In this document: piece after piece, positions 1 to 64,000 of the stretch | Numbering within the stretch: the stretch's first letter is position 1 | How the letters are laid out: each line of letters begins with the position of its first letter | Assembly (NCBI GenBank): GCA_003222195.1 | Contig: QHVB01000025.1 | Span: 124,001-188,000 of the forward strand | From: Gemmatimonadota bacterium | GTDB taxonomy: Bacteria > Gemmatimonadota > Gemmatimonadetes > Gemmatimonadales > GWC2-71-9 | Length of the DNA: 64,000 nucleotides | Direction: 5' to 3' | Position numbers and translations under genes: made by a program | The notes under the pieces: generated by a model | The model's database searches: none | The model's input: only the letters and a program-made list of their open reading frames with translations | Told to the model about the DNA's origin: nothing

Positions 1-438
1 ATCGCCGGTGCCGCTGAACAGCTCGTGCTCGAGGGCGCGAAGGACAACGACATCGTACTGGTCGAGGGCCAGGGCAGCCTGATCCACCCGGGCTACTCTG
101 GTGTCACGCTGGGCTTGCTCCATGGCTCATGCCCCGACGCGCTGATTCTGTGTCACCAGGTGACGCGCGATTACATCGGCGATTATCACGGCCGCGAGCC
201 CTGGGTGAAGATCCCGTCCTACCCGGAATTGATCGATATCCACGAGCGCGCGGCGCAGCCAGTGCACCCGACCAAGGTGATCGGGATCTGTCTCAACACG
301 TACGACATGGATGAAAGCGCGGCACGCGACGCGGTCGCCAGGGCCGCGGAAGAGACGGGCTTACCCGCGACCGATCCGGTGCGGTTCGATTCCGACGTCC
401 TCGTCGACGCGATCGTCGGAGCGCGCGCGACGATTTGA
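1..438 (+). CDS. DUF1611 family protein, C-terminal part (5' truncated by window edge)
   Basis: The reading frame is open from the first base and ends at a TGA at 436-438, so only the C-terminal ~145 residues are seen. The segment EGQGSLIHPGYSGVTLG followed by a 'HGS-PDALILCHQ' stretch is the hallmark of the DUF1611 family (P-loop-like proteins often next to dipeptide epimerases or D-amino-acid enzymes). The exact reaction of the family is not established. The nucleotide-binding N-terminus lies outside the window, so completeness cannot be judged. The next gene starts 57 bases downstream on the same strand. Confidence 0.75.
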   Translation: MAGAAEQLVLEGAKDNDIVLVEGQGSLIHPGYSGVTLGLLHGSCPDALILCHQVTRDYIGDYHGREPWVKIPSYPELIDIHERAAQPVHPTKVIGICLNTYDMDESAARDAVARAAEETGLPATDPVRFDSDVLVDAIVGARATI

Positions 439-495
439 TTCAGGCGGCGGTGAATCGGTACCGGACACCGCCGCCTCCTCACCTAACGTGCCGCC

Positions 496-1161
496 ATGCG
501 ATTCCTGCACTGCGCGCACGCCGAATTCCTGCTCGTCTTCCCGCGGCTGACGCGGACCAGGCTCGGCATTTCCTTGACGGCTCTCGGTACCACGCTCGTC
601 TGGCTCTCAGTCCATGCCCTCGATCCGGTCACGGCAACGCTGCAGGCCGGCGCCCTGGGAGCGATCCTCGGCACCGCGGAAATCGTGGGACGTGGCAGCG
701 ACCGCGCTGCTCTGACAACCGCGCTGACCCATCCCACGACAGCCCTCGCCGTCGCGACGGGACGCTGGCTTGCCATCGCGCTGCCGCCCGCGGCGCTCAC
801 GGTTGCCTGCGCGGCGGCGATGGGCTGGCACGGCGGTGCAGTGGCGGCCGGCTTCGCCGCCGCTGCCGCGGTCGGCGGCTGCGCGCTGGCTGGCGTGCTG
901 CTGCTCGGGAACGGCGCCGCGCTCGCCCTCTTCCTCTTTATGGCGATCGCCGGCACGGTCGCGCCGGAGCGCCTGGTTGATCTCGCACATCCGGGCATCC
1001 TGCGGCTGACCACGGCGAGTGCGATCGAGCTGGGGCCCGCCCTTTGGCACTACCGCGACATCGCGACTGGCGACGTGGGTGCCGTGCTCCACGCATTCGC
1101 GTGGACTGGTTTGGGAATTCTGCTCGCAAGCGCGTTCATCGCGCGGCGTCGGCCTCACTGA
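496..1161 (+). CDS. small multi-pass membrane protein, probable ABC transporter permease subunit
   Basis: 221 residues, largely hydrophobic, with about six predicted membrane spans (alanine/leucine-rich blocks near residues 25-60, 75-100, 105-135, 135-155 and 195-215) and a basic C-terminus. It is followed 13 bases later by an ABC ATPase, and the two together look like a two-gene exporter of the CcmB/ABC-2 style. I do not recognise a specific family; length and topology resemble CcmB-like permeases. Membrane location and pairing with the downstream ATPase are inference from composition and gene order. Confidence 0.55.
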   Translation: MRFLHCAHAEFLLVFPRLTRTRLGISLTALGTTLVWLSVHALDPVTATLQAGALGAILGTAEIVGRGSDRAALTTALTHPTTALAVATGRWLAIALPPAALTVACAAAMGWHGGAVAAGFAAAAAVGGCALAGVLLLGNGAALALFLFMAIAGTVAPERLVDLAHPGILRLTTASAIELGPALWHYRDIATGDVGAVLHAFAWTGLGILLASAFIARRRPH

Positions 1162-1174
1162 TGGCCGATCGCAG

Positions 1175-2071
1175 ATGACCGATTTCGCGCTGACGTTGAG
1201 CGATATCAGGGCACGCGGGCTGGGCCCCGTCTCGATCGCCCTGGTGCCTGGCGAGATCGCGGGGCTGGTAGGCCCGGCCGGAGCTGGGAAAACGCGGCTG
1301 TTGCGCGTCGCCGCGGGCGTGCGGCGGCCTAATACGGGCGATCTGCGCGTGTGGGGGATGTCGATTGCGGAACCGGCGGCGCGGTTGCTCGTCGGATACG
1401 CGAGCGAGGGCGCGGCCTTTCCGCATGCTCTCACCGTCCAGGAACTGCTGCTGTATTACGCACGGCTGCATTGCGCGCGCAGTAACGGTGGGGGCCGCAG
1501 CCCGCGAAGCCTGGCGCGTGAAGCGCTCGAGATCGCCGGATTGGCTGCAGCCCGAGAGCTGCGCGTGGAAGCTCTGGGACGCGCGGATCTGCACCGGCTC
1601 AACTTGGCGCAGGCGGCACTTGGCGGACGCCGCGTGCTCCTGCTCGACGAGCTGTTGTCGGGTCTCGACGCCTTTGCGCGCCGGGATCTTCGCGGCCGGA
1701 TCGCTCGGCTCGCGGCCGAGGGTGTCGCGGTGCTGATCACCTCGCGCGATCCGGCCGCCCTGGAACGCCTGGCCGCCCGCGTTCTGGTCATGCGCGACGG
1801 ACGCATCGTGCGTGCCGGTCCCCTCGCGTCATTGCTTGAAGAACGGGTCCTCGAGGTGATTTTGGACGCGCCGCCGCCCGAGCCGCCCCCTGGCTTCCGC
1901 GTTACGGCGGCCGGTATCGAGGCACCGCTGGCGGGAAGAACCGTGGAGGCGGCATTGGCGCTGTGTCGGGCGCACCGGTTGCCAGTTCGGGCGACACGGG
2001 TGCGTGTGAAATCACTGGAGGAGGTCGTGCTGGAAACCCACCCCAGCCTGACCTCATTGGACTTTCCTTAG
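1175..2071 (+). CDS. ABC transporter ATP-binding protein with degenerate motifs
   Basis: 298 residues from ATG 1175, chosen because homology to ABC ATPases begins here. Walker A is GPAGAGKT (residues 33-40) and Walker B VLLLDE (154-159), followed by the D-loop SGLD (162-165). The signature motif expected as LSGGQ reads LGRAD (134-138), and the H-loop histidine is replaced by arginine (ITSRD, Arg191). The C-terminal ~80 residues resemble the accessory tail of ABC-2 type ATPases. It probably powers the membrane protein encoded just upstream; substrate unknown. Loss of the signature and of the switch histidine suggests weak or asymmetric ATP hydrolysis, or a heterodimer with another ATPase. Confidence 0.75.
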   Translation: MTDFALTLSDIRARGLGPVSIALVPGEIAGLVGPAGAGKTRLLRVAAGVRRPNTGDLRVWGMSIAEPAARLLVGYASEGAAFPHALTVQELLLYYARLHCARSNGGGRSPRSLAREALEIAGLAAARELRVEALGRADLHRLNLAQAALGGRRVLLLDELLSGLDAFARRDLRGRIARLAAEGVAVLITSRDPAALERLAARVLVMRDGRIVRAGPLASLLEERVLEVILDAPPPEPPPGFRVTAAGIEAPLAGRTVEAALALCRAHRLPVRATRVRVKSLEEVVLETHPSLTSLDFP

Positions 2072-2086
2072 TACGTTTCGCCGCTA

Positions 2087-3538
2087 ATGACGGCGCCCGC
2101 TCCCGCCCCGGTTTCGCTGTTCAACACGTTGACCCGCCGCGTCGAGCCGTTGCTGCCGCTCGCGCCTCCCCGCGTCACGCTGTACACCTGCGGCCCCACC
2201 GTCTGGAACTACGCGCACATCGGCAACTTCCGGACGTTCCTGTTCGAGGATTTGCTGCGGCGCTGGCTCGAACACGCCGGCTACGACGTATTCCACATCA
2301 TGAACCTCACCGATGTGGACGACCGCACGATCAAGGCGGCGCGGCAGGCGGGTAAGCGGCTCGTCGAGCATACGGCGCCGTTTACGAAGGCATTTTTCGA
2401 GGACCGCGACTATCTGCGCATCAAGCCGGCACATGTTTACACGCCGGCGACTGAGTACATGCCGCAAATGATCGCGCTGGTCTCGAAACTGCTCGAGCGC
2501 GGAGTCGCATATAAAGGAGAGGACGGCTCGGTCTATTTCGCGATCGCGAAGTTTCCGACCTATGGACGGCTGTCGCAGCTCGACAAGCGCGAGATCAAGG
2601 TGGGCGCGCGCGTCGCGAGCGACGAATACGCCAAGGGTGACCCCAGCGATTTCGCATTATGGAAGAAAGCGGATGCTGCAGACGAGGCCGTTGGCGCGGT
2701 GTGGGATGCGCCGTTTGGGCGCGGGCGCCCCGGCTGGCACCTGGAGTGCTCGGCGATGTCGCTCGCGGAGATCGCGAAGTGCTGCGGCGTTCAGACGCTC
2801 GATATCCACGCCGGCGGCATCGATCTGATTTTCCCGCATCATGAAAACGAAATCGCGCAGTCGGAAGGCGCGACGGGCCAGCCCTTCGCGCGCCATTGGG
2901 TGCACGGCGAGTTTCTCAACGTGCGCGGCACGAAGATGTCCAAGCGCCACGGAAATTTTCTCACCGCGCGCGACCTGCGGGAGCAGGGCGTCGACGCCGC
3001 TGCCGTTCGCCTCCTCTTTTTCCAGACGCACTATCGCGCACCGGTGGACTTCACCGATGAGGCGCTCGAAGGCGCGAAGGAAGGCGTGCGGCGACTCGGA
3101 GAGTTTCATGAGCGACTGAAACGGGAGGAGGGACGGGGGAAGGGGGACGGGGAAATCGCGGAGCTGACGAAGAAGTTCGAAGACGATGTCGTGACGGCGT
3201 TGAACGACGATCTCAACGCACCGCGCGCGGTCGCCGCGCTCTTCGACTTCGTCCGTGCCACGAATCGCGAGCTGGACAATCCGAAGGGCGGTGGCGGAGC
3301 CGCCCAGGCGCTCGCCGCGTTCGAGCGGGTCACAGGCGCCGACCTCCTGGACATCCTGCCGAGTGAGCGAGCGGTAGCCCCGGCGCTGGCGCGCTGGGTC
3401 GAAGAGCGCGTCGCGGCGCGCAACCAGGCCCGTAAGTCCAAGGATTTCAAGGCCGCCGACGCCATTCGCGCCGAGCTCGTCGCCCGCGGCGTGGAGATCG
3501 AGGACACGCCAACCGGCACCAAGTGGCGACTCGGCTGA
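2087..3538 (+). CDS. cysS: cysteinyl-tRNA synthetase
   Basis: 483 residues, the usual length for bacterial CysRS, a monomeric class I synthetase that charges tRNA-Cys in the cytoplasm. Visible features are the zinc-ligand cysteine in YTCGPTVW (Cys35), the HIGH-type motif AHIGN (43-47), the WHLECS and HHENEIAQSE zinc-site segments, and the KMSKR loop (283-287). The C-terminal DALR-type helical domain follows. A purine-rich stretch at 3121-3155 encodes a Lys/Arg/Glu/Gly-rich linker and consists of degenerate tandem 7-mers, an unusual insertion in a core gene. The gene starts 15 bases after the ABC ATPase gene and ends before the tRNA cluster. Confidence 0.97.
   Translation: MTAPAPAPVSLFNTLTRRVEPLLPLAPPRVTLYTCGPTVWNYAHIGNFRTFLFEDLLRRWLEHAGYDVFHIMNLTDVDDRTIKAARQAGKRLVEHTAPFTKAFFEDRDYLRIKPAHVYTPATEYMPQMIALVSKLLERGVAYKGEDGSVYFAIAKFPTYGRLSQLDKREIKVGARVASDEYAKGDPSDFALWKKADAADEAVGAVWDAPFGRGRPGWHLECSAMSLAEIAKCCGVQTLDIHAGGIDLIFPHHENEIAQSEGATGQPFARHWVHGEFLNVRGTKMSKRHGNFLTARDLREQGVDAAAVRLLFFQTHYRAPVDFTDEALEGAKEGVRRLGEFHERLKREEGRGKGDGEIAELTKKFEDDVVTALNDDLNAPRAVAALFDFVRATNRELDNPKGGGGAAQALAAFERVTGADLLDILPSERAVAPALARWVEERVAARNQARKSKDFKAADAIRAELVARGVEIEDTPTGTKWRLG
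3121..3155 (+). repeat. tandem heptanucleotide repeat inside cysS
   Basis: Five consecutive degenerate 7-base units read ACGGGAG, GAGGGAC, GGGGGAA, GGGGGAC, GGGGAAA. They lie in frame within cysS and encode a charged linker after the catalytic core. Similar period-7 arrays occur upstream of tuf and inside rplE, rplO and purA in this window. Confidence 0.6.
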
Positions 3539-3567
3539 CAGGGCCTAAGTCGTTCGAAGTCCTACCC

Positions 3568-3596
3568 TTGCCATAGTGACACACCCCGTCTAAGAT
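3568..3596 (+). promoter_or_regulatory. sigma-70-type promoter of the tRNA-tuf operon
   Basis: A -35 box TTGCCA (3568-3573) and a -10 box TAAGAT (3591-3596) are separated by exactly 17 bases. Transcription would begin near 3603, about 22 bases before the first tRNA. No other convincing promoter is seen before tuf, so this probably drives the four tRNAs and may continue into tuf. Confidence 0.65.
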
Positions 3597-3624
3597 ACGA
3601 GTCTGTCGGATTCAGCCTTGACCA

Positions 3625-3696
3625 GCTGACGTAGCTCAATGGTAGAGCAGCTGATTTGTAATCAGCAGGTTAAGGGTTCGAGTCCCTTCGTCAGCT
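3625..3696 (+). tRNA. tRNA-Thr (anticodon TGT)
   Basis: Acceptor arms GCTGACG and CGTCAGC pair over 7 bp. The anticodon stem GCTGA/TCAGC encloses the loop TTTGTAA with anticodon TGT. The T-loop TTCGAGT is canonical. CCA is not encoded. First of a cluster of four in the order Thr, Tyr, Gly, Thr. Confidence 0.96.
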
Positions 3697-3784
3697 CACT
3701 GCCGAAGAGTAAGAGGAACCAACAAACCCCGCGCCAGCGACACGCGGGGTCTGTTGTCAGGGGAAGTCTCGAGGGCGAGGGCGC

Positions 3785-3868
3785 GGTGGGGTGCCCGAGC
3801 GGCCAAAGGGAGCAGACTGTAAATCTGCCGCGCTTAGCGCTACGAAGGTTCGAATCCTTCCCCCACCA
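3785..3868 (+). tRNA. tRNA-Tyr (anticodon GTA)
   Basis: 84 bases with a long variable arm, as expected for bacterial tRNA-Tyr. Acceptor arms GGTGGGG/CCCCACC pair fully, the anticodon stem GCAGA/TCTGC encloses a loop with anticodon GTA, and the T-arm GAAGG/CCTTC is present. CCA is not encoded. Confidence 0.96.
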
Positions 3869-3879
3869 CTTTGTGGCGC

Positions 3880-3952
3880 GCGGGCGTAGCTCAGTTGGTA
3901 GAGCATCAGCCTTCCAAGCTGAGGGTCGCGGGTTCGAGCCCCGTCGCCCGCT
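3880..3952 (+). tRNA. tRNA-Gly (anticodon TCC)
   Basis: Acceptor arms GCGGGCG/CGCCCGC pair fully. The anticodon stem TCAGC/GCTGA encloses CTTCCAA with anticodon TCC. The T-loop TTCGAGC is canonical. CCA is not encoded. Confidence 0.96.
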
Positions 3953-3956
3953 CCTT

Positions 3957-3989
3957 GTCCTGAGGGCCGAAGGCCCGAAGGATCTGAGC
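3957..3989 (+). repeat. hairpin-forming dispersed-type repeat between tRNA genes
   Basis: The spacer between tRNA-Gly and tRNA-Thr(GGT) folds as TCCT-ga-GGGCC-gaa-GGCCC-ga-AGGA. The wording 'TCCTGAG...GAAGGATCTGAG' resembles short palindromic elements scattered in many bacterial genomes. No second copy is seen in this window, so its repetitive nature is inferred. It might also act as a processing site in the tRNA transcript. Confidence 0.4.
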
Positions 3990-3993
3990 AAAG

Positions 3994-4066
<73 letters not shown>

Positions 4067-4084
4067 CTGGGAGAATCAAAAGGC

Positions 4085-4149
4085 GGTGTCGGGTGTCAGG
4101 TGTTTGGTTTCAGAAATGACACTACAGGCACCTGACACCAGACACCTGT
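4085..4149 (+). repeat. inverted heptamer array upstream of tuf, potential long hairpin
   Basis: The left arm (4085-4102) and right arm (4129-4146) are 18-base inverted repeats with one mismatch (4091:4140), separated by 26 bases. Each arm is itself a run of 7-mers: GGTGTCG, GGTGTCA, GGTGTTT, GGTTTCA on the left and CACCTGA, CACCAGA, CACCTGT on the right. It ends about 30 bases before the tuf start, so it could form a strong hairpin in the leader RNA. No U-tract follows, so it is not a classical terminator. Confidence 0.65.
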
Positions 4150-4180
4150 AACGGAAACGAACTAAAGGACATTCGCGAAA

Positions 4181-5380
<1,200 letters not shown>

Positions 5381-5392
5381 CGAGGCACGTGA

Positions 5393-5545
5393 ATGCCCCG
5401 AGAAAACATCATAATGGAATGCACGGTGTGCAAAAGCCGGAACTACTTCACCACGAAGAACCGGCGGAAACACCCAGAGCGGGCGGAGTGGAAGAAGTAC
5501 TGTCCGCGGTGCAACAAGCAGCAGGCGCATAAGGAATCGAAGTAA
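5393..5545 (+). CDS. rpmG: 50S ribosomal protein L33
   Basis: A 50-residue basic protein starting [19 protein letters not shown]. Two CxxC pairs (Cys10/13 and Cys37/40) form the zinc ribbon of the zinc-binding L33 form. It sits 12 bases after tuf, and its TAA overlaps the secE ATG by one base, so it is probably co-translated with secE. Confidence 0.95.
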
Positions 5546-5790
5546 TGGCAACGGAAGTGATGACGGGCGGCCCGGAGCTGCAGCCGGGACGCGGCCGCAT
5601 CGGGCGGTTTGTCCAGTTCCTGCGCGATGTGCGCAACGAACTACGCAAAGTCACATGGCCGACGTTCGACGAGTTGAAGAAAGCCACGACCGTGATCGTC
5701 ATCTTCGTCACGATCCTGGGAATCGCGATCGGGTTGATGGACTCGTTCTTTCAATGGCTGTTCGTCTCGCTCGTCGCAAGAATGTTTTGA
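5545..5790 (+). CDS. secE: preprotein translocase subunit SecE
   Basis: 81 residues. SecE clamps SecY in the inner-membrane translocon. After a short Gly/Pro N-terminus comes the conserved amphipathic segment FLRDVRNELRKVTWP and a single transmembrane helix (residues ~48-70), the minimal one-span form found in most bacteria. One-base overlaps link it to rpmG upstream and nusG downstream. Confidence 0.96.
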   Translation: MATEVMTGGPELQPGRGRIGRFVQFLRDVRNELRKVTWPTFDELKKATTVIVIFVTILGIAIGLMDSFFQWLFVSLVARMF

Positions 5791-6335
5791 TGCCTGAGCT
5801 GCGCTGGTACGCGATTCAGACGACGGCCGGGCATGAGAACAAGGTGCGCAACTTGATCGCGCGCCGCATTGCCGAGGACATTCGGCCCGAGACGGAGAAG
5901 CCGATCCGTCAGGCGCTGGTCCCCACGCAGGAAGTGGTGGAGATCAAGAACGGCAAGAAGGTCAACGTCGAACGAAAGATCTACCCGGGCTACGTGCTCG
6001 TGGAGATGGACCTGAATCAGGAGACCATCCACACGATCAACGGGATCCAGGGCGTGATCAAGTTCGTCGGGACCGGCCGGCTGCCGATGGCGCTGCGGCC
6101 CGAAGAGGTCAACCGGCTGCTGGGTGTCGAAGAGGCGATCAAGGAAGAAGAGCCCGCCGAGGCGATTCCGTTCCTCGTGGGCCAGGTCGTGGAGATCACC
6201 GAAGGGCCGTTCTCGGATTTCAGCGGAACGGTGCAGGAGGTACTGCCGGATAAGGGGAAGGTCCGGGTGTCGGTCGCGTTGTTTGGACGGCCAACCTCGG
6301 TCGAGCTGGATTATTTGCAGCTCAAGGCGCACTAA
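5790..6335 (+). CDS. nusG: transcription termination/antitermination protein NusG
   Basis: 181 residues. NusG binds RNA polymerase and couples it to Rho and the ribosome. The start was placed at ATG 5790 ([19 protein letters not shown]), which overlaps the secE stop by one base; an upstream in-frame start would run into secE. The N-terminal NGN domain includes YPGYVLVEM, and the C-terminal KOW domain includes [18 protein letters not shown]. Position between secE and rplK is canonical. Confidence 0.97.
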
Positions 6336-6342
6336 CCACAAC

Positions 6343-6383
6343 TGCGTGGGAGTCCGCGGAAGCGGACGCTAATAGAGGAAACG
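6343..6383 (+). promoter_or_regulatory. rplK leader hairpin, candidate L1-binding site
   Basis: The 48-base gap before rplK contains GTCCGC-GGAA-GCGGAC (6352-6367), a 6-bp stem with a GNRA loop, flanked by GTGGGA on the left and CGCTAAT on the right. The arrangement resembles the 23S rRNA/mRNA site recognised by ribosomal protein L1, the known feedback repressor of rplKA. The expected 3' partner of GTGG is not obvious, so this is a candidate only. The ribosome-binding site AGAGGAAA follows. Confidence 0.4.
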
Positions 6384-6809
6384 ATGGCCAAACCAGTTAC
6401 CGCAATCGTCAAGCTGCAGGTGCCGGCCGGTCAGGCAACGCCTGCACCGCCGGTGGGCACGGCGCTCGGGCCCCATGGCGTGAACATCATGGACTTCGTG
6501 AAGCAGTTCAACGCGAAGACCGGGTCCCAGGCCGGCATGATCACCCCGGTCGTGGTCACGATCTACAAGGATCGCACGTTCACCTTTGTGACCAAGACCC
6601 CGCCTGCCTCGGTCTTGCTCAAGAAGGAAGCGGGCATCGAGAAGGGCTCGGCGACGTCGAACCGCGAGAAAGTGGGGAAGGTCACGCGCGCCCAGCTCAA
6701 GAAGATCGCCGAGATCAAGATGCAGGACCTGAACGCGACCGACCTCGAAGGCGCGATCAACATGATCGCGGGGACGGCGCGGTCGATGGGGCTGACGGTG
6801 GAGGGCTGA
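6384..6809 (+). CDS. rplK: 50S ribosomal protein L11
   Basis: 141 residues, the standard length. The N-terminal segment with [22 protein letters not shown] is diagnostic. L11 forms the GTPase-associated centre of the large subunit with L10 and L7/L12. It is preceded by AGAGGAAA as ribosome-binding site, and its stop overlaps the rplA ATG by one base. Confidence 0.98.
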
Positions 6810-7501
6810 TGCGCACGCACGGCAAGAAGTACCGCGCTGCCGTCGGCACGATCGAGCCGCGCAAGCTGTACGCGGCGCCCGCGGCCGTCGAACAGGTGAA
6901 GAACACGGCGTTCGCGAAGTTCGATGAGTCGGTGGATGTGGCGGTGCGCTTGGGCGTCGATCCGAAGCATGCCGATCAGATCGTGCGTGGCACGGTCTCG
7001 CTGCCGCATGGCACGGGCAAGAAGATCCGCGTGCTCGTGATTGCGCAGGGCGACAAGGCGAAGGAAGCCGAGGCCGCCGGCGCCGACTTCGTCGGCGTGG
7101 AGTACGTCGCGAAGATCAAAGAAGGGTGGCTCGACACCGACGTCATCGTCGCGACCCCGGACGTCATGGGCCAGCTCGGCGCGCTCGGCAAGGTGCTCGG
7201 GCCTCGCGGCCTGATGCCGAACCCGAAGGCGGGGACGGTCACGATGGACGTGACGAAAGCGGTGAAGGAGCTGAAGGCGGGCAAGATCGAGTTTCGCGTC
7301 GACAAGAGCGGCATCGTGCACGCCGCCGTCGGCAAGAAGTCGTTCTCGTCGCAGCAGCTCGCCGAGAATCTGCAGGCGTTCATGGATGCGATCGTGAAGG
7401 CGAAGCCGTCCGCGGCGAAAGGCCACTATATCCGTTCGGTGACGGTCTCGAGTACGATGGGGCCGGGCGTGCGGGTCGATCCGGCAGGGTATCACGTATG
7501 A
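6809..7501 (+). CDS. rplA: 50S ribosomal protein L1
   Basis: 230 residues, full length. Contains the L1 signature near [15 protein letters not shown] and a C-terminal [12 protein letters not shown]1 builds the mobile L1 stalk at the E site and in many bacteria represses its own operon by binding the leader. It overlaps rplK by one base and rplJ by four (ATGA), indicating translational coupling. Confidence 0.98.
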
Positions 7502-8034
7502 ACCGCACGAAAGCGCAGAAACAGGAGATGGTCACGACGCTGGCGGCGCAGGTCGCCAAGTCGCAAACCATCTACGTCACCGATTTCACGGGCCTCAACG
7601 TGGCCCACATCACCGATCTGCGCCGCCGCCTCCGCGCGGTGGGCGTCGAGTATGTGGTCGTCAAGAACACGCTCGCACGCCGCGCGCTGACGGAAAAACA
7701 GTTGAAGGACGGCGGTCTCGAGTCGTTCCTGGCCGGCCCGACGGCGCTGGTGCTCGCGGGCACGGACCCGGTCGGGGCGGCGAAGGTGCTGACCGACTTC
7801 GCGAAGGAATTCGAGAAGCCGGCGATCAAGGTGGGACTGGTCGAAGGCAAGCCGGTCACGCAGGCGCAGGTGAAGTCGCTGGCGGCGTTGCCTTCGAAGA
7901 CTCAGCTGCTGGCGCAGTTGGGCGGAGCCCTGCAGGCGCCCATGGCGGGATTCCTGGGAGTGCTGAACGGACTGCTGTATTCGCTGGTGGGTGCCCTCGA
8001 GGCTCTCAAAACTAAACGGGCGGGAGAACAGTAA
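7498..8034 (+). CDS. rplJ: 50S ribosomal protein L10
   Basis: 178 residues from ATG 7498, which overlaps the rplA stop; a longer open frame upstream would lie inside rplA and lacks homology. [19 protein letters not shown] begins the RNA-binding domain, and the C-terminal helix ([17 protein letters not shown]) is the docking site for L7/L12 dimers. It overlaps rplL by one base. Confidence 0.97.
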
Positions 8035-8432
8035 TGGCGACGCAAACGATGAGTAAGGACGATATCCTCGAAGCCATCGGCAACATGTCGGTGTTCGAGC
8101 TGGCGGAGCTGATCGAGGCCTTCAAGGGCCGCTTCGGTGTGACGATCGCGGCTCCGGCAGCGGCACCCGCAGGCGGCGGCGCTCCGGGAGCGGCCGCAGC
8201 CGCGCCGGCGGTCGAGGAGCAGACGGAGTTCACGGTCGTGCTGAAGGCGGGCGGCGAGAAGAAGATCCAGGTGATCAAGGAGATTCGCGCGATCACCAGC
8301 CTCGGGCTGAAAGAGGCGAAGGATCTGGTCGAAGGCGCGCCCGGGACCGTGAAAGAGGGCGTGTCCAAGCAGGAAGCGGAAGAAATCAAAAAGAAGCTCG
8401 AAGCGCAGGGCGCCGTCGTCGAACTGAAGTAG
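8034..8432 (+). CDS. rplL: 50S ribosomal protein L7/L12
   Basis: 132 residues. The N-terminal dimerisation domain (to ~40) is followed by an Ala/Gly/Pro hinge (~44-65) and the C-terminal factor-binding domain with [14 protein letters not shown]. It recruits translation GTPases. It is followed by a terminator-like hairpin before rpoB, which would allow more L7/L12 than polymerase to be made. Confidence 0.98.
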
Positions 8433-8443
8433 CCTCGTGTGGG

Positions 8444-8470
8444 CTCTGGGCCACGGGGGCTCAGAGTTTT
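8444..8470 (+). terminator. attenuator between rplL and rpoB
   Basis: CTCTGGGCC (8444-8452) pairs with GGCTCAGAG (8458-8466) around the loop ACGGG, giving 9 bp with one G-U, followed by TTTT. It lies in the 173-base gap between rplL and rpoB, where E. coli has a partial terminator that lowers polymerase synthesis relative to ribosomal proteins. Partial read-through is inferred. A further GC-rich hairpin (CCCCCGC/GCGGGGG) lies just before rpoB. Confidence 0.7.
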
Positions 8471-8605
8471 GCCCGAGTCTCGCTTCGGTCTACGACATGC
8501 GCGGATTTACTACAACCTGCTCGCTTTTCCGAGCCCTAGGATCCTCCCCCGCACCGCAGTCGGGCGCGGGGGCGGCAGGGCCTTTTGCATTACTTGAGGG
8601 TTCGC

Positions 8606-17409
<8,804 letters not shown>

Positions 17410-17442
17410 GACGGCCCGTCGGACGGTCGGTCAGTCAAAAAA

Positions 17443-17478
17443 ACGGCGCCCGGGATCGCTCCCGGGCGTCGTTTGTTT
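17443..17478. terminator. bidirectional terminator between rpoC and susD
   Basis: A 13-bp stem (17443-17455 with 17460-17472, one G-U) and a TCGC loop, flanked by seven A on the left and a T-rich stretch on the right. It can therefore terminate rpoC on the plus strand and the SusD gene on the minus strand. The core GCGCCCGGGA-TYGC-TCCCGGGCGY recurs at 27979-28006. Confidence 0.9.
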
Positions 17479-17488
17479 GACCGGCTGT

Positions 17489-19108
17489 TTACGGTTGAAC
17501 CCCTGGCGGGCACGGTGTGCCGCCGTAACCCGTGTTCTGGCAGAGCGACGGGTTCGCCGTGATCTGTCCTTGGGGGATCGGGAAGCGCTTGCGGTACTCC
17601 ACCACCTTGCCCCCGAGGTTCGCGTTCGGGTCATGGCTCAGCAGGCTGGTCATCCAGAAACCTGACTGTCCGCTCTCCGAGTCGCGACGCACGAGATCGA
17701 ACCAGCGTTTGGCCTCGAAGGCAAACTCCCACATGCGTTCCATGAAAATGGCGTCGCGGACGCTGGGCTGGTCCGGCAATTCCGCGGCGGTGTAACCGTG
17801 TGGCTCCGGTCGGCTCTCCGCGCCCGTCCCCTGACGGGCTCGCGCCCGCATCATGTTGAGATAGGTGATGGCCGTTGCCGAGTTCCCCAGCTCATTCTGA
17901 GCCTCGGCATAGATCAGAATCGCCTCCGCATAGCGGTACAGCGGCGTATCGACGTCGTTCAGCGTCCAATTCAGCCCATTGTCGGTCTTCCGATACTTGT
18001 ACGGCATGGGCCCGTCCGCGAACGTGTCGTTTGGAGCGGCTGACGTAGCCGGACAGAGACCGCTGGCACTGCAGCCACCCCGGACGTACGCAGACGTCGC
18101 GGCGAAGCCGGTGTCCACGGTCCTGCGGTAATCACCCGGGGCGTAGCTATTCCAAAACCACGTCGTCGGATGAATGAGTCCCCAGCCGCCGCCCTGCCCC
18201 TGGTCGAGCCCCCAGTCGCGCGGGTAGTAGAAGAGTTGGAACAGGCTGCGCGCGTTGGTGGTCACGCCGGAGTTCGTGATGATGAAAATCATTTCTCTAT
18301 TGCCCTTGTTCTTCGGGAGGAACGTGCCGAGATAATCCTGCTGGAGCGACCACAGGCCGGAATCGATCACTTTCTTCGCCCAGTCGGATGCTTGCTGCCA
18401 CTCGTTCGTTCCCATGAAGCTGGACCGCCACAGATACACGTCGGCCAGGGCCATCTGTGCCGCGCCTTTGGTCGCGCGTCCCTGCGTCGGATTGCCGTAC
18501 CCATCCCCTGAGGGCCACGTAGCGGGCAGATCGGCCTCGGCGGCGGTCAGGTCCTCAATGATTGCCTGATGCACCTGCTCGACCGGCGTGCGCCCGGGCC
18601 GCGGATCGGCCTGCTCCTCAAGCGTGCGCAGCAAGGGTACGCCATCGTACACTTTGGTGAGCCAGAGATAGGCGTAGCCGCGCAGAAATCGGGCCTCGGC
18701 GACGTTGTAGGTCTTGGTTTGCGCATTACCGGTCGCAATGTCCGGAGCTTTGGCGAGCACGAGGTTCGCCCTGGTGATGACCGAGTACATGGTGGTCCAA
18801 TACCCGCCGGTGAGCCCCGTGCTGGCATCATAGTCCAGGCGGTCGGGGCCATAGGTGCCGGCGTTCGGCTCGCGGCTGTCGGCGCGCGCCTGATCGGACG
18901 CCAGCTCGAGCGTGGTCCACGGCCCCTGGCCCTGGAGGCCGCGCAGCGAGTTGTAGATGGCAATGGTTCCGCTGTTGAGGTCCGCGCCGGTCTTGTAAAA
19001 CGTGTCGGTGGTCGTGAACCCCTGGGGATCTTCGGTGAGTAGATCGGTGCAACCGATCGCCGCCAGCCCCGCCCAGAGCGCGACCGCGATTCGGGATGTG
19101 CGATTCAT
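17489..19108 (-). CDS. SusD/RagB family outer-membrane lipoprotein 1
   Basis: 539 residues. A signal peptide ends at Cys20 (lipobox AIGC), predicting a surface-exposed lipoprotein. The N-terminal SusD-like segment (TEDPQGFTTTDTFYKT), the ARFLRGYAYLWLTKVYDGVPL helix region and the C-terminal FEAKRWFDLVRRD motif are typical of the RagB/SusD family, which binds glycans, peptides or other nutrients and delivers them to a SusC receptor. It is the last gene of the minus-strand sigma-FecR-SusC-SusD operon, 15 bases after susC. The ligand cannot be deduced, since no degradative enzymes are linked. Confidence 0.93.
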   Translation of the reverse strand: MNRTSRIAVALWAGLAAIGCTDLLTEDPQGFTTTDTFYKTGADLNSGTIAIYNSLRGLQGQGPWTTLELASDQARADSREPNAGTYGPDRLDYDASTGLTGGYWTTMYSVITRANLVLAKAPDIATGNAQTKTYNVAEARFLRGYAYLWLTKVYDGVPLLRTLEEQADPRPGRTPVEQVHQAIIEDLTAAEADLPATWPSGDGYGNPTQGRATKGAAQMALADVYLWRSSFMGTNEWQQASDWAKKVIDSGLWSLQQDYLGTFLPKNKGNREMIFIITNSGVTTNARSLFQLFYYPRDWGLDQGQGGGWGLIHPTTWFWNSYAPGDYRRTVDTGFAATSAYVRGGCSASGLCPATSAAPNDTFADGPMPYKYRKTDNGLNWTLNDVDTPLYRYAEAILIYAEAQNELGNSATAITYLNMMRARARQGTGAESRPEPHGYTAAELPDQPSVRDAIFMERMWEFAFEAKRWFDLVRRDSESGQSGFWMTSLLSHDPNANLGGKVVEYRKRFPIPQGQITANPSLCQNTGYGGTPCPPGVQP

Positions 19109-19123
19109 GGCAGGTCGCTCCTC

Positions 19124-22100
19124 TCAGTAGGTGGCGCTGACGCCGACGTTCCAGACGCGGGACTGCGGATACGCGCCAATGTCGATGCCGCCGAACCGCG
19201 CGTCCCCGCCCATGCTGTTCACATCGGGGTCGAAGCCCGTGTATTTCGTCGTGATCCACACGTTCTGGCCGGTTACGAACAGCCTGGCGGACTCGATACC
19301 GCGAATCAGTCGTGCCGGTAGCTCGACGCTCAACGAGAGGGTCTTGAGCCGCAGATACGAGCCGTCCTCCACGAGGGTACTGTACAGCCGTCGTGGTCGC
19401 CCGTTGTTGGCACGCGGGATGTTCGTGTTGGTGTGCGTCGGGGTCCAGCGATCGAGCATGCAGGTGCGCTCGTTCGCCTGCATGATGCCGAGGCATCCGT
19501 ACGCCGCTCCGGCGTTGATGATCTCATTGCCCTGCGCGAAGGTGAAGAGCAGGTCGAGCGATACGCGGCCGTAGCTCAGCCGATTGCCCAGCCCTCCATA
19601 GAAGTCCGGGTCGCCATGCCCGAGGATCACGCGATCGTTGGCGTCGATCACGCTGTCCCCGTTGACGTCGGCGATCTTGTATTCGCCCGGGATGCAGTTC
19701 GCCGCGGCGTTCTTGAGATAGCAGGCATCCCCCGTTTGCCAGAGGCCAGCCACGCGGTAGCCGTAGATGCTCCCGAGCGGTTGTGCGAGGCGGACGAGGT
19801 AGACGTCACCCGGCCCGAAAAAATTGCCGGTGCGTGGCGTCAAGGTGAGCTGCTGAATCGGGACGCGGTTGCCGCTGGCGTCGAGACCCGTGCCGAGGTC
19901 CACGACCCGGTTGCGGTTGCGGGCGACGTTGAGCGAGCTCTGCCACCGGAACGCGCCACGCGCCACGTTGACCGTGGACAACGACATTTCGACGCCGGTG
20001 TTGCGCACCGATCCGATGTTGCGGAGCTGGCTAGTGTATCCGGTGGTGGATGGGACCGTGACCGAGAGCAGCAGGTCGGTCGTCTTCGCCCGGTAGGCGT
20101 CCACGGTGAGCGACACGCGGCCGGCGAGGAGCGATGCATCGATGCCGACGTTGAGCTCCGCCTTCTTCTCCCACTTGAGGTCCGGGTTCGGCATGTTGCC
20201 CGAAGGGGCGAGCGCGGGGATCTCCGTGGCCCCCGAGGAATACCACGCGATGCCGAGCGACGACAGCGACTGATACGGGCCGACCGCCTGATTCCCGACC
20301 TGGCCGTAGCTCACGCGCAGCTTCAGGTCGTCGAGGAGCGACTGGTGCTGCATGAAGCCTTCGTCCGAGATCCGCCAGGCGAACGCGCCGGACGGGAACA
20401 ACGCCCACTTGTGGTTCGCGCCGAACACGCTGGAGCCGTCGCGACGCGCCGTGAACGTGAACAGATATTTGTCGTGGACGTTGTAGGTCGTGCGGCCCAG
20501 GTACGAGAGGATCGCTGATTCGGTGACGCCGCTGCCCGGCGGAATGAGCTGTGAGCCCGTGCCGAGATTGTAGATGCTGGTTTCGTCGGTGGGAAAGTTC
20601 GCCCCGTTGGCCGTCACGGCCTCGTTATGGAAGGTCTGCACCGAGAAGCCGCCCAGCACCTCCAGGTTGCCCGGACCGAGGTCGGGACGGCGGTATGTCA
20701 CGGTGTTCTCGTTCGTCAGGTCGCGGACCTGGCTTGCGTTGATGAAGCCGGAGCCGCCCGCGCCGCCCGCGAGGATGCTGCGCGGCGCGTAGAAGCCGAT
20801 GTTATTGAACTGGAAGTTCCCGCCGAACGTGCTCCGCACGCTCAACCCCGACGCGACGTCGAGCTCGGCGTACGCGCTGCCCAGCAGGCGCGCGAACGTG
20901 TTCTGGTCCTTCAGCTCGTGGGCACTGGCCACCGGGTTTGGCACCGGCTCGGTCGTCGGCGACTGCTTGATCCAGTTGCCGGTGGAATCGCGCGGCGCCT
21001 GGAATGGGGCGAACTGCATCGCCGCCTCGATCCCGTTGGCGCTGTTGCCGAGCGAGCCATTCTCCTGCGCGGGGGCGTTCCGGGAGGCCCGCGTAAGATT
21101 CAGGCTGCTGCCGACGCGAAAGCGGCTGCGCACGTCACTGTCCAGGTTGAGTCGGATCCCAAATCGCTGGAAGTCGGAGCCGATCTCAATCCCTTCCTGC
21201 TTGGTGTAATTGCCGCTCAGCAGATAGCGGAGCCGCTGGTCGCCGCCGGAGAACGTGACGGTTTGATTCGTTTGACCGGCCGTTCGCAGCAGCATCGCCG
21301 GATAGTCGTAGGTCTGCGCCGCGGCAATCTGCGCGGGCGTGTAGAGCAGGCTGCGATTGGCGTTGGCCCGGGCTTCGTTCGTGATCGTCATGAAGTCCGG
21401 GGCGCTCAGCACGGGGATCGTGTTCGCGATCTTCTGAATCCCGTAGCTCGATTCCACCGTGAGGCGGCTGTCGCCGCGCCGGCCACGCGTGGTCGTAATC
21501 AGCACCACGCCGTTCGCTCCCCGCGCCCCGTAGATCGCGGTGGCGGAGACGTCTTTCAGGACATCGATCGACGCAATTTCATTGGCGTCGATCGAAATCA
21601 GCGGATTGTCCTGGGGGTTCGACGAGCCGGTCCCCTGCAGCGCCGGGACGCCGTCGATCACGTACAACGGTTCGCCGTTCGCCGTGATCGAGCCCGTCCC
21701 GCGGACACGGACGCGAAGCCCGCCGCCGGGGAGACCGGTGTTCGAGATCACCTGCACGCCCGCGGCCTTCCCTTGCAGCCCGCTGCTGAGCGTGACCGTC
21801 GGAGCGGCAGCGGTCTTGAACTGATCGCTCGAGATCGACGCCACGGCCCCCGTCAGGTCGCGCCTTTCGACGTTGCCATAACCGATCGCGACGATGGGAT
21901 TCAGCTCGATGGCGCTCGCGTGCAGGCGCACGTCTGCCGCGGTCTCCTGGCCGTCCTGGATGAGCACCGTGGTGTCGCTGGGCGCGTAGCCCAGGGCGCG
22001 TGCGCGGAGCCGGTAGCTTCCTGCCGGCACCTCGGCGATGGCGTAGTGGCCGTCGGCGTCGGTCCGCGTCGCGAAGCGCGTCCCGACCAGCGCGATGTCG

Positions 22101-22510
22101 GCACTCGGCAGAGCCGCAGCGTTGACGTCGTCCCGCACGGTCCCGGCGATCGATCCGGTCTGGCGGGCCATTCCGCCTCGCCCCTGCCCCCTCATGACGA
22201 GCAGGATCTGGCCGGTACGATCGACGGTCGGGACGGCGCCGGTACCGTGGAGCAGCGAGTCGAGGGCCGCCCGGACCTGTACCGCGTCGAGCTGCAGGGA
22301 CACGGAGCGATCGAGCGGGACCACCCGCCCCGAGTACGCGATGCGCACGCCGGCCCGGCGCGCTACTTCCTCGAGCGCGTCCTTCAACGACACTCCGCCC
22401 AGGGCGAGGCTCACCGTACGATCGAGCGGGGAGAGCGTCTGCGCGGCGCAGGGGCGCGACGCCGCGGCGCCTCCGACGAGAATGCTGGCCAATACCAACA
22501 CGGGGCGCAT
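19124..22510 (-). CDS. SusC/RagA family TonB-dependent receptor 1 with STN signalling domain
   Basis: 1128 residues from ATG at 22510, where a signal peptide begins (MRPVLVLASILVGGAAA). Order: signal peptide; secretin/TonB N-terminal (STN) domain (~30-85), which contacts a FecR anti-sigma; carboxypeptidase-like Ig domain (~95-175); TonB-box/plug region containing VRVRGTGSI and EPLYVIDGVPA; then a 22-strand-type barrel to the C-terminal ...VGVSATY. The STN domain and the linked sigma/FecR genes make it a transducer as well as a transporter. Transport is TonB-dependent uptake of the ligand captured by the adjacent SusD. Confidence 0.94.
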   Translation of the reverse strand: MRPVLVLASILVGGAAASRPCAAQTLSPLDRTVSLALGGVSLKDALEEVARRAGVRIAYSGRVVPLDRSVSLQLDAVQVRAALDSLLHGTGAVPTVDRTGQILLVMRGQGRGGMARQTGSIAGTVRDDVNAAALPSADIALVGTRFATRTDADGHYAIAEVPAGSYRLRARALGYAPSDTTVLIQDGQETAADVRLHASAIELNPIVAIGYGNVERRDLTGAVASISSDQFKTAAAPTVTLSSGLQGKAAGVQVISNTGLPGGGLRVRVRGTGSITANGEPLYVIDGVPALQGTGSSNPQDNPLISIDANEIASIDVLKDVSATAIYGARGANGVVLITTTRGRRGDSRLTVESSYGIQKIANTIPVLSAPDFMTITNEARANANRSLLYTPAQIAAAQTYDYPAMLLRTAGQTNQTVTFSGGDQRLRYLLSGNYTKQEGIEIGSDFQRFGIRLNLDSDVRSRFRVGSSLNLTRASRNAPAQENGSLGNSANGIEAAMQFAPFQAPRDSTGNWIKQSPTTEPVPNPVASAHELKDQNTFARLLGSAYAELDVASGLSVRSTFGGNFQFNNIGFYAPRSILAGGAGGSGFINASQVRDLTNENTVTYRRPDLGPGNLEVLGGFSVQTFHNEAVTANGANFPTDETSIYNLGTGSQLIPPGSGVTESAILSYLGRTTYNVHDKYLFTFTARRDGSSVFGANHKWALFPSGAFAWRISDEGFMQHQSLLDDLKLRVSYGQVGNQAVGPYQSLSSLGIAWYSSGATEIPALAPSGNMPNPDLKWEKKAELNVGIDASLLAGRVSLTVDAYRAKTTDLLLSVTVPSTTGYTSQLRNIGSVRNTGVEMSLSTVNVARGAFRWQSSLNVARNRNRVVDLGTGLDASGNRVPIQQLTLTPRTGNFFGPGDVYLVRLAQPLGSIYGYRVAGLWQTGDACYLKNAAANCIPGEYKIADVNGDSVIDANDRVILGHGDPDFYGGLGNRLSYGRVSLDLLFTFAQGNEIINAGAAYGCLGIMQANERTCMLDRWTPTHTNTNIPRANNGRPRRLYSTLVEDGSYLRLKTLSLSVELPARLIRGIESARLFVTGQNVWITTKYTGFDPDVNSMGGDARFGGIDIGAYPQSRVWNVGVSATY

Positions 22511-22515
22511 AGTCA

Positions 22516-23511
22516 CTAGTCCTCCATGCGAGAGTGCAGCGGAGCAACGGGAATCAGCTGGACCGACCGTCCGGCGCGCGTGACGCGGGCGTCCAGCACC
22601 CGGGCCAACGCCGTCAGCGCTTCGTCGGCTGACTCGGGACCGAAAGAAATCGTCAGCGGCTCGGCCAGGAGTGCGGAGTCGCTCACCGCGATCTCGAGGT
22701 CGTACCAGCGGCCGAGCTGCGCGATCACGCTGCTGAGCGGCGCCTCGTGAAACCACAGCACGCCGCGAGTCCACGAGACGTACCGCGCCACGGGGATGCC
22801 GCGCGTCCGGGTCACGGTGCCCCCGGCATCGATCACGCCGCGCTCGCGCGGGTGCAGTGTCAGCGGCGACGCGGTGCGGGTGCGTGCCGCGGGACGCAGC
22901 ACGACGCGACCTTCAGCCACTACGACCTGAAGGTGCTCCTCCCGGTAGGCGCGCACGTCAAATTGGGTGCCGAGGTCTTCGGTGGTGCCGCGCGCCGTGC
23001 GGACCACGAAGGGTCGCGTGGCATCGTGCCGCACCACGAAGTACGCTTCTCCTTCCAGCTCGACGGCGCGCTCACGCACGCCGTAATCGCGCGGCAGGCG
23101 CAGCCGCGAGTCGACGCTCAGCAGGACGCTCGTGCCGTCCAGTAACGTGAGTTGCGATCGTTGCCCCGGAAGGGTGGCGTACTCACGGAACCGAGGGAGC
23201 GGCGGCCGGCGCCAGAAGACTGTGCTGCCGGTGAGGAGCACGATCGTCGCGGCAATCCACGCCCACGCGGGCGGGATTCCCCATCGGGACGGCGCAGGAA
23301 ATCGGGCGCGCCGGAGACTCGCACGGGCGCGCGCGAGGTCCCAGGAGCGCGTCCTGGCGCCCGTCAGGCGCCAGACGCTTTGAAGCCGGTCGAGGAGCGC
23401 GACCCGTCTTGGGTCGGCGGTGATCCAGGCCTGGACGGCGGCCGCTTCATCGGGAGCGCAATCGCCCTCGAGGTAGTGGAGAATGTCCGACTCATCAAAC
23501 GCGTCGCGCAT
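22516..23511 (-). CDS. FecR-type anti-sigma factor
   Basis: 331 residues from ATG at 23511, chosen because MRDAFDESDILHYLEGD matches the N-terminus of FecR/DUF4880 proteins. The cytoplasmic N-terminal domain (~1-85) binds the sigma factor. A single membrane span follows (WAWIAATIVLLTGSTVFW, ~97-115), then the periplasmic FecR domain (LPGQRSQLTLLDGTSVLLS...) and a C-terminal STN-like domain. It relays ligand status from the SusC STN domain to the ECF sigma factor. It ends six bases before the susC start. Its first 148 bases overlap the sigma gene in another frame. Confidence 0.92.
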   Translation of the reverse strand: MRDAFDESDILHYLEGDCAPDEAAAVQAWITADPRRVALLDRLQSVWRLTGARTRSWDLARARASLRRARFPAPSRWGIPPAWAWIAATIVLLTGSTVFWRRPPLPRFREYATLPGQRSQLTLLDGTSVLLSVDSRLRLPRDYGVRERAVELEGEAYFVVRHDATRPFVVRTARGTTEDLGTQFDVRAYREEHLQVVVAEGRVVLRPAARTRTASPLTLHPRERGVIDAGGTVTRTRGIPVARYVSWTRGVLWFHEAPLSSVIAQLGRWYDLEIAVSDSALLAEPLTISFGPESADEALTALARVLDARVTRAGRSVQLIPVAPLHSRMED

Positions 23512-24086
23512 GGGGGTTGCCTGTCGAGAACCCCTAAACCGGCCGGAAGTATGAAGGCCAGGCTCTCCTTGAGTCGCACCGTGGCGCGCCACATGTGAGA
23601 CTTCACGGTGCCGAGCGACACACCGGTGCGGGCGGCGATCTCCCGGTAGCTCAACTGGTCGCGGCGGCGTAGCAGGAAGATTTCGCGGCAGCGCTCGGGA
23701 AGCGCGGCGATCGCCTCGTCCACCGCCGCGCGGAGCTCACGCCGGCAGTAGAGATCCTCCGGCGTCTCCGCGGCGGGCGGCTCTTCACGGCGGGCGCGCT
23801 CGATCCAGGCGGTGACGACGTGCCGGTGGCGCAGGTATTTGAGGGCTCGGTTGCGGGCCGCCACGTACAGGTACGCGCGGTTGAGGCGCGGCTCGTCGCG
23901 TGGTCCGCGAGTGTTCCAGAGATGCAGCAACAGATCCTGGACCAGGTCTTCCGCCGCATCCGCCGACCCAACGAGCCGGAGGACGTACTCGCATAGATCG
24001 ACGTAGAATGTTTCGAATGCCGATTCCCAGGTGCGGGACCGGCCGAAGGAACGGCGGGCGTTGGGAGACGGCTCCCAGATCGGCAT
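23364..24086 (-). CDS. ECF (FecI-like) RNA polymerase sigma factor
   Basis: 240 residues from ATG 24086. Sigma region 2 (FETFYVDLCEYVLRLVGSADAAEDLVQDLLLHLW) and region 4 (LPERCREIFLLRRRDQLSYREIAARTGVSLGTVKSHMWRA) are complete, with the short linker typical of ECF factors. After region 4 the frame stays open for ~65 codons, the last 49 of which overlap the FecR coding region. This odd tail is rich in Ser, Arg and Pro and has no resemblance to sigma factors. No clear ribosome-binding site precedes the ATG, so the start is less certain. It presumably directs transcription of this same SusC/SusD operon. Confidence 0.88.
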   Translation of the reverse strand: MPIWEPSPNARRSFGRSRTWESAFETFYVDLCEYVLRLVGSADAAEDLVQDLLLHLWNTRGPRDEPRLNRAYLYVAARNRALKYLRHRHVVTAWIERARREEPPAAETPEDLYCRRELRAAVDEAIAALPERCREIFLLRRRDQLSYREIAARTGVSLGTVKSHMWRATVRLKESLAFILPAGLGVLDRQPPCATRLMSRTFSTTSRAIALPMKRPPSRPGSPPTQDGSRSSTGFKASGA

Positions 24087-24279
24087 TGGCGACAGGGACG
24101 AGTGTGTAGCGCGCGTGCGACAGTCGGCACGCGCTCGACGCACCGTTTTACCCCGCGCCGTTGGGATTGGCTCTCTGGTAACGCCGATGGGACCGGCGAG
24201 GTGAGGTTTTTGGTGACGCAGTGACGGCAGGGCCCGCACCGTGGGTATCGGTAGTGGCGTCAAGCGAGAGGAAGAGACA

Positions 24280-24852
24280 ATGCGAACGCTAGAAACGATC
24301 CCGACGCTGGCCGTCGTGCTGCTCGCGGCGGGCTGCGGTGCGGACGCGCCGACGGACCCGCCCCCCCACCCGACTTTCGGACATCTCGTCGCGCGGGACT
24401 CGCTTACCATGGTGGACGGTTCGACGCTCCCCTGCTGCGCGGACTCGTCCGGGGGCCATGAGGTCAGCCTAACGGGCGGCACGCTCCACTTCTACGGTCC
24501 GGCGAGCTACACCGATACCGTCTACACACCGGCCGGCCCAATGGCCCGGGAATGCGTGCAGGGGGTACCCAACGGCGCGCACATAGCGATCAACGGTCTC
24601 GTGACCCTGCCGGACGGCACCTCATATCTGATCTTCGGGTGCTCGGCGGGGACCTATGCGCTCGTCGTCACCCGGCAGCCTTTCGTTGTGGAGGACACGG
24701 TGTCCGAGGGAGCGTATACCTGGAAGCGGGACACCCTCACCCTCGTGGACTCGGGCGATCCGCGGCGCTTCCACACGTCCCTGGCGGGCGCGATGGTCAC
24801 GGTGTCGGCTCCGGATCACCAGTACGTGTTCGAGGCGGTGCGGCGGTACTGA
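24280..24852 (+). CDS. hypothetical lipoprotein
   Basis: 190 residues from ATG 24280, preceded by GAGAGGAAGAG. A signal peptide of the lipoprotein type ends LLAAG-Cys19. The mature part is small, polar and contains several cysteines (a CC pair near residue 49, later Cys in ECVQG and FGCSAG), suggesting disulfides. I do not recognise the family. It is the only plus-strand gene within the accessory block and faces away from the sigma factor gene, sharing a 193-base divergent intergenic region in which I see no strong promoter. Confidence 0.6.
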   Translation: MRTLETIPTLAVVLLAAGCGADAPTDPPPHPTFGHLVARDSLTMVDGSTLPCCADSSGGHEVSLTGGTLHFYGPASYTDTVYTPAGPMARECVQGVPNGAHIAINGLVTLPDGTSYLIFGCSAGTYALVVTRQPFVVEDTVSEGAYTWKRDTLTLVDSGDPRRFHTSLAGAMVTVSAPDHQYVFEAVRRY

Positions 24853-24861
24853 CGCCCGGTT

Positions 24862-26184
24862 TTATTCTGACACAGCTTTGGTTTGCGCGGACCGCCGTCG
24901 CTCATAGGTCGAAATCGTTCCACTCGTCTCGTCATAGGCGAACAGCTCGCCGAAACGGGCCCAGCCGATGAACGTCTCGAAGACCTTCTCGTAGTCCTCC
25001 TGCGGCATCCGCAGCACGATCGTCTCGAGCACGAAGTCGCGGTCGATCGTATGACGCCGCTGCCGGCGCAGCACGGTCGCAATCTCGCTGAACAGCGACA
25101 ACTTGAGCAGCTGCGCACGCCAAATGGCTTTGCGTTCCTCCGGGTCTGCTTGCACGAACCGCCGGCCGTCCGGCTCGAGCAGCACCGCGCTCTTGGGCGT
25201 ATCAACCAGATTCAGCATCTCAGCAGCCTTCACGATGGTGATGAGCTGGCCGAACTCATGATTGGTCTGCGTCGCGATGCGGAACACGTCGCCCTTGCCG
25301 CCGCGCGCGTCCAGGTATTCCAGCAAGCCGGTGATCTCGCCCGGGGAGACGCGGGGTAGCGGTTCGTAGAAGCCCGACTCACGGGGCCCGGCTGTCGGAG
25401 CGACATCCGGCAACTCGCTGCCCGTGATGACGCCATGGAGTTGATCGATGAGCGCGACGCATTCGGTGGATTGGTAGTCGCGCGGTCGCGGCAGCTCATC
25501 CCGCACGACGGTGCGGATGCGTGCCGGGTTGTTCCCGCCCAACACCACGATCCGATCCGCCATAAACGCGACTTCGCGAATGTCGTGGCTCACCATAAGA
25601 ATTGAAGAAGGGTTGCGCTCCTTCCGGCTCCAGATGTCGAGGACCTCGGCGCGCAAGCTTTCCGCCGTCAGCGCGTCCACCTGGCTGAAGGGCTCGTCCA
25701 TGAAGAGGATCTCCGGGTCGACGACGAGCGCGCGCGCCATGCCGACGCGCTGCTTCATGCCGCCCGACAGCTCGCGCGGGTATGCGTCCTCGAACCCACC
25801 GAGTCCAACTCGCGCGATCGCCTGCACGGCGCGCTCGGTCGCCTCCGGTCGCGCCACGCCGCGGACTTCGAGCACCGTCTCGACGTTTTGCCGCACTGTC
25901 ATCCACGGATAGAGCGCGAAGCTCTGAAACACGATGGCCACGCCGGGATTGAGGCCTTGCAGCGGCTGGCCGTGATACAGCACGTCACCGTGGCTCGGCT
26001 TGATGAGCCCGGCCAGAATACGCAACACCGTCGACTTCCCGGAGCCCGAGGGGCCGAGTAAGGCGACGACCTCGTTGGGCGCGACCGCGACGGAGATGTC
26101 TTCCAGGACGCGCAGCGGCTTGCCGTTGGGCAGGACGAAATCGTGCGAGACGTGCCGCGCTTCGCACAGCGCTTCTCTTGTCAT
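24862..26184 (-). CDS. NitT/TauT-family ABC importer ATPase with AAA-associated C-terminal domain
   Basis: 440 residues. Walker A GPSGSGKST, Q-loop FQSFALYPWMTV, signature LSGGMKQR, Walker B ILFMDEP and switch histidine VSHD are all canonical. After residue ~265 comes a ~150-residue AAA-associated C-terminal domain (PRVSPGEITGLLEYLD... IGWARFGELFAYDE) known from a subclass of nitrate/sulfonate/taurine-type ATPases. It partners the fused permease encoded one base upstream. No periplasmic binding protein gene is nearby, so the substrate is unknown. Confidence 0.92.
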   Translation of the reverse strand: MTREALCEARHVSHDFVLPNGKPLRVLEDISVAVAPNEVVALLGPSGSGKSTVLRILAGLIKPSHGDVLYHGQPLQGLNPGVAIVFQSFALYPWMTVRQNVETVLEVRGVARPEATERAVQAIARVGLGGFEDAYPRELSGGMKQRVGMARALVVDPEILFMDEPFSQVDALTAESLRAEVLDIWSRKERNPSSILMVSHDIREVAFMADRIVVLGGNNPARIRTVVRDELPRPRDYQSTECVALIDQLHGVITGSELPDVAPTAGPRESGFYEPLPRVSPGEITGLLEYLDARGGKGDVFRIATQTNHEFGQLITIVKAAEMLNLVDTPKSAVLLEPDGRRFVQADPEERKAIWRAQLLKLSLFSEIATVLRRQRRHTIDRDFVLETIVLRMPQEDYEKVFETFIGWARFGELFAYDETSGTISTYERRRSAQTKAVSE

Positions 26185-26185
26185 C

Positions 26186-27913
26186 TTATTTGCTCAACGA
26201 GAAGCGTTCCTCGGCCAACTGGTAGCACCAGCGCCACACCGTACGATTGAAGGCGACCACGAGCACGGACATGACGAGGATCGCGGCCGCCAGGCGGGGA
26301 AAGTCGGCGCTCGCCGCCGCGCCGCTGATCTGGGCACCGAGCCCCGGCGTCTGCAGCGTCTGCCCCTTGAACGTGACGAACTCCGCCACGATGCTCGCGT
26401 TCCAGGCGCCTCCAGCCGCCGTGACCCATCCCGTGACGAGATATGGAAACACTCCGGGGAAATAGAGCGCGCGAAACCGAGCCCAGCCGGTAAAACGGTA
26501 ACTACGGGCGGCTTCTTTGAGGTCGGCTGGAAGCGCCATGGCGCCGGCGATGACGTTGAACAGAATGTACCACTGCGTGCCGAGCAGCATCAGCAGAATG
26601 GCACCCCAGCCGAGTGAAATCCCCGCCCACCGCAGTGCGGCGATCACCAGCGGAAACAGCATCGGCGCGGGGAAGGATGCGGCGATCTGCACGACAGGTT
26701 GGAGCACCCGCGACAGCCGGCTCGAGAGCCCAATCGCGAGCCCCGCCGGCAAGGCCCACAGGGTGCCGAGCGCGGTCGAGAGCAGCACACGGCCAAGCGT
26801 GAGAAATCCCGCGGCGGCGGCGCTGCCCCAGGCGACGGCCGGCACGCGCTGCAAGAGGTGGACGAGCTTCCACGCGCCCCAGGCGAGGACGACGATCAGC
26901 AGGCCGAGCGCCAGGAGCGACAGTCGCACGCTGCCGCGTACCGCGTCGGCCGCGATCGCCGGGGAGAGGTGTGGCTTGGTCGGCCGCGGCGGCGCCGCGC
27001 GGAGGCGATGCGCGATGTCGCGAATCCCCCGCACCAGGCGCGAGCTGCGCAGCCAATCGAGAAACCACGACCTCATGAGCACCTGGTCGCCACCTTCCTC
27101 GACGCGAAACTTCTGCGACCAGACGACGACCGGACGCCAGAGGAATTGGTCGAGCAGCACGATCATCGTCGCCATCGCGACGATCGCGAGAATCATCGCA
27201 TCGCCGCGACCCCGTTCGACGGCGACGCTCATGTAGGAGCCGATGCCCGGCAGGCGGAAATCTCGCTGCCCCAGCTGGAACGCCTCGGTGATCATCAGAA
27301 AAAACCAGCCGCCCGCCATGCTCACCATGCTGTTCCACACCAGTCCCATGGTTGCGAATGGCAGCTCGACGTTGCGCAGTCGCTGCCACCAGTTGAAGCG
27401 ATACACCGTCGCCACCTCGCGCAGGTCGGACGGAACGGACCGGAGCGAGTGAATGAAGCTGAACGTCATGTTCCAGGCCTGGCCCGTGAAGATCATGATG
27501 ACCGCGGCGAGCTCGAGACCGATGTTGCTGTGAGGAAATAGCGCGACGAGGGCGAGGATGAGGCCGGGCATGAAGCCCAGCACCGGGATGCTCTGCAGGA
27601 TGTCGAGGAGGGGAATCAAGAGCCGACCCGCGACGCGGTCCTTGGCCGCCCAATAGCCGTATACGATGGTGAAGCCGAGCGAGATCACGTACGCGAACAG
27701 ACCGCGGAACAGAGAGAACAGGGTGTAACGGGGCAGGGCGGCCGGCGACAAATCGATCGCCACGCTGGGCCGGTGCACGCCGGTCCACTCCCGTCCGATG
27801 TCGATGAAGGTAAAGAGCAAGCCGGCCAGCCCGACGACGAGCAGGAGGTCAACCCACGGAATTCGCCGTGCCCGACCGAGCTGCGCGAACGCCTCGCCGA
27901 GCAACCGTTGCAT
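26186..27913 (-). CDS. ABC transporter permease, two fused MetI-like domains
   Basis: 575 residues encoding two binding-protein-dependent permease domains in one chain. Each carries an EAA-type coupling loop: DLREVATVYRFNWWQRLRNVELP in the first half and DLKEAARSYRFTGWARFRALYFP in the second. Each half has about five to six membrane spans, joined by a cytoplasmic linker (~residues 270-315). Typical NitT/TauT systems use a homodimer of one short permease, so the fusion is a variant. It is transcribed on the minus strand ahead of the ATPase gene. Confidence 0.9.
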   Translation of the reverse strand: MQRLLGEAFAQLGRARRIPWVDLLLVVGLAGLLFTFIDIGREWTGVHRPSVAIDLSPAALPRYTLFSLFRGLFAYVISLGFTIVYGYWAAKDRVAGRLLIPLLDILQSIPVLGFMPGLILALVALFPHSNIGLELAAVIMIFTGQAWNMTFSFIHSLRSVPSDLREVATVYRFNWWQRLRNVELPFATMGLVWNSMVSMAGGWFFLMITEAFQLGQRDFRLPGIGSYMSVAVERGRGDAMILAIVAMATMIVLLDQFLWRPVVVWSQKFRVEEGGDQVLMRSWFLDWLRSSRLVRGIRDIAHRLRAAPPRPTKPHLSPAIAADAVRGSVRLSLLALGLLIVVLAWGAWKLVHLLQRVPAVAWGSAAAAGFLTLGRVLLSTALGTLWALPAGLAIGLSSRLSRVLQPVVQIAASFPAPMLFPLVIAALRWAGISLGWGAILLMLLGTQWYILFNVIAGAMALPADLKEAARSYRFTGWARFRALYFPGVFPYLVTGWVTAAGGAWNASIVAEFVTFKGQTLQTPGLGAQISGAAASADFPRLAAAILVMSVLVVAFNRTVWRWCYQLAEERFSLSK

Positions 27914-27971
27914 TAGGTACTGACCATGGTAGTCCTGAGCCGGTCACTGCGATGCTTTGAGCGCTGGACCG

Positions 27972-28006
27972 AAAAAAACAGCGCCCGGGATTGCTCCCGG
28001 GCGCTG
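27972..28006. terminator. terminator of the second susD gene
   Basis: A 12-bp stem (27979-27990 with 27995-28006) and loop TTGC, preceded on the plus strand by seven A, which give a U-tract for minus-strand transcripts. It lies 20 bases beyond the stop of the SusD gene at 28026 and shares its core with the terminator at 17443-17472. Confidence 0.88.
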
Positions 28007-28025
28007 CTGTTTGGCAGCCTACGAA

Positions 28026-29462
28026 TTACGGCAGCGCGTTGCCGGGGCAGCTCAACGGCGCCGCAGCCCCGACCCGGGCCCGCGCGTCGCATTCCTGGTT
28101 GGGCAGGACGCTGGCGACGGCGACGGTAAAGCCCGCCGTCACGTCCTGTGGCAACGTGCCCAGGGCGGCCAGCCGGTTAAAGCGGCGATAATCCGGCCAA
28201 CGATGGCCTTCCTGATAGAGCGACAGCGTCCGCTGGAGCAACAGCTCGGTCACGAAGTCCGCATTGTTCGCGGGAGCGGCAAATGCGACTGCCGCCGTGC
28301 CTCCCTTGGTGGCGCCGGATTGCGCCCGCACCGCAGCCAAATCGGCAATGGCGCCTGCCTGATTCCCCGTGAACCACTCCGCCTCCGCCCGCAGCAACAC
28401 GAGCTCCTCGTTGCGGATAATCGGAATCGACGTGATGGTCGATCCATACGTGCAGGGACGATGCGACGAGCTTACGCCCACTTCCGACCTGGGGTTCGAC
28501 GCCGGGCACCCGGTGGAAATCTTGCGGCGATAGCGATCGTCCGTTGCGACGCCCGCAATCGAGTCGATCCCCGGGTGCACGTACTCATCACTGCCCACCG
28601 ACCCCGTGAACGCGACGGTGTTCGGCGCGTCGCCCGCGGCGGTGGAATAGATCGTGTAAGTGCCGTTGTCGCGATTCGTCGAGTCGAAAGCGGCGGTGGT
28701 CGATACCCACGTGCCGCCAAGCGCGGTCAAGGCCGCGGCATAGCACGTCGCGCAGCCAAGGGAACCGCGCTTGGCCGCCACGCGCGCCTTGATGGCGCGG
28801 TTGAACTGCGTAAACCCGGCCGGCGTGCTCGCCACGCCTACGCCGAACCCACTGTAGATCGGGAAATAGAACGTGGTGCCGGCCGCCGCCAGATCCGTCT
28901 GGGCCTCATCGAGCTTGGCGGAGATCCACGAGTACACCGAGTCCTGACTGACGACTGGAAGTACCGCGTTGACGTCGTCCGTCATGTCGACCACCGCGCC
29001 AATCGTGCCGCGGGCCTCGATGACGTGCAGCATGTCGAGGGCGATGATCGTCTTCAACACCCCCAACGCCCCATGCTTCTCGGCGTCGGTGAGGGCCGTC
29101 GTAGCGTTGACAATCGCGGTCGCCGCGTAGGCGTTGCGGTAATTGCCGTACCGCCCCGCCCACTGCGTGCCGGCGTCGAACGAGTTGTTCTGACGCCAGT
29201 CTTTCAACGGGCCCGTGATGAAGCGCCCGTCGGTGATGAACATGTAATACGTCTCGCGGCCAAAACTGCCGAAGGCGCGGATCTGATCGGTCCGATTGAC
29301 GCGATACGTCGACAGTACCCCGACGATCATGCGGCTCGTCGCCGCGCGCGGGTTGGACAGCGCCCCGCCGAGCGTCGGGTTGTTCGGATTGGTCAAATCC
29401 AGCTTGCAGCCAGCCAGCGTGACGGCGGCCACCGTCGCGAGGCTCGCAAGAATGCGTCGCAT
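28026..29462 (-). CDS. SusD/RagB family outer-membrane lipoprotein 2
   Basis: 478 residues from ATG 29462, where a lipoprotein signal begins (lipobox LAG-Cys19 followed by KLDLTNPNNP). SusD-type features include the N-terminal NPNNPT segment, the central helical repeats and a C-terminal LYQEGHRWPDYRRFNRL motif, the counterpart of the SusD 'R-FWDLRR' helix. It pairs with the SusC receptor upstream, and a terminator follows. Unlike the first pair, no sigma/FecR genes are attached. Confidence 0.9.
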   Translation of the reverse strand: MRRILASLATVAAVTLAGCKLDLTNPNNPTLGGALSNPRAATSRMIVGVLSTYRVNRTDQIRAFGSFGRETYYMFITDGRFITGPLKDWRQNNSFDAGTQWAGRYGNYRNAYAATAIVNATTALTDAEKHGALGVLKTIIALDMLHVIEARGTIGAVVDMTDDVNAVLPVVSQDSVYSWISAKLDEAQTDLAAAGTTFYFPIYSGFGVGVASTPAGFTQFNRAIKARVAAKRGSLGCATCYAAALTALGGTWVSTTAAFDSTNRDNGTYTIYSTAAGDAPNTVAFTGSVGSDEYVHPGIDSIAGVATDDRYRRKISTGCPASNPRSEVGVSSSHRPCTYGSTITSIPIIRNEELVLLRAEAEWFTGNQAGAIADLAAVRAQSGATKGGTAAVAFAAPANNADFVTELLLQRTLSLYQEGHRWPDYRRFNRLAALGTLPQDVTAGFTVAVASVLPNQECDARARVGAAAPLSCPGNALP

Positions 29463-29516
29463 AGTGGTCCTCTCGAGGACAGTGGGTTGAGATCCGTTAG
29501 GGTCGGGTCGCATGGC

Positions 29517-32500
29517 TTACCACCCCACGTCCACGGATAGGAAGAACTGGCGATTCGACGGGAACGGCGCCAGATCGATGAACCGGTTCAGGTTCGTCGC
29601 ACCGAAGTTGTTGAACTCCGGATCGAAGCTCCAGTAGTTCGTCAGCTTGATCAGGTTGCGCGCCTGGAACGCGATCCGCAGCGACCGCGCGTGGAAGTAG
29701 CGCACCCACTGCTCGGGCGCCTCATAGCTCAGCGCCACGTCGCGCAGCGTGACGTTGGTCGCGCTTTCGAGGTACGCCCGGACGTCGCTCCCGCCGGCCC
29801 ATGAATTGTAGCGGAACGACCCCGCCGTGTAGGCCAGGGTGTCTTTGCCGTTGATGTACGTGGCGGGAATGTTGTTCAGATCCCAGCCGGCCCCAAAGTT
29901 GCTCCGCGTAATCGGAGCGTCGTAATCGCGCGACGTGGCACCCTCGTCCCACAGCGTGCGGGTCATGTCGGCGACATCGCCACCCTGCCGCCAGTCGACG
30001 TTTGCCGACAGCGTCAGTCGCTTCCACCGGAACGAGCCCGAAAATGCCATGATGAAATCGGGGTTCGCATCACCCGCGATCGTGTCGCGGTGTGCGGCGA
30101 TCAAACCGGGATTCGTGACCTCCGTGCCGACCGGCAGAATATTCCCGGCTGCGTCCAACGGCACGTTGCCCCAAATCCAGGTCGTGCGTCCGCCCGGGCT
30201 GATGAAGTTCCGCCCGAACGCCGCACCGAACGAACCCGGCGCCGGGAAGCGCGGCACGCTTGTCGGAAGATTCTCGATGGTCTGCTTGTTCTTCGAGAAG
30301 GTGGCCCGGAAGCTCAGGTCCATGTCCCGGCGCTGCATCGCGGCTGCGTTCAGCGACGCCTCGACGCCCTGCGTCTTCAGCTGGCCGCCGTTGATCACGA
30401 GGTTCGTCAGGCCGCCGGACGGAATCGTGGCCGGCTGGAGCAGCAAATCCGTGATCTTCTTGTTGTAGAAGGTCCCTTCGAACTGCAGGCGCCGGTTGAG
30501 GAACTGCACATCGGTGCCCGCTTCGTATTCGTTCGAGGTCTCCGGCGTGATTCCCACGTTGCCTCGCACGCCGGCCTGAACCAGGGTCGGCGTACCGCCG
30601 TACGTGTTCCCCGCGTTCAGCACGACGTCGCGGTCACCGTACCGCGGCCGGTTACCGGTCTTGCCGAAGCCGCCGCGAATCTTGACTTCGTTGATCGCAT
30701 CGCCGAGGTCGGTGAAGCGGTAGGAGCCCGAAGCGTGCGGGTACACGTTCCGCTTGTCGCGGTCACCGTTGGCGGAAGAGCGGTCGGCGCGGATTCCCAC
30801 GAGGATCGTCAGCCGCTGGTTGAGCGCAACGAACTGCTCATCGGCGAAGAACGCGTCATCCCTGAAATTGTTGAGGACGTCCGACTCGTCCAGAACCGTC
30901 CCGCTGTTGGTCGTTTCCACGCCGGGCAACAGCCCGCGGGCCCGCGTCCGCGTGACGCGGACCGCCTGGGTCTCATAGTCGAACCCGGCGGTCGTCGTGA
31001 GCCCGATGTCGGTCGTGGGCTGGTAATTCCAGGTGCCGTTCAGCACGAGGTTGTAGTTGAAAACGTTGCCTTCCGTCCGCACCGCGCGACCGGAGTAGCC
31101 GTCGCTCGCCACCGGGTTCTCATACTGGAGGAACGAGGGGGAGAACAGATCACCGGAGATCTGCGCGCGGTCGAAGCCACCCGTGGCCGTCACCGAAACC
31201 TGGTGCTGTTCCTTATTCAACGCGGACCAGGTCGTGCTGAGGTTGCCGATCTGCCGGAAGGTGAGCTCGTTCAGCCGCAGAAAGCGGAAGGTCTCGAACG
31301 GATTGGAGACCGTGTTGCCGCCGCCGTTGAACGGATTCCGCACAAACGTCCCCGTTGCGTCCGTCGAGTCCAGATTGATCACGCCGGGTGTGTAGGCGAA
31401 GCAATAAATCGGCGACGTGCACGTGTTGTCGTTGTTGGACAAGCCGCGGTTGTTGCTGTTGCGGGTGACGTTGAGCCCGACGTTCACTTTGACTTTTCCA
31501 TCGACCAGCGACTGGTCGATGTTGGTCCGCAGCGCGTACAGCCGCGCGCCGGTGTTCAGCGCCGTGCCCTCTTCGTTTTTCCCCGTCAGATTCACGAAGT
31601 ACTGCGTTGCTGCCGAGCCACCGTTGAAGCTCCCCGTGAATTCATAGGACGGCTTGCCGCTGTTGTAGAGCTCGGACTGATAGTCGTGCGTGAACGGAAT
31701 CGTCCCGCCCGGATAGAGCGCCTTCATGACCGCCGTATCCTCGGCCGAGTTGCCGTTGCCGTAGGGCAGCGACCATACCTGGCGGCTGCTTGTGAATTGC
31801 CGGGTCCCCAGCAGGCGATACGCGGTGCTGCGGCCGACGCGACTCGTCAGATTGAACTGCGGTGCGCCGCCGGTGCCGGCGCCGCGCTTCGTCCGAATCA
31901 CGACCACGCCGTTCGTCGCGCGCGAGCCATACATCGCCGTCGCGGCGGCGGACTTCAGCACTTCGACCGACGCAATCTCCTGCATGTTCAGATCGGCGAG
32001 GCGGTTCACCAGGGCGTCCTGACTGCTGCCGATGCCCGCCGCGGTGGTGCGCGCGCCCGCGCCCGTCACCGAGTTGGCGCCGTCGGACACGGCATCGTTC
32101 GAGATGATGACGCCGTCGACCACGAAGAGCGGCTGGCCGGCGCCGAGAATCGACGTGATGCCGCGGATCTGGATTTGGCCGCCGCCGCCCGGTGCGCCGC
32201 TGTTCATCGAGATGATGGCGCCAGGCACTTTCCCCTGCAGGGCCTGTTCCAGCGCTGAGGCAGGAGCGTTGTTGAGCTCCCCGTTCCCAACCTGCACCGG
32301 CGCGGTCGTGGCGTTGCGCCGCTCGATCGTCGTCGCCTGTCCGGTGACGACCACGGCTTCGAGCTTGAAGGGATCTTCGTCGAGCCCGATGGTCACGCTG
32401 GACTGCGACGCGGGCACCGCCACCTCCTTGCGCTGGAACCCGATCGCGCGAACGAGGAGCCGGACATCACCGGTGCCGACGTTGATGCTGAAGTTGCCGT

Positions 32501-32684
32501 CCGCTCCGGATTGTGCCACGCCCCGGCCACCCATCTCGACGACTGTGGCGCCGAGGACGGGCGTCTGGCCTAACGTGCGCGTGACTCTGCCCGTCACCTG
32601 TCGGGCCGTCGCCTGGGCGCGGACCGTCGCCGGGATCAGGCACAAAGCCAAAAGCGCTGGTGCGAACACTAACGTTCTGCGCAT
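29517..32684 (-). CDS. SusC/RagA family TonB-dependent receptor 2
   Basis: 1055 residues from ATG 32684, the first methionine of a clear signal peptide (MRRTLVFAPALLALCLIPATVRA). A carboxypeptidase-like Ig domain (~28-110, with VTGRVTRTLGQTPVLGATV) leads into the plug (QIQIRGITSI, PLFVVDGVII) and the barrel, ending in ...FFLSVDVGW with a C-terminal aromatic. There is no STN domain, so it is a transporter without the signalling extension. SusD gene 2 follows 54 bases downstream. Confidence 0.93.
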   Translation of the reverse strand: MRRTLVFAPALLALCLIPATVRAQATARQVTGRVTRTLGQTPVLGATVVEMGGRGVAQSGADGNFSINVGTGDVRLLVRAIGFQRKEVAVPASQSSVTIGLDEDPFKLEAVVVTGQATTIERRNATTAPVQVGNGELNNAPASALEQALQGKVPGAIISMNSGAPGGGGQIQIRGITSILGAGQPLFVVDGVIISNDAVSDGANSVTGAGARTTAAGIGSSQDALVNRLADLNMQEIASVEVLKSAAATAMYGSRATNGVVVIRTKRGAGTGGAPQFNLTSRVGRSTAYRLLGTRQFTSSRQVWSLPYGNGNSAEDTAVMKALYPGGTIPFTHDYQSELYNSGKPSYEFTGSFNGGSAATQYFVNLTGKNEEGTALNTGARLYALRTNIDQSLVDGKVKVNVGLNVTRNSNNRGLSNNDNTCTSPIYCFAYTPGVINLDSTDATGTFVRNPFNGGGNTVSNPFETFRFLRLNELTFRQIGNLSTTWSALNKEQHQVSVTATGGFDRAQISGDLFSPSFLQYENPVASDGYSGRAVRTEGNVFNYNLVLNGTWNYQPTTDIGLTTTAGFDYETQAVRVTRTRARGLLPGVETTNSGTVLDESDVLNNFRDDAFFADEQFVALNQRLTILVGIRADRSSANGDRDKRNVYPHASGSYRFTDLGDAINEVKIRGGFGKTGNRPRYGDRDVVLNAGNTYGGTPTLVQAGVRGNVGITPETSNEYEAGTDVQFLNRRLQFEGTFYNKKITDLLLQPATIPSGGLTNLVINGGQLKTQGVEASLNAAAMQRRDMDLSFRATFSKNKQTIENLPTSVPRFPAPGSFGAAFGRNFISPGGRTTWIWGNVPLDAAGNILPVGTEVTNPGLIAAHRDTIAGDANPDFIMAFSGSFRWKRLTLSANVDWRQGGDVADMTRTLWDEGATSRDYDAPITRSNFGAGWDLNNIPATYINGKDTLAYTAGSFRYNSWAGGSDVRAYLESATNVTLRDVALSYEAPEQWVRYFHARSLRIAFQARNLIKLTNYWSFDPEFNNFGATNLNRFIDLAPFPSNRQFFLSVDVGW

Positions 32685-32737
32685 GCCTTGCCTGCCTTTC
32701 TTGGATGTACGCTGCCGGTGGTACACGCTGCCGCGCA

Positions 32738-32766
32738 AATATGGAGGACGTTCAGGGACCCCACAA
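32738..32766 (-). promoter_or_regulatory. candidate promoter of susC/susD pair 2
   Basis: On the minus strand TTGTGG (32766-32761) and CATATT (32743-32738) are 17 bases apart, a fair sigma-70 match. The same stretch can be read as TTG-N20-CATATTTG, close to the -33/-7 pattern known from Bacteroidota. Either reading gives a start about 45 bases before the receptor ATG. Confidence 0.4.
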
Positions 32767-32778
32767 CCACGCGGTTTT

Positions 32779-34191
32779 TCATTGCGACCCCTTCTGTCTT
32801 GGCGTCCCACGCTTTGTCCAAATCAGAATTACGCCGCAACCGCTCCCGCGCCGCTGGAATTGCGGCGGGGCGCTGAAAAGGTTCGAGTAGACTTCGATGC
32901 CGAGGATCTCACTGGGTCCGACCGGGACCGACTGCGTCTGGAGCGGGGGTAGCGGATAGTAGACGCCGTCGATGAAATACATCGGCGGGCAATAGTTGCC
33001 GATCGAAGCACTGTTGATCTCGCCTTGACCCCGTTGCAGCTCGACCAGCATTCCCGTTCCGTTGGGGCGCAATTGCACGCCCGGAACCATGCGAAACAGC
33101 TCCTCGAACCGGAGTGCCCCGCTCTTGGCGATCGCGGTGGTGTCGAGAAAGTGCCCCTGCGCGGTGTGACTCCGCCGGGTGAACCCGACGTGCGCCAGGT
33201 AGGGCTCGTACGTTCCCACCACCGTGACCGGCTCGAGCAGCGCCACCGAGTCTCCGACGACGATATCGACCTGTTGTCCCGCGCTCTGACGCACTGTGGT
33301 TTGCGCACGGCCCGTCTGATACCCAAGCGCCCGGGCCTCCAGAATGCGCGAGCCCACCGTAACGCTGTTGAGTGAGTAACGCCCGAACTCGTCGGCCTGC
33401 ACCGACGCATCACTCCCGAGGACGACGATGGTTGCCCCCGGCACCAGCGAGCCGTTTCTGTTCCGCACGACTCCCTTGATGGACCCGGTGATCGGCGCGA
33501 CCGCCAGCTCGATACTGGCGCGCGCGAACGCCCGCCCCGCCAAATCGACGATCACCATTCCCGCGGATCCGCCCTCCGCCTGACCACGAATGACGAGGGC
33601 CACGTCGATGGGAAGGCCACACAGGAGCACGTGACCGGAGGCATCGGATTTCGCTTCGACGGTGCGTTGTGCGCTCCGAACTCCGGCGCCGCCGCCGATG
33701 TCGTAGCTCGTCCAGTGCGCGCTGATGGTTGCGGCGGGCATCGGCTTTCCGTCTGCGGCATTATGAACCACGCCGACCACACTTCCCGCTTGCCGCAACG
33801 GATCCTGCGGACACAGCAGGTGATGCGCTTGCACGGGACTCGGCGTCGCGAGCGCAACGGTATTGCCGTCGCCGGCCACGACGTCGACGGCGACGGGCGG
33901 CACCGACAACCCAGCCGAGTCGAGCATGGGATGGTAAACGGTCAGCACGTAGCGTCCGGGCGCGAGCGCGTTCAGCTCGAAGCGTCCCGCGGCGTCGCTC
34001 CGCGCCATCAGATTCGTGCCCTCAATCCAGATCTCGGCGCCTTCCAGCGGTGTCGATCGGATCAGGCTGTCGAACACCACGCCGCGCAACACACCAGAGC
34101 CCTGAGCGGCAGCGAGGGCGGGGGCGGGTACGGCGAATCCCAGGCTGAGCCCGGCGATAACGAGGAGGCGTCGGGGATTAGGAACGGCCAT
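32779..34191 (-). CDS. carboxypeptidase-regulatory-like / TonB plug domain protein lacking a barrel
   Basis: 470 residues from ATG 34191, where a signal peptide starts (MAVPNPRRLLVIAGLSLGFA). Two Ig-like carboxypeptidase-regulatory repeats are visible (GVLRGVVFDSL... near 31-115, and TGSIKGVVRNRNGSLVPGATI near 235-320). They are followed by a plug-like segment with PVTVVGTYEPYLAHVGF, LFRMVPGVQLRPNG, PPMYFIDGVYYPL and CGVILIWTKRG. The protein stops where a receptor barrel would begin, so it is not a transporter by itself. Exported, with a possible scaffolding or signalling role (inference). Confidence 0.75.
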   Translation of the reverse strand: MAVPNPRRLLVIAGLSLGFAVPAPALAAAQGSGVLRGVVFDSLIRSTPLEGAEIWIEGTNLMARSDAAGRFELNALAPGRYVLTVYHPMLDSAGLSVPPVAVDVVAGDGNTVALATPSPVQAHHLLCPQDPLRQAGSVVGVVHNAADGKPMPAATISAHWTSYDIGGGAGVRSAQRTVEAKSDASGHVLLCGLPIDVALVIRGQAEGGSAGMVIVDLAGRAFARASIELAVAPITGSIKGVVRNRNGSLVPGATIVVLGSDASVQADEFGRYSLNSVTVGSRILEARALGYQTGRAQTTVRQSAGQQVDIVVGDSVALLEPVTVVGTYEPYLAHVGFTRRSHTAQGHFLDTTAIAKSGALRFEELFRMVPGVQLRPNGTGMLVELQRGQGEINSASIGNYCPPMYFIDGVYYPLPPLQTQSVPVGPSEILGIEVYSNLFSAPPQFQRRGSGCGVILIWTKRGTPRQKGSQ

Positions 34192-34256
34192 TGATCCGAC
34201 AATCCTACCGCGCGGGACGGGACCGCTCAAGCAGGGAAGTATGTGAACGCCGGGGG

Positions 34257-34284
34257 TTGACCTAACTCAAACAATGGGTTTAGT
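34257..34284 (+). promoter_or_regulatory. promoter of the rpsL-rpsG-fusA-tuf operon
   Basis: A -35 box TTGACC (34257-34262) is followed after 16 bases by TTTAGT (34279-34284). This lies 48 bases before the rpsL start and just past the divergently oriented plug-protein gene. It gives the relocated str operon its own promoter. Confidence 0.55.
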
Positions 34285-34331
34285 TTCGCGGGCTCCGGAG
34301 CAGCTTTTTGAGCATTTTTTGCGAGGGGTAT

Positions 34332-34715
34332 TTGCCGACCATCAACCAGCTCGTCCGGCACGGCCGCCGCGACGTGGAGAAGAAAGAAAAGGCGCCGCAC
34401 CTGCGTGGCAACCCGCAAAAGCGGGGCGTGTGCACGCGCGTGTACACCACCACGCCGAAGAAACCGAACTCCGCGCTGCGCAAAGTGGCCCGGGTCCGGC
34501 TGACGAATGGATTCGAAGTGACGGCATACATCCCCGGTGAAGGGCATAACCTGCAGGAGCACTCGATTGTGATGATTCGCGGCGGCCGCGTGAAGGATCT
34601 GCCGGGGGTCCGCTATCACATCATCCGCGGCACCCTGGACGCCGCGGGCGTGAACGAGCGTAAGCAGTCGCGCTCCAAGTACGGCGCCAAGCGTCCTAAG
34701 GAGGCCGGGAAGTGA
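34332..34715 (+). CDS. rpsL: 30S ribosomal protein S12
   Basis: 127 residues with a TTG start at 34332. This start is preferred because GAGGGG lies four bases upstream and the product then begins (M)[12 protein letters not shown] as in all S12 proteins. An upstream TTG would add eight non-homologous residues. The decoding-centre loop [15 protein letters not shown] is intact with the lysine whose mutation gives streptomycin resistance. Its stop overlaps the rpsG GTG. Confidence 0.97.
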
Positions 34716-35182
34716 GCCGTCGCAAAACCGCGGTCAAGCGCCCGGTGCCGGCTGATCCGCGTTACGATAGCCAGACGGTCTCGAAGTTCTTGAACAACCT
34801 GATGGTGTGCGGCAAGAAGTCGTTGTCGGAGCGGATCTTCTATCAGGCGATGGACATGATCGAGCAGCGCACGGGGCAGCCCGGCGTGAACGTGTTCAAG
34901 CAGGCGCTGTCGAACGTGAAGCCCGCGCTGGAAGTGAAGTCGCGGCGCGTGGGGGGCGCGACGTATCAAGTGCCGGTCGAAGTGCGCCCCGAGCGGCGCA
35001 CGGCACTGGGAATGCGCTGGATCATCCAGTATAGCCGCGCGCGCAAAGAGAAGACGATGGCCGAGCGCCTCGCCGCCGAGCTGATCCTGGCGTCGAAGGG
35101 CGAAGGCGAGACGATAAAGAAGAAGGAAGACACGCACCGGATGGCGGAGGCGAACCGCGCCTTCGCGCATTACCGGTGGTAG
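34712..35182 (+). CDS. rpsG: 30S ribosomal protein S7
   Basis: 156 residues, normal length, GTG start overlapping the rpsL stop by four bases. Opens [12 protein letters not shown] and contains [19 protein letters not shown] and [11 protein letters not shown], typical of S7, which nucleates assembly of the small-subunit head. A 196-base gap with palindromic repeats separates it from fusA. Confidence 0.98.
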
Positions 35183-35189
35183 GCTGAAT

Positions 35190-35300
35190 GTAGGGGCGCA
35201 GCGTGCTGCGCCCCTACTGAACCTTAAACAGACAACTTCGGGACCCTGCTTCAAGGGATCCTGCATCGAGCAGCATGGGCGCAGCATGCTGCGCCCCTAC
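35190..35300 (+). repeat. pair of palindromic repeats between rpsG and fusA
   Basis: First copy: arms 35190-35202 and 35205-35217, 13 bp perfect (GTAGGGGCGCAGC and complement) with a 2-base centre. Second copy: 35277-35296, a 20-base perfect palindrome with the same core GGGCGCAGC, followed by CTAC. The two copies share the core GGGCGCAGC-RT-GCTGCGCCCCTAC. No gene is present in this gap; the fusA ribosome-binding site AAAGGA lies at its end. The first copy could act as a weak terminator or a mobile REP-like element. Confidence 0.65.
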
Positions 35301-35378
35301 GCCGATGACAGCGGAGCGAGACCGGCCCACTCGTGGGCGTTCTGGTCGCCCCGCGTTTTTGCTGAATAAAGGAACGCA

Positions 35379-37475
<2,097 letters not shown>

Positions 37476-37478
37476 GCA

Positions 37479-38678
<1,200 letters not shown>

Positions 38679-38688
38679 CGAGGAATCA

Positions 38689-38997
38689 ATGGCGAGCAAG
38701 ATCCGCATCCGGCTCAAAGCGTTCGATCACGCGCTGATCGATCAAGCTGCCGCGGACATCGTCCGGACGGCTGAGAAAACTGGCGCGCAGGTTTCGGGGC
38801 CGATCCCGTTGCCAACCAAGCGGCAGCTCTGGACGGTGCTGCGGAGCCCCCACATCGACAAGAAGAGCCGCGAGCAGTTCGAGCTCAAGACGCACAAACG
38901 GCTGATCGACATCCTCGATTCACGGTCGCAGACGGTGGACGCGCTCACGAAGCTGGACTTGCCGGCTGGCGTGGACGTCGAAATCAAGGTCGAGTAG
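38689..38997 (+). CDS. rpsJ: 30S ribosomal protein S10
   Basis: 102 residues beginning [18 protein letters not shown], the invariant S10 N-terminus. S10 also serves as NusE in transcription antitermination. It starts ten bases after tuf and heads the S10 cluster, so the str and S10 operons are probably joined. Confidence 0.98.
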
Positions 38998-39001
38998 AGA
39001 C

Positions 39002-39622
39002 ATGAACGGACTGATCGGCAGAAAACTGGGAATGACGCGGCTCTTCGACGCCGCCGGCACGCACGTGCCGGTCACGGTGATCGAAGCGGGGCCGTGCGCC
39101 GTCATCTCGGTCGCCGAGGGCCGTGCTGAGCTGGGCTTCGAGGCGAAGAAGGCGAAGCGTTCGCCGAAGGCGATCGTGGGCCACGTGAAGAAAGCCGGCC
39201 TCGAGGTCGCGCCGCGCATCATCCGTCGCTTCGATGTCACGGGTGAAGCACCCGCCGCGGGCAGCGCCGTGACCGTCGCGATCTTCGCCGCAGGCGATCG
39301 CGTCAAAGTGCGCGGCGTGTCCAAGGGCCGCGGCTTTCAGGGTGTCGTGCACCGCCATCACTTCCATGGCGGCCCCGAGACCCACGGCAACACGCGCCAC
39401 CGCAAGCCGGGATCGATCGCGCCGGGCACCGATCCGTCGCGGATTATTAAAGGAAAGCGGATGCCCGGCCATATGGGCGCGCGCAACTTCACCGAGATCG
39501 GCCTGCGCGTCGTCAAGATCGACGCCGAGCGCAATCTCTTGTTCGTGCGCGGCTCGGTGCCGGGTCCGATGAACGGCCTCGTCACCGTCCGCAAGCAGGG
39601 AGGCCCGAGCCGCCATGATTGA
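39002..39622 (+). CDS. rplC: 50S ribosomal protein L3
   Basis: 206 residues, opening [16 protein letters not shown]. Contains the conserved loop [20 protein letters not shown] that reaches toward the peptidyl transferase centre. Follows rpsJ by four bases and overlaps rplD by eight. Confidence 0.98.
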
Positions 39623-40262
39623 GGCTCCACACTACTCGGCGGTGGGCGCCAGCAAGAAGGCGGTCGCGCTGCCCGAGGCGCTGTTCGACGGCACGGTGAA
39701 TCAGGACGTGCTGCATCGTGCGGTGATCACGTTCCTGTCGAACCACCGGCAAGGCACGAGCAATACGTTGACCCGCAGTGAGGTCTCGGGCGGGAATCAG
39801 AAGCCGTGGCGGCAAAAGGGCACCGGTCGAGCGCGGCAGGGCTCGACGCGCGCCCCGCACTGGCGGCACGGCGGCATCGCCCATGGGCCGCATCCGCGCA
39901 GTTACCGGCTCGCGATTCCGAAGAAAATGCGCCAGCTCGCGAAGAAATCGGCGCTCAACGCGCGCGCCCGTGAAGGCGCGCTCGTGATCGTCGACGCGCT
40001 CGGGTACGAGAAACCGAAGACCAAGGACCTCGCCGCGCTGCTCAAGAAGCTCGACGCAACCGGCAAAAAGGTCCTGGTGCTCACGGCCACGGATTCGCAC
40101 AACGTCTACCTCTCGGGCCGCAACATCCCGGACGTGCACGTCATGCGGTTCGCCGATGCGACCGCGTACGAGATCCTCTGGGCGCAGACGGTCGTCCTGG
40201 AGATCGAGGCGCTCGATGAGGGCGCGGCCACGAAGGACGCGAAGGAGGCGAGCGATGCCTGA
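39615..40262 (+). CDS. rplD: 50S ribosomal protein L4
   Basis: 215 residues. The extended loop [21 protein letters not shown] that lines the exit tunnel is present. In enterobacteria L4 represses the S10 operon; no such leader is recognisable here. Overlaps rplC and rplW by eight bases each. Confidence 0.98.
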
Positions 40263-40542
40263 GCTGCACGATACCATCGTTCGCCCGGTGGTCACGGAGA
40301 AGTCGTCGGCGGCCTACGGTGCGCGCAAGGAGTACGCGTTCCGCGTGCATTCCGACGCGACGAAGCCGCAGATCAAGGCGGCGATCGAGGCGCTGTTCAA
40401 GGTGTCGGTGACCGGGGTTCGCACCATGATCATGCGGGCCAAGCGGCGTACGTACGGCCGCTACGCGGGACGCCGGCCGTCCTGGAAAAAGGCGATCGTG
40501 ACCCTCAAAGAGGGCGACGCGATCGAGGTGTTCGAGGGCTAA
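40255..40542 (+). CDS. rplW: 50S ribosomal protein L23
   Basis: 95 residues from ATG 40255, chosen for the L23-type start [17 protein letters not shown]; the frame is open further upstream only inside rplD. L23 lies at the tunnel exit and docks trigger factor and SRP. Confidence 0.97.
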   Translation: MPELHDTIVRPVVTEKSSAAYGARKEYAFRVHSDATKPQIKAAIEALFKVSVTGVRTMIMRAKRRTYGRYAGRRPSWKKAIVTLKEGDAIEVFEG

Positions 40543-41382
40543 ATGGGCATTCGACAGTTTCGGCCGATGACGCCGGCGACCCGCTTCCGCTCCGTTTCGG
40601 ACTTCACCGAAGTCACGAAGACGGAGCCGGAGAAGTCGCTGCTCGAACCGCTGAAGCGGACGGGCGGGCGCAACAACAAGGGTCACATCACCAGTCGCTA
40701 TATGAGCGGCGGGCACAAGCGGCAGTACCGGCGGATCGACTTCCGGCGCGACAAGTTCGCGATTCCGGCGCGCGTGGCGGCGGTCGAGTACGATCCGAAC
40801 CGCACGGCGCGCATCGCGCTGCTGCACTACGCTGACGGCGAGAAGCGCTACATCCTGGCGCCGAAGGGCCTGAACGTTGGCGACAGCGTCGTGTCCGGTC
40901 CGGGCTCCGACATCCGCATCGGCAATGCGATGCCGCTGTTCGAGATTCCGCTCGGCACCGCGGTGCACAACGTCGAGCTAAAGATCGGCCGCGGCGGCCA
41001 GCTGTGCCGCGGCGCGGGGACGAGCGCGCAGGTCGTCGCGAAGGAAGGCAACTACGTGACGCTGCGCCTCCGCTCGACGGAGATGCGGATGGTGCGGGGC
41101 GAGTGCCTCGCCACGATCGGCGAAGTCGGCAACGCCGAACACGAGCTGTTGTCGATCGGCAAGGCGGGCAAGACCCGCTGGCTCGGCCGCAGCCCGCGCG
41201 TACGCGGCGTCGCGATGAACCCCGTCGACCACCCGCTGGGCGGCGGCGAAGGCAAGAGCTCGGGTGGTCGGCCGCCGACGAACCCCTGGGGCAAAGTCGA
41301 AGGCCGCAAGACTCGCCACAAAAAGAAACCGTCTACGAAACTCATCGTGCGCGGCCGTAAGCGCGGAAGGGCGACGCAGTAA
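40543..41382 (+). CDS. rplB: 50S ribosomal protein L2
   Basis: 279 residues starting [15 protein letters not shown], directly abutting rplW. The C-terminal [21 protein letters not shown] segment with the near-peptidyl-transferase histidine is intact. Its stop overlaps the rpsS ATG by one base. Confidence 0.98.
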
Positions 41383-41723
41383 TGGGACGCAGCGTCAAGA
41401 AGGGCCCGTACGTCGAGGAGTCGCTGATGGTGAAGATCCGCGCCCTCAACGAGCGGAACGAGAAGAAGGTGTTCAAGACCTGGTCGCGGCGCAGCACGAT
41501 CACGCCGGATTTCGTCGGGCACACGCTCGCCGTGCACAACGGGAACAAGTTCATCCCCGTCTACATCACCGAGAACATGGTGGGGCACAAGCTCGGCGAG
41601 TTCGCCGCGACGCGGTTGTTCCGCGGCCACGGCGCCAAGGGCTCGGCGGCGGAGCGTGAGGCCGAGGCGGCTGCCGCCGAGGCTAGCGGTGAAGCCGGCG
41701 CCGAGAAGAAGGGCAAGGAGTAA
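41382..41723 (+). CDS. rpsS: 30S ribosomal protein S19 with C-terminal extension
   Basis: 113 residues. [15 protein letters not shown] and [17 protein letters not shown] are diagnostic of S19. The family usually ends about 20 residues earlier; here an Ala/Glu-rich tail (residues ~85-113) ends in KKGKE. Confidence 0.97.
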
Positions 41724-41726
41724 GCG

Positions 41727-42206
41727 ATGGAAGCGCGAGCGATTCAACGCGGCGTACGGCAGTCGGCGCGCAAGATGCGCCTCGTGATCGATTTGATCCG
41801 CGGCCACGCCGTCCCGGAAGCGGACGCGATCCTGCGCTTTTCCAAGAAGCGGGCCGCGCGGCAGATCCATAAGGTCCTGAAGTCCGCCGTCGCGAACGCG
41901 CAGCAGGCGGCGCAGCGGCAGAACACGCCGTTCGACGCCGACGACCTGCGTGTCACCTACGCGGTGGTGAACGAGGGCCAGACGCTGAAGCGCTTTACCG
42001 CCGCCGCGATGGGACGCGGCACGCCGATTCTAAAGCGCACGAGCCACGTGGAGATCCGGGTGGCCGGTGTAGCGGCTCCCGCCGCGCCGGCACCGGCGGC
42101 TCCCAAAGCGGAAGCAACAGCCGAGAAGAAGCCGCGCGCGAAGAAGGCGCCGGCGGCGAAGGGCAAGAAGAAGGTTCCCGCAAAGAAAAAGAAAGCGAGC
42201 AAGTAA
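41727..42206 (+). CDS. rplV: 50S ribosomal protein L22 with basic C-terminal tail
   Basis: 159 residues. The L22 core (RQSARKMRLVIDLIRG, LKRFTAAAMGRGTPILKRTSH) occupies ~1-113. A Pro/Ala then Lys-rich tail of ~45 residues follows, longer than the usual ~110-residue protein. rpsC begins immediately after the stop. Confidence 0.97.
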   Translation: MEARAIQRGVRQSARKMRLVIDLIRGHAVPEADAILRFSKKRAARQIHKVLKSAVANAQQAAQRQNTPFDADDLRVTYAVVNEGQTLKRFTAAAMGRGTPILKRTSHVEIRVAGVAAPAAPAPAAPKAEATAEKKPRAKKAPAAKGKKKVPAKKKKASK

Positions 42207-42866
42207 GTGGGCCAGAAAACACACCCCTATGGGTTCCGGCTGGGCATCGTCAAACAGTGGCGCTCCCGCTACTTCGCGAAGCGCAACTTCCCGGAGCTGC
42301 TCAAAGAGGACGAGCTCATTCGGAAGTATCTGCGGACGCGCCTCAGCCATGCCGCCATCGCGGACGTGCATATCGAGCGCAAGCCCGGCAAAGTCACCGT
42401 GACGGTGCACACCGGCCGGCCGGGCGTGGTGATCGGCAAGCGCGGCGCGGAAGTCGACAAGCTGCGCGACGAGCTGGCGCAGCTCACGGGGAAGGAAGTC
42501 GGCATCAACGTCGAAGAGATCAAGCGGCCCGAGCTCGACGCCCAGCTGGTGGGTGACAGCGTGGCGCATCAGCTCACGCAGCGCATCTCGTTCCGTCGCG
42601 CCATGAAGCGTGCGGTGCAGAGCGCGATGCGGATGGGTGCGCAGGGGATCAAGATCAAGACGGCGGGCCGGCTGGGCGGCGCGGAAATCGCGCGGACCGA
42701 GGGTTATCACGAAGGGCGCGTGCCACTGCACACGCTGCGCGCGGACATCGATTACGCGACCTCCACGGCCAAGACGACGTTCGGCACCATCGGCGTCAAG
42801 GTCTGGATCTTCAAGGGCGAGCGGACCGAGGATCTCCACGGCCGCACGTATTCGACGGGCGTCTAG
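42207..42866 (+). CDS. rpsC: 30S ribosomal protein S3
   Basis: 219 residues with a GTG start at 42207, adjacent to the rplV stop. (M)[23 protein letters not shown] and the KH-domain motif [14 protein letters not shown] are typical. S3 lies at the mRNA entry channel. Confidence 0.98.
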
Positions 42867-42869
42867 ACC

Positions 42870-43283
42870 ATGCTTGCACCGAAGCGCGTCAAGTTTCGCA
42901 AGCGGTTCAAGGGCCGCACCAACGGGATGGCCACGCGCGGCAACACCGTCGCGTTCGGCCACTACGGCCTGATGTCGCTCGAACCGGGCTGGATCTCCAA
43001 CCGGCAGATCGAGGCCGCGCGCGTCGCGCTCACGCGCGAAATGAAGCGTGGCGGCAAGGTGTGGATCCGGCTGTTTCCCGACAAGCCGATCACGAAGAAG
43101 CCGGCCGAGACCCGCATGGGGAAGGGCAAGGGCAACCCGGAAGGCTGGGTCGCGGTGGTGAAGCCGGGCCGGATCATGTTCGAGCTCGAAGGTATCGAAG
43201 AGGCGTCGGCGCGCGCGGCGCTGGCGCTCGCGTCGGCGAAGCTGCCGGTCAAGTCGAAGTTCGTGAAGCGCGAGGAGCGGTAA
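42870..43283 (+). CDS. rplP: 50S ribosomal protein L16
   Basis: 137 residues, normal length, starting [19 protein letters not shown]. Contains the [20 protein letters not shown] signature. L16 contacts the A-site tRNA elbow region of the large subunit. Confidence 0.98.
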
Positions 43284-43284
43284 G

Positions 43285-43494
43285 ATGCCGGCGAAACGCG
43301 AGAACAAGCCCGAGGGGCTGCGCGAGCTCAAGACCGACGAGCTGACGCAGAAGCTGGCGTCGCTGACCGAGGAGAAGTTTCGGCTCGAGTTCCGCCGGGC
43401 GACGGAGTCGCTCACGAATCCGCTGCAGCTCCGCTCGATCCGCCGCGACATCGCGCGGATCCAGACCATTTTGAAGGAAAGGGCGTCGGCATGA
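43285..43494 (+). CDS. rpmC: 50S ribosomal protein L29
   Basis: 69 residues, mostly two antiparallel helices: [25 protein letters not shown] and the closing ...[17 protein letters not shown]. Overlaps rpsQ by four bases (ATGA). Confidence 0.96.
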
Positions 43495-43769
43495 CCGGGG
43501 GAGTAGGGGAGCCGCAGGTCCAACGCGGGCGCCGCAAGGTCCGGACGGGCGTCGTGGTGAGCGCCAAGATGCAGAAGACCGTCACGGTCTCGATGCAGCG
43601 CCGGTTCGCGCACGGGTTCTATGGCAAGCAGATCAACCGCACCAAGACGGTCGCCGCGCATGACGAGCACGGCGCCAAGCTGGGTGACACAGTGCGCATC
43701 GTGGAAACTCGGCCTTTGTCGAAACGGAAGCGCTGGCGGGTGGTCGAGATCATCGAGAAGGCGAAATAG
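43491..43769 (+). CDS. rpsQ: 30S ribosomal protein S17
   Basis: 92 residues. The OB-fold core begins [26 protein letters not shown] and ends [20 protein letters not shown] short N-terminal extension (~12 residues) precedes it. Confidence 0.97.
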
Positions 43770-43771
43770 CC

Positions 43772-44140
43772 ATGGTGCAGCAAGAATCGCAGGTCAAGAT
43801 CGCGGACAACTCCGGAGCGCGGCGCGCCCTGGTGATCCGCGTGCTCGGCGGCTCCAAGCGCCGCTACGCGGGGCTCGGCGACGTGGTCGTGGTCACGATC
43901 AAAGACGCCATCCCGACGGGCCAGGTGAAAAAGGGCGAGGTCGTCAAGGCCGTGATTGTGCGAACGGCCAAGGAGACCAAGCGCAAGGACGGCTCCTACA
44001 TCCGCTTCGACGAGAACGCGGCGGTGCTGATCAACGACGAAGGCGAGCCCCGCGCCACGCGCATCTTTGGCCCGGTGGGCCGCGAGCTGCGCGAGAAGAA
44101 GTTCATGAAGATCGTGTCGCTGGCGCCGGAGGTGATCTGA
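43772..44140 (+). CDS. rplN: 50S ribosomal protein L14
   Basis: 122 residues starting [22 protein letters not shown]; exact family length. Located two bases after rpsQ and one base before rplX. Confidence 0.98.
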
Positions 44141-44141
44141 T

Positions 44142-44525
44142 ATGAAGCCGCTCGTTTACAAGAAATCGCGGCGCGAGCGCGGCACGGTCCCCGAGCGGCA
44201 CAAGCTCCACGTGGCCAAAGGCGATGTCGTGCGCGTCATCAGCGGCGAGCACCGCGGCAAGGAAGGCAAGATCCTCCACGTCTATCCCAAGAAGTTCCGG
44301 ATCGTCGTGGAAGGCGTGAACATCGTGAAGAAGCACAAGCGCGCCACGTCGCCGCAGGGCGAGAGCGGGATCATCGAATTTCCCGCCCCGATCGCGGCCT
44401 CCAACGTGATGTTGCTCGACCCGAAGTCGGGGACGCCGACGCGCGTGCGGCGGCGTCATGACAAGGAAGGCAAGCTGGAACGGATCGCGGTGAAATCGGG
44501 CCAACCGATTCCGAGAGTGAGATAG
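44142..44525 (+). CDS. rplX: 50S ribosomal protein L24
   Basis: 127 residues. The KOW motif [19 protein letters not shown] and [12 protein letters not shown] are present. It is about 20 residues longer than many L24 proteins because of a charged C-terminal tail. Confidence 0.97.
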
Positions 44526-44527
44526 CG

Positions 44528-45217
44528 ATGGCAGACGAACAAGAGAAACAGGAAAAGAAGCCCAAGGCGCCGAAGGGCGCCGGAAAGCGGCCGAAGGGTG
44601 GAGGAGAGAAGCCCGAGGCCCCGGCCCAAAGCCCCGAGCCCCCGGCAGAGCCCGCGCCGCGGGCCCGGCTGTGGGACTTCTACGAGCAGCAGGTGCGAGC
44701 CAAGCTGCAGCAGCAGTTTGGCTTCAAGAACCTGCACCAGATTCCGCGGCTCAAGAAGATCGTGCTGAACGTCGGCATGGGTGACGCGTCCAAGAACCCG
44801 AAGGGGCTGGACGCGGCGGTGGCCGAGCTGGCCGCCATCACCGGCCAGCATCCGGTGGTGACGCGCGCGAAGAAGGCGATCGCGAACTTCAACTTGCGTG
44901 AAGGCCAGGCGATCGGCTGCGCCGTGACGCTGCGCGGCGGGCGCATGTACGAGTTCCTCGATCGCTTCATCTCGATCGCAGTGCCGCGCATGCGCGACTT
45001 CCGTGGGCTGCCTACGAAAAGCTTCGACGGGCGCGGCAATTACTCGTTGGGCATCAAGGAGCAGATGATTTTCCCCGAGATCGACTACGACAAGGTCGAG
45101 CGTATTCATGGGATGGATATCACGTTCGTGACGAGTGCCGGGCGCGACGACACCGCGCTGGCCCTCCTACGCGAGTTGGGCATGCCGTTCCGGGTGGAAA
45201 CCCCGGCAGCGGCCTAG
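44528..45217 (+). CDS. rplE: 50S ribosomal protein L5 with repeat-encoded N-terminal extension
   Basis: 229 residues, about 50 more than usual. The L5 core starts near residue 47 ([21 protein letters not shown]) and contains [11 protein letters not shown] and the [13 protein letters not shown] region. The first ~46 residues are a Lys/Glu/Pro/Ala-rich low-complexity arm, partly encoded by in-phase heptamer repeats (44611-44645). The annotated ATG is preceded directly by the rplX stop; no better start with a ribosome-binding site is seen nearer the core, but the start remains slightly uncertain. Confidence 0.95.
44611..44645 (+). repeat. tandem heptanucleotide repeat inside rplE
   Basis: Five degenerate 7-mers, GCCCGAG, GCCCCGG, CCCAAAG, CCCCGAG, CCCCCGG, encode part of the Pro/Ala/Glu-rich N-terminal arm of L5. 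Same period as the arrays in cysS, rplO and purA. Confidence 0.6.
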
Positions 45218-45225
45218 GAGACTTC

Positions 45226-45411
45226 ATGGCGAAGAAGGCGTGGTTGGAGAGGGTGAAGCGCGGCCCGAAGTTCAAGGTGCGGGGCTACTACCGCTGCCAG
45301 CGTTGCGGCCGCAGCCGCGGCACGCTGCGCAAGTTCAAGTTGTGCCGCATCTGTTTCCGTGAGCTGGCGCTGCGCGGGGAGATTCCCGGCGTGCGCAAAG
45401 CCAGCTGGTAA
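45226..45411 (+). CDS. rpsN: 30S ribosomal protein S14, zinc-binding type
   Basis: 61 residues, the short type Z form. Zinc ligands are seen as CQRCG (Cys24/27) and CRICF (Cys40/43), and it ends RKASW as usual. A second, zinc-free S14 is not in this window. Confidence 0.97.
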
Positions 45412-45423
45412 GAGGGGACTCGC

Positions 45424-45819
45424 ATGAGCGTCATTGATCCCGTCGCCGATATGCTGACTCGCGTGCGCAACGCCTGTTTGGCGGGCCACCGCCGGGTCGA
45501 CATGCCGGTGTCGAAGCTGAAAGTCGCAATCGCCACGATTCTGCGTGACAACCACTACGTCCAGGATTTCAAGGTACTGGACGATGGGCAACACGGATTG
45601 CTGCGGCTGTACCTCAAGTACCACAACGACGCGCCCGTCATCCGGGAGCTGCATCGCGTGTCGTCGCCCGGACTGCGGCGCTACGTGAAGGCGCGCGAGA
45701 TCCCGCGCATCAAGAACGGCCTCGGCATGGCGATCCTCAGCACGCCGCAGGGACTCATGACCGATCGCGAAGCGCGCACCGCCCGGGTGGGCGGTGAGGT
45801 GCTCGCGGTGGTGTGGTAG
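45424..45819 (+). CDS. rpsH: 30S ribosomal protein S8
   Basis: 131 residues. MSVIDPVADMLTRVRNACLAGH is the S8 N-terminus; GLGMAILSTPQGLMTDREAR is the C-terminal signature. In E. coli S8 represses the spc operon at the rplE region; no equivalent structure could be assigned here. Confidence 0.98.
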   Translation: MSVIDPVADMLTRVRNACLAGHRRVDMPVSKLKVAIATILRDNHYVQDFKVLDDGQHGLLRLYLKYHNDAPVIRELHRVSSPGLRRYVKAREIPRIKNGLGMAILSTPQGLMTDREARTARVGGEVLAVVW

Positions 45820-45829
45820 GAGACGAGCG

Positions 45830-46375
45830 ATGTCACGTATCGGCAGGAAGCCCGTGCCGCTGCCCAAGGGCGTCACCGCGCAAATCGACGGGCACAAGAT
45901 CACGGTCAAGGGACCGAAGGGCGAAATCAGCCGGACGCTGAATTCGGAGATGGCGCTGAGCCTCGAGGACAGCACCGTCCTGGTCAAGCGTCCGTCGGAT
46001 GAAGCACGTCATAAGGCGCTGCACGGTCTCACGCGCACGCTCGTCGCGAACATGGTGGAAGGCGTCACCAACGGATTCGCGAAGTCGCTGGAGATCCAGG
46101 GCGTCGGGTACAAGGCGGAGCCGAAGCCGTTCGGGGTGCAGCTGGTGGTGGGCTTCTCGCATCCCGTGCCCTACCACGCTCCGCAGGGGATCAAGATCAC
46201 GGTGACCAACAACGTCCTCCTGAAGATCGAGGGCGTGGACAAGGAACTGGTGGGCCAGGTGGCCGCGGAGCTGCGCAATGTCCGGCCGCCCGAGCCCTAC
46301 AAGGGCAAAGGCATCCGCTACGTCGGCGAGCAGGTCCGCCGCAAGGCGGGTAAGACGGCCCAGGCGGCGAAATAA
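45830..46375 (+). CDS. rplF: 50S ribosomal protein L6
   Basis: 181 residues from ATG 45830 (MSRIGRKPVPLPKGV), with AGGAGA upstream. The C-terminal RPPEPYKGKGIRY signature is intact. L6 supports the sarcin-ricin region of the large subunit. Confidence 0.98.
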   Translation: MSRIGRKPVPLPKGVTAQIDGHKITVKGPKGEISRTLNSEMALSLEDSTVLVKRPSDEARHKALHGLTRTLVANMVEGVTNGFAKSLEIQGVGYKAEPKPFGVQLVVGFSHPVPYHAPQGIKITVTNNVLLKIEGVDKELVGQVAAELRNVRPPEPYKGKGIRYVGEQVRRKAGKTAQAAK

Positions 46376-46378
46376 GTC

Positions 46379-46750
46379 ATGCGCTCCGTTCGGAAAATCA
46401 AAACCGCGGCGCAGAGCCGCTATCGCCGGCACCTGCGGGTTCGCAAGAAGGTGGAAGGCACACCCGAGCGGCCGCGCCTGGTCGTGTTCCGCTCGTCCAA
46501 GCACATCTACGCGCAGCTGGTGGACGATCGGCGTGGCGTCACCATCGCCGGCGCGGCGGACACCTCCGAGGGCGTGCAGGTCGAGGGCAAGGGCAAGGTG
46601 GCGCGGAGCTTCGCCGTCGGGAAGCTCATCGCCGTGAAGGCTAAGGAGAAAGGCATCGCCAAGGTCGTGTTCGACCGCGGCGGTTATCAGTATCACGGGC
46701 GCGTGAAGGCGGTGGCTGACGGCGCCCGCAAAGGGGGATTGGAGTTCTAA
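46379..46750 (+). CDS. rplR: 50S ribosomal protein L18
   Basis: 123 residues. [26 protein letters not shown] and the C-terminal [20 protein letters not shown] are typical of L18, which binds 5S rRNA together with L5. One-base overlap with rpsE. Confidence 0.98.
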
Positions 46751-47505
46751 TGGCGATGGATCAAGAGAACCAGGAAGCGCCGAAGAGCGAGAGCACGCCG
46801 GCTCCTGAAGTCCCGGCCCCGGCCCCGGCCCCGGCCGCGGCCCCCGCCCCTGCGGCAGCGGTCGAGGAGCGCCGGCCCCCACGCGGGCCGCGCGGCCCCG
46901 GCGGGGGCGGTCGCGGTGGTCGTGGCCGTGGTCGCGGCGGTGAGCGCCGCGACGGCGGCGATCGGGGCGGCCAGCGGGAAGGCGACGGCATGGTCGAAAA
47001 CGTCGTCGCGATCAATCGCGTGGCGAAGGTCGTGAAGGGCGGCCGGCGCTTCAGCTTCAACGCGCTCGTGGCCGTCGGCGACGGCAAAGGGCAGGTCGGG
47101 ATCGCGACCGGCAAGGCGAACGAGGTCAGCGAGGCGGTGCGCAAAGCCGTCGAGGCGGCGCGCCGCCGCATGAACGAAATCCCGCTCACCGGCGGAACGA
47201 TTCCGCACGAGATCATCGGCAAGCACGGCGCGGGCCGCGTGCTGCTCAAGCCCGCCGCGTCGGGAACCGGCGTGATCGCCGGTGGTCCGGTGCGCGCGGT
47301 GCTCGAGTGCGCGGGGATCCGCGACATCCTGACGAAGAGCCTCGGCTCGACCAATCCGCACAACATGGTGCGAGCGACGATGGATGGTCTCAAGCGGCTG
47401 ACGACCGCGCGGCGCGTCGCGCGCGAGCGCGGCGTCGAGCTGGATGCGATTCCCTATCGCGCCCGTCAGGAGTCAGCGGTCCCGGCGGCGGTGACCCATG
47501 GGTAG
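46750..47505 (+). CDS. rpsE: 30S ribosomal protein S5 with long low-complexity N-terminus
   Basis: 251 residues, roughly 80 more than the usual ~170. The S5 core starts near residue 80 ([27 protein letters not shown]) and includes [15 protein letters not shown]. The preceding arm is Pro/Ala-rich, then Arg/Gly-rich (RGG-like, residues ~42-75), encoded by CCGGCC hexamer runs. Two explanations are possible: a real extension, or a true start at the core methionine (residue ~80) with the arm untranslated. The ATG at 46750 overlaps the rplR stop, which favours the long form. Confidence 0.93.
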
Positions 47506-47767
47506 GCTGCCCCCGACACGGAAATACCGCAAACGCAAATCGGGTCGTGACCGGATCCTGCCACCGGTTGTGAAGGGCAAGCTGCGGATCAAGCAGGTGC
47601 GTTCGGGCAGCGGCCATTCCTACCGCATGAAGCGGACGCTCGAGGCGTTGGGCCTCAAGCACCATCAGGATGAAGTCGTGCACGCGGATCATCCCGCGCT
47701 GCGCGGGATGCTGCAACAGGTGCGGCACCTGGTCGAGGTGACGCCCGAGAAGGAAGGAAAGAAGTAG
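47498..47767 (+). CDS. rpmD: 50S ribosomal protein L30 with N-terminal extension
   Basis: 89 residues. The L30 core begins near residue 27 ([26 protein letters not shown]) and ends with the [16 protein letters not shown] signature. A basic ~26-residue N-terminal arm is extra compared with the usual ~60-residue protein. Overlaps rpsE by eight bases. Confidence 0.94.
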
Positions 47768-48292
47768 ATGCCAAAGCCGAAGGCAAAAGCGACGCGGAAG
47801 CCTCGGGCGAGGACCAAGTCCCAAGCCCCGAGTCCCGAGTCCCAAGTCACGCGGCTTGCGTTGCATGATCTGCGGCCGCCGCGCGGCTCGCATCGGGCGC
47901 GCATTCGCAAAGGTCGCGGCCCCGGCTCCGGTATCGGGAAGACCGCCGGGCGGGGCGGTAAGGGCCAAACCGCGCGGCAAGGCGGCCACGTCCGTCCCGG
48001 ATTCGAAGGCGGCCAGATGCCGCTCATCCGGCGGATTCCCAAGCGCGGCTTCACCAATCCGTTCAAGCAGCCGGCGCAGGTCGTGAACGTGCGCCATCTC
48101 GTGCTGCTGGCGGAAGGCGTCGAAGTCACGCCCGAGACGCTCTTCGGCGCCGGGCTGGTGCGCCGTCCCGACCACCCGATCAAGCTGCTCGGCACGGGTG
48201 ACGTCTCCGGACGGAAGTTCGTGGTCAAGGGCGTCGCGGTCTCCGCGAGCGCCAAGTCCAAGATCGAGCAGGCCGGCGGAACGATCGCGTGA
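47768..48292 (+). CDS. rplO: 50S ribosomal protein L15 with repeat-encoded N-terminus
   Basis: 174 residues. The L15 core starts near residue 29 (LALHDLRPPRGSHRARIRKGRGPGSG) and includes GFEGGQMPLIRRIPKRGF. The first ~28 residues are a basic Lys/Arg/Pro/Ser arm, part of which is encoded by five heptamer repeats at 47814-47848. Overlaps the secY GTG by four bases. Confidence 0.96.
   Translation: MPKPKAKATRKPRARTKSQAPSPESQVTRLALHDLRPPRGSHRARIRKGRGPGSGIGKTAGRGGKGQTARQGGHVRPGFEGGQMPLIRRIPKRGFTNPFKQPAQVVNVRHLVLLAEGVEVTPETLFGAGLVRRPDHPIKLLGTGDVSGRKFVVKGVAVSASAKSKIEQAGGTIA
47814..47848 (+). repeat. tandem heptanucleotide repeat inside rplO
   Basis: Five consecutive units CCAAGTC, CCAAGCC, CCGAGTC, CCGAGTC, CCAAGTC (consensus CCRAGYC). 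Because 7 is not a multiple of 3, each unit is read in a different frame, giving the peptide TKSQAPSPESQV. The most regular of the heptamer arrays in the window. Confidence 0.75.
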
Positions 48293-49605
48293 CGGCGCCG
48301 ATTCCCAATCTGTTCAAGGTCCCGGAGCTCAAGGAAAAGCTCCTCTTTACCTTGCTGTGCCTCGTGATTTACCGGATCGGGGCGCACATCGCGACGCCGG
48401 GCGTGAACGTCGACGCCCTCGCCGACTTCATGGGCACCCGGGGATCGGGCACGCTGTTCGGACTGTACGATCTCTTCTCGGGCGGCGCCTTGCGCCGCGC
48501 GACGGTCTTCGCCCTCGGCATCATGCCGTACATCTCGGCGAGCATCGTCTTCCAGCTGGCGGGGCCGGTGTTCCCGGTCATCGAGAAGATGCAGCGCGAC
48601 GAAGAGGGCAAGAAGACGCTCACCCAGTGGACCCGATATCTGACCGTCGTGCTGTGCATCTTCCAGGCTTACGGCTTCGGGGTGTTCACCGAGTCGCTGC
48701 CCAATGCCGTCGCCCATCCAGGCTTCGGCTTCCGCCTGACGACGGTCCTCACGCTGACGACGGGCGGCGTCTTCGTGATGTGGCTCGGCGAGCAGATCAC
48801 CGAGCGCGGCATCGGGAACGGCATGAGCCTGCTGATCTTCTTCTCGATCGTCGAGCGGATCCTCCCGGAGACGGTGAACACGTTCGAGGCGTTGAAGACG
48901 GGCACGCTCAGCTTCCCGGTGTTGCTCCTCGTGCTGGCGATGATGGTGCTCGTCGTCGCGGGCACCGTGGCTATCACGGTGGCGGCGCGCCGGATTCCGG
49001 TCCAGATCCCCCGCAAGGTGATGGGCCGAGGCCGGATTCGCGAAGGGCAGAAGACGTTCATCCCGCTGCGCATCAACAGCGCGGGTGTGATGCCGATCAT
49101 CTTCGCGCAGTCGCTGATCATCGTGCCGGGGACGGTGGCGACGTTCAGTGGCATTCCGTGGCTCAAGAGCTTCGCCGAGTACTTCAACACGACGTCGGTG
49201 TGGTACATCGTGTCGAGCGCGGTGCTCATCATATTCTTCGCCTACTTCTACACGTCCATCATCTTCAACCCGGTAGACCTGGCGGAGAACCTCAAGAAGC
49301 AGGGTGCGTTCATCCCCGGCGTGAAGCCCGGCGCGGCGACCGCCGATTACATCGATGAAGTGCTGACCCGCATCACGCTGCCTGGCGCCCTGTTCCTGAC
49401 GTTCGTGGCGCTGCTGCCCATGGTGATCTCCAACACGCTCAACATGCCGTTCGGGTTCGGCGGCACGGCGCTGCTCATCGTCGTCGGGGTGGCGCTCGAT
49501 ACGGTGCAGCAGGTGCAACAGCACCTGTTGCTGCGTCAGTACGACGGCTTCATGAAGGGTGGCGGCGCGGGCGGCGGCACCTCGCGGGTGCGCTTCCGCC
49601 GCTAG
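48289..49605 (+). CDS. secY: preprotein translocase subunit SecY
   Basis: 438 residues with a GTG start overlapping the rplO stop. Ten membrane spans are visible. Conserved segments include LGIMPYISASIVFQL (plug/TM2 region), YFYTSIIFNPVDLAENLKKQGAFIPG and the cytoplasmic GVALDTVQQVQQHLLLRQYDGF near the C-terminus. SecY forms the channel with SecE (5545-5790) and SecG. Confidence 0.98.
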   Translation: MTAPIPNLFKVPELKEKLLFTLLCLVIYRIGAHIATPGVNVDALADFMGTRGSGTLFGLYDLFSGGALRRATVFALGIMPYISASIVFQLAGPVFPVIEKMQRDEEGKKTLTQWTRYLTVVLCIFQAYGFGVFTESLPNAVAHPGFGFRLTTVLTLTTGGVFVMWLGEQITERGIGNGMSLLIFFSIVERILPETVNTFEALKTGTLSFPVLLLVLAMMVLVVAGTVAITVAARRIPVQIPRKVMGRGRIREGQKTFIPLRINSAGVMPIIFAQSLIIVPGTVATFSGIPWLKSFAEYFNTTSVWYIVSSAVLIIFFAYFYTSIIFNPVDLAENLKKQGAFIPGVKPGAATADYIDEVLTRITLPGALFLTFVALLPMVISNTLNMPFGFGGTALLIVVGVALDTVQQVQQHLLLRQYDGFMKGGGAGGGTSRVRFRR

Positions 49606-50168
49606 TGTTCATCCTCATCCTGGGAGCGCCCGGCTCGGGGAAGGGGACGCAAGGGAAAATCCTCGCCGAGCGCCTCGGGCTTCCTAAGATCACGACCGGC
49701 GACCTCATCCGGAAGGCGATGCTGGACGACACGCCGCTCGGGCTCGAGTTCAAGAAGTATTACGACGAAGGCAAGCTGGTGCCCGACAGCATCATCCTGG
49801 GCATGATTAAAGAGCAGTTGGACAGGCCGGAAGCGAAAAACGGCGCGATCCTCGACGGGTTCCCCCGCACCGCGGCGCAAGCGGAACTGGTCGACAAGAC
49901 GCTCGCGCAGCGCGGCCAGCGGTTGAACCACATTCTGCTGCTGGACGTCACCGAGGATGAGCTGATCCGCCGCATGCGCGCGCGCGCCCAAGTCGAGGGG
50001 CGCACCGACGACAGCCCCGAAGCCATCGCGAACCGTCTGCAGATCTATCAGCGGGACACCGCCCCGCTCATCGCGCACTACGCGCAGCGCGGCATCGTGC
50101 ACCGCGTCCCCGGCACCGGGTCGGTCGAGCAGATCGCGCTGCAGATCAAGCGGATCATCGGGCGATGA
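49605..50168 (+). CDS. adk: adenylate kinase, short-LID form
   Basis: 187 residues, GTG start overlapping the secY stop by one base. P-loop GAPGSGKGTQ, AMP-binding DGFPRT and TTGDLIR are intact. The LID region is short (RRMRARAQVEGRTDDSPEAI) and lacks zinc-binding cysteines. It interconverts ATP + AMP and 2 ADP. Overlaps map by four bases. Confidence 0.97.
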   Translation: MFILILGAPGSGKGTQGKILAERLGLPKITTGDLIRKAMLDDTPLGLEFKKYYDEGKLVPDSIILGMIKEQLDRPEAKNGAILDGFPRTAAQAELVDKTLAQRGQRLNHILLLDVTEDELIRRMRARAQVEGRTDDSPEAIANRLQIYQRDTAPLIAHYAQRGIVHRVPGTGSVEQIALQIKRIIGR

Positions 50169-50920
50169 TCACCATCAAGTCGGCGCGCGAGATCGAGACC
50201 ATGGCCGCCGCCGGCCGTATCGTCGCTGAGACGCTGGCGCTGGTGGGGGGGCACGTGCGGCCCGACACCACGACCGAGGAGCTCGACCACCTCGCCGAAA
50301 CATTCATCCGCAGCCATCCCGGCGCCCAGCCGTCGTTCAAGGGGCTGTACGATTTTCCCGCCACGCTCTGCACGTCGATCAATCAGGAGATCGTCCACGG
50401 TATCCCGTCGCACAAACGCGTGCTGCATGACGGCGATATCGTGAGCATCGATGTGGGCGTATGGCTCGAGGGCTTGCATGCCGATTCCGCCGCCACATTC
50501 CCCGTCGGCGACGTCAAGCCGGAGGTCGCGCGCCTGCTGGAGGTGACGCAGGAGGCGTTGGCGGCCGGCGTGGCGCAGGCGCGCGCGGGCAATCACGTGG
50601 GCGACATCGGTCACGCGGTGCAGCAGGTGGCCGAGCGGGCGGGGTACTCCGTCGTGCGGGAGCTGGTCGGCCACGGCATCGGCGCGTCGTTTCACGAGGA
50701 GCCGCAGGTCCCGAATTACGGCAAGCCCAAGCGCGGCCCGCGCCTCGTGCCCGGCATGACGATCGCCATCGAGCCGATGATCAACATCGGCGGCTCAGGG
50801 ATCCGGACGCTGGACGACAAGTGGACGGTGGTGACGCAGGACGGCTCGTTGTCGGCGCACTTCGAGCACACGGTAGCGGTGACGGACAATGGGCCGAGGA
50901 TTTTGACTACCGTTAGCTGA
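50165..50920 (+). CDS. map: type I methionine aminopeptidase
   Basis: 251 residues. Metal ligands are recognisable: Asp in SIDVGVW, Asp in LHADSAATF, His in VGHGIGASFHEEP, Glu in IAIEPM and Glu in FEHTVAVT. It removes the initiator methionine from new proteins. It closes the spc-type cluster in this genome; the usual infA, rpmJ, rpsM, rpsK, rpsD, rpoA and rplQ do not follow. Its 3' end overlaps the convergent ftcD gene by eight bases. Confidence 0.97.
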   Translation: MITIKSAREIETMAAAGRIVAETLALVGGHVRPDTTTEELDHLAETFIRSHPGAQPSFKGLYDFPATLCTSINQEIVHGIPSHKRVLHDGDIVSIDVGVWLEGLHADSAATFPVGDVKPEVARLLEVTQEALAAGVAQARAGNHVGDIGHAVQQVAERAGYSVVRELVGHGIGASFHEEPQVPNYGKPKRGPRLVPGMTIAIEPMINIGGSGIRTLDDKWTVVTQDGSLSAHFEHTVAVTDNGPRILTTVS

Positions 50921-52337
50921 CGCCCGACTGTCTTGCTCTCGCCTGGTCCGACACCGCAGCCAGGTTTGCGTTCACGTTTTCCGTCGCACCGTCGATCGCG
51001 GTTCTCGCCAGCATTCCAGCCACTCGCGCGTCGCTCACGGTATGCTTGTTCCCGATGTGCTCGATGGTTTGGGCGAGCGCGAGAAGTCGCCGGCCGTGCT
51101 TGACGACGTCAGCGGGAGGCCGGGCCGCGGCCAGCAGTGCGTCGTCGATCGCCTGAGAGCGGCGCGGATCGCCCTTGGGGATCTTGTATGCGCGAGTGAC
51201 CCCTTCGTAGGCAGTCGCGTCCTCGTCCACCAGCCGCCGCAGGTCGCCGCGCAATTGCTCGGCTTCGGCGAGGATCTCGCGGGCCTGGGCGTCGACTGCC
51301 GCATAGGCTTTCCGTCCGACGGTCAGACGCGCAACCATGGCCACGAGCGCCGCGGCGAGCGTCCCGGCGAGCGCCGCGGCGCTGCCACCACCCGGCGTCG
51401 GGGATTCCCTCGCCAGCGCATCGATCCATCCGTCGAGGGAAGGTCCCGTATCACGGGGAGTGAAGCCGATCTTCGTTTCCAGGATGTGCTCGCCGGCATT
51501 GGATAACCGCAGCGCCGTTTCCGCCGCGCCGATGAGGGCGCGCTCCGGAACGAGACCCACGATCTCGCTCTTCTGCACCCCCACGCCATGCTTTTCCGCG
51601 CGCGCCTTGATCGCGTTGAAGACCACGGCGGGCGACGTGATGTCGATGTCCAGGAGGTTCATCGAAACCTGCGCGAGACCGTCGACGATGAAGCCACTTG
51701 CCTGCACGCCCGGCAACCCGCCGCTGGAGGTGCGGATCTGTTTCGCGATCTCTTTTGCGACCGCGATTTCCTGAGTATCCAGATACACGTTGAACGCGAC
51801 GAGGAACGGCCGAGCTCCGATCGCCGTGACGCCGGCCGTCGGATGCGCCTTGGGGGGACCGAAGTCGGGTGCCAAGGTGCGCTCGCGCAACGCCTCGAAT
51901 TCACCTTTGCGGATGTCCGGCAAGCGCTCGTGTTCCGGACGGGTCGCGGCCTTGGCATACAGGAACGCAGGGATTCCCAGCTCGCTGCCGACCCGCTCGC
52001 CCAGCTTGCGGGCGAGCGCGACGCAATCGTCCATCGTCACCCCTGAGACCGGCACAAACGGCACGACGTCGGTCGCGCCCATGCGCGGGTGCTCGCCCGA
52101 GTGCTTGGTGAGATCGATGCGCTCGGTCGCGACGCGCATCGCGGCGAACGCGGCGTCTACGGCAGCCGCGGGCGGCGCCACGAACGTGAAGACCGAGCGA
52201 TTGTGCGAAGTGTCGGACTGGACGTCGAGTAGCTGGACGCCGGGGACGCCGCTGATGGCCGCGCGGAGCGCGTCGATCGTGGCGGGGTCGCGTCCCTCGG
52301 AGAAGTTCGGCACACATTCGACCAGCGGAGCGGTCAT
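50913..52337 (-). CDS. bifunctional glutamate formimidoyltransferase / formimidoyl-THF cyclodeaminase
   Basis: 474 residues from ATG 52337, which has AGGAAG upstream and begins MTAPLVECVPNFSEG. The N-terminal formiminotransferase domain (~1-300) contains HSGEHPRMGATDVVPFVPV. The C-terminal cyclodeaminase domain (~305-474) contains ESPTPGGGSAAALAG. Together they move the formimino group of histidine breakdown from formiminoglutamate to tetrahydrofolate and deaminate it. Many bacteria use separate or other enzymes; the fused form is best known from animals but also occurs in bacteria. No hut genes are linked. Confidence 0.92.
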   Translation of the reverse strand: MTAPLVECVPNFSEGRDPATIDALRAAISGVPGVQLLDVQSDTSHNRSVFTFVAPPAAAVDAAFAAMRVATERIDLTKHSGEHPRMGATDVVPFVPVSGVTMDDCVALARKLGERVGSELGIPAFLYAKAATRPEHERLPDIRKGEFEALRERTLAPDFGPPKAHPTAGVTAIGARPFLVAFNVYLDTQEIAVAKEIAKQIRTSSGGLPGVQASGFIVDGLAQVSMNLLDIDITSPAVVFNAIKARAEKHGVGVQKSEIVGLVPERALIGAAETALRLSNAGEHILETKIGFTPRDTGPSLDGWIDALARESPTPGGGSAAALAGTLAAALVAMVARLTVGRKAYAAVDAQAREILAEAEQLRGDLRRLVDEDATAYEGVTRAYKIPKGDPRRSQAIDDALLAAARPPADVVKHGRRLLALAQTIEHIGNKHTVSDARVAGMLARTAIDGATENVNANLAAVSDQARARQSGVS

Positions 52338-53134
52338 CAGCTCTTCCTTATGAGATCGATGAGCCATTTATGCAGCGCGGCGTTGCCGGCGACGATCGAG
52401 CCGTCGCCCGCACTGCTCAACACGTCCGCGGCGCCGTCGGCCCGCGTGACGATGCCGCCCGCTTCGCGGATGAGCAATGCGCCCGCCGCGATGTCCCACG
52501 GCGCGAGCTGCAGCTCCCAGAAGCCGTCCAGCCGCCCGGCCGCCACGTCGACCAGGTCGAGCGCCGCGGCGCCGGCGCGCCGGATGCCGCTGGCGGCGCC
52601 GGTTACGGCGGCGAACTGCGCCAAATACACGTGCAGCTGGTTCAGCGCCTTGAAGGGGAAACCCGTCCCGATGAGCGCCCGGGGGGGATCGGTCACCGCA
52701 GAGATGCTCAGGCGCGTGTCTTCCTCGAATGCGCCGCCGCCCCGCGTGGCCGTGTAGGTGCGCTTGCGGCACACGTCGTGGACGACGCCGGCGACCAGCT
52801 TACCGTCGGCCACACAGCCGACGCTGACCGCGTACTGCGGGTAGCCGTGCAGAAAGTTTGTCGTTCCATCGAGTGGGTCGACGATCCAGACGAGCTCGCC
52901 TTGCGCCACCCGTTGCGGTGACAACTCTTCGCCCACGATGACGGACTCCGGTGCGTCGCGCAGAATGACTTCCGCAATGATGCCTTCTGCTGCGCGGTCG
53001 ACTTCCGTCACGAAATCGTGCTGGGATTTTTCGGTCCAGGTGTGCACCGCGGGTCGCACAGCGGTGCGCAAATAGTCGGCGGCGCGCACTGCCGCGCGCT
53101 CCGCTAGCTTGACTAAGTCGTTGTATTCACGCAC
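52337..53134 (-). CDS. inositol monophosphatase family phosphatase
   Basis: 265 residues with a GTG start at 53134. Magnesium-site motifs are intact: GEE (Glu70 area), WIVDPLDGTTNFLHG and, near the C-terminus, WDIAAGALLIREAGG. It may be SuhB-like (inositol-1-phosphatase) or act on related sugar phosphates; the sequence alone does not decide. One-base overlap with the downstream ftcD gene suggests a two-gene operon. Only 11 bases separate its start from that of the divergent trpS. Confidence 0.9.
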   Translation of the reverse strand: MREYNDLVKLAERAAVRAADYLRTAVRPAVHTWTEKSQHDFVTEVDRAAEGIIAEVILRDAPESVIVGEELSPQRVAQGELVWIVDPLDGTTNFLHGYPQYAVSVGCVADGKLVAGVVHDVCRKRTYTATRGGGAFEEDTRLSISAVTDPPRALIGTGFPFKALNQLHVYLAQFAAVTGAASGIRRAGAAALDLVDVAAGRLDGFWELQLAPWDIAAGALLIREAGGIVTRADGAADVLSSAGDGSIVAGNAALHKWLIDLIRKS

Positions 53135-53145
53135 CTTGCTGGCCC

Positions 53146-54135
53146 GTGACCTCCAAGCGCGTGTTCAGTGGCATCCAGCCCTCCGGCGAGCTGCACATCG
53201 GGAACTACCTCGGCGCCGTGCAGAACTGGGTACGGCTCCAGACGCAGCACGACTGCCTGTTTTGCGTCGTCGACCTGCATGCCATCACCCAGCCCTACGA
53301 CGCGAGCGCCCTATCGTCCCTGACGTTCGACATGGCGGTGAGTCTGTTTGCGGCCGGCCTGGACCCCGACAAATGCATCGTGTTCGTGCAGTCGCACGTC
53401 GCCGAGCACACCGAGCTGAACTGGCTCCTGGCGTCGGTCACGCCGCTCGGCGAGCTCGAGCGCCAGACCCAATACAAAGACAAGGCGCAGCGCCAGGAAA
53501 GCGTCGCTCTGGGGCTGCTGGCGTACCCCGTGTTGCAGGCGGCTGACGTCCTCCTCTATAAAGCTAGTCTCGTACCGGTCGGCGAGGATCAGGTCCAGCA
53601 TCTCGAGCTGATGCGCGAGATCGCGCGGCGCTGGAATGCCCGGTATGGCGACCGCTTCTTCCCCGAGCCCCAGCCGCTTTTGACGAAGACCAAGCGGGTG
53701 CTGGGGCTCGACGGCAAGGCCAAGATGTCCAAGAGCCTGGGCAATACGATCGGGCTGTTTGAATCGCCCGAATCGATCTGGGAGAAGCTCAAGCCCGCCG
53801 CGACCGATCCCGCGCGCAAGACTCGGAAAGATCCGGGTACGCCGGAAATCTGCAACATCTTCACGCTGCACCAGGGGTTCTCGCCCCCGGACACGGTGAC
53901 CGAGGTGGCGCAGAAGTGCCGGACCGCGGGGTGGGGGTGCCTCGACTGCAAACGGGTGCTGGCGGACAACATGATCAAAGAGTTGGCGCCGCTGCGCGAA
54001 CGCGCGGCGGCGTTCAAACGCGATCCCGCTGGAGTGCTCCAGCGGCTCCGCGGCTGTGCCGACCGCGCGCGCACGCTGGCGCAACGCACGATCGCGGATG
54101 TGCGCGAGAGGATGGGATTGCTCAAGAATGTTTAA
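53146..54135 (+). CDS. trpS: tryptophanyl-tRNA synthetase
   Basis: 329 residues, normal length, GTG start. Class I motifs GELHIGNYLG (HIGH type) and AKMSKSLGN (KMSKS) are intact, with the GEDQVQHLEL segment between them. It heads a run of six tightly packed plus-strand genes. The promoter must overlap the divergent phosphatase gene, because the intergenic gap is only 11 bases. Confidence 0.96.
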   Translation: MTSKRVFSGIQPSGELHIGNYLGAVQNWVRLQTQHDCLFCVVDLHAITQPYDASALSSLTFDMAVSLFAAGLDPDKCIVFVQSHVAEHTELNWLLASVTPLGELERQTQYKDKAQRQESVALGLLAYPVLQAADVLLYKASLVPVGEDQVQHLELMREIARRWNARYGDRFFPEPQPLLTKTKRVLGLDGKAKMSKSLGNTIGLFESPESIWEKLKPAATDPARKTRKDPGTPEICNIFTLHQGFSPPDTVTEVAQKCRTAGWGCLDCKRVLADNMIKELAPLRERAAAFKRDPAGVLQRLRGCADRARTLAQRTIADVRERMGLLKNV

Positions 54136-54811
54136 ACAGGTCGTGGAGATCTTCCGCCTCGAGCTGATGCTCCAGGTCGGCCTCGCCACACTGTTGGGGG
54201 GTGCGATCGGTCTCGAGCGCGAGCTCGGCGGCAAACCGGCGGGCCTCCGCACGAATATTCTGATCTGCATCGGGTCGGTGCTCTACACGCATCTCTCCAT
54301 TGCCATGCTGAGCGCAATTGCCGGCTCGGGCGGAACGGGCACCGACCCCACGCGCGTGGCAGGGCAGATCGTCACGGGAGTCGGGTTCATCGGCGCGGGG
54401 ACGATTCTGCACGCCCGCGGCGCGGTCGTTGGGCTCACGAGCGCCGCAACCATCTGGGTCGTCGCGGCGATCGGCGTCGCGTTGGGGAGCGGCTACTATC
54501 TCGAAGGCATCGGCACAACGGTAGTCGTCCTGGCAGTTCTCGCGGGGCTCGGCCGGGTCGAGAAGCTGGTCGAGCGCCAGTCGATGCGGTCCACGATTAC
54601 GGTTCACGCCCACCCCGGTCCCACCGTGCTCGAGGATCTTGAGGGACTCGTTCGGCGCGCCGGGCTCGAGGTCAGCGCCGTTGCGAGCCGCCAGGAAAAC
54701 GTCGACCTCGTCATCGACTTCGACCTTCGTGGCTCCAAGCGACTCCACGATCAGCTCATGATCACGCTCCTCCACCACGACCACGTCCGGACCGTGTCCA
54801 CGGGCGAGTGA
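54128..54811 (+). CDS. MgtC/SapB family membrane protein
   Basis: 227 residues from ATG 54128, overlapping trpS by eight bases. The N-terminal four-to-five-span domain has the family signature LATLLGGAIGLERELGGKPAGLRT and GVGFIGAGTIL. An ACT-like soluble domain follows (~150-227). MgtC proteins are linked to magnesium limitation and membrane-potential control in pathogens; in free-living bacteria the role is unclear. Confidence 0.9.
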   Translation: MFKQVVEIFRLELMLQVGLATLLGGAIGLERELGGKPAGLRTNILICIGSVLYTHLSIAMLSAIAGSGGTGTDPTRVAGQIVTGVGFIGAGTILHARGAVVGLTSAATIWVVAAIGVALGSGYYLEGIGTTVVVLAVLAGLGRVEKLVERQSMRSTITVHAHPGPTVLEDLEGLVRRAGLEVSAVASRQENVDLVIDFDLRGSKRLHDQLMITLLHHDHVRTVSTGE

Positions 54812-55839
54812 GCACCCGACGTCTGGTGATCGATCTGGCGTCGCCTCGCGCGGTCTGGCGGATTCCGCACGCGCGCGTGGTCGAGATCAAGAACGCGCTC
54901 GGCGTGGCGTGGGACGTTGCGGAAGTCAAAGCCCCCGCGGTCTCCGACGGCGACGGGGGTTCGGGGTCGCCTGAAGCCATCGCCGCCGCGCGTGGCGCCG
55001 AGATCTACCTCGGCTACGGCGTCCCGTCGGGGATTGCCGCCGCGGGCAAGGGCACGCTGCGCTGGGCGCACACCGCCACGGCTGGCGTGGGCTCGAGTCT
55101 CGCGCATCTCGCCGGCACCGGCGTCGTGCTCACGAACTCCGCCGGCGTCCACGCCGACCCGATGGCCGACTGGGTCATCGCCGCGATCGCCTACTTCACG
55201 CGTGGGCTCGACCGCATGATCTCGGCGCAGCGCCAGGGCCGCTGGGCCAAGGAGGACTTCACCGATGGCGCGATTCCGATGCGCGAGCTCCGGAGTCTCC
55301 GCGTCGGGATTGTGGGACTCGGCGGCATCGGCAACGCCGTCGCCCGGCGCGCGCTCGCACTCGGCATGTCCGTCTCGGGCGTCCGGCGCCATCCGGAGCG
55401 CGGCGGACCACGCGGCGTGGGGTGGGTCGGGAAGCTCGGTGACTTGCCGCGTCTGGCCAGCGGGAGCGACGTGCTGGTCATCGCGGCGCCGCACACGGCG
55501 GAGACGGCCGGCGCCGTGGACCGCAGCGTGCTCGAGCGCCTGCCGCTCCATGCGCTCGTCATCAACGTCTCGCGCGGCTCTCTGCTGGACGAGACCGCGC
55601 TCCTCGAGCTGCTCGAGCTGCGCCGGCTGCGGGGAGCGGCGCTCGACGTGTTTGCGACTGAGCCGCTGCCGCCGGAGCACCCCTTTTGGCGACACGCGCG
55701 CGTGCTGGTGAGCCCGCACGTGAGCGCCGTCACGACGGCCTTTTGGGAGCGGGAGACGGCCCTCATTGTCGAGAACATCCGGCGCTATCTTGCAGGGGCG
55801 CCCCTCACGAACGTCGTCGATCTGGAAGCCGGGTACTGA
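54808..55839 (+). CDS. D-isomer specific 2-hydroxyacid dehydrogenase
   Basis: 343 residues, GTG start overlapping the mgtC stop by four bases. The NAD-binding motif GLGGIGNAVARRA (~residue 168), the catalytic arginine in NVSRGSLLDE, the glutamate in ATEPLPPEHPFW and the histidine in SPHVSA are all present. Substrate unknown (glycerate/phosphoglycerate-like 2-hydroxyacids are typical). pilT follows without a gap. Confidence 0.9.
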   Translation: MSTRRLVIDLASPRAVWRIPHARVVEIKNALGVAWDVAEVKAPAVSDGDGGSGSPEAIAAARGAEIYLGYGVPSGIAAAGKGTLRWAHTATAGVGSSLAHLAGTGVVLTNSAGVHADPMADWVIAAIAYFTRGLDRMISAQRQGRWAKEDFTDGAIPMRELRSLRVGIVGLGGIGNAVARRALALGMSVSGVRRHPERGGPRGVGWVGKLGDLPRLASGSDVLVIAAPHTAETAGAVDRSVLERLPLHALVINVSRGSLLDETALLELLELRRLRGAALDVFATEPLPPEHPFWRHARVLVSPHVSAVTTAFWERETALIVENIRRYLAGAPLTNVVDLEAGY

Positions 55840-57000
55840 ATGGAAAAAATCATCAAGGCTGCGGTGGACCGCGGGGCGTCCGACCTGCACATCAAGGCGG
55901 GCGACGTCTTCCGCGCCCGCATCGACGGCAAGCTGGTCCCGCTGACCAAGCAGCGCCTGACGCCCGAGCAAACCAAGGCGATTGCGCAGAAGCTGATCGC
56001 CAACGAAGAGGATCGTGGGCGGATCGACAGGCTGCGCGACTACGACTGCTCGTGGGGCATGCCTGGCATCGGCCGCTTCCGCGTCAACATCCTGCGGCAG
56101 CGCTCGTCGTTCATGATCGTGATGCGGGTCATTCCGTTCGACGTCCCCACCTTCGAATCGCTGAAGCTGCCGGGCGTGCTCGCCCAGGTCGCCACGGCCG
56201 AGCGGGGCATGATTCTGGTCACGGGGGTGACGGGCTCGGGCAAGAGCTCGACCATGGCGGCGATCATCAATCACATCAATCAGAACCAGCACCGCCACAT
56301 CCTGACGCTCGAGAACCCGATCGAATTCCTGCATCGCGACATCAACTGCTCGGTGACGCAGCGCGAGATCGGGGTGGACACCGACGACTTCCGTACCGGC
56401 CTGCGGGCCGCGCTGCGCCAGGATCCCGACGTCATCCTGATTGGCGAGATGCGCGATGCCGAGACGATCGACACCGCCATGAAAGCGGCCGAGACGGGGC
56501 ATTTGCTCGTATCGACGCTGCATACGCCCGACGCGGTCACGACCGTGAGCCGCATCATCTCGATGTTTCCGCCGGAGGAGCAGGAGATCGCGCGGCTGCG
56601 TCTGTCCGAAGCGCTGCACGCCGTCGTCTCGCAGCGGCTGCTGCCGCGCGCGGACGGGCGCGGCCGGGCGGCGGCGCTCGAAGTGCTGCTCGCGACGGGT
56701 ACGGCGCGCGACATGATCCGCGACCGCGACCGCACGCCGTCGCTCCAGGGCTACATCAAGGAGTCACGCGAGCAATACGGCATGCAGACGTTCGATCAGC
56801 ATCTCATGGACCTCGTCTCCGATGAGGTCGTGACGTACGAAACGGCGCTGGCGGCGTCGTCCAATCCCTCCGACTTCCAGCTGCAGGTGCGCACGTTGCG
56901 GCGGCGCTCGCGCGTGGTGCCGCCGACGGAGCCGACGCCGGCCGTCGATGCCAAATCGGCCGGCTTCACCGACGATCTCTCGGGCATGTTGCCATCGTGA
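55840..57000 (+). CDS. pilT: type IV pilus retraction ATPase PilT-like
   Basis: 386 residues. The N-terminal domain (~1-100) includes the conserved ASDLHIKAG. Walker A is GVTGSGKSS (129-137), followed by the Asp box, Walker B (DVILIGEMRD) and the His box (GHLLVSTLHT). The PilT C-terminal element normally AIRNLIRE reads ARDMIRDR. The ~40-residue tail is variable. Disassembles pili at the inner membrane and drives twitching. No other pilus genes are here, which also leaves PilU as a possibility. Confidence 0.9.
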   Translation: MEKIIKAAVDRGASDLHIKAGDVFRARIDGKLVPLTKQRLTPEQTKAIAQKLIANEEDRGRIDRLRDYDCSWGMPGIGRFRVNILRQRSSFMIVMRVIPFDVPTFESLKLPGVLAQVATAERGMILVTGVTGSGKSSTMAAIINHINQNQHRHILTLENPIEFLHRDINCSVTQREIGVDTDDFRTGLRAALRQDPDVILIGEMRDAETIDTAMKAAETGHLLVSTLHTPDAVTTVSRIISMFPPEEQEIARLRLSEALHAVVSQRLLPRADGRGRAAALEVLLATGTARDMIRDRDRTPSLQGYIKESREQYGMQTFDQHLMDLVSDEVVTYETALAASSNPSDFQLQVRTLRRRSRVVPPTEPTPAVDAKSAGFTDDLSGMLPS

Positions 57001-57887
57001 AGCCGGCAAAACCCGCGCCGGCGGGCGTATTCCCACCCGTCACGACGCCATTCGATCCTGCGACGGGCGACGTTGCGCCCTTGGCCTTCCGGCAGAACAT
57101 TTCGCGCCTGCTCGCCGAGGGCGTGGCCGGTATCGTGGTGTGCGGATCCACCGGTGAGGCGCCGCTCCTCGAGCCTGACGAACAGGGACATCTGGTCGGC
57201 CTGGCGCGCGAGGTCATGACCGACGGCGGATGGCTGATCGCCGGCACGGGGGGGGAATCCACCAGACAGACGATCGCGCTGTCGAAAGCCGCGGCGGCCG
57301 AGGGTGCCGACGCGGTTCTCGTGCGGGCGCCGTCCTATTTCTCGGGAGCGGCGACGCCCGCCACACTCGTGAGTCATTTTCGAGCGGTCGCGGATGCGAG
57401 CCCGGTGCCCGTCCTGATCTACAACATTCCCAAGTACACGCATCTGTCGCTCGCGCCCGGGTTGTTGCAGCAGCTCGCCGGGCACGAGCGGATCATCGGC
57501 GTCAAGGACTCATCCGGCGATGCGAAGAACGTCGCTGCCTACCGCGAAGCGGTGCCGCAATGGACGGTGTTCGTCGGTGGAGCGTCGCTGCTCTTCACCG
57601 CGCTGGAGTTGGGGTGTCAGGGCGGCATCGTGGGGGTCGCCTGTTTTGCGCCGGCCCTCTGTGTGCAGCTCGTGCGCGAGTTCGAGCAGGGCCATCGCGC
57701 GGCGGCCGGGGCGCTGCAGGAGCGCGTGACGCCGCTCGACAAAGAGATCGTGGGCAAGCACGGGCCCGCCGGCGTAAAGGCCGCGATGGACGCCGTCGGG
57801 TTGCAGGGCGGGCCGGTGCGGCCGCCGCTCGCGCCGCTCACCCCGGCCGATCGCGAGCGCGTCAGCGCGCTCGTGCGCGGTGACTGA
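56997..57887 (+). CDS. DapA-family aldolase (dihydrodipicolinate synthase/N-acetylneuraminate lyase family)
   Basis: 296 residues, GTG start overlapping pilT by four bases. The GSTGE motif (50-54), Tyr142 (IYNIP) and the Schiff-base Lys170 (GVKDSSGD) define the class I aldolase superfamily. It could be 4-hydroxy-tetrahydrodipicolinate synthase or a related 2-oxoacid aldolase such as 4-hydroxy-2-oxoglutarate aldolase. No other lysine biosynthesis gene is near, so I do not assign dapA. Confidence 0.87.
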   Translation: MKPAKPAPAGVFPPVTTPFDPATGDVAPLAFRQNISRLLAEGVAGIVVCGSTGEAPLLEPDEQGHLVGLAREVMTDGGWLIAGTGGESTRQTIALSKAAAAEGADAVLVRAPSYFSGAATPATLVSHFRAVADASPVPVLIYNIPKYTHLSLAPGLLQQLAGHERIIGVKDSSGDAKNVAAYREAVPQWTVFVGGASLLFTALELGCQGGIVGVACFAPALCVQLVREFEQGHRAAAGALQERVTPLDKEIVGKHGPAGVKAAMDAVGLQGGPVRPPLAPLTPADRERVSALVRGD

Positions 57888-58749
57888 CTACGCCGTCCTG
57901 TTCCGCGAGCTGGCGATTCCGCGGCTCACGGGCACACCCAATCATCAAAAAGTTCGTGAGATTCTGAAGCGTGAGCTGATGGCCCGCGGATTCAGTGTCG
58001 AGGAGCATGCGTTCAGCGGCCGACCGGCGCGCGCGTTGCTCGGCGTGCCGAAGCGTGTCGCGGGCCTCAATCTCATCGCACGGCAGCCCTCAACCCGACC
58101 GGCCATCTGGTTGGTTGCGCACTACGACTCCAAAGGCCAGCCGATCTCGATGGCCGTCCGCCTGGTTGGGTTCTTCGCGTTGCTGCTTGGTCTCTTCACT
58201 CTTTTCGTGGCACTGCTGCCCGCGCTCGCGATTCTGGCGGTCGCGATTGTCATCGTGTCTCAGAATCGCGTCACCGACAACTCTCCCGGGGCCGTCGACA
58301 ACGCGACCGCCCTCGTCGCGATCTTCATGACGATCGATCAGGTGTCGTCTGGAGCACGCGTGGGTGTGATTTTTCCGGACGCCGAGGAGTTCGGCCTGGT
58401 GGGCGCGCGATCCTTGGCCGCAGATCGCTCGAGTCTGTTTGCCGACGCCGCGCTCATCAATCTCGATAGCCTCGATGACACCGGTCGCTCGACTGCATTC
58501 GTTCACCGTCGTGGAAGAATCGGCGCCGCGGTGGCAGCGGCGCTCAAGGCCCGCCAATGGCGTTGGTTGCCCGTGATCGTAGACGGTATCGCGCTGTCGG
58601 CAGTCTGTCGCGAGTGTGTCACGATTCTCAAGGGGAATTGGCGCACGATGCGGATCATCCATCGGCCGGCGGATAGTATCGCTCGCGTCCGATTGGACGG
58701 GGCCGCGAGCGTGGCCGCAGGACTGGCGCGGGTGCTGCGGGCTGGATAG
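57880..58749 (+). CDS. M28-like zinc peptidase with membrane hairpin inserted in the catalytic domain
   Basis: 289 residues, GTG start overlapping the aldolase gene by eight bases. All positions expected of M28 zinc ligands and catalytic residues are present: His81-x-Asp83 (AHYDS), Asp140 (GAVDNATA), Glu169/Glu170 (DAEEFG), Asp196 (NLDSL) and His261 (IIHRPADS). Between Asp83 and Asp140 lies a strongly hydrophobic stretch (residues ~91-127), long enough for two membrane spans, which standard M28 peptidases lack. Probably a membrane-tethered aminopeptidase. Last gene before a terminator. Confidence 0.72.
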   Translation: MTDYAVLFRELAIPRLTGTPNHQKVREILKRELMARGFSVEEHAFSGRPARALLGVPKRVAGLNLIARQPSTRPAIWLVAHYDSKGQPISMAVRLVGFFALLLGLFTLFVALLPALAILAVAIVIVSQNRVTDNSPGAVDNATALVAIFMTIDQVSSGARVGVIFPDAEEFGLVGARSLAADRSSLFADAALINLDSLDDTGRSTAFVHRRGRIGAAVAAALKARQWRWLPVIVDGIALSAVCRECVTILKGNWRTMRIIHRPADSIARVRLDGAASVAAGLARVLRAG

Positions 58750-58769
58750 CTTCCCTCAGAGGATACCTC

Positions 58770-58797
58770 AGGGCCCCCGCCGGGGGGCCCTTTTTTG
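58770..58797 (+). terminator. intrinsic terminator of the trpS-M28 operon
   Basis: AGGGCCCCC (58770-58778) pairs with GGGGGCCCT (58783-58791) around GCCG, a 9-bp all-strong stem. A run of six T ends it. Located 20 bases past the peptidase stop. Confidence 0.93.
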
Positions 58798-58869
58798 TTG
58801 GACGATTTGGAAAAGACGTGCGTCTAGCTTTTGCATTTCCGCGCTTTGTCGCGTTCCTGCGAGGACAAT

Positions 58870-60162
58870 TTGTTCGGACCCAAGATCCAGTGCGTCGTCG
58901 TGGTCGGCGCCCAATGGGGCGATGAAGGCAAGGGGAAGATCGTCGACGTCCTGGCGGAGCGCGCGGATCTCGTGGTGCGCTATCAGGGCGGCGCGAATGC
59001 CGGCCACACCGTCGACACGGGGCAGGGCAAGTCGTTCGTCCTGCACCAGATCCCCTCGGGAATCCTCCAGGGCGCGGTCTGCGTGGTCGGCAACGGCGTG
59101 GTGCTGGATCCCGAGCAGCTGTTTGCGGAGCTCGACGCCCTGGAGCAGCGGGGCGTCCGCACCGAGCACAAGCTACACATCTCCGATCGCGCTCACCTCA
59201 CGCTGCCGTATCACAAGCTGTTGGATCGCGCCCGCGAGAAACGCGAACAGATCGGGACGACGGGACGGGGCATTGGCCCGACCTACGAAGACAAGTACGG
59301 CCGGCGCGGCGTGCGCGTCGGCGATCTGCGCAACCTCACCCGCACCCAAGAGCTCGTGCGCGCCCGCGTCGACGCGGCGAACCAGATGCTGGGAATGCTG
59401 GCGGGGGGAGCGGGGAGCGGGGAGCGGGCCAGTGCCGAAGAGCACGTCCATCTGCTGGAGCGCCTCGCCCCGCGGCTCTTACCGCTGGCGGTCGATGCGG
59501 GGCGGGTCGTGTGGGAAGCGCTCGAGCGCGGTGAATCAGTCTTGCTCGAAGGCGCGCAGGGCGCGCTGCTCGATGTCGATCACGGCACCTATCCCTATGT
59601 CACGTCGTCCAACACGACCGCCGGCGGCGCCGCGGTCGGCGTCGGCATCGGCCCCACGGCGATCGATGCGGTCCTGGGCGTCGTGAAGGCGTACACGACG
59701 AGGGTCGGCAATGGGCCCTTGCCCACCGAAGCAGAACCGGCGATCGCCGAGCGGATTCGGGAACTCGGAGGCGAGTTTGGCGCGACGACGGGGCGGCCGC
59801 GGAGATGCGGATGGTTTGACGCCGTCGTGGTCAGGTACGCAGTCCGGGTGAATGGGCTCACCGGACTCGCGGTGACGAAGCTGGATGTCTTGGACACGTT
59901 TGCCGAGATACCGGTCGGAGTGGGCTATCGGCTGGACGGAGAGGAGATCGATAGCATGCCCGCCGACGTGGAGACGATCGCGCGAGTCGAGCCGATCTAT
60001 GAGATGGTACCTGGTTGGCAGAAGCGGTTGACGGACGTCCGAAGGCTTGCGGATCTGCCGCCGGCGGCCAGAGCGTATGTCGATCGCTTGCAGGATCTGG
60101 CCCGCGCTCCGATTCGGTATGTGAGTGTCGGCACGCGGCGGGACCAGATAATCGAAGTTTGA
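58870..60162 (+). CDS. purA: adenylosuccinate synthetase
   Basis: 430 residues with a TTG start at 58870, preferred because GAGGA lies just upstream and the product then begins MFGPKIQCVVVVGAQWGDEGKGK with the expected length. The open frame extends 13 codons further to another TTG. GDEGKG, the GGANAGHT motif, IGTTGRGIGP and GATTGRPRRCGW are all intact. It joins IMP and aspartate with GTP on the way to AMP. A Gly/Ser linker (GGAGSGERAS) is encoded by three perfect GGGGAGC repeats at 59405-59425. Confidence 0.96.
   Translation: MFGPKIQCVVVVGAQWGDEGKGKIVDVLAERADLVVRYQGGANAGHTVDTGQGKSFVLHQIPSGILQGAVCVVGNGVVLDPEQLFAELDALEQRGVRTEHKLHISDRAHLTLPYHKLLDRAREKREQIGTTGRGIGPTYEDKYGRRGVRVGDLRNLTRTQELVRARVDAANQMLGMLAGGAGSGERASAEEHVHLLERLAPRLLPLAVDAGRVVWEALERGESVLLEGAQGALLDVDHGTYPYVTSSNTTAGGAAVGVGIGPTAIDAVLGVVKAYTTRVGNGPLPTEAEPAIAERIRELGGEFGATTGRPRRCGWFDAVVVRYAVRVNGLTGLAVTKLDVLDTFAEIPVGVGYRLDGEEIDSMPADVETIARVEPIYEMVPGWQKRLTDVRRLADLPPAARAYVDRLQDLARAPIRYVSVGTRRDQIIEV
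59405..59425 (+). repeat. tandem heptanucleotide repeat inside purA
   Basis: Three exact tandem copies of GGGGAGC, in frame, encoding a Gly/Ser/Glu loop of adenylosuccinate synthetase. The array fits the period-7 class seen in cysS, rplE and rplO. Confidence 0.75.
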
Positions 60163-60182
60163 AGGGTAGGTTTTGTGTCGCA

Positions 60183-60204
60183 TTCTGCATGTTTTAGTGC
60201 AGAA
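60183..60204 (+). promoter_or_regulatory. inverted repeat, candidate activator (enhancer) site
   Basis: TTCTGCA (60183-60189) and TGCAGAA (60198-60204) form a perfect 7-base inverted repeat with an 8-base spacer. It lies about 63-84 bases upstream of the -24 element of the sigma-54 promoter at 60267, the usual range for enhancer-binding activators. It follows purA by 20 bases but has no U-tract, so a terminator role is less likely. A second small palindrome AGTAC-A-GTACT lies just downstream. Confidence 0.45.
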
Positions 60205-60266
60205 AACAGTACAGTACTTTCCCTAGGTCGTCTGACTCTCAATTGCTGTGACAACGCTTACAACTC

Positions 60267-60281
60267 GGCACCGTTCTTGCT
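60267..60281 (+). promoter_or_regulatory. sigma-54 (RpoN) promoter
   Basis: GGCAC at 60267-60271 and TTGCT at 60277-60281 match the -24/-12 consensus (TGGCACG-N4-TTGCW) at 12 of the 13 or so informative positions and with the exact required spacing. Transcription would begin near 60291-60293, immediately before the riboswitch aptamer. Confidence 0.72.
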
Positions 60282-60291
60282 TTGAGAAAAA

Positions 60292-60380
60292 GCAGAACTC
60301 TCGAAAAGGGCAAACCGCCGGTGACGGCGGGGCGCAAAGCAAGGGGTCTCGCGCAGGCGAGATTGCCCAGCTGCCGAGTC
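60292..60380 (+). ncRNA. GEMM-I (cyclic di-GMP class I) riboswitch aptamer
   Basis: The segment has the GEMM-I order of conserved elements. GGGCAAACC (60308-60316) comes first. A stem CCGCCG/CGGCGG then closes on GTGA, a GNRA tetraloop (60315-60330). Next is GGCGCAAAGC (60331-60340), corresponding to the consensus GGACGCAAAGCC. A second long stem follows, with TCTCGC/GCGAGA (60347-60362) flanked by GGG/CCC, then AGCTGCCGAG. The base matching G20 of the Vibrio Vc2 aptamer is G, which favours cyclic di-GMP over cyclic GMP-AMP. Two deviations are noted: GGCGC instead of GGACGC, and a shortened 3' receptor segment. Confidence 0.82.
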
Positions 60381-60390
60381 CGTAGCGCCG

Positions 60391-60494
60391 CCCGATTTGC
60401 GAGAAAGACGTTCGCTTCGCTCACATCGGGTTCTAGGGCGCACGGTGTGCGGCAGGCGATCACCCCCTGGGGAAACTCAGGGGGTTTCTCGTTT
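60391..60494 (+). terminator. riboswitch expression platform with terminator hairpin
   Basis: Downstream of the aptamer are three possible hairpins: CCCGAT (60391-60396) with ATCGGG (60425-60430), CGCAC-GGT-GTGCG (60439-60451), and ACCCCCTG (60462-60469) with CAGGGGGT (60478-60485). The last is followed by TTCTCGTTTT, a moderate intrinsic terminator. It lies 48 bases before the glycerate kinase ATG and is the likely on/off element. Confidence 0.65.
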
Positions 60495-60541
60495 TACCAA
60501 TCCTCGGCGTCTCGGCCCCTCGGCCTCTGTTATTGTAGTTC

Positions 60542-61621
60542 ATGCCCCCTGTCATCCTCGTCGCTCCTGCGGCCTTCAAGGGCACGCTCGGTCCACGCCA
60601 GGTCGCCGAGGCCCTCGCGACGGGTGTGCGACGCGCCGTGCCGGGCGCCTCGGTGCTCGAGTGTCCAGTCGCCGACGGCGGCAATGGGCTGCTCGATGTC
60701 GTGCTGCCGGCCGGCGCGCTGCGCGAACGGCTGCAGGTCACGGGCCCCATCGGCGATTCGGTGTCGGCGGAAATCGGTTGGATCGACGGCGAAACGGCGA
60801 TCATCGAAAGCGCGTCCGCGTGCGGCCTCGCCCTGGTCGAGCCCGAAGACCGCGATCCGATGCGGACGACCAGTCGCGGTGTCGGCGAGCTCATCTGGAC
60901 CGCCGCGGATCGCGGCGCCAAGACGATCGTCGTCGGCCTCGGCGGCACCGCCACTGTGGACGGCGGCACCGGAGCGGCGCGTGGGTTCGGCTGGACGTTC
61001 GAGGATGCCTCGGGTCAGCCGCTTCCCGACGGCGGCGGGGCACTGACGGCACTCGCGTCGTTCGGCTCGGGGTGGGGGATCGCGGCGCGCGTCGTGGCAT
61101 TGGCCGACGTGGCCACCCCGCTCCTCGGACCCGAGGGCGCCGCGCCGGTCTTTGGACCACAGAAGGGTGCGCGGCCCGAGGAAATTCCGGAACTCGCCTT
61201 GGGGCTCGCCCGGCTGGCGGAGCTCTGGGCGCAAGCGGGGAGGCCCGAGCTCGGAACGACGCCGATGGGTGGCGCCGCGGGTGGATTGGCGGCAGGACTC
61301 GCGTTCTTCGCGAAGGCCGAGGTAACGAAGGGTGCGGAATGGGTGCTCGAGCGCGCGGGTTTCGATGCGGCACTGGCCAAAGCCGATCTCGTGATCACCG
61401 GCGAAGGGATCTTCGATAAGACCTCGCTCGTCGGGAAAGCGCCGGGCGAAGTCGTGCGGCGTGCCCAGGCAGCGCGAAAAAAAGTGGCGGTGGTGGCTGG
61501 ACGCGTCGAAGGTCTGATCGGGGTGCATACGGTGGGCGGCGACAGCGACGGCCGGATGCTCGACAGTGCGGCGCTCGCGCAGATGGCCGAGCAGGTCGCG
61601 CGCGAGGCGCTGCACATTTAA
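60542..61621 (+). CDS. glycerate kinase
   Basis: 359 residues of the GarK/GlxK-type (glycerate kinase I) family. Motifs include PAAFKGTLGPRQVAEAL at the N-terminus, PVADGGNGLLD, GLGGTATVDGGTGAARGFG and VITGEGIFDKTSLVGKAPGEV. It phosphorylates glycerate to 2-phosphoglycerate (or 3-phospho, depending on subtype) using ATP. It is the first gene behind the sigma-54 promoter and cyclic di-GMP riboswitch. glyS follows after 13 bases, so both may share a transcript. Confidence 0.92.
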   Translation: MPPVILVAPAAFKGTLGPRQVAEALATGVRRAVPGASVLECPVADGGNGLLDVVLPAGALRERLQVTGPIGDSVSAEIGWIDGETAIIESASACGLALVEPEDRDPMRTTSRGVGELIWTAADRGAKTIVVGLGGTATVDGGTGAARGFGWTFEDASGQPLPDGGGALTALASFGSGWGIAARVVALADVATPLLGPEGAAPVFGPQKGARPEEIPELALGLARLAELWAQAGRPELGTTPMGGAAGGLAAGLAFFAKAEVTKGAEWVLERAGFDAALAKADLVITGEGIFDKTSLVGKAPGEVVRRAQAARKKVAVVAGRVEGLIGVHTVGGDSDGRMLDSAALAQMAEQVAREALHI

Positions 61622-61634
61622 CTTCCGGCTCCCT

Positions 61635-63002
61635 ATGCCTCCCCCCGTAACTGCCGAGAAAATCATGGAGAAGCTCGTGTCGCTGGCAAAGCGGCGCGGC
61701 TTTGTGTTCCAATCCTCCGAGATCTACGGCGGCCTGGGCTCCGTCTGGGATTACGGGCCCCTCGGTGTCGAGCTCAAGAAGAACATCAAAGAGCGCTGGT
61801 GGCGCTCGATGGTGCACGAACGCCACGACACCGAGGGTTTGGACGCCGCCATCCTGATGCATCCGAAGGTCTGGGAGGCATCGGGGCACGTGTCCGGCTT
61901 CACCGATCCCCTGGTGGACTGCAAGCATTGCAAGAACCGCTTCCGTGCCGACGATCCCAGGATCAAAGGCACGCCGGGCCAGCCTGACGCGCAATGCCCG
62001 GTGTGCGGCAGCAAAGGCACGCTCACCGCGCCGCGCCAGTTCAACCTGATGTTCAAGACGTTCATGGGCCCGGTCGAGGAACAGGCTGCGGTCATCTACC
62101 TGCGGCCTGAGACCGCGCAGGGGATTTACGTCAACTATCTCAACGTGCTGCAGTCTTCGCGTCAGAAGATCCCGTTCGGCATTGCGCAGATCGGCAAGGC
62201 ATTCCGGAACGAGATCACACCGGGAAACTTCATTTTCCGCACGCGCGAATTCGAGCAGATGGAAATGCAGTTCTTCGTGAAGCCGGGCAGCGAAACCGAG
62301 TGGTTCGAGTTCTGGCGCGTCGAGCGGATGAAGTGGGTGGAGGGCCTCGGGATCCGTGCCGAGAAGCTGCGCTGGCATCAGCACGACAAGGACGAGCTGG
62401 CGCATTACGCGAAAGACGCCTACGACATCCAGTACGAATTCCCGTTTGGCTGGCAGGAGTTCGAGGGCATCCACAACCGTACCGACTTCGACCTGTCGAA
62501 TCACCAGAAGCACGCCGGCAAGAAGCTCGACTACCTCGATCCCAAGACGAACGAGCGCTTCATCCCGTACGTGGTCGAAACGTCCGCGGGGGCGGATCGC
62601 ACGACGCTGGTCGTCTTGTGCGACGCCTATAGAGAGGAAGAGGTCGGCGGCGAAGAGGCGGCGGAGGGCGGCGACACGCGCGTGGTTTTGAAACTGAAGC
62701 CCTCGCTCGCGCCGCTCAAGGCGGCGGTGTTCCCGCTCGTGAACAAGGACGGCATGCCGGAGCTCGCGCACCGCATCCACGACGACCTGCGCCGTCACTT
62801 CAACGTCTTCTACGACGACGGCGGATCGATCGGCCGCCGCTATCGCCGGCAGGATGAAGCGGGCACGCCGTACGGGATCACGATCGACGGCCAGTCCACG
62901 CAGGACCAAACGGTGACCGTGCGCGACCGCGATTCCCTCAAGCAGGACCGTGTCGCGGCCGGCAAGCTCGTCGAATACCTCACGCAAAAGCTGGCGGGTT
63001 GA
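61635..63002 (+). CDS. glyS: glycyl-tRNA synthetase, single-chain class II form
   Basis: 455 residues from ATG 61635. EKLVSLAKRRGFVFQSSEIYGGLGSVWDYGP is the typical N-terminus of the alpha2-type enzyme. Zinc-like cysteines (CKHC and CPVCG), class II motif 2 (FRNEITPGNFIFRTREFEQME) and motif 3 (GRRYRRQDEAGTPYGITID) are intact. It charges tRNA-Gly. This eukaryote/Gram-positive-like form differs from the split GlyQ/GlyS of most Gram-negatives but occurs in several phyla. Confidence 0.96.
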   Translation: MPPPVTAEKIMEKLVSLAKRRGFVFQSSEIYGGLGSVWDYGPLGVELKKNIKERWWRSMVHERHDTEGLDAAILMHPKVWEASGHVSGFTDPLVDCKHCKNRFRADDPRIKGTPGQPDAQCPVCGSKGTLTAPRQFNLMFKTFMGPVEEQAAVIYLRPETAQGIYVNYLNVLQSSRQKIPFGIAQIGKAFRNEITPGNFIFRTREFEQMEMQFFVKPGSETEWFEFWRVERMKWVEGLGIRAEKLRWHQHDKDELAHYAKDAYDIQYEFPFGWQEFEGIHNRTDFDLSNHQKHAGKKLDYLDPKTNERFIPYVVETSAGADRTTLVVLCDAYREEEVGGEEAAEGGDTRVVLKLKPSLAPLKAAVFPLVNKDGMPELAHRIHDDLRRHFNVFYDDGGSIGRRYRRQDEAGTPYGITIDGQSTQDQTVTVRDRDSLKQDRVAAGKLVEYLTQKLAG

Positions 63003-63289
63003 AGCGCGTGCTGCTCGAGTGCCGCGATCTCTTCTTTCGCGGCAAGCTGCAGGAGGTTCTTTGGAGCGGAGGCGCTGAGCCGACGCGTGACGAGCCCTGC
63101 GACCTCGCGGTGCTCGAGCTGGGCAAGGCCGACGTACCCGATCGCATTCGCGATCTGGTGCAGCGCGGCATTCCCGTGCTCGCCTTCGGTTCGCACGTGA
63201 ATGCACCCGAGCTGCGCGCCGCGCGAGAGCTGGGAGCGCGCGCCGTGCCCAACTCTGAAGTGGAAGGGGCGCTGCGCGCGCTGCTGTAA
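62999..63289 (+). CDS. small receiver-like (CheY-fold) hypothetical protein
   Basis: 96 residues, TTG start overlapping the glyS stop by four bases. The alternation VLLECRD... CDLAVLELGKAD... PVLAFGSHVN... ELGARAVPNSEVEGALRALL follows the beta/alpha order of response-regulator receivers. The phospho-acceptor Asp is absent (the third-strand segment reads AVLELG), and the protein is shorter than the usual ~120. It would thus be a degenerate receiver that cannot be phosphorylated in the usual way. Function unknown. Confidence 0.6.
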   Translation: MKRVLLECRDLFFRGKLQEVLWSGGAEPTRDEPCDLAVLELGKADVPDRIRDLVQRGIPVLAFGSHVNAPELRAARELGARAVPNSEVEGALRALL

Positions 63290-63291
63290 GG

Positions 63292-64000
63292 ATGCCACGA
63301 GATCACAAACGCGTTGACGTACTGGTGCTGGGTGCCGGTGCCGCGGGACTCGCGGCGGCCCGCGACCTCTCGCATGCCGGTCTACGCGTCACCGTGATCG
63401 AGGCGCGCCCGCGCATCGGCGGCCGAGTACTCACGGTGCACGATCCACGCTCGCCCGTTCCAATCGAGCTTGGCGCCGAGTTCATCCACGGCGAGGCGGC
63501 CGAAACGCTTTCCCTCGCGCAGGCGGCCGGGCTGGCGGTCGTGGAGCTGCCCGACACGCATGAGCTCGCCCGCGCCGGTCGGCTCAAGCCGATGGGCGAT
63601 TTCTGGGGGCTCGTCGATCGGATGAACCGCGATCTCGCCCGTCGCGTCGCGAGCCGCGGGAGAGACTTCCCGGTCAGCGAATATCTGGAATCGGCGAGCG
63701 TCCCGGCGTCCCGGCGGGGGCTGCTGCGGGACTTCCTGCAAGGCTTTTATGCCGCGCACCCGGACCGGTTGAGCGCCGAGTCGCTCGCGGTCGAAACGGT
63801 GGGCGGGGACGAGCGCGACGAAGTCGCGGGCAAACAGTTCCGCATCGCGAACGGTGGCGACGCTCTGATGAAATGGCTGCGGGACGGGTTGGATCCCGAC
63901 CGCACCGAGGTGCGTCTGAGCACGGTAGCGGAGTCGGTGCGGTGGAAACGCGGCGCCGTGAGCGTCACGTGTCGCGGCGGCGACCGCGCGCCGTTGCCCG
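63292..64000 (+). CDS. FAD-dependent amine oxidase family protein (3' truncated by window edge)
   Basis: The frame opens at ATG 63292, two bases after the previous stop, and runs off the window (236 codons seen). The Rossmann FAD-binding motif VLVLGAGAAGLAAARDL, the following acidic residue in VTVIEARPRIGGRV and the flavin segment LGAEFIHG define the flavin monoamine oxidase superfamily. Substrate unknown; monoamines, polyamines or carotenoid-like compounds are all possible for such enzymes. Confidence 0.87.
   Translation, partial: MPRDHKRVDVLVLGAGAAGLAAARDLSHAGLRVTVIEARPRIGGRVLTVHDPRSPVPIELGAEFIHGEAAETLSLAQAAGLAVVELPDTHELARAGRLKPMGDFWGLVDRMNRDLARRVASRGRDFPVSEYLESASVPASRRGLLRDFLQGFYAAHPDRLSAESLAVETVGGDERDEVAGKQFRIANGGDALMKWLRDGLDPDRTEVRLSTVAESVRWKRGAVSVTCRGGDRAPLP

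Follow-up and report, generated by a model that had tools for sequence, protein, structure and literature searches.

A hairpin of convergent heptamer arrays in a Gemmatimonadota tuf leader is probably one copy of a dispersed repeat family

The hairpin between the last tRNA gene and tuf in the window, i.e. the whole stretch of 64,000 nucleotides analysed here, probably belongs to a family of convergent heptamer arrays that is dispersed in the genome, turns over fast by slippage and strand switching and is tolerated at a gene junction. Its anatomy is a known one, that of Xanthomonas-like heptamers, and GGTGTCD is another word of such arrays. We observed many copies, other words, empty orthologous sites and changing numbers of units, and remnants were recognized by eye. 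Arrays would arise, lengthen and vanish mainly via replication slippage and strand switching at the palindrome. Paired arrays would survive at gene junctions, where their cost is low, many of them beginning on the stop codon that lies upstream. The tuf copy is predicted to be part of the transcript, in which it would lie between tRNA-Thr and the ribosome-binding site of tuf and fold as a stable hairpin. We regard this copy as probably a tolerated repeat and not a conserved control element, although it may serve as a passive barrier on the RNA.

At 4085-4146 two heptamer arrays converge (GGTGTCG GGTGTCA GGTG... against CACCTGA CACCAGA CACC; Table 1). The preliminary description had proposed inverted heptamer arrays with 18-base arms and a single mismatch. 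Accordingly, we found arms of 18 nt with 17 of 18 positions paired (94% complementary) around a 26-nt loop, and the RNA fold of 4068-4183 reached -42 kcal/mol compared with -25.6 (sd 3.4) for shuffled sequences (z -4.79, 0 of 200 shuffles as good). The placement after the last tRNA and about 30 bases before the tuf ATG also held, as the element starts 17 nt 3' of tRNA-Thr(GGT) and its right arm ends 34 nt 5' of the ATG. The pattern GGTGTCAGGTGT with at most one mismatch matched four times in the 64-kb window, always within the tuf-leader element, with 0.22 matches expected. The suggested unit GGTGTCR was right as a word but not in the R at position 7, since A, G or T occurs there across the genome copies, which gives the degenerate word GGTGTCD. 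An intrinsic terminator was rejected because the tuf (+) strand has no T-run 3' of the stem; the one weak terminator-like match, at 4153-4120, is confined to the - strand. The second tuf copy (37479) is without a GGTGTC element, and Rfam at the gathering threshold gave no family over the tuf-leader element. Elsewhere in the window, a c-di-GMP-I-GGC riboswitch match above the Rfam gathering score was observed at 60300-60379, and ARAGORN predicted two tRNA-Val on the minus strand (23301-23402 and 29338-29424), which are without Rfam support and likely false.

Table 1. Features of the tRNA-Thr/tuf junction in the window
Feature	Position	Strand	Basis or remark
tRNA-Thr(GGT), last of four tRNAs 5' of the element	3994..4067	+	tRNA prediction, Rfam
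Left array, G-rich heptamers GGTGTCG GGTGTCA GGTGTTT GGTTTCA	4085..4112	+	sequence
Left arm, part of the left array	4085..4102	+	sequence, arm pairing
Stretch between the ungapped arms, 26 nt	4103..4128	+	includes the final units of the left array; folds in part in the RNA prediction
Right array and right arm, CACCTGA CACCAGA CACC	4129..4146	+	reverse complement of the left word
AAGGA, Shine-Dalgarno-like	4165..4169	+	outside the long hairpin; sequence and fold
tuf copy 1 (EF-Tu), ATG at 4181	4181..5380	+	

The word is dispersed in its own genome (G000; 3,506,565 bases in 95 contigs). With the element as query, BLAST gave 33 matches (E<=10) that merge into 19 places, including a few weak ones, and the exact two-unit pattern GGTGTCDGGTGTC matched 37 times in 16 places, with 0 matches for the reversed control. 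We inspected 17 of the 19 BLAST places, the two excluded ones being weak (E 1.9 and 3.6). Ten of these are convergent pairs, every one in the order GGTGTC..GACACC and one (L010) with a long spacer, and seven are single arrays. According to a crude GC3-based guess of open reading frames, the convergent pairs sit between ORFs or at ORF ends, in convergent, co-directional and divergent settings, and six of the seven unpaired arrays overlap a guessed ORF. By this guess, single arrays also occur outside junctions. We also compared the variable seventh base between arms. A first count of compensatory pairing (34 of 46 matched compared with 16.6 expected) had to be discarded, as the excess vanished when freedom of register was allowed. 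With the best register allowed for both, agreement between the arms of the same element was 28 compared with 24.8 (sd 4.4) for arms of other copies in 21 elements, with 1329 of 5000 shuffles as high, and 10 compared with 10.3 in eight own-genome elements. Since arms of one element agree no better than arms of different copies, there is no sign of selection on pairing at the seventh base.

TA precedes 21 of 46 arm ends (23 elements from the own genome and from congeners, some of them orthologous) and is present at one or both ends in eight of ten sites; the tuf1 copy and L007 are without a TA end. At six sites, namely L003, L005, L008, L017, L022 and L123 (the tuf2 site of G009), the TAG at the array start closes a long open frame of 204-499 codons, the baseline being 98 of 319 long frames ended by TAG. 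As the TAG formed with the array closes the frame, the G of that stop codon is also the first base of the array. A frame end at the TAG is not clear for L002 and L004. Elements with a different word also start at a stop in G008 at L005 and in G004 at L022, and this comparison rests on these two cases; the frames chosen for the L003 cases and for G006 at L022 were wrong or uninformative, and three intervals were without a stop. Short junctions may account for part of this anchoring on stop codons.

Similar arrays are built from other words. We scanned 464 kb of the own genome (the window and 20 stretches) for tandem arrays with a score of at least 13 and obtained 23 arrays with a unit of seven bases, compared with four, seven and five for units of six, eight and nine bases. 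Units of 14 bases, the double of seven, gave 14 arrays, a few were found at 12, 15, 16, 18, 20 and 21 bases, and 0 at 4, 5, 10, 11 and 13. The first-order Markov control contained one array in total, with a unit of ten bases, and 0 with a unit of seven. At least nine words occur in the own genome, namely GGTGTCD, GGATTGC, GGGGACG, GGGGCTC, GGAGTCA, GGTGCGC, GGTGCGT, TCAATGA and CGTGCGT; with GGTGCGT and CGTGCGT among them, words found at the tuf junction of other species also exist here. In the window we further noticed a degenerate CCAAGTC/CCGAGTC array at 47814-47848, by eye at a ribosomal-protein gene junction, and a GGGGAGC heptamer array at 59405-59428. The congener G005 harbors a convergent hairpin of 10-mers (GACGGTAAGG; C35, 37748-37840), so the architecture is not limited to seven-base units. 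In a joint hairpin scan of nine genomes, the counts of which exclude runs of N, the left arm of periodic hairpins (score at least 13, n=41) had more G than C in 36 cases, less in four and as much in one; for non-periodic hairpins the numbers were 38, 22 and 13 (Fisher P 0.003, a rough value since copies of one word are not independent).

At the tRNA-Thr/tuf junction itself, the tuf1 leader was readable in six of nine congeners (G001, G002, G005, G006, G007 and G008). Conservation of the element before tuf in relatives had been suggested as a check of its role, and the GGTGTC word was found in none of the six leaders. Four of them carry a hairpin of different units, which are GGTGCGT in G006, CGTGCGT in G005 and G007, where the hairpin is of common descent, and inverted 13-mer arrays at the same junction in G001 (L064, reverse strand). 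The leaders of G002 and G008 are bare, the EF-Tu of G008 being 98% identical. With 100 shuffles each, the fold z was -5.0 for G000, -4.4 for G006, -4.6 for G007, -3.6 for G001 and -3.2 for G005, compared with +1.3 and +1.2 for the bare leaders of G008 and G002. A repeat hairpin was therefore seen at this junction in five of the seven species read, own included, and different-unit hairpins in four of six congeners compare with 0.26 expected (Poisson P 1.6e-4). G009, which is the closest congener as judged by flank identity, has a GGTGTC hairpin between fusA (assigned by position) and tuf2, where G000 has none; its tuf1 start was not readable, which places G009 outside the six-leader comparison. 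In G019, which belongs to another family, direct heptamer-like GTYRTRA repeats were seen by eye about 100 nt before tuf (L071), and the hairpin detector found nothing in this leader.

A comparison of seven further GGTGTC sites across eight congeners gave 52 intervals. The detector reported the same word in 13, a different word in five, a REP-like palindrome in eight and none in 26, the last class including L274, where only one flank matched nearby. By eye, G009 at L005 and G008 at L002 in this class show remnants that have lost an arm or the centre, G006 at L004 shows a weak copy of the same word, and G002 at L003 a weak GGAGYCA array. The different words at one junction were GGTATTC and AATGCGA at L003, GCCGTCA at L005, and GTGCGCM together with the 8-mer GGCGGTT(A/G) at L022. 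The baseline for such re-use was a density of 31 elements over 705,613 congener bases, with one junction per kb assumed; it includes some coding hairpins and the test sites and is thus conservative. Different-unit hairpins at the seven sites (5 of 52 compared with 2.3 expected, P 0.08) were not significantly enriched, and tuf and the seven sites together gave 9 of 58 compared with 2.55 expected (P 0.0013). Re-use of the same site is therefore notable at tuf and not established at the other sites. The head motif of REP palindromes is GTAG/GGAG. The eight REP-like palindromes follow GTAGGGGCGCAGCATGCTGCGCCCCTAC, though several do so imperfectly, and all have the GCAGCATGCTGC core. GTAG-headed palindromes with this core, again several imperfect, were observed in congeners at L284, L285, L287, L288, L298, L301, L302 and L304, and they occupy two junctions that have a GGTGTC hairpin in G000 (L004 and L008).

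Blocked read-through, protection or processing of the tRNA-mRNA transcript and regulation of EF-Tu had been proposed as roles of the hairpin. The hairpin is real, and its strong fold directly 5' of tuf speaks for a dedicated tuf regulator such as an attenuator, a terminator or an EF-Tu autoregulatory site, but such a role is highly improbable given that the word is dispersed and absent from the six congener tuf1 leaders, that the + strand lacks a T-run and that AAGGA lies outside the stem. With the word dispersed and the six readable sister species bare or differently spelled at tuf, the element is probably not a dedicated tuf switch, and regulation of EF-Tu was not borne out. A related explanation is that any strong hairpin benefits the tRNA/tuf junction by separating the transcripts, by blocking exonucleases or in forming the tRNA 3' end, and that selection refills the site. 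We consider such a word-independent barrier unlikely but worth keeping in view, because the junction is refilled above expectation: the five filled leaders with their GGTGTC, GGTGCGT, CGTGCGT or 13-mer units fold well and the bare ones do not, hairpins in four of six congeners are more than expected, and REP-like palindromes are found at two other junctions. Nevertheless, two of seven leaders do without a hairpin, the common descent in G005 and G007 and the single base between GGTGCGT and CGTGCGT reduce the number of independent events, re-use of different words elsewhere did not reach significance, and differences in tolerance from junction to junction could yield the same excess.

Presence and absence at orthologous junctions would also be expected of a miniature MITE- or REP-like element mobilised in trans by a transposase such as Y1/RAYT. 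The own genome has two Y1_Tnp (PF01797) matches, whose link to the arrays would be putative, and REP-like palindromes are common to two of the junctions. We nonetheless regard mobilisation as quite doubtful, since no fixed ends were seen outside the repeats, the number of units and the loop differ from copy to copy, the same architecture is built from many words and from units of 7, 8, 10 and 13 bases, and no target duplication was seen by eye at the compared sites. A tolerated copy of a dispersed array family thus stays our preferred reading. Some findings speak against it. The tuf junction has a hairpin in more species than a purely passive model predicts, even though G005 and G007 share theirs by descent. 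Most single arrays, six of seven, overlap a guessed ORF. Moreover, slippage alone explains neither that the G-rich arm comes first in nearly all periodic hairpins nor that arrays start on a stop codon.

Arrays of this kind have been described in distant bacteria. The accessible text of PMC4692102 reports that Xanthomonas GGGAATC and Nostoc GGGGA(C/T)T form degenerate, dispersed heptamer arrays, which are mostly intergenic and nearer to the neighbouring ORF on their 5' side, that two species have 70 and 75 convergent pairs, and that the prominent repeats of Xanthomonas are found at different genes in two species. The element analysed here resembles the Xanthomonas repeats in its degenerate tandem heptamers, dispersal and convergent pairs, whereas here several words occur per genome and different words at one junction, compared with what that text describes for Xanthomonas and Nostoc (PMC4692102). 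Judged by criteria of the Rehm 2015 type, we found at least two tandem 7-nt units degenerate at fixed positions, many copies, and paired arrays that are convergent. GGTGTCD has no GGG tract and thus falls outside the G-quadruplex heptamer class. Heptamers, Class I TDNGATT and Class II NNTGAGT, are described in the available part of PMC4476775 for the P6b stem of the Nostoc tRNA-Leu intron, where 7-nt repeats likewise form both sides of a stem and the word was replaced repeatedly at one site. That case concerns one locus in a group I intron, in contrast to the dispersed gene junctions here (PMC4476775), and no Rfam intron match was found in the window at the gathering threshold.

In marine Beggiatoaceae, TAACTGA forms direct intergenic arrays before start codons, translation genes included (PMC4679880, as far as its accessible text goes). 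These are also intergenic heptamer arrays near start codons; however, that text describes one word in direct arrays, with related heptamers rare and one inverted case reported (PMC4679880). It credits the excess of heptanucleotides and the slippage proposal to Mrazek et al. 2007. REP/REPIN elements as presented in the available part of PMC3116915 are dispersed intergenic hairpins as well, and a GTAG-headed palindrome lies at two of our junctions in other species. The GGTGTC element, by contrast, has neither a single conserved palindrome nor a GTAG head. Searches of the open-licence literature brought up no description of hairpins of this type from the group.

The word is not restricted to one species. 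Among the 61 genomes searched as relatives, GGTGTCDGGTGTCDGGTG was present in 12, including nine of the ten genus members (own included), with one match for the reversed control; this control gave 0 matches in the own genome and none in 60 of the 61 relatives. Across the phylum, GGTGTCDGGTGTCDGGTG was found in 23 of 298 genomes, with the reversed control matching in 8 of 298 and up to 19 times in one. A scan of named genomes gave at least 117 stretches in many phyla, the matches listed including Desulfobacterota, Planctomycetota, Acidobacteriota, Chloroflexi, cyanobacteria and Bacteroidota; among the matches listed, a strict convergent partner within 200 nt was found in 7 of 117 and a divergent partner in 0 of 117. 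Counts for the pattern SGTGMGT were set aside for their poor control, since some of these genomes have many matches to the reversed pattern as well.

These results call for caution, as a strong hairpin before tuf need not be a conserved riboregulator. We tentatively raise the possibility that junctions are repeatedly fitted with heptamer hairpins of interchangeable words, with the G-rich arm nearly always first, so that sister species have different words at one junction, flush with one stop codon or directly 3' of one tRNA. If true, this would point either to a novel process that places short convergent arrays next to stop codons and stable RNAs, or to sequence-independent selection for hairpins. 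The preference of bacterial simple repeats for seven bases is a long-standing question, and because one genus offers filled, empty, shortened and re-spelled orthologous junctions, the origin of such arrays can be traced step by step.
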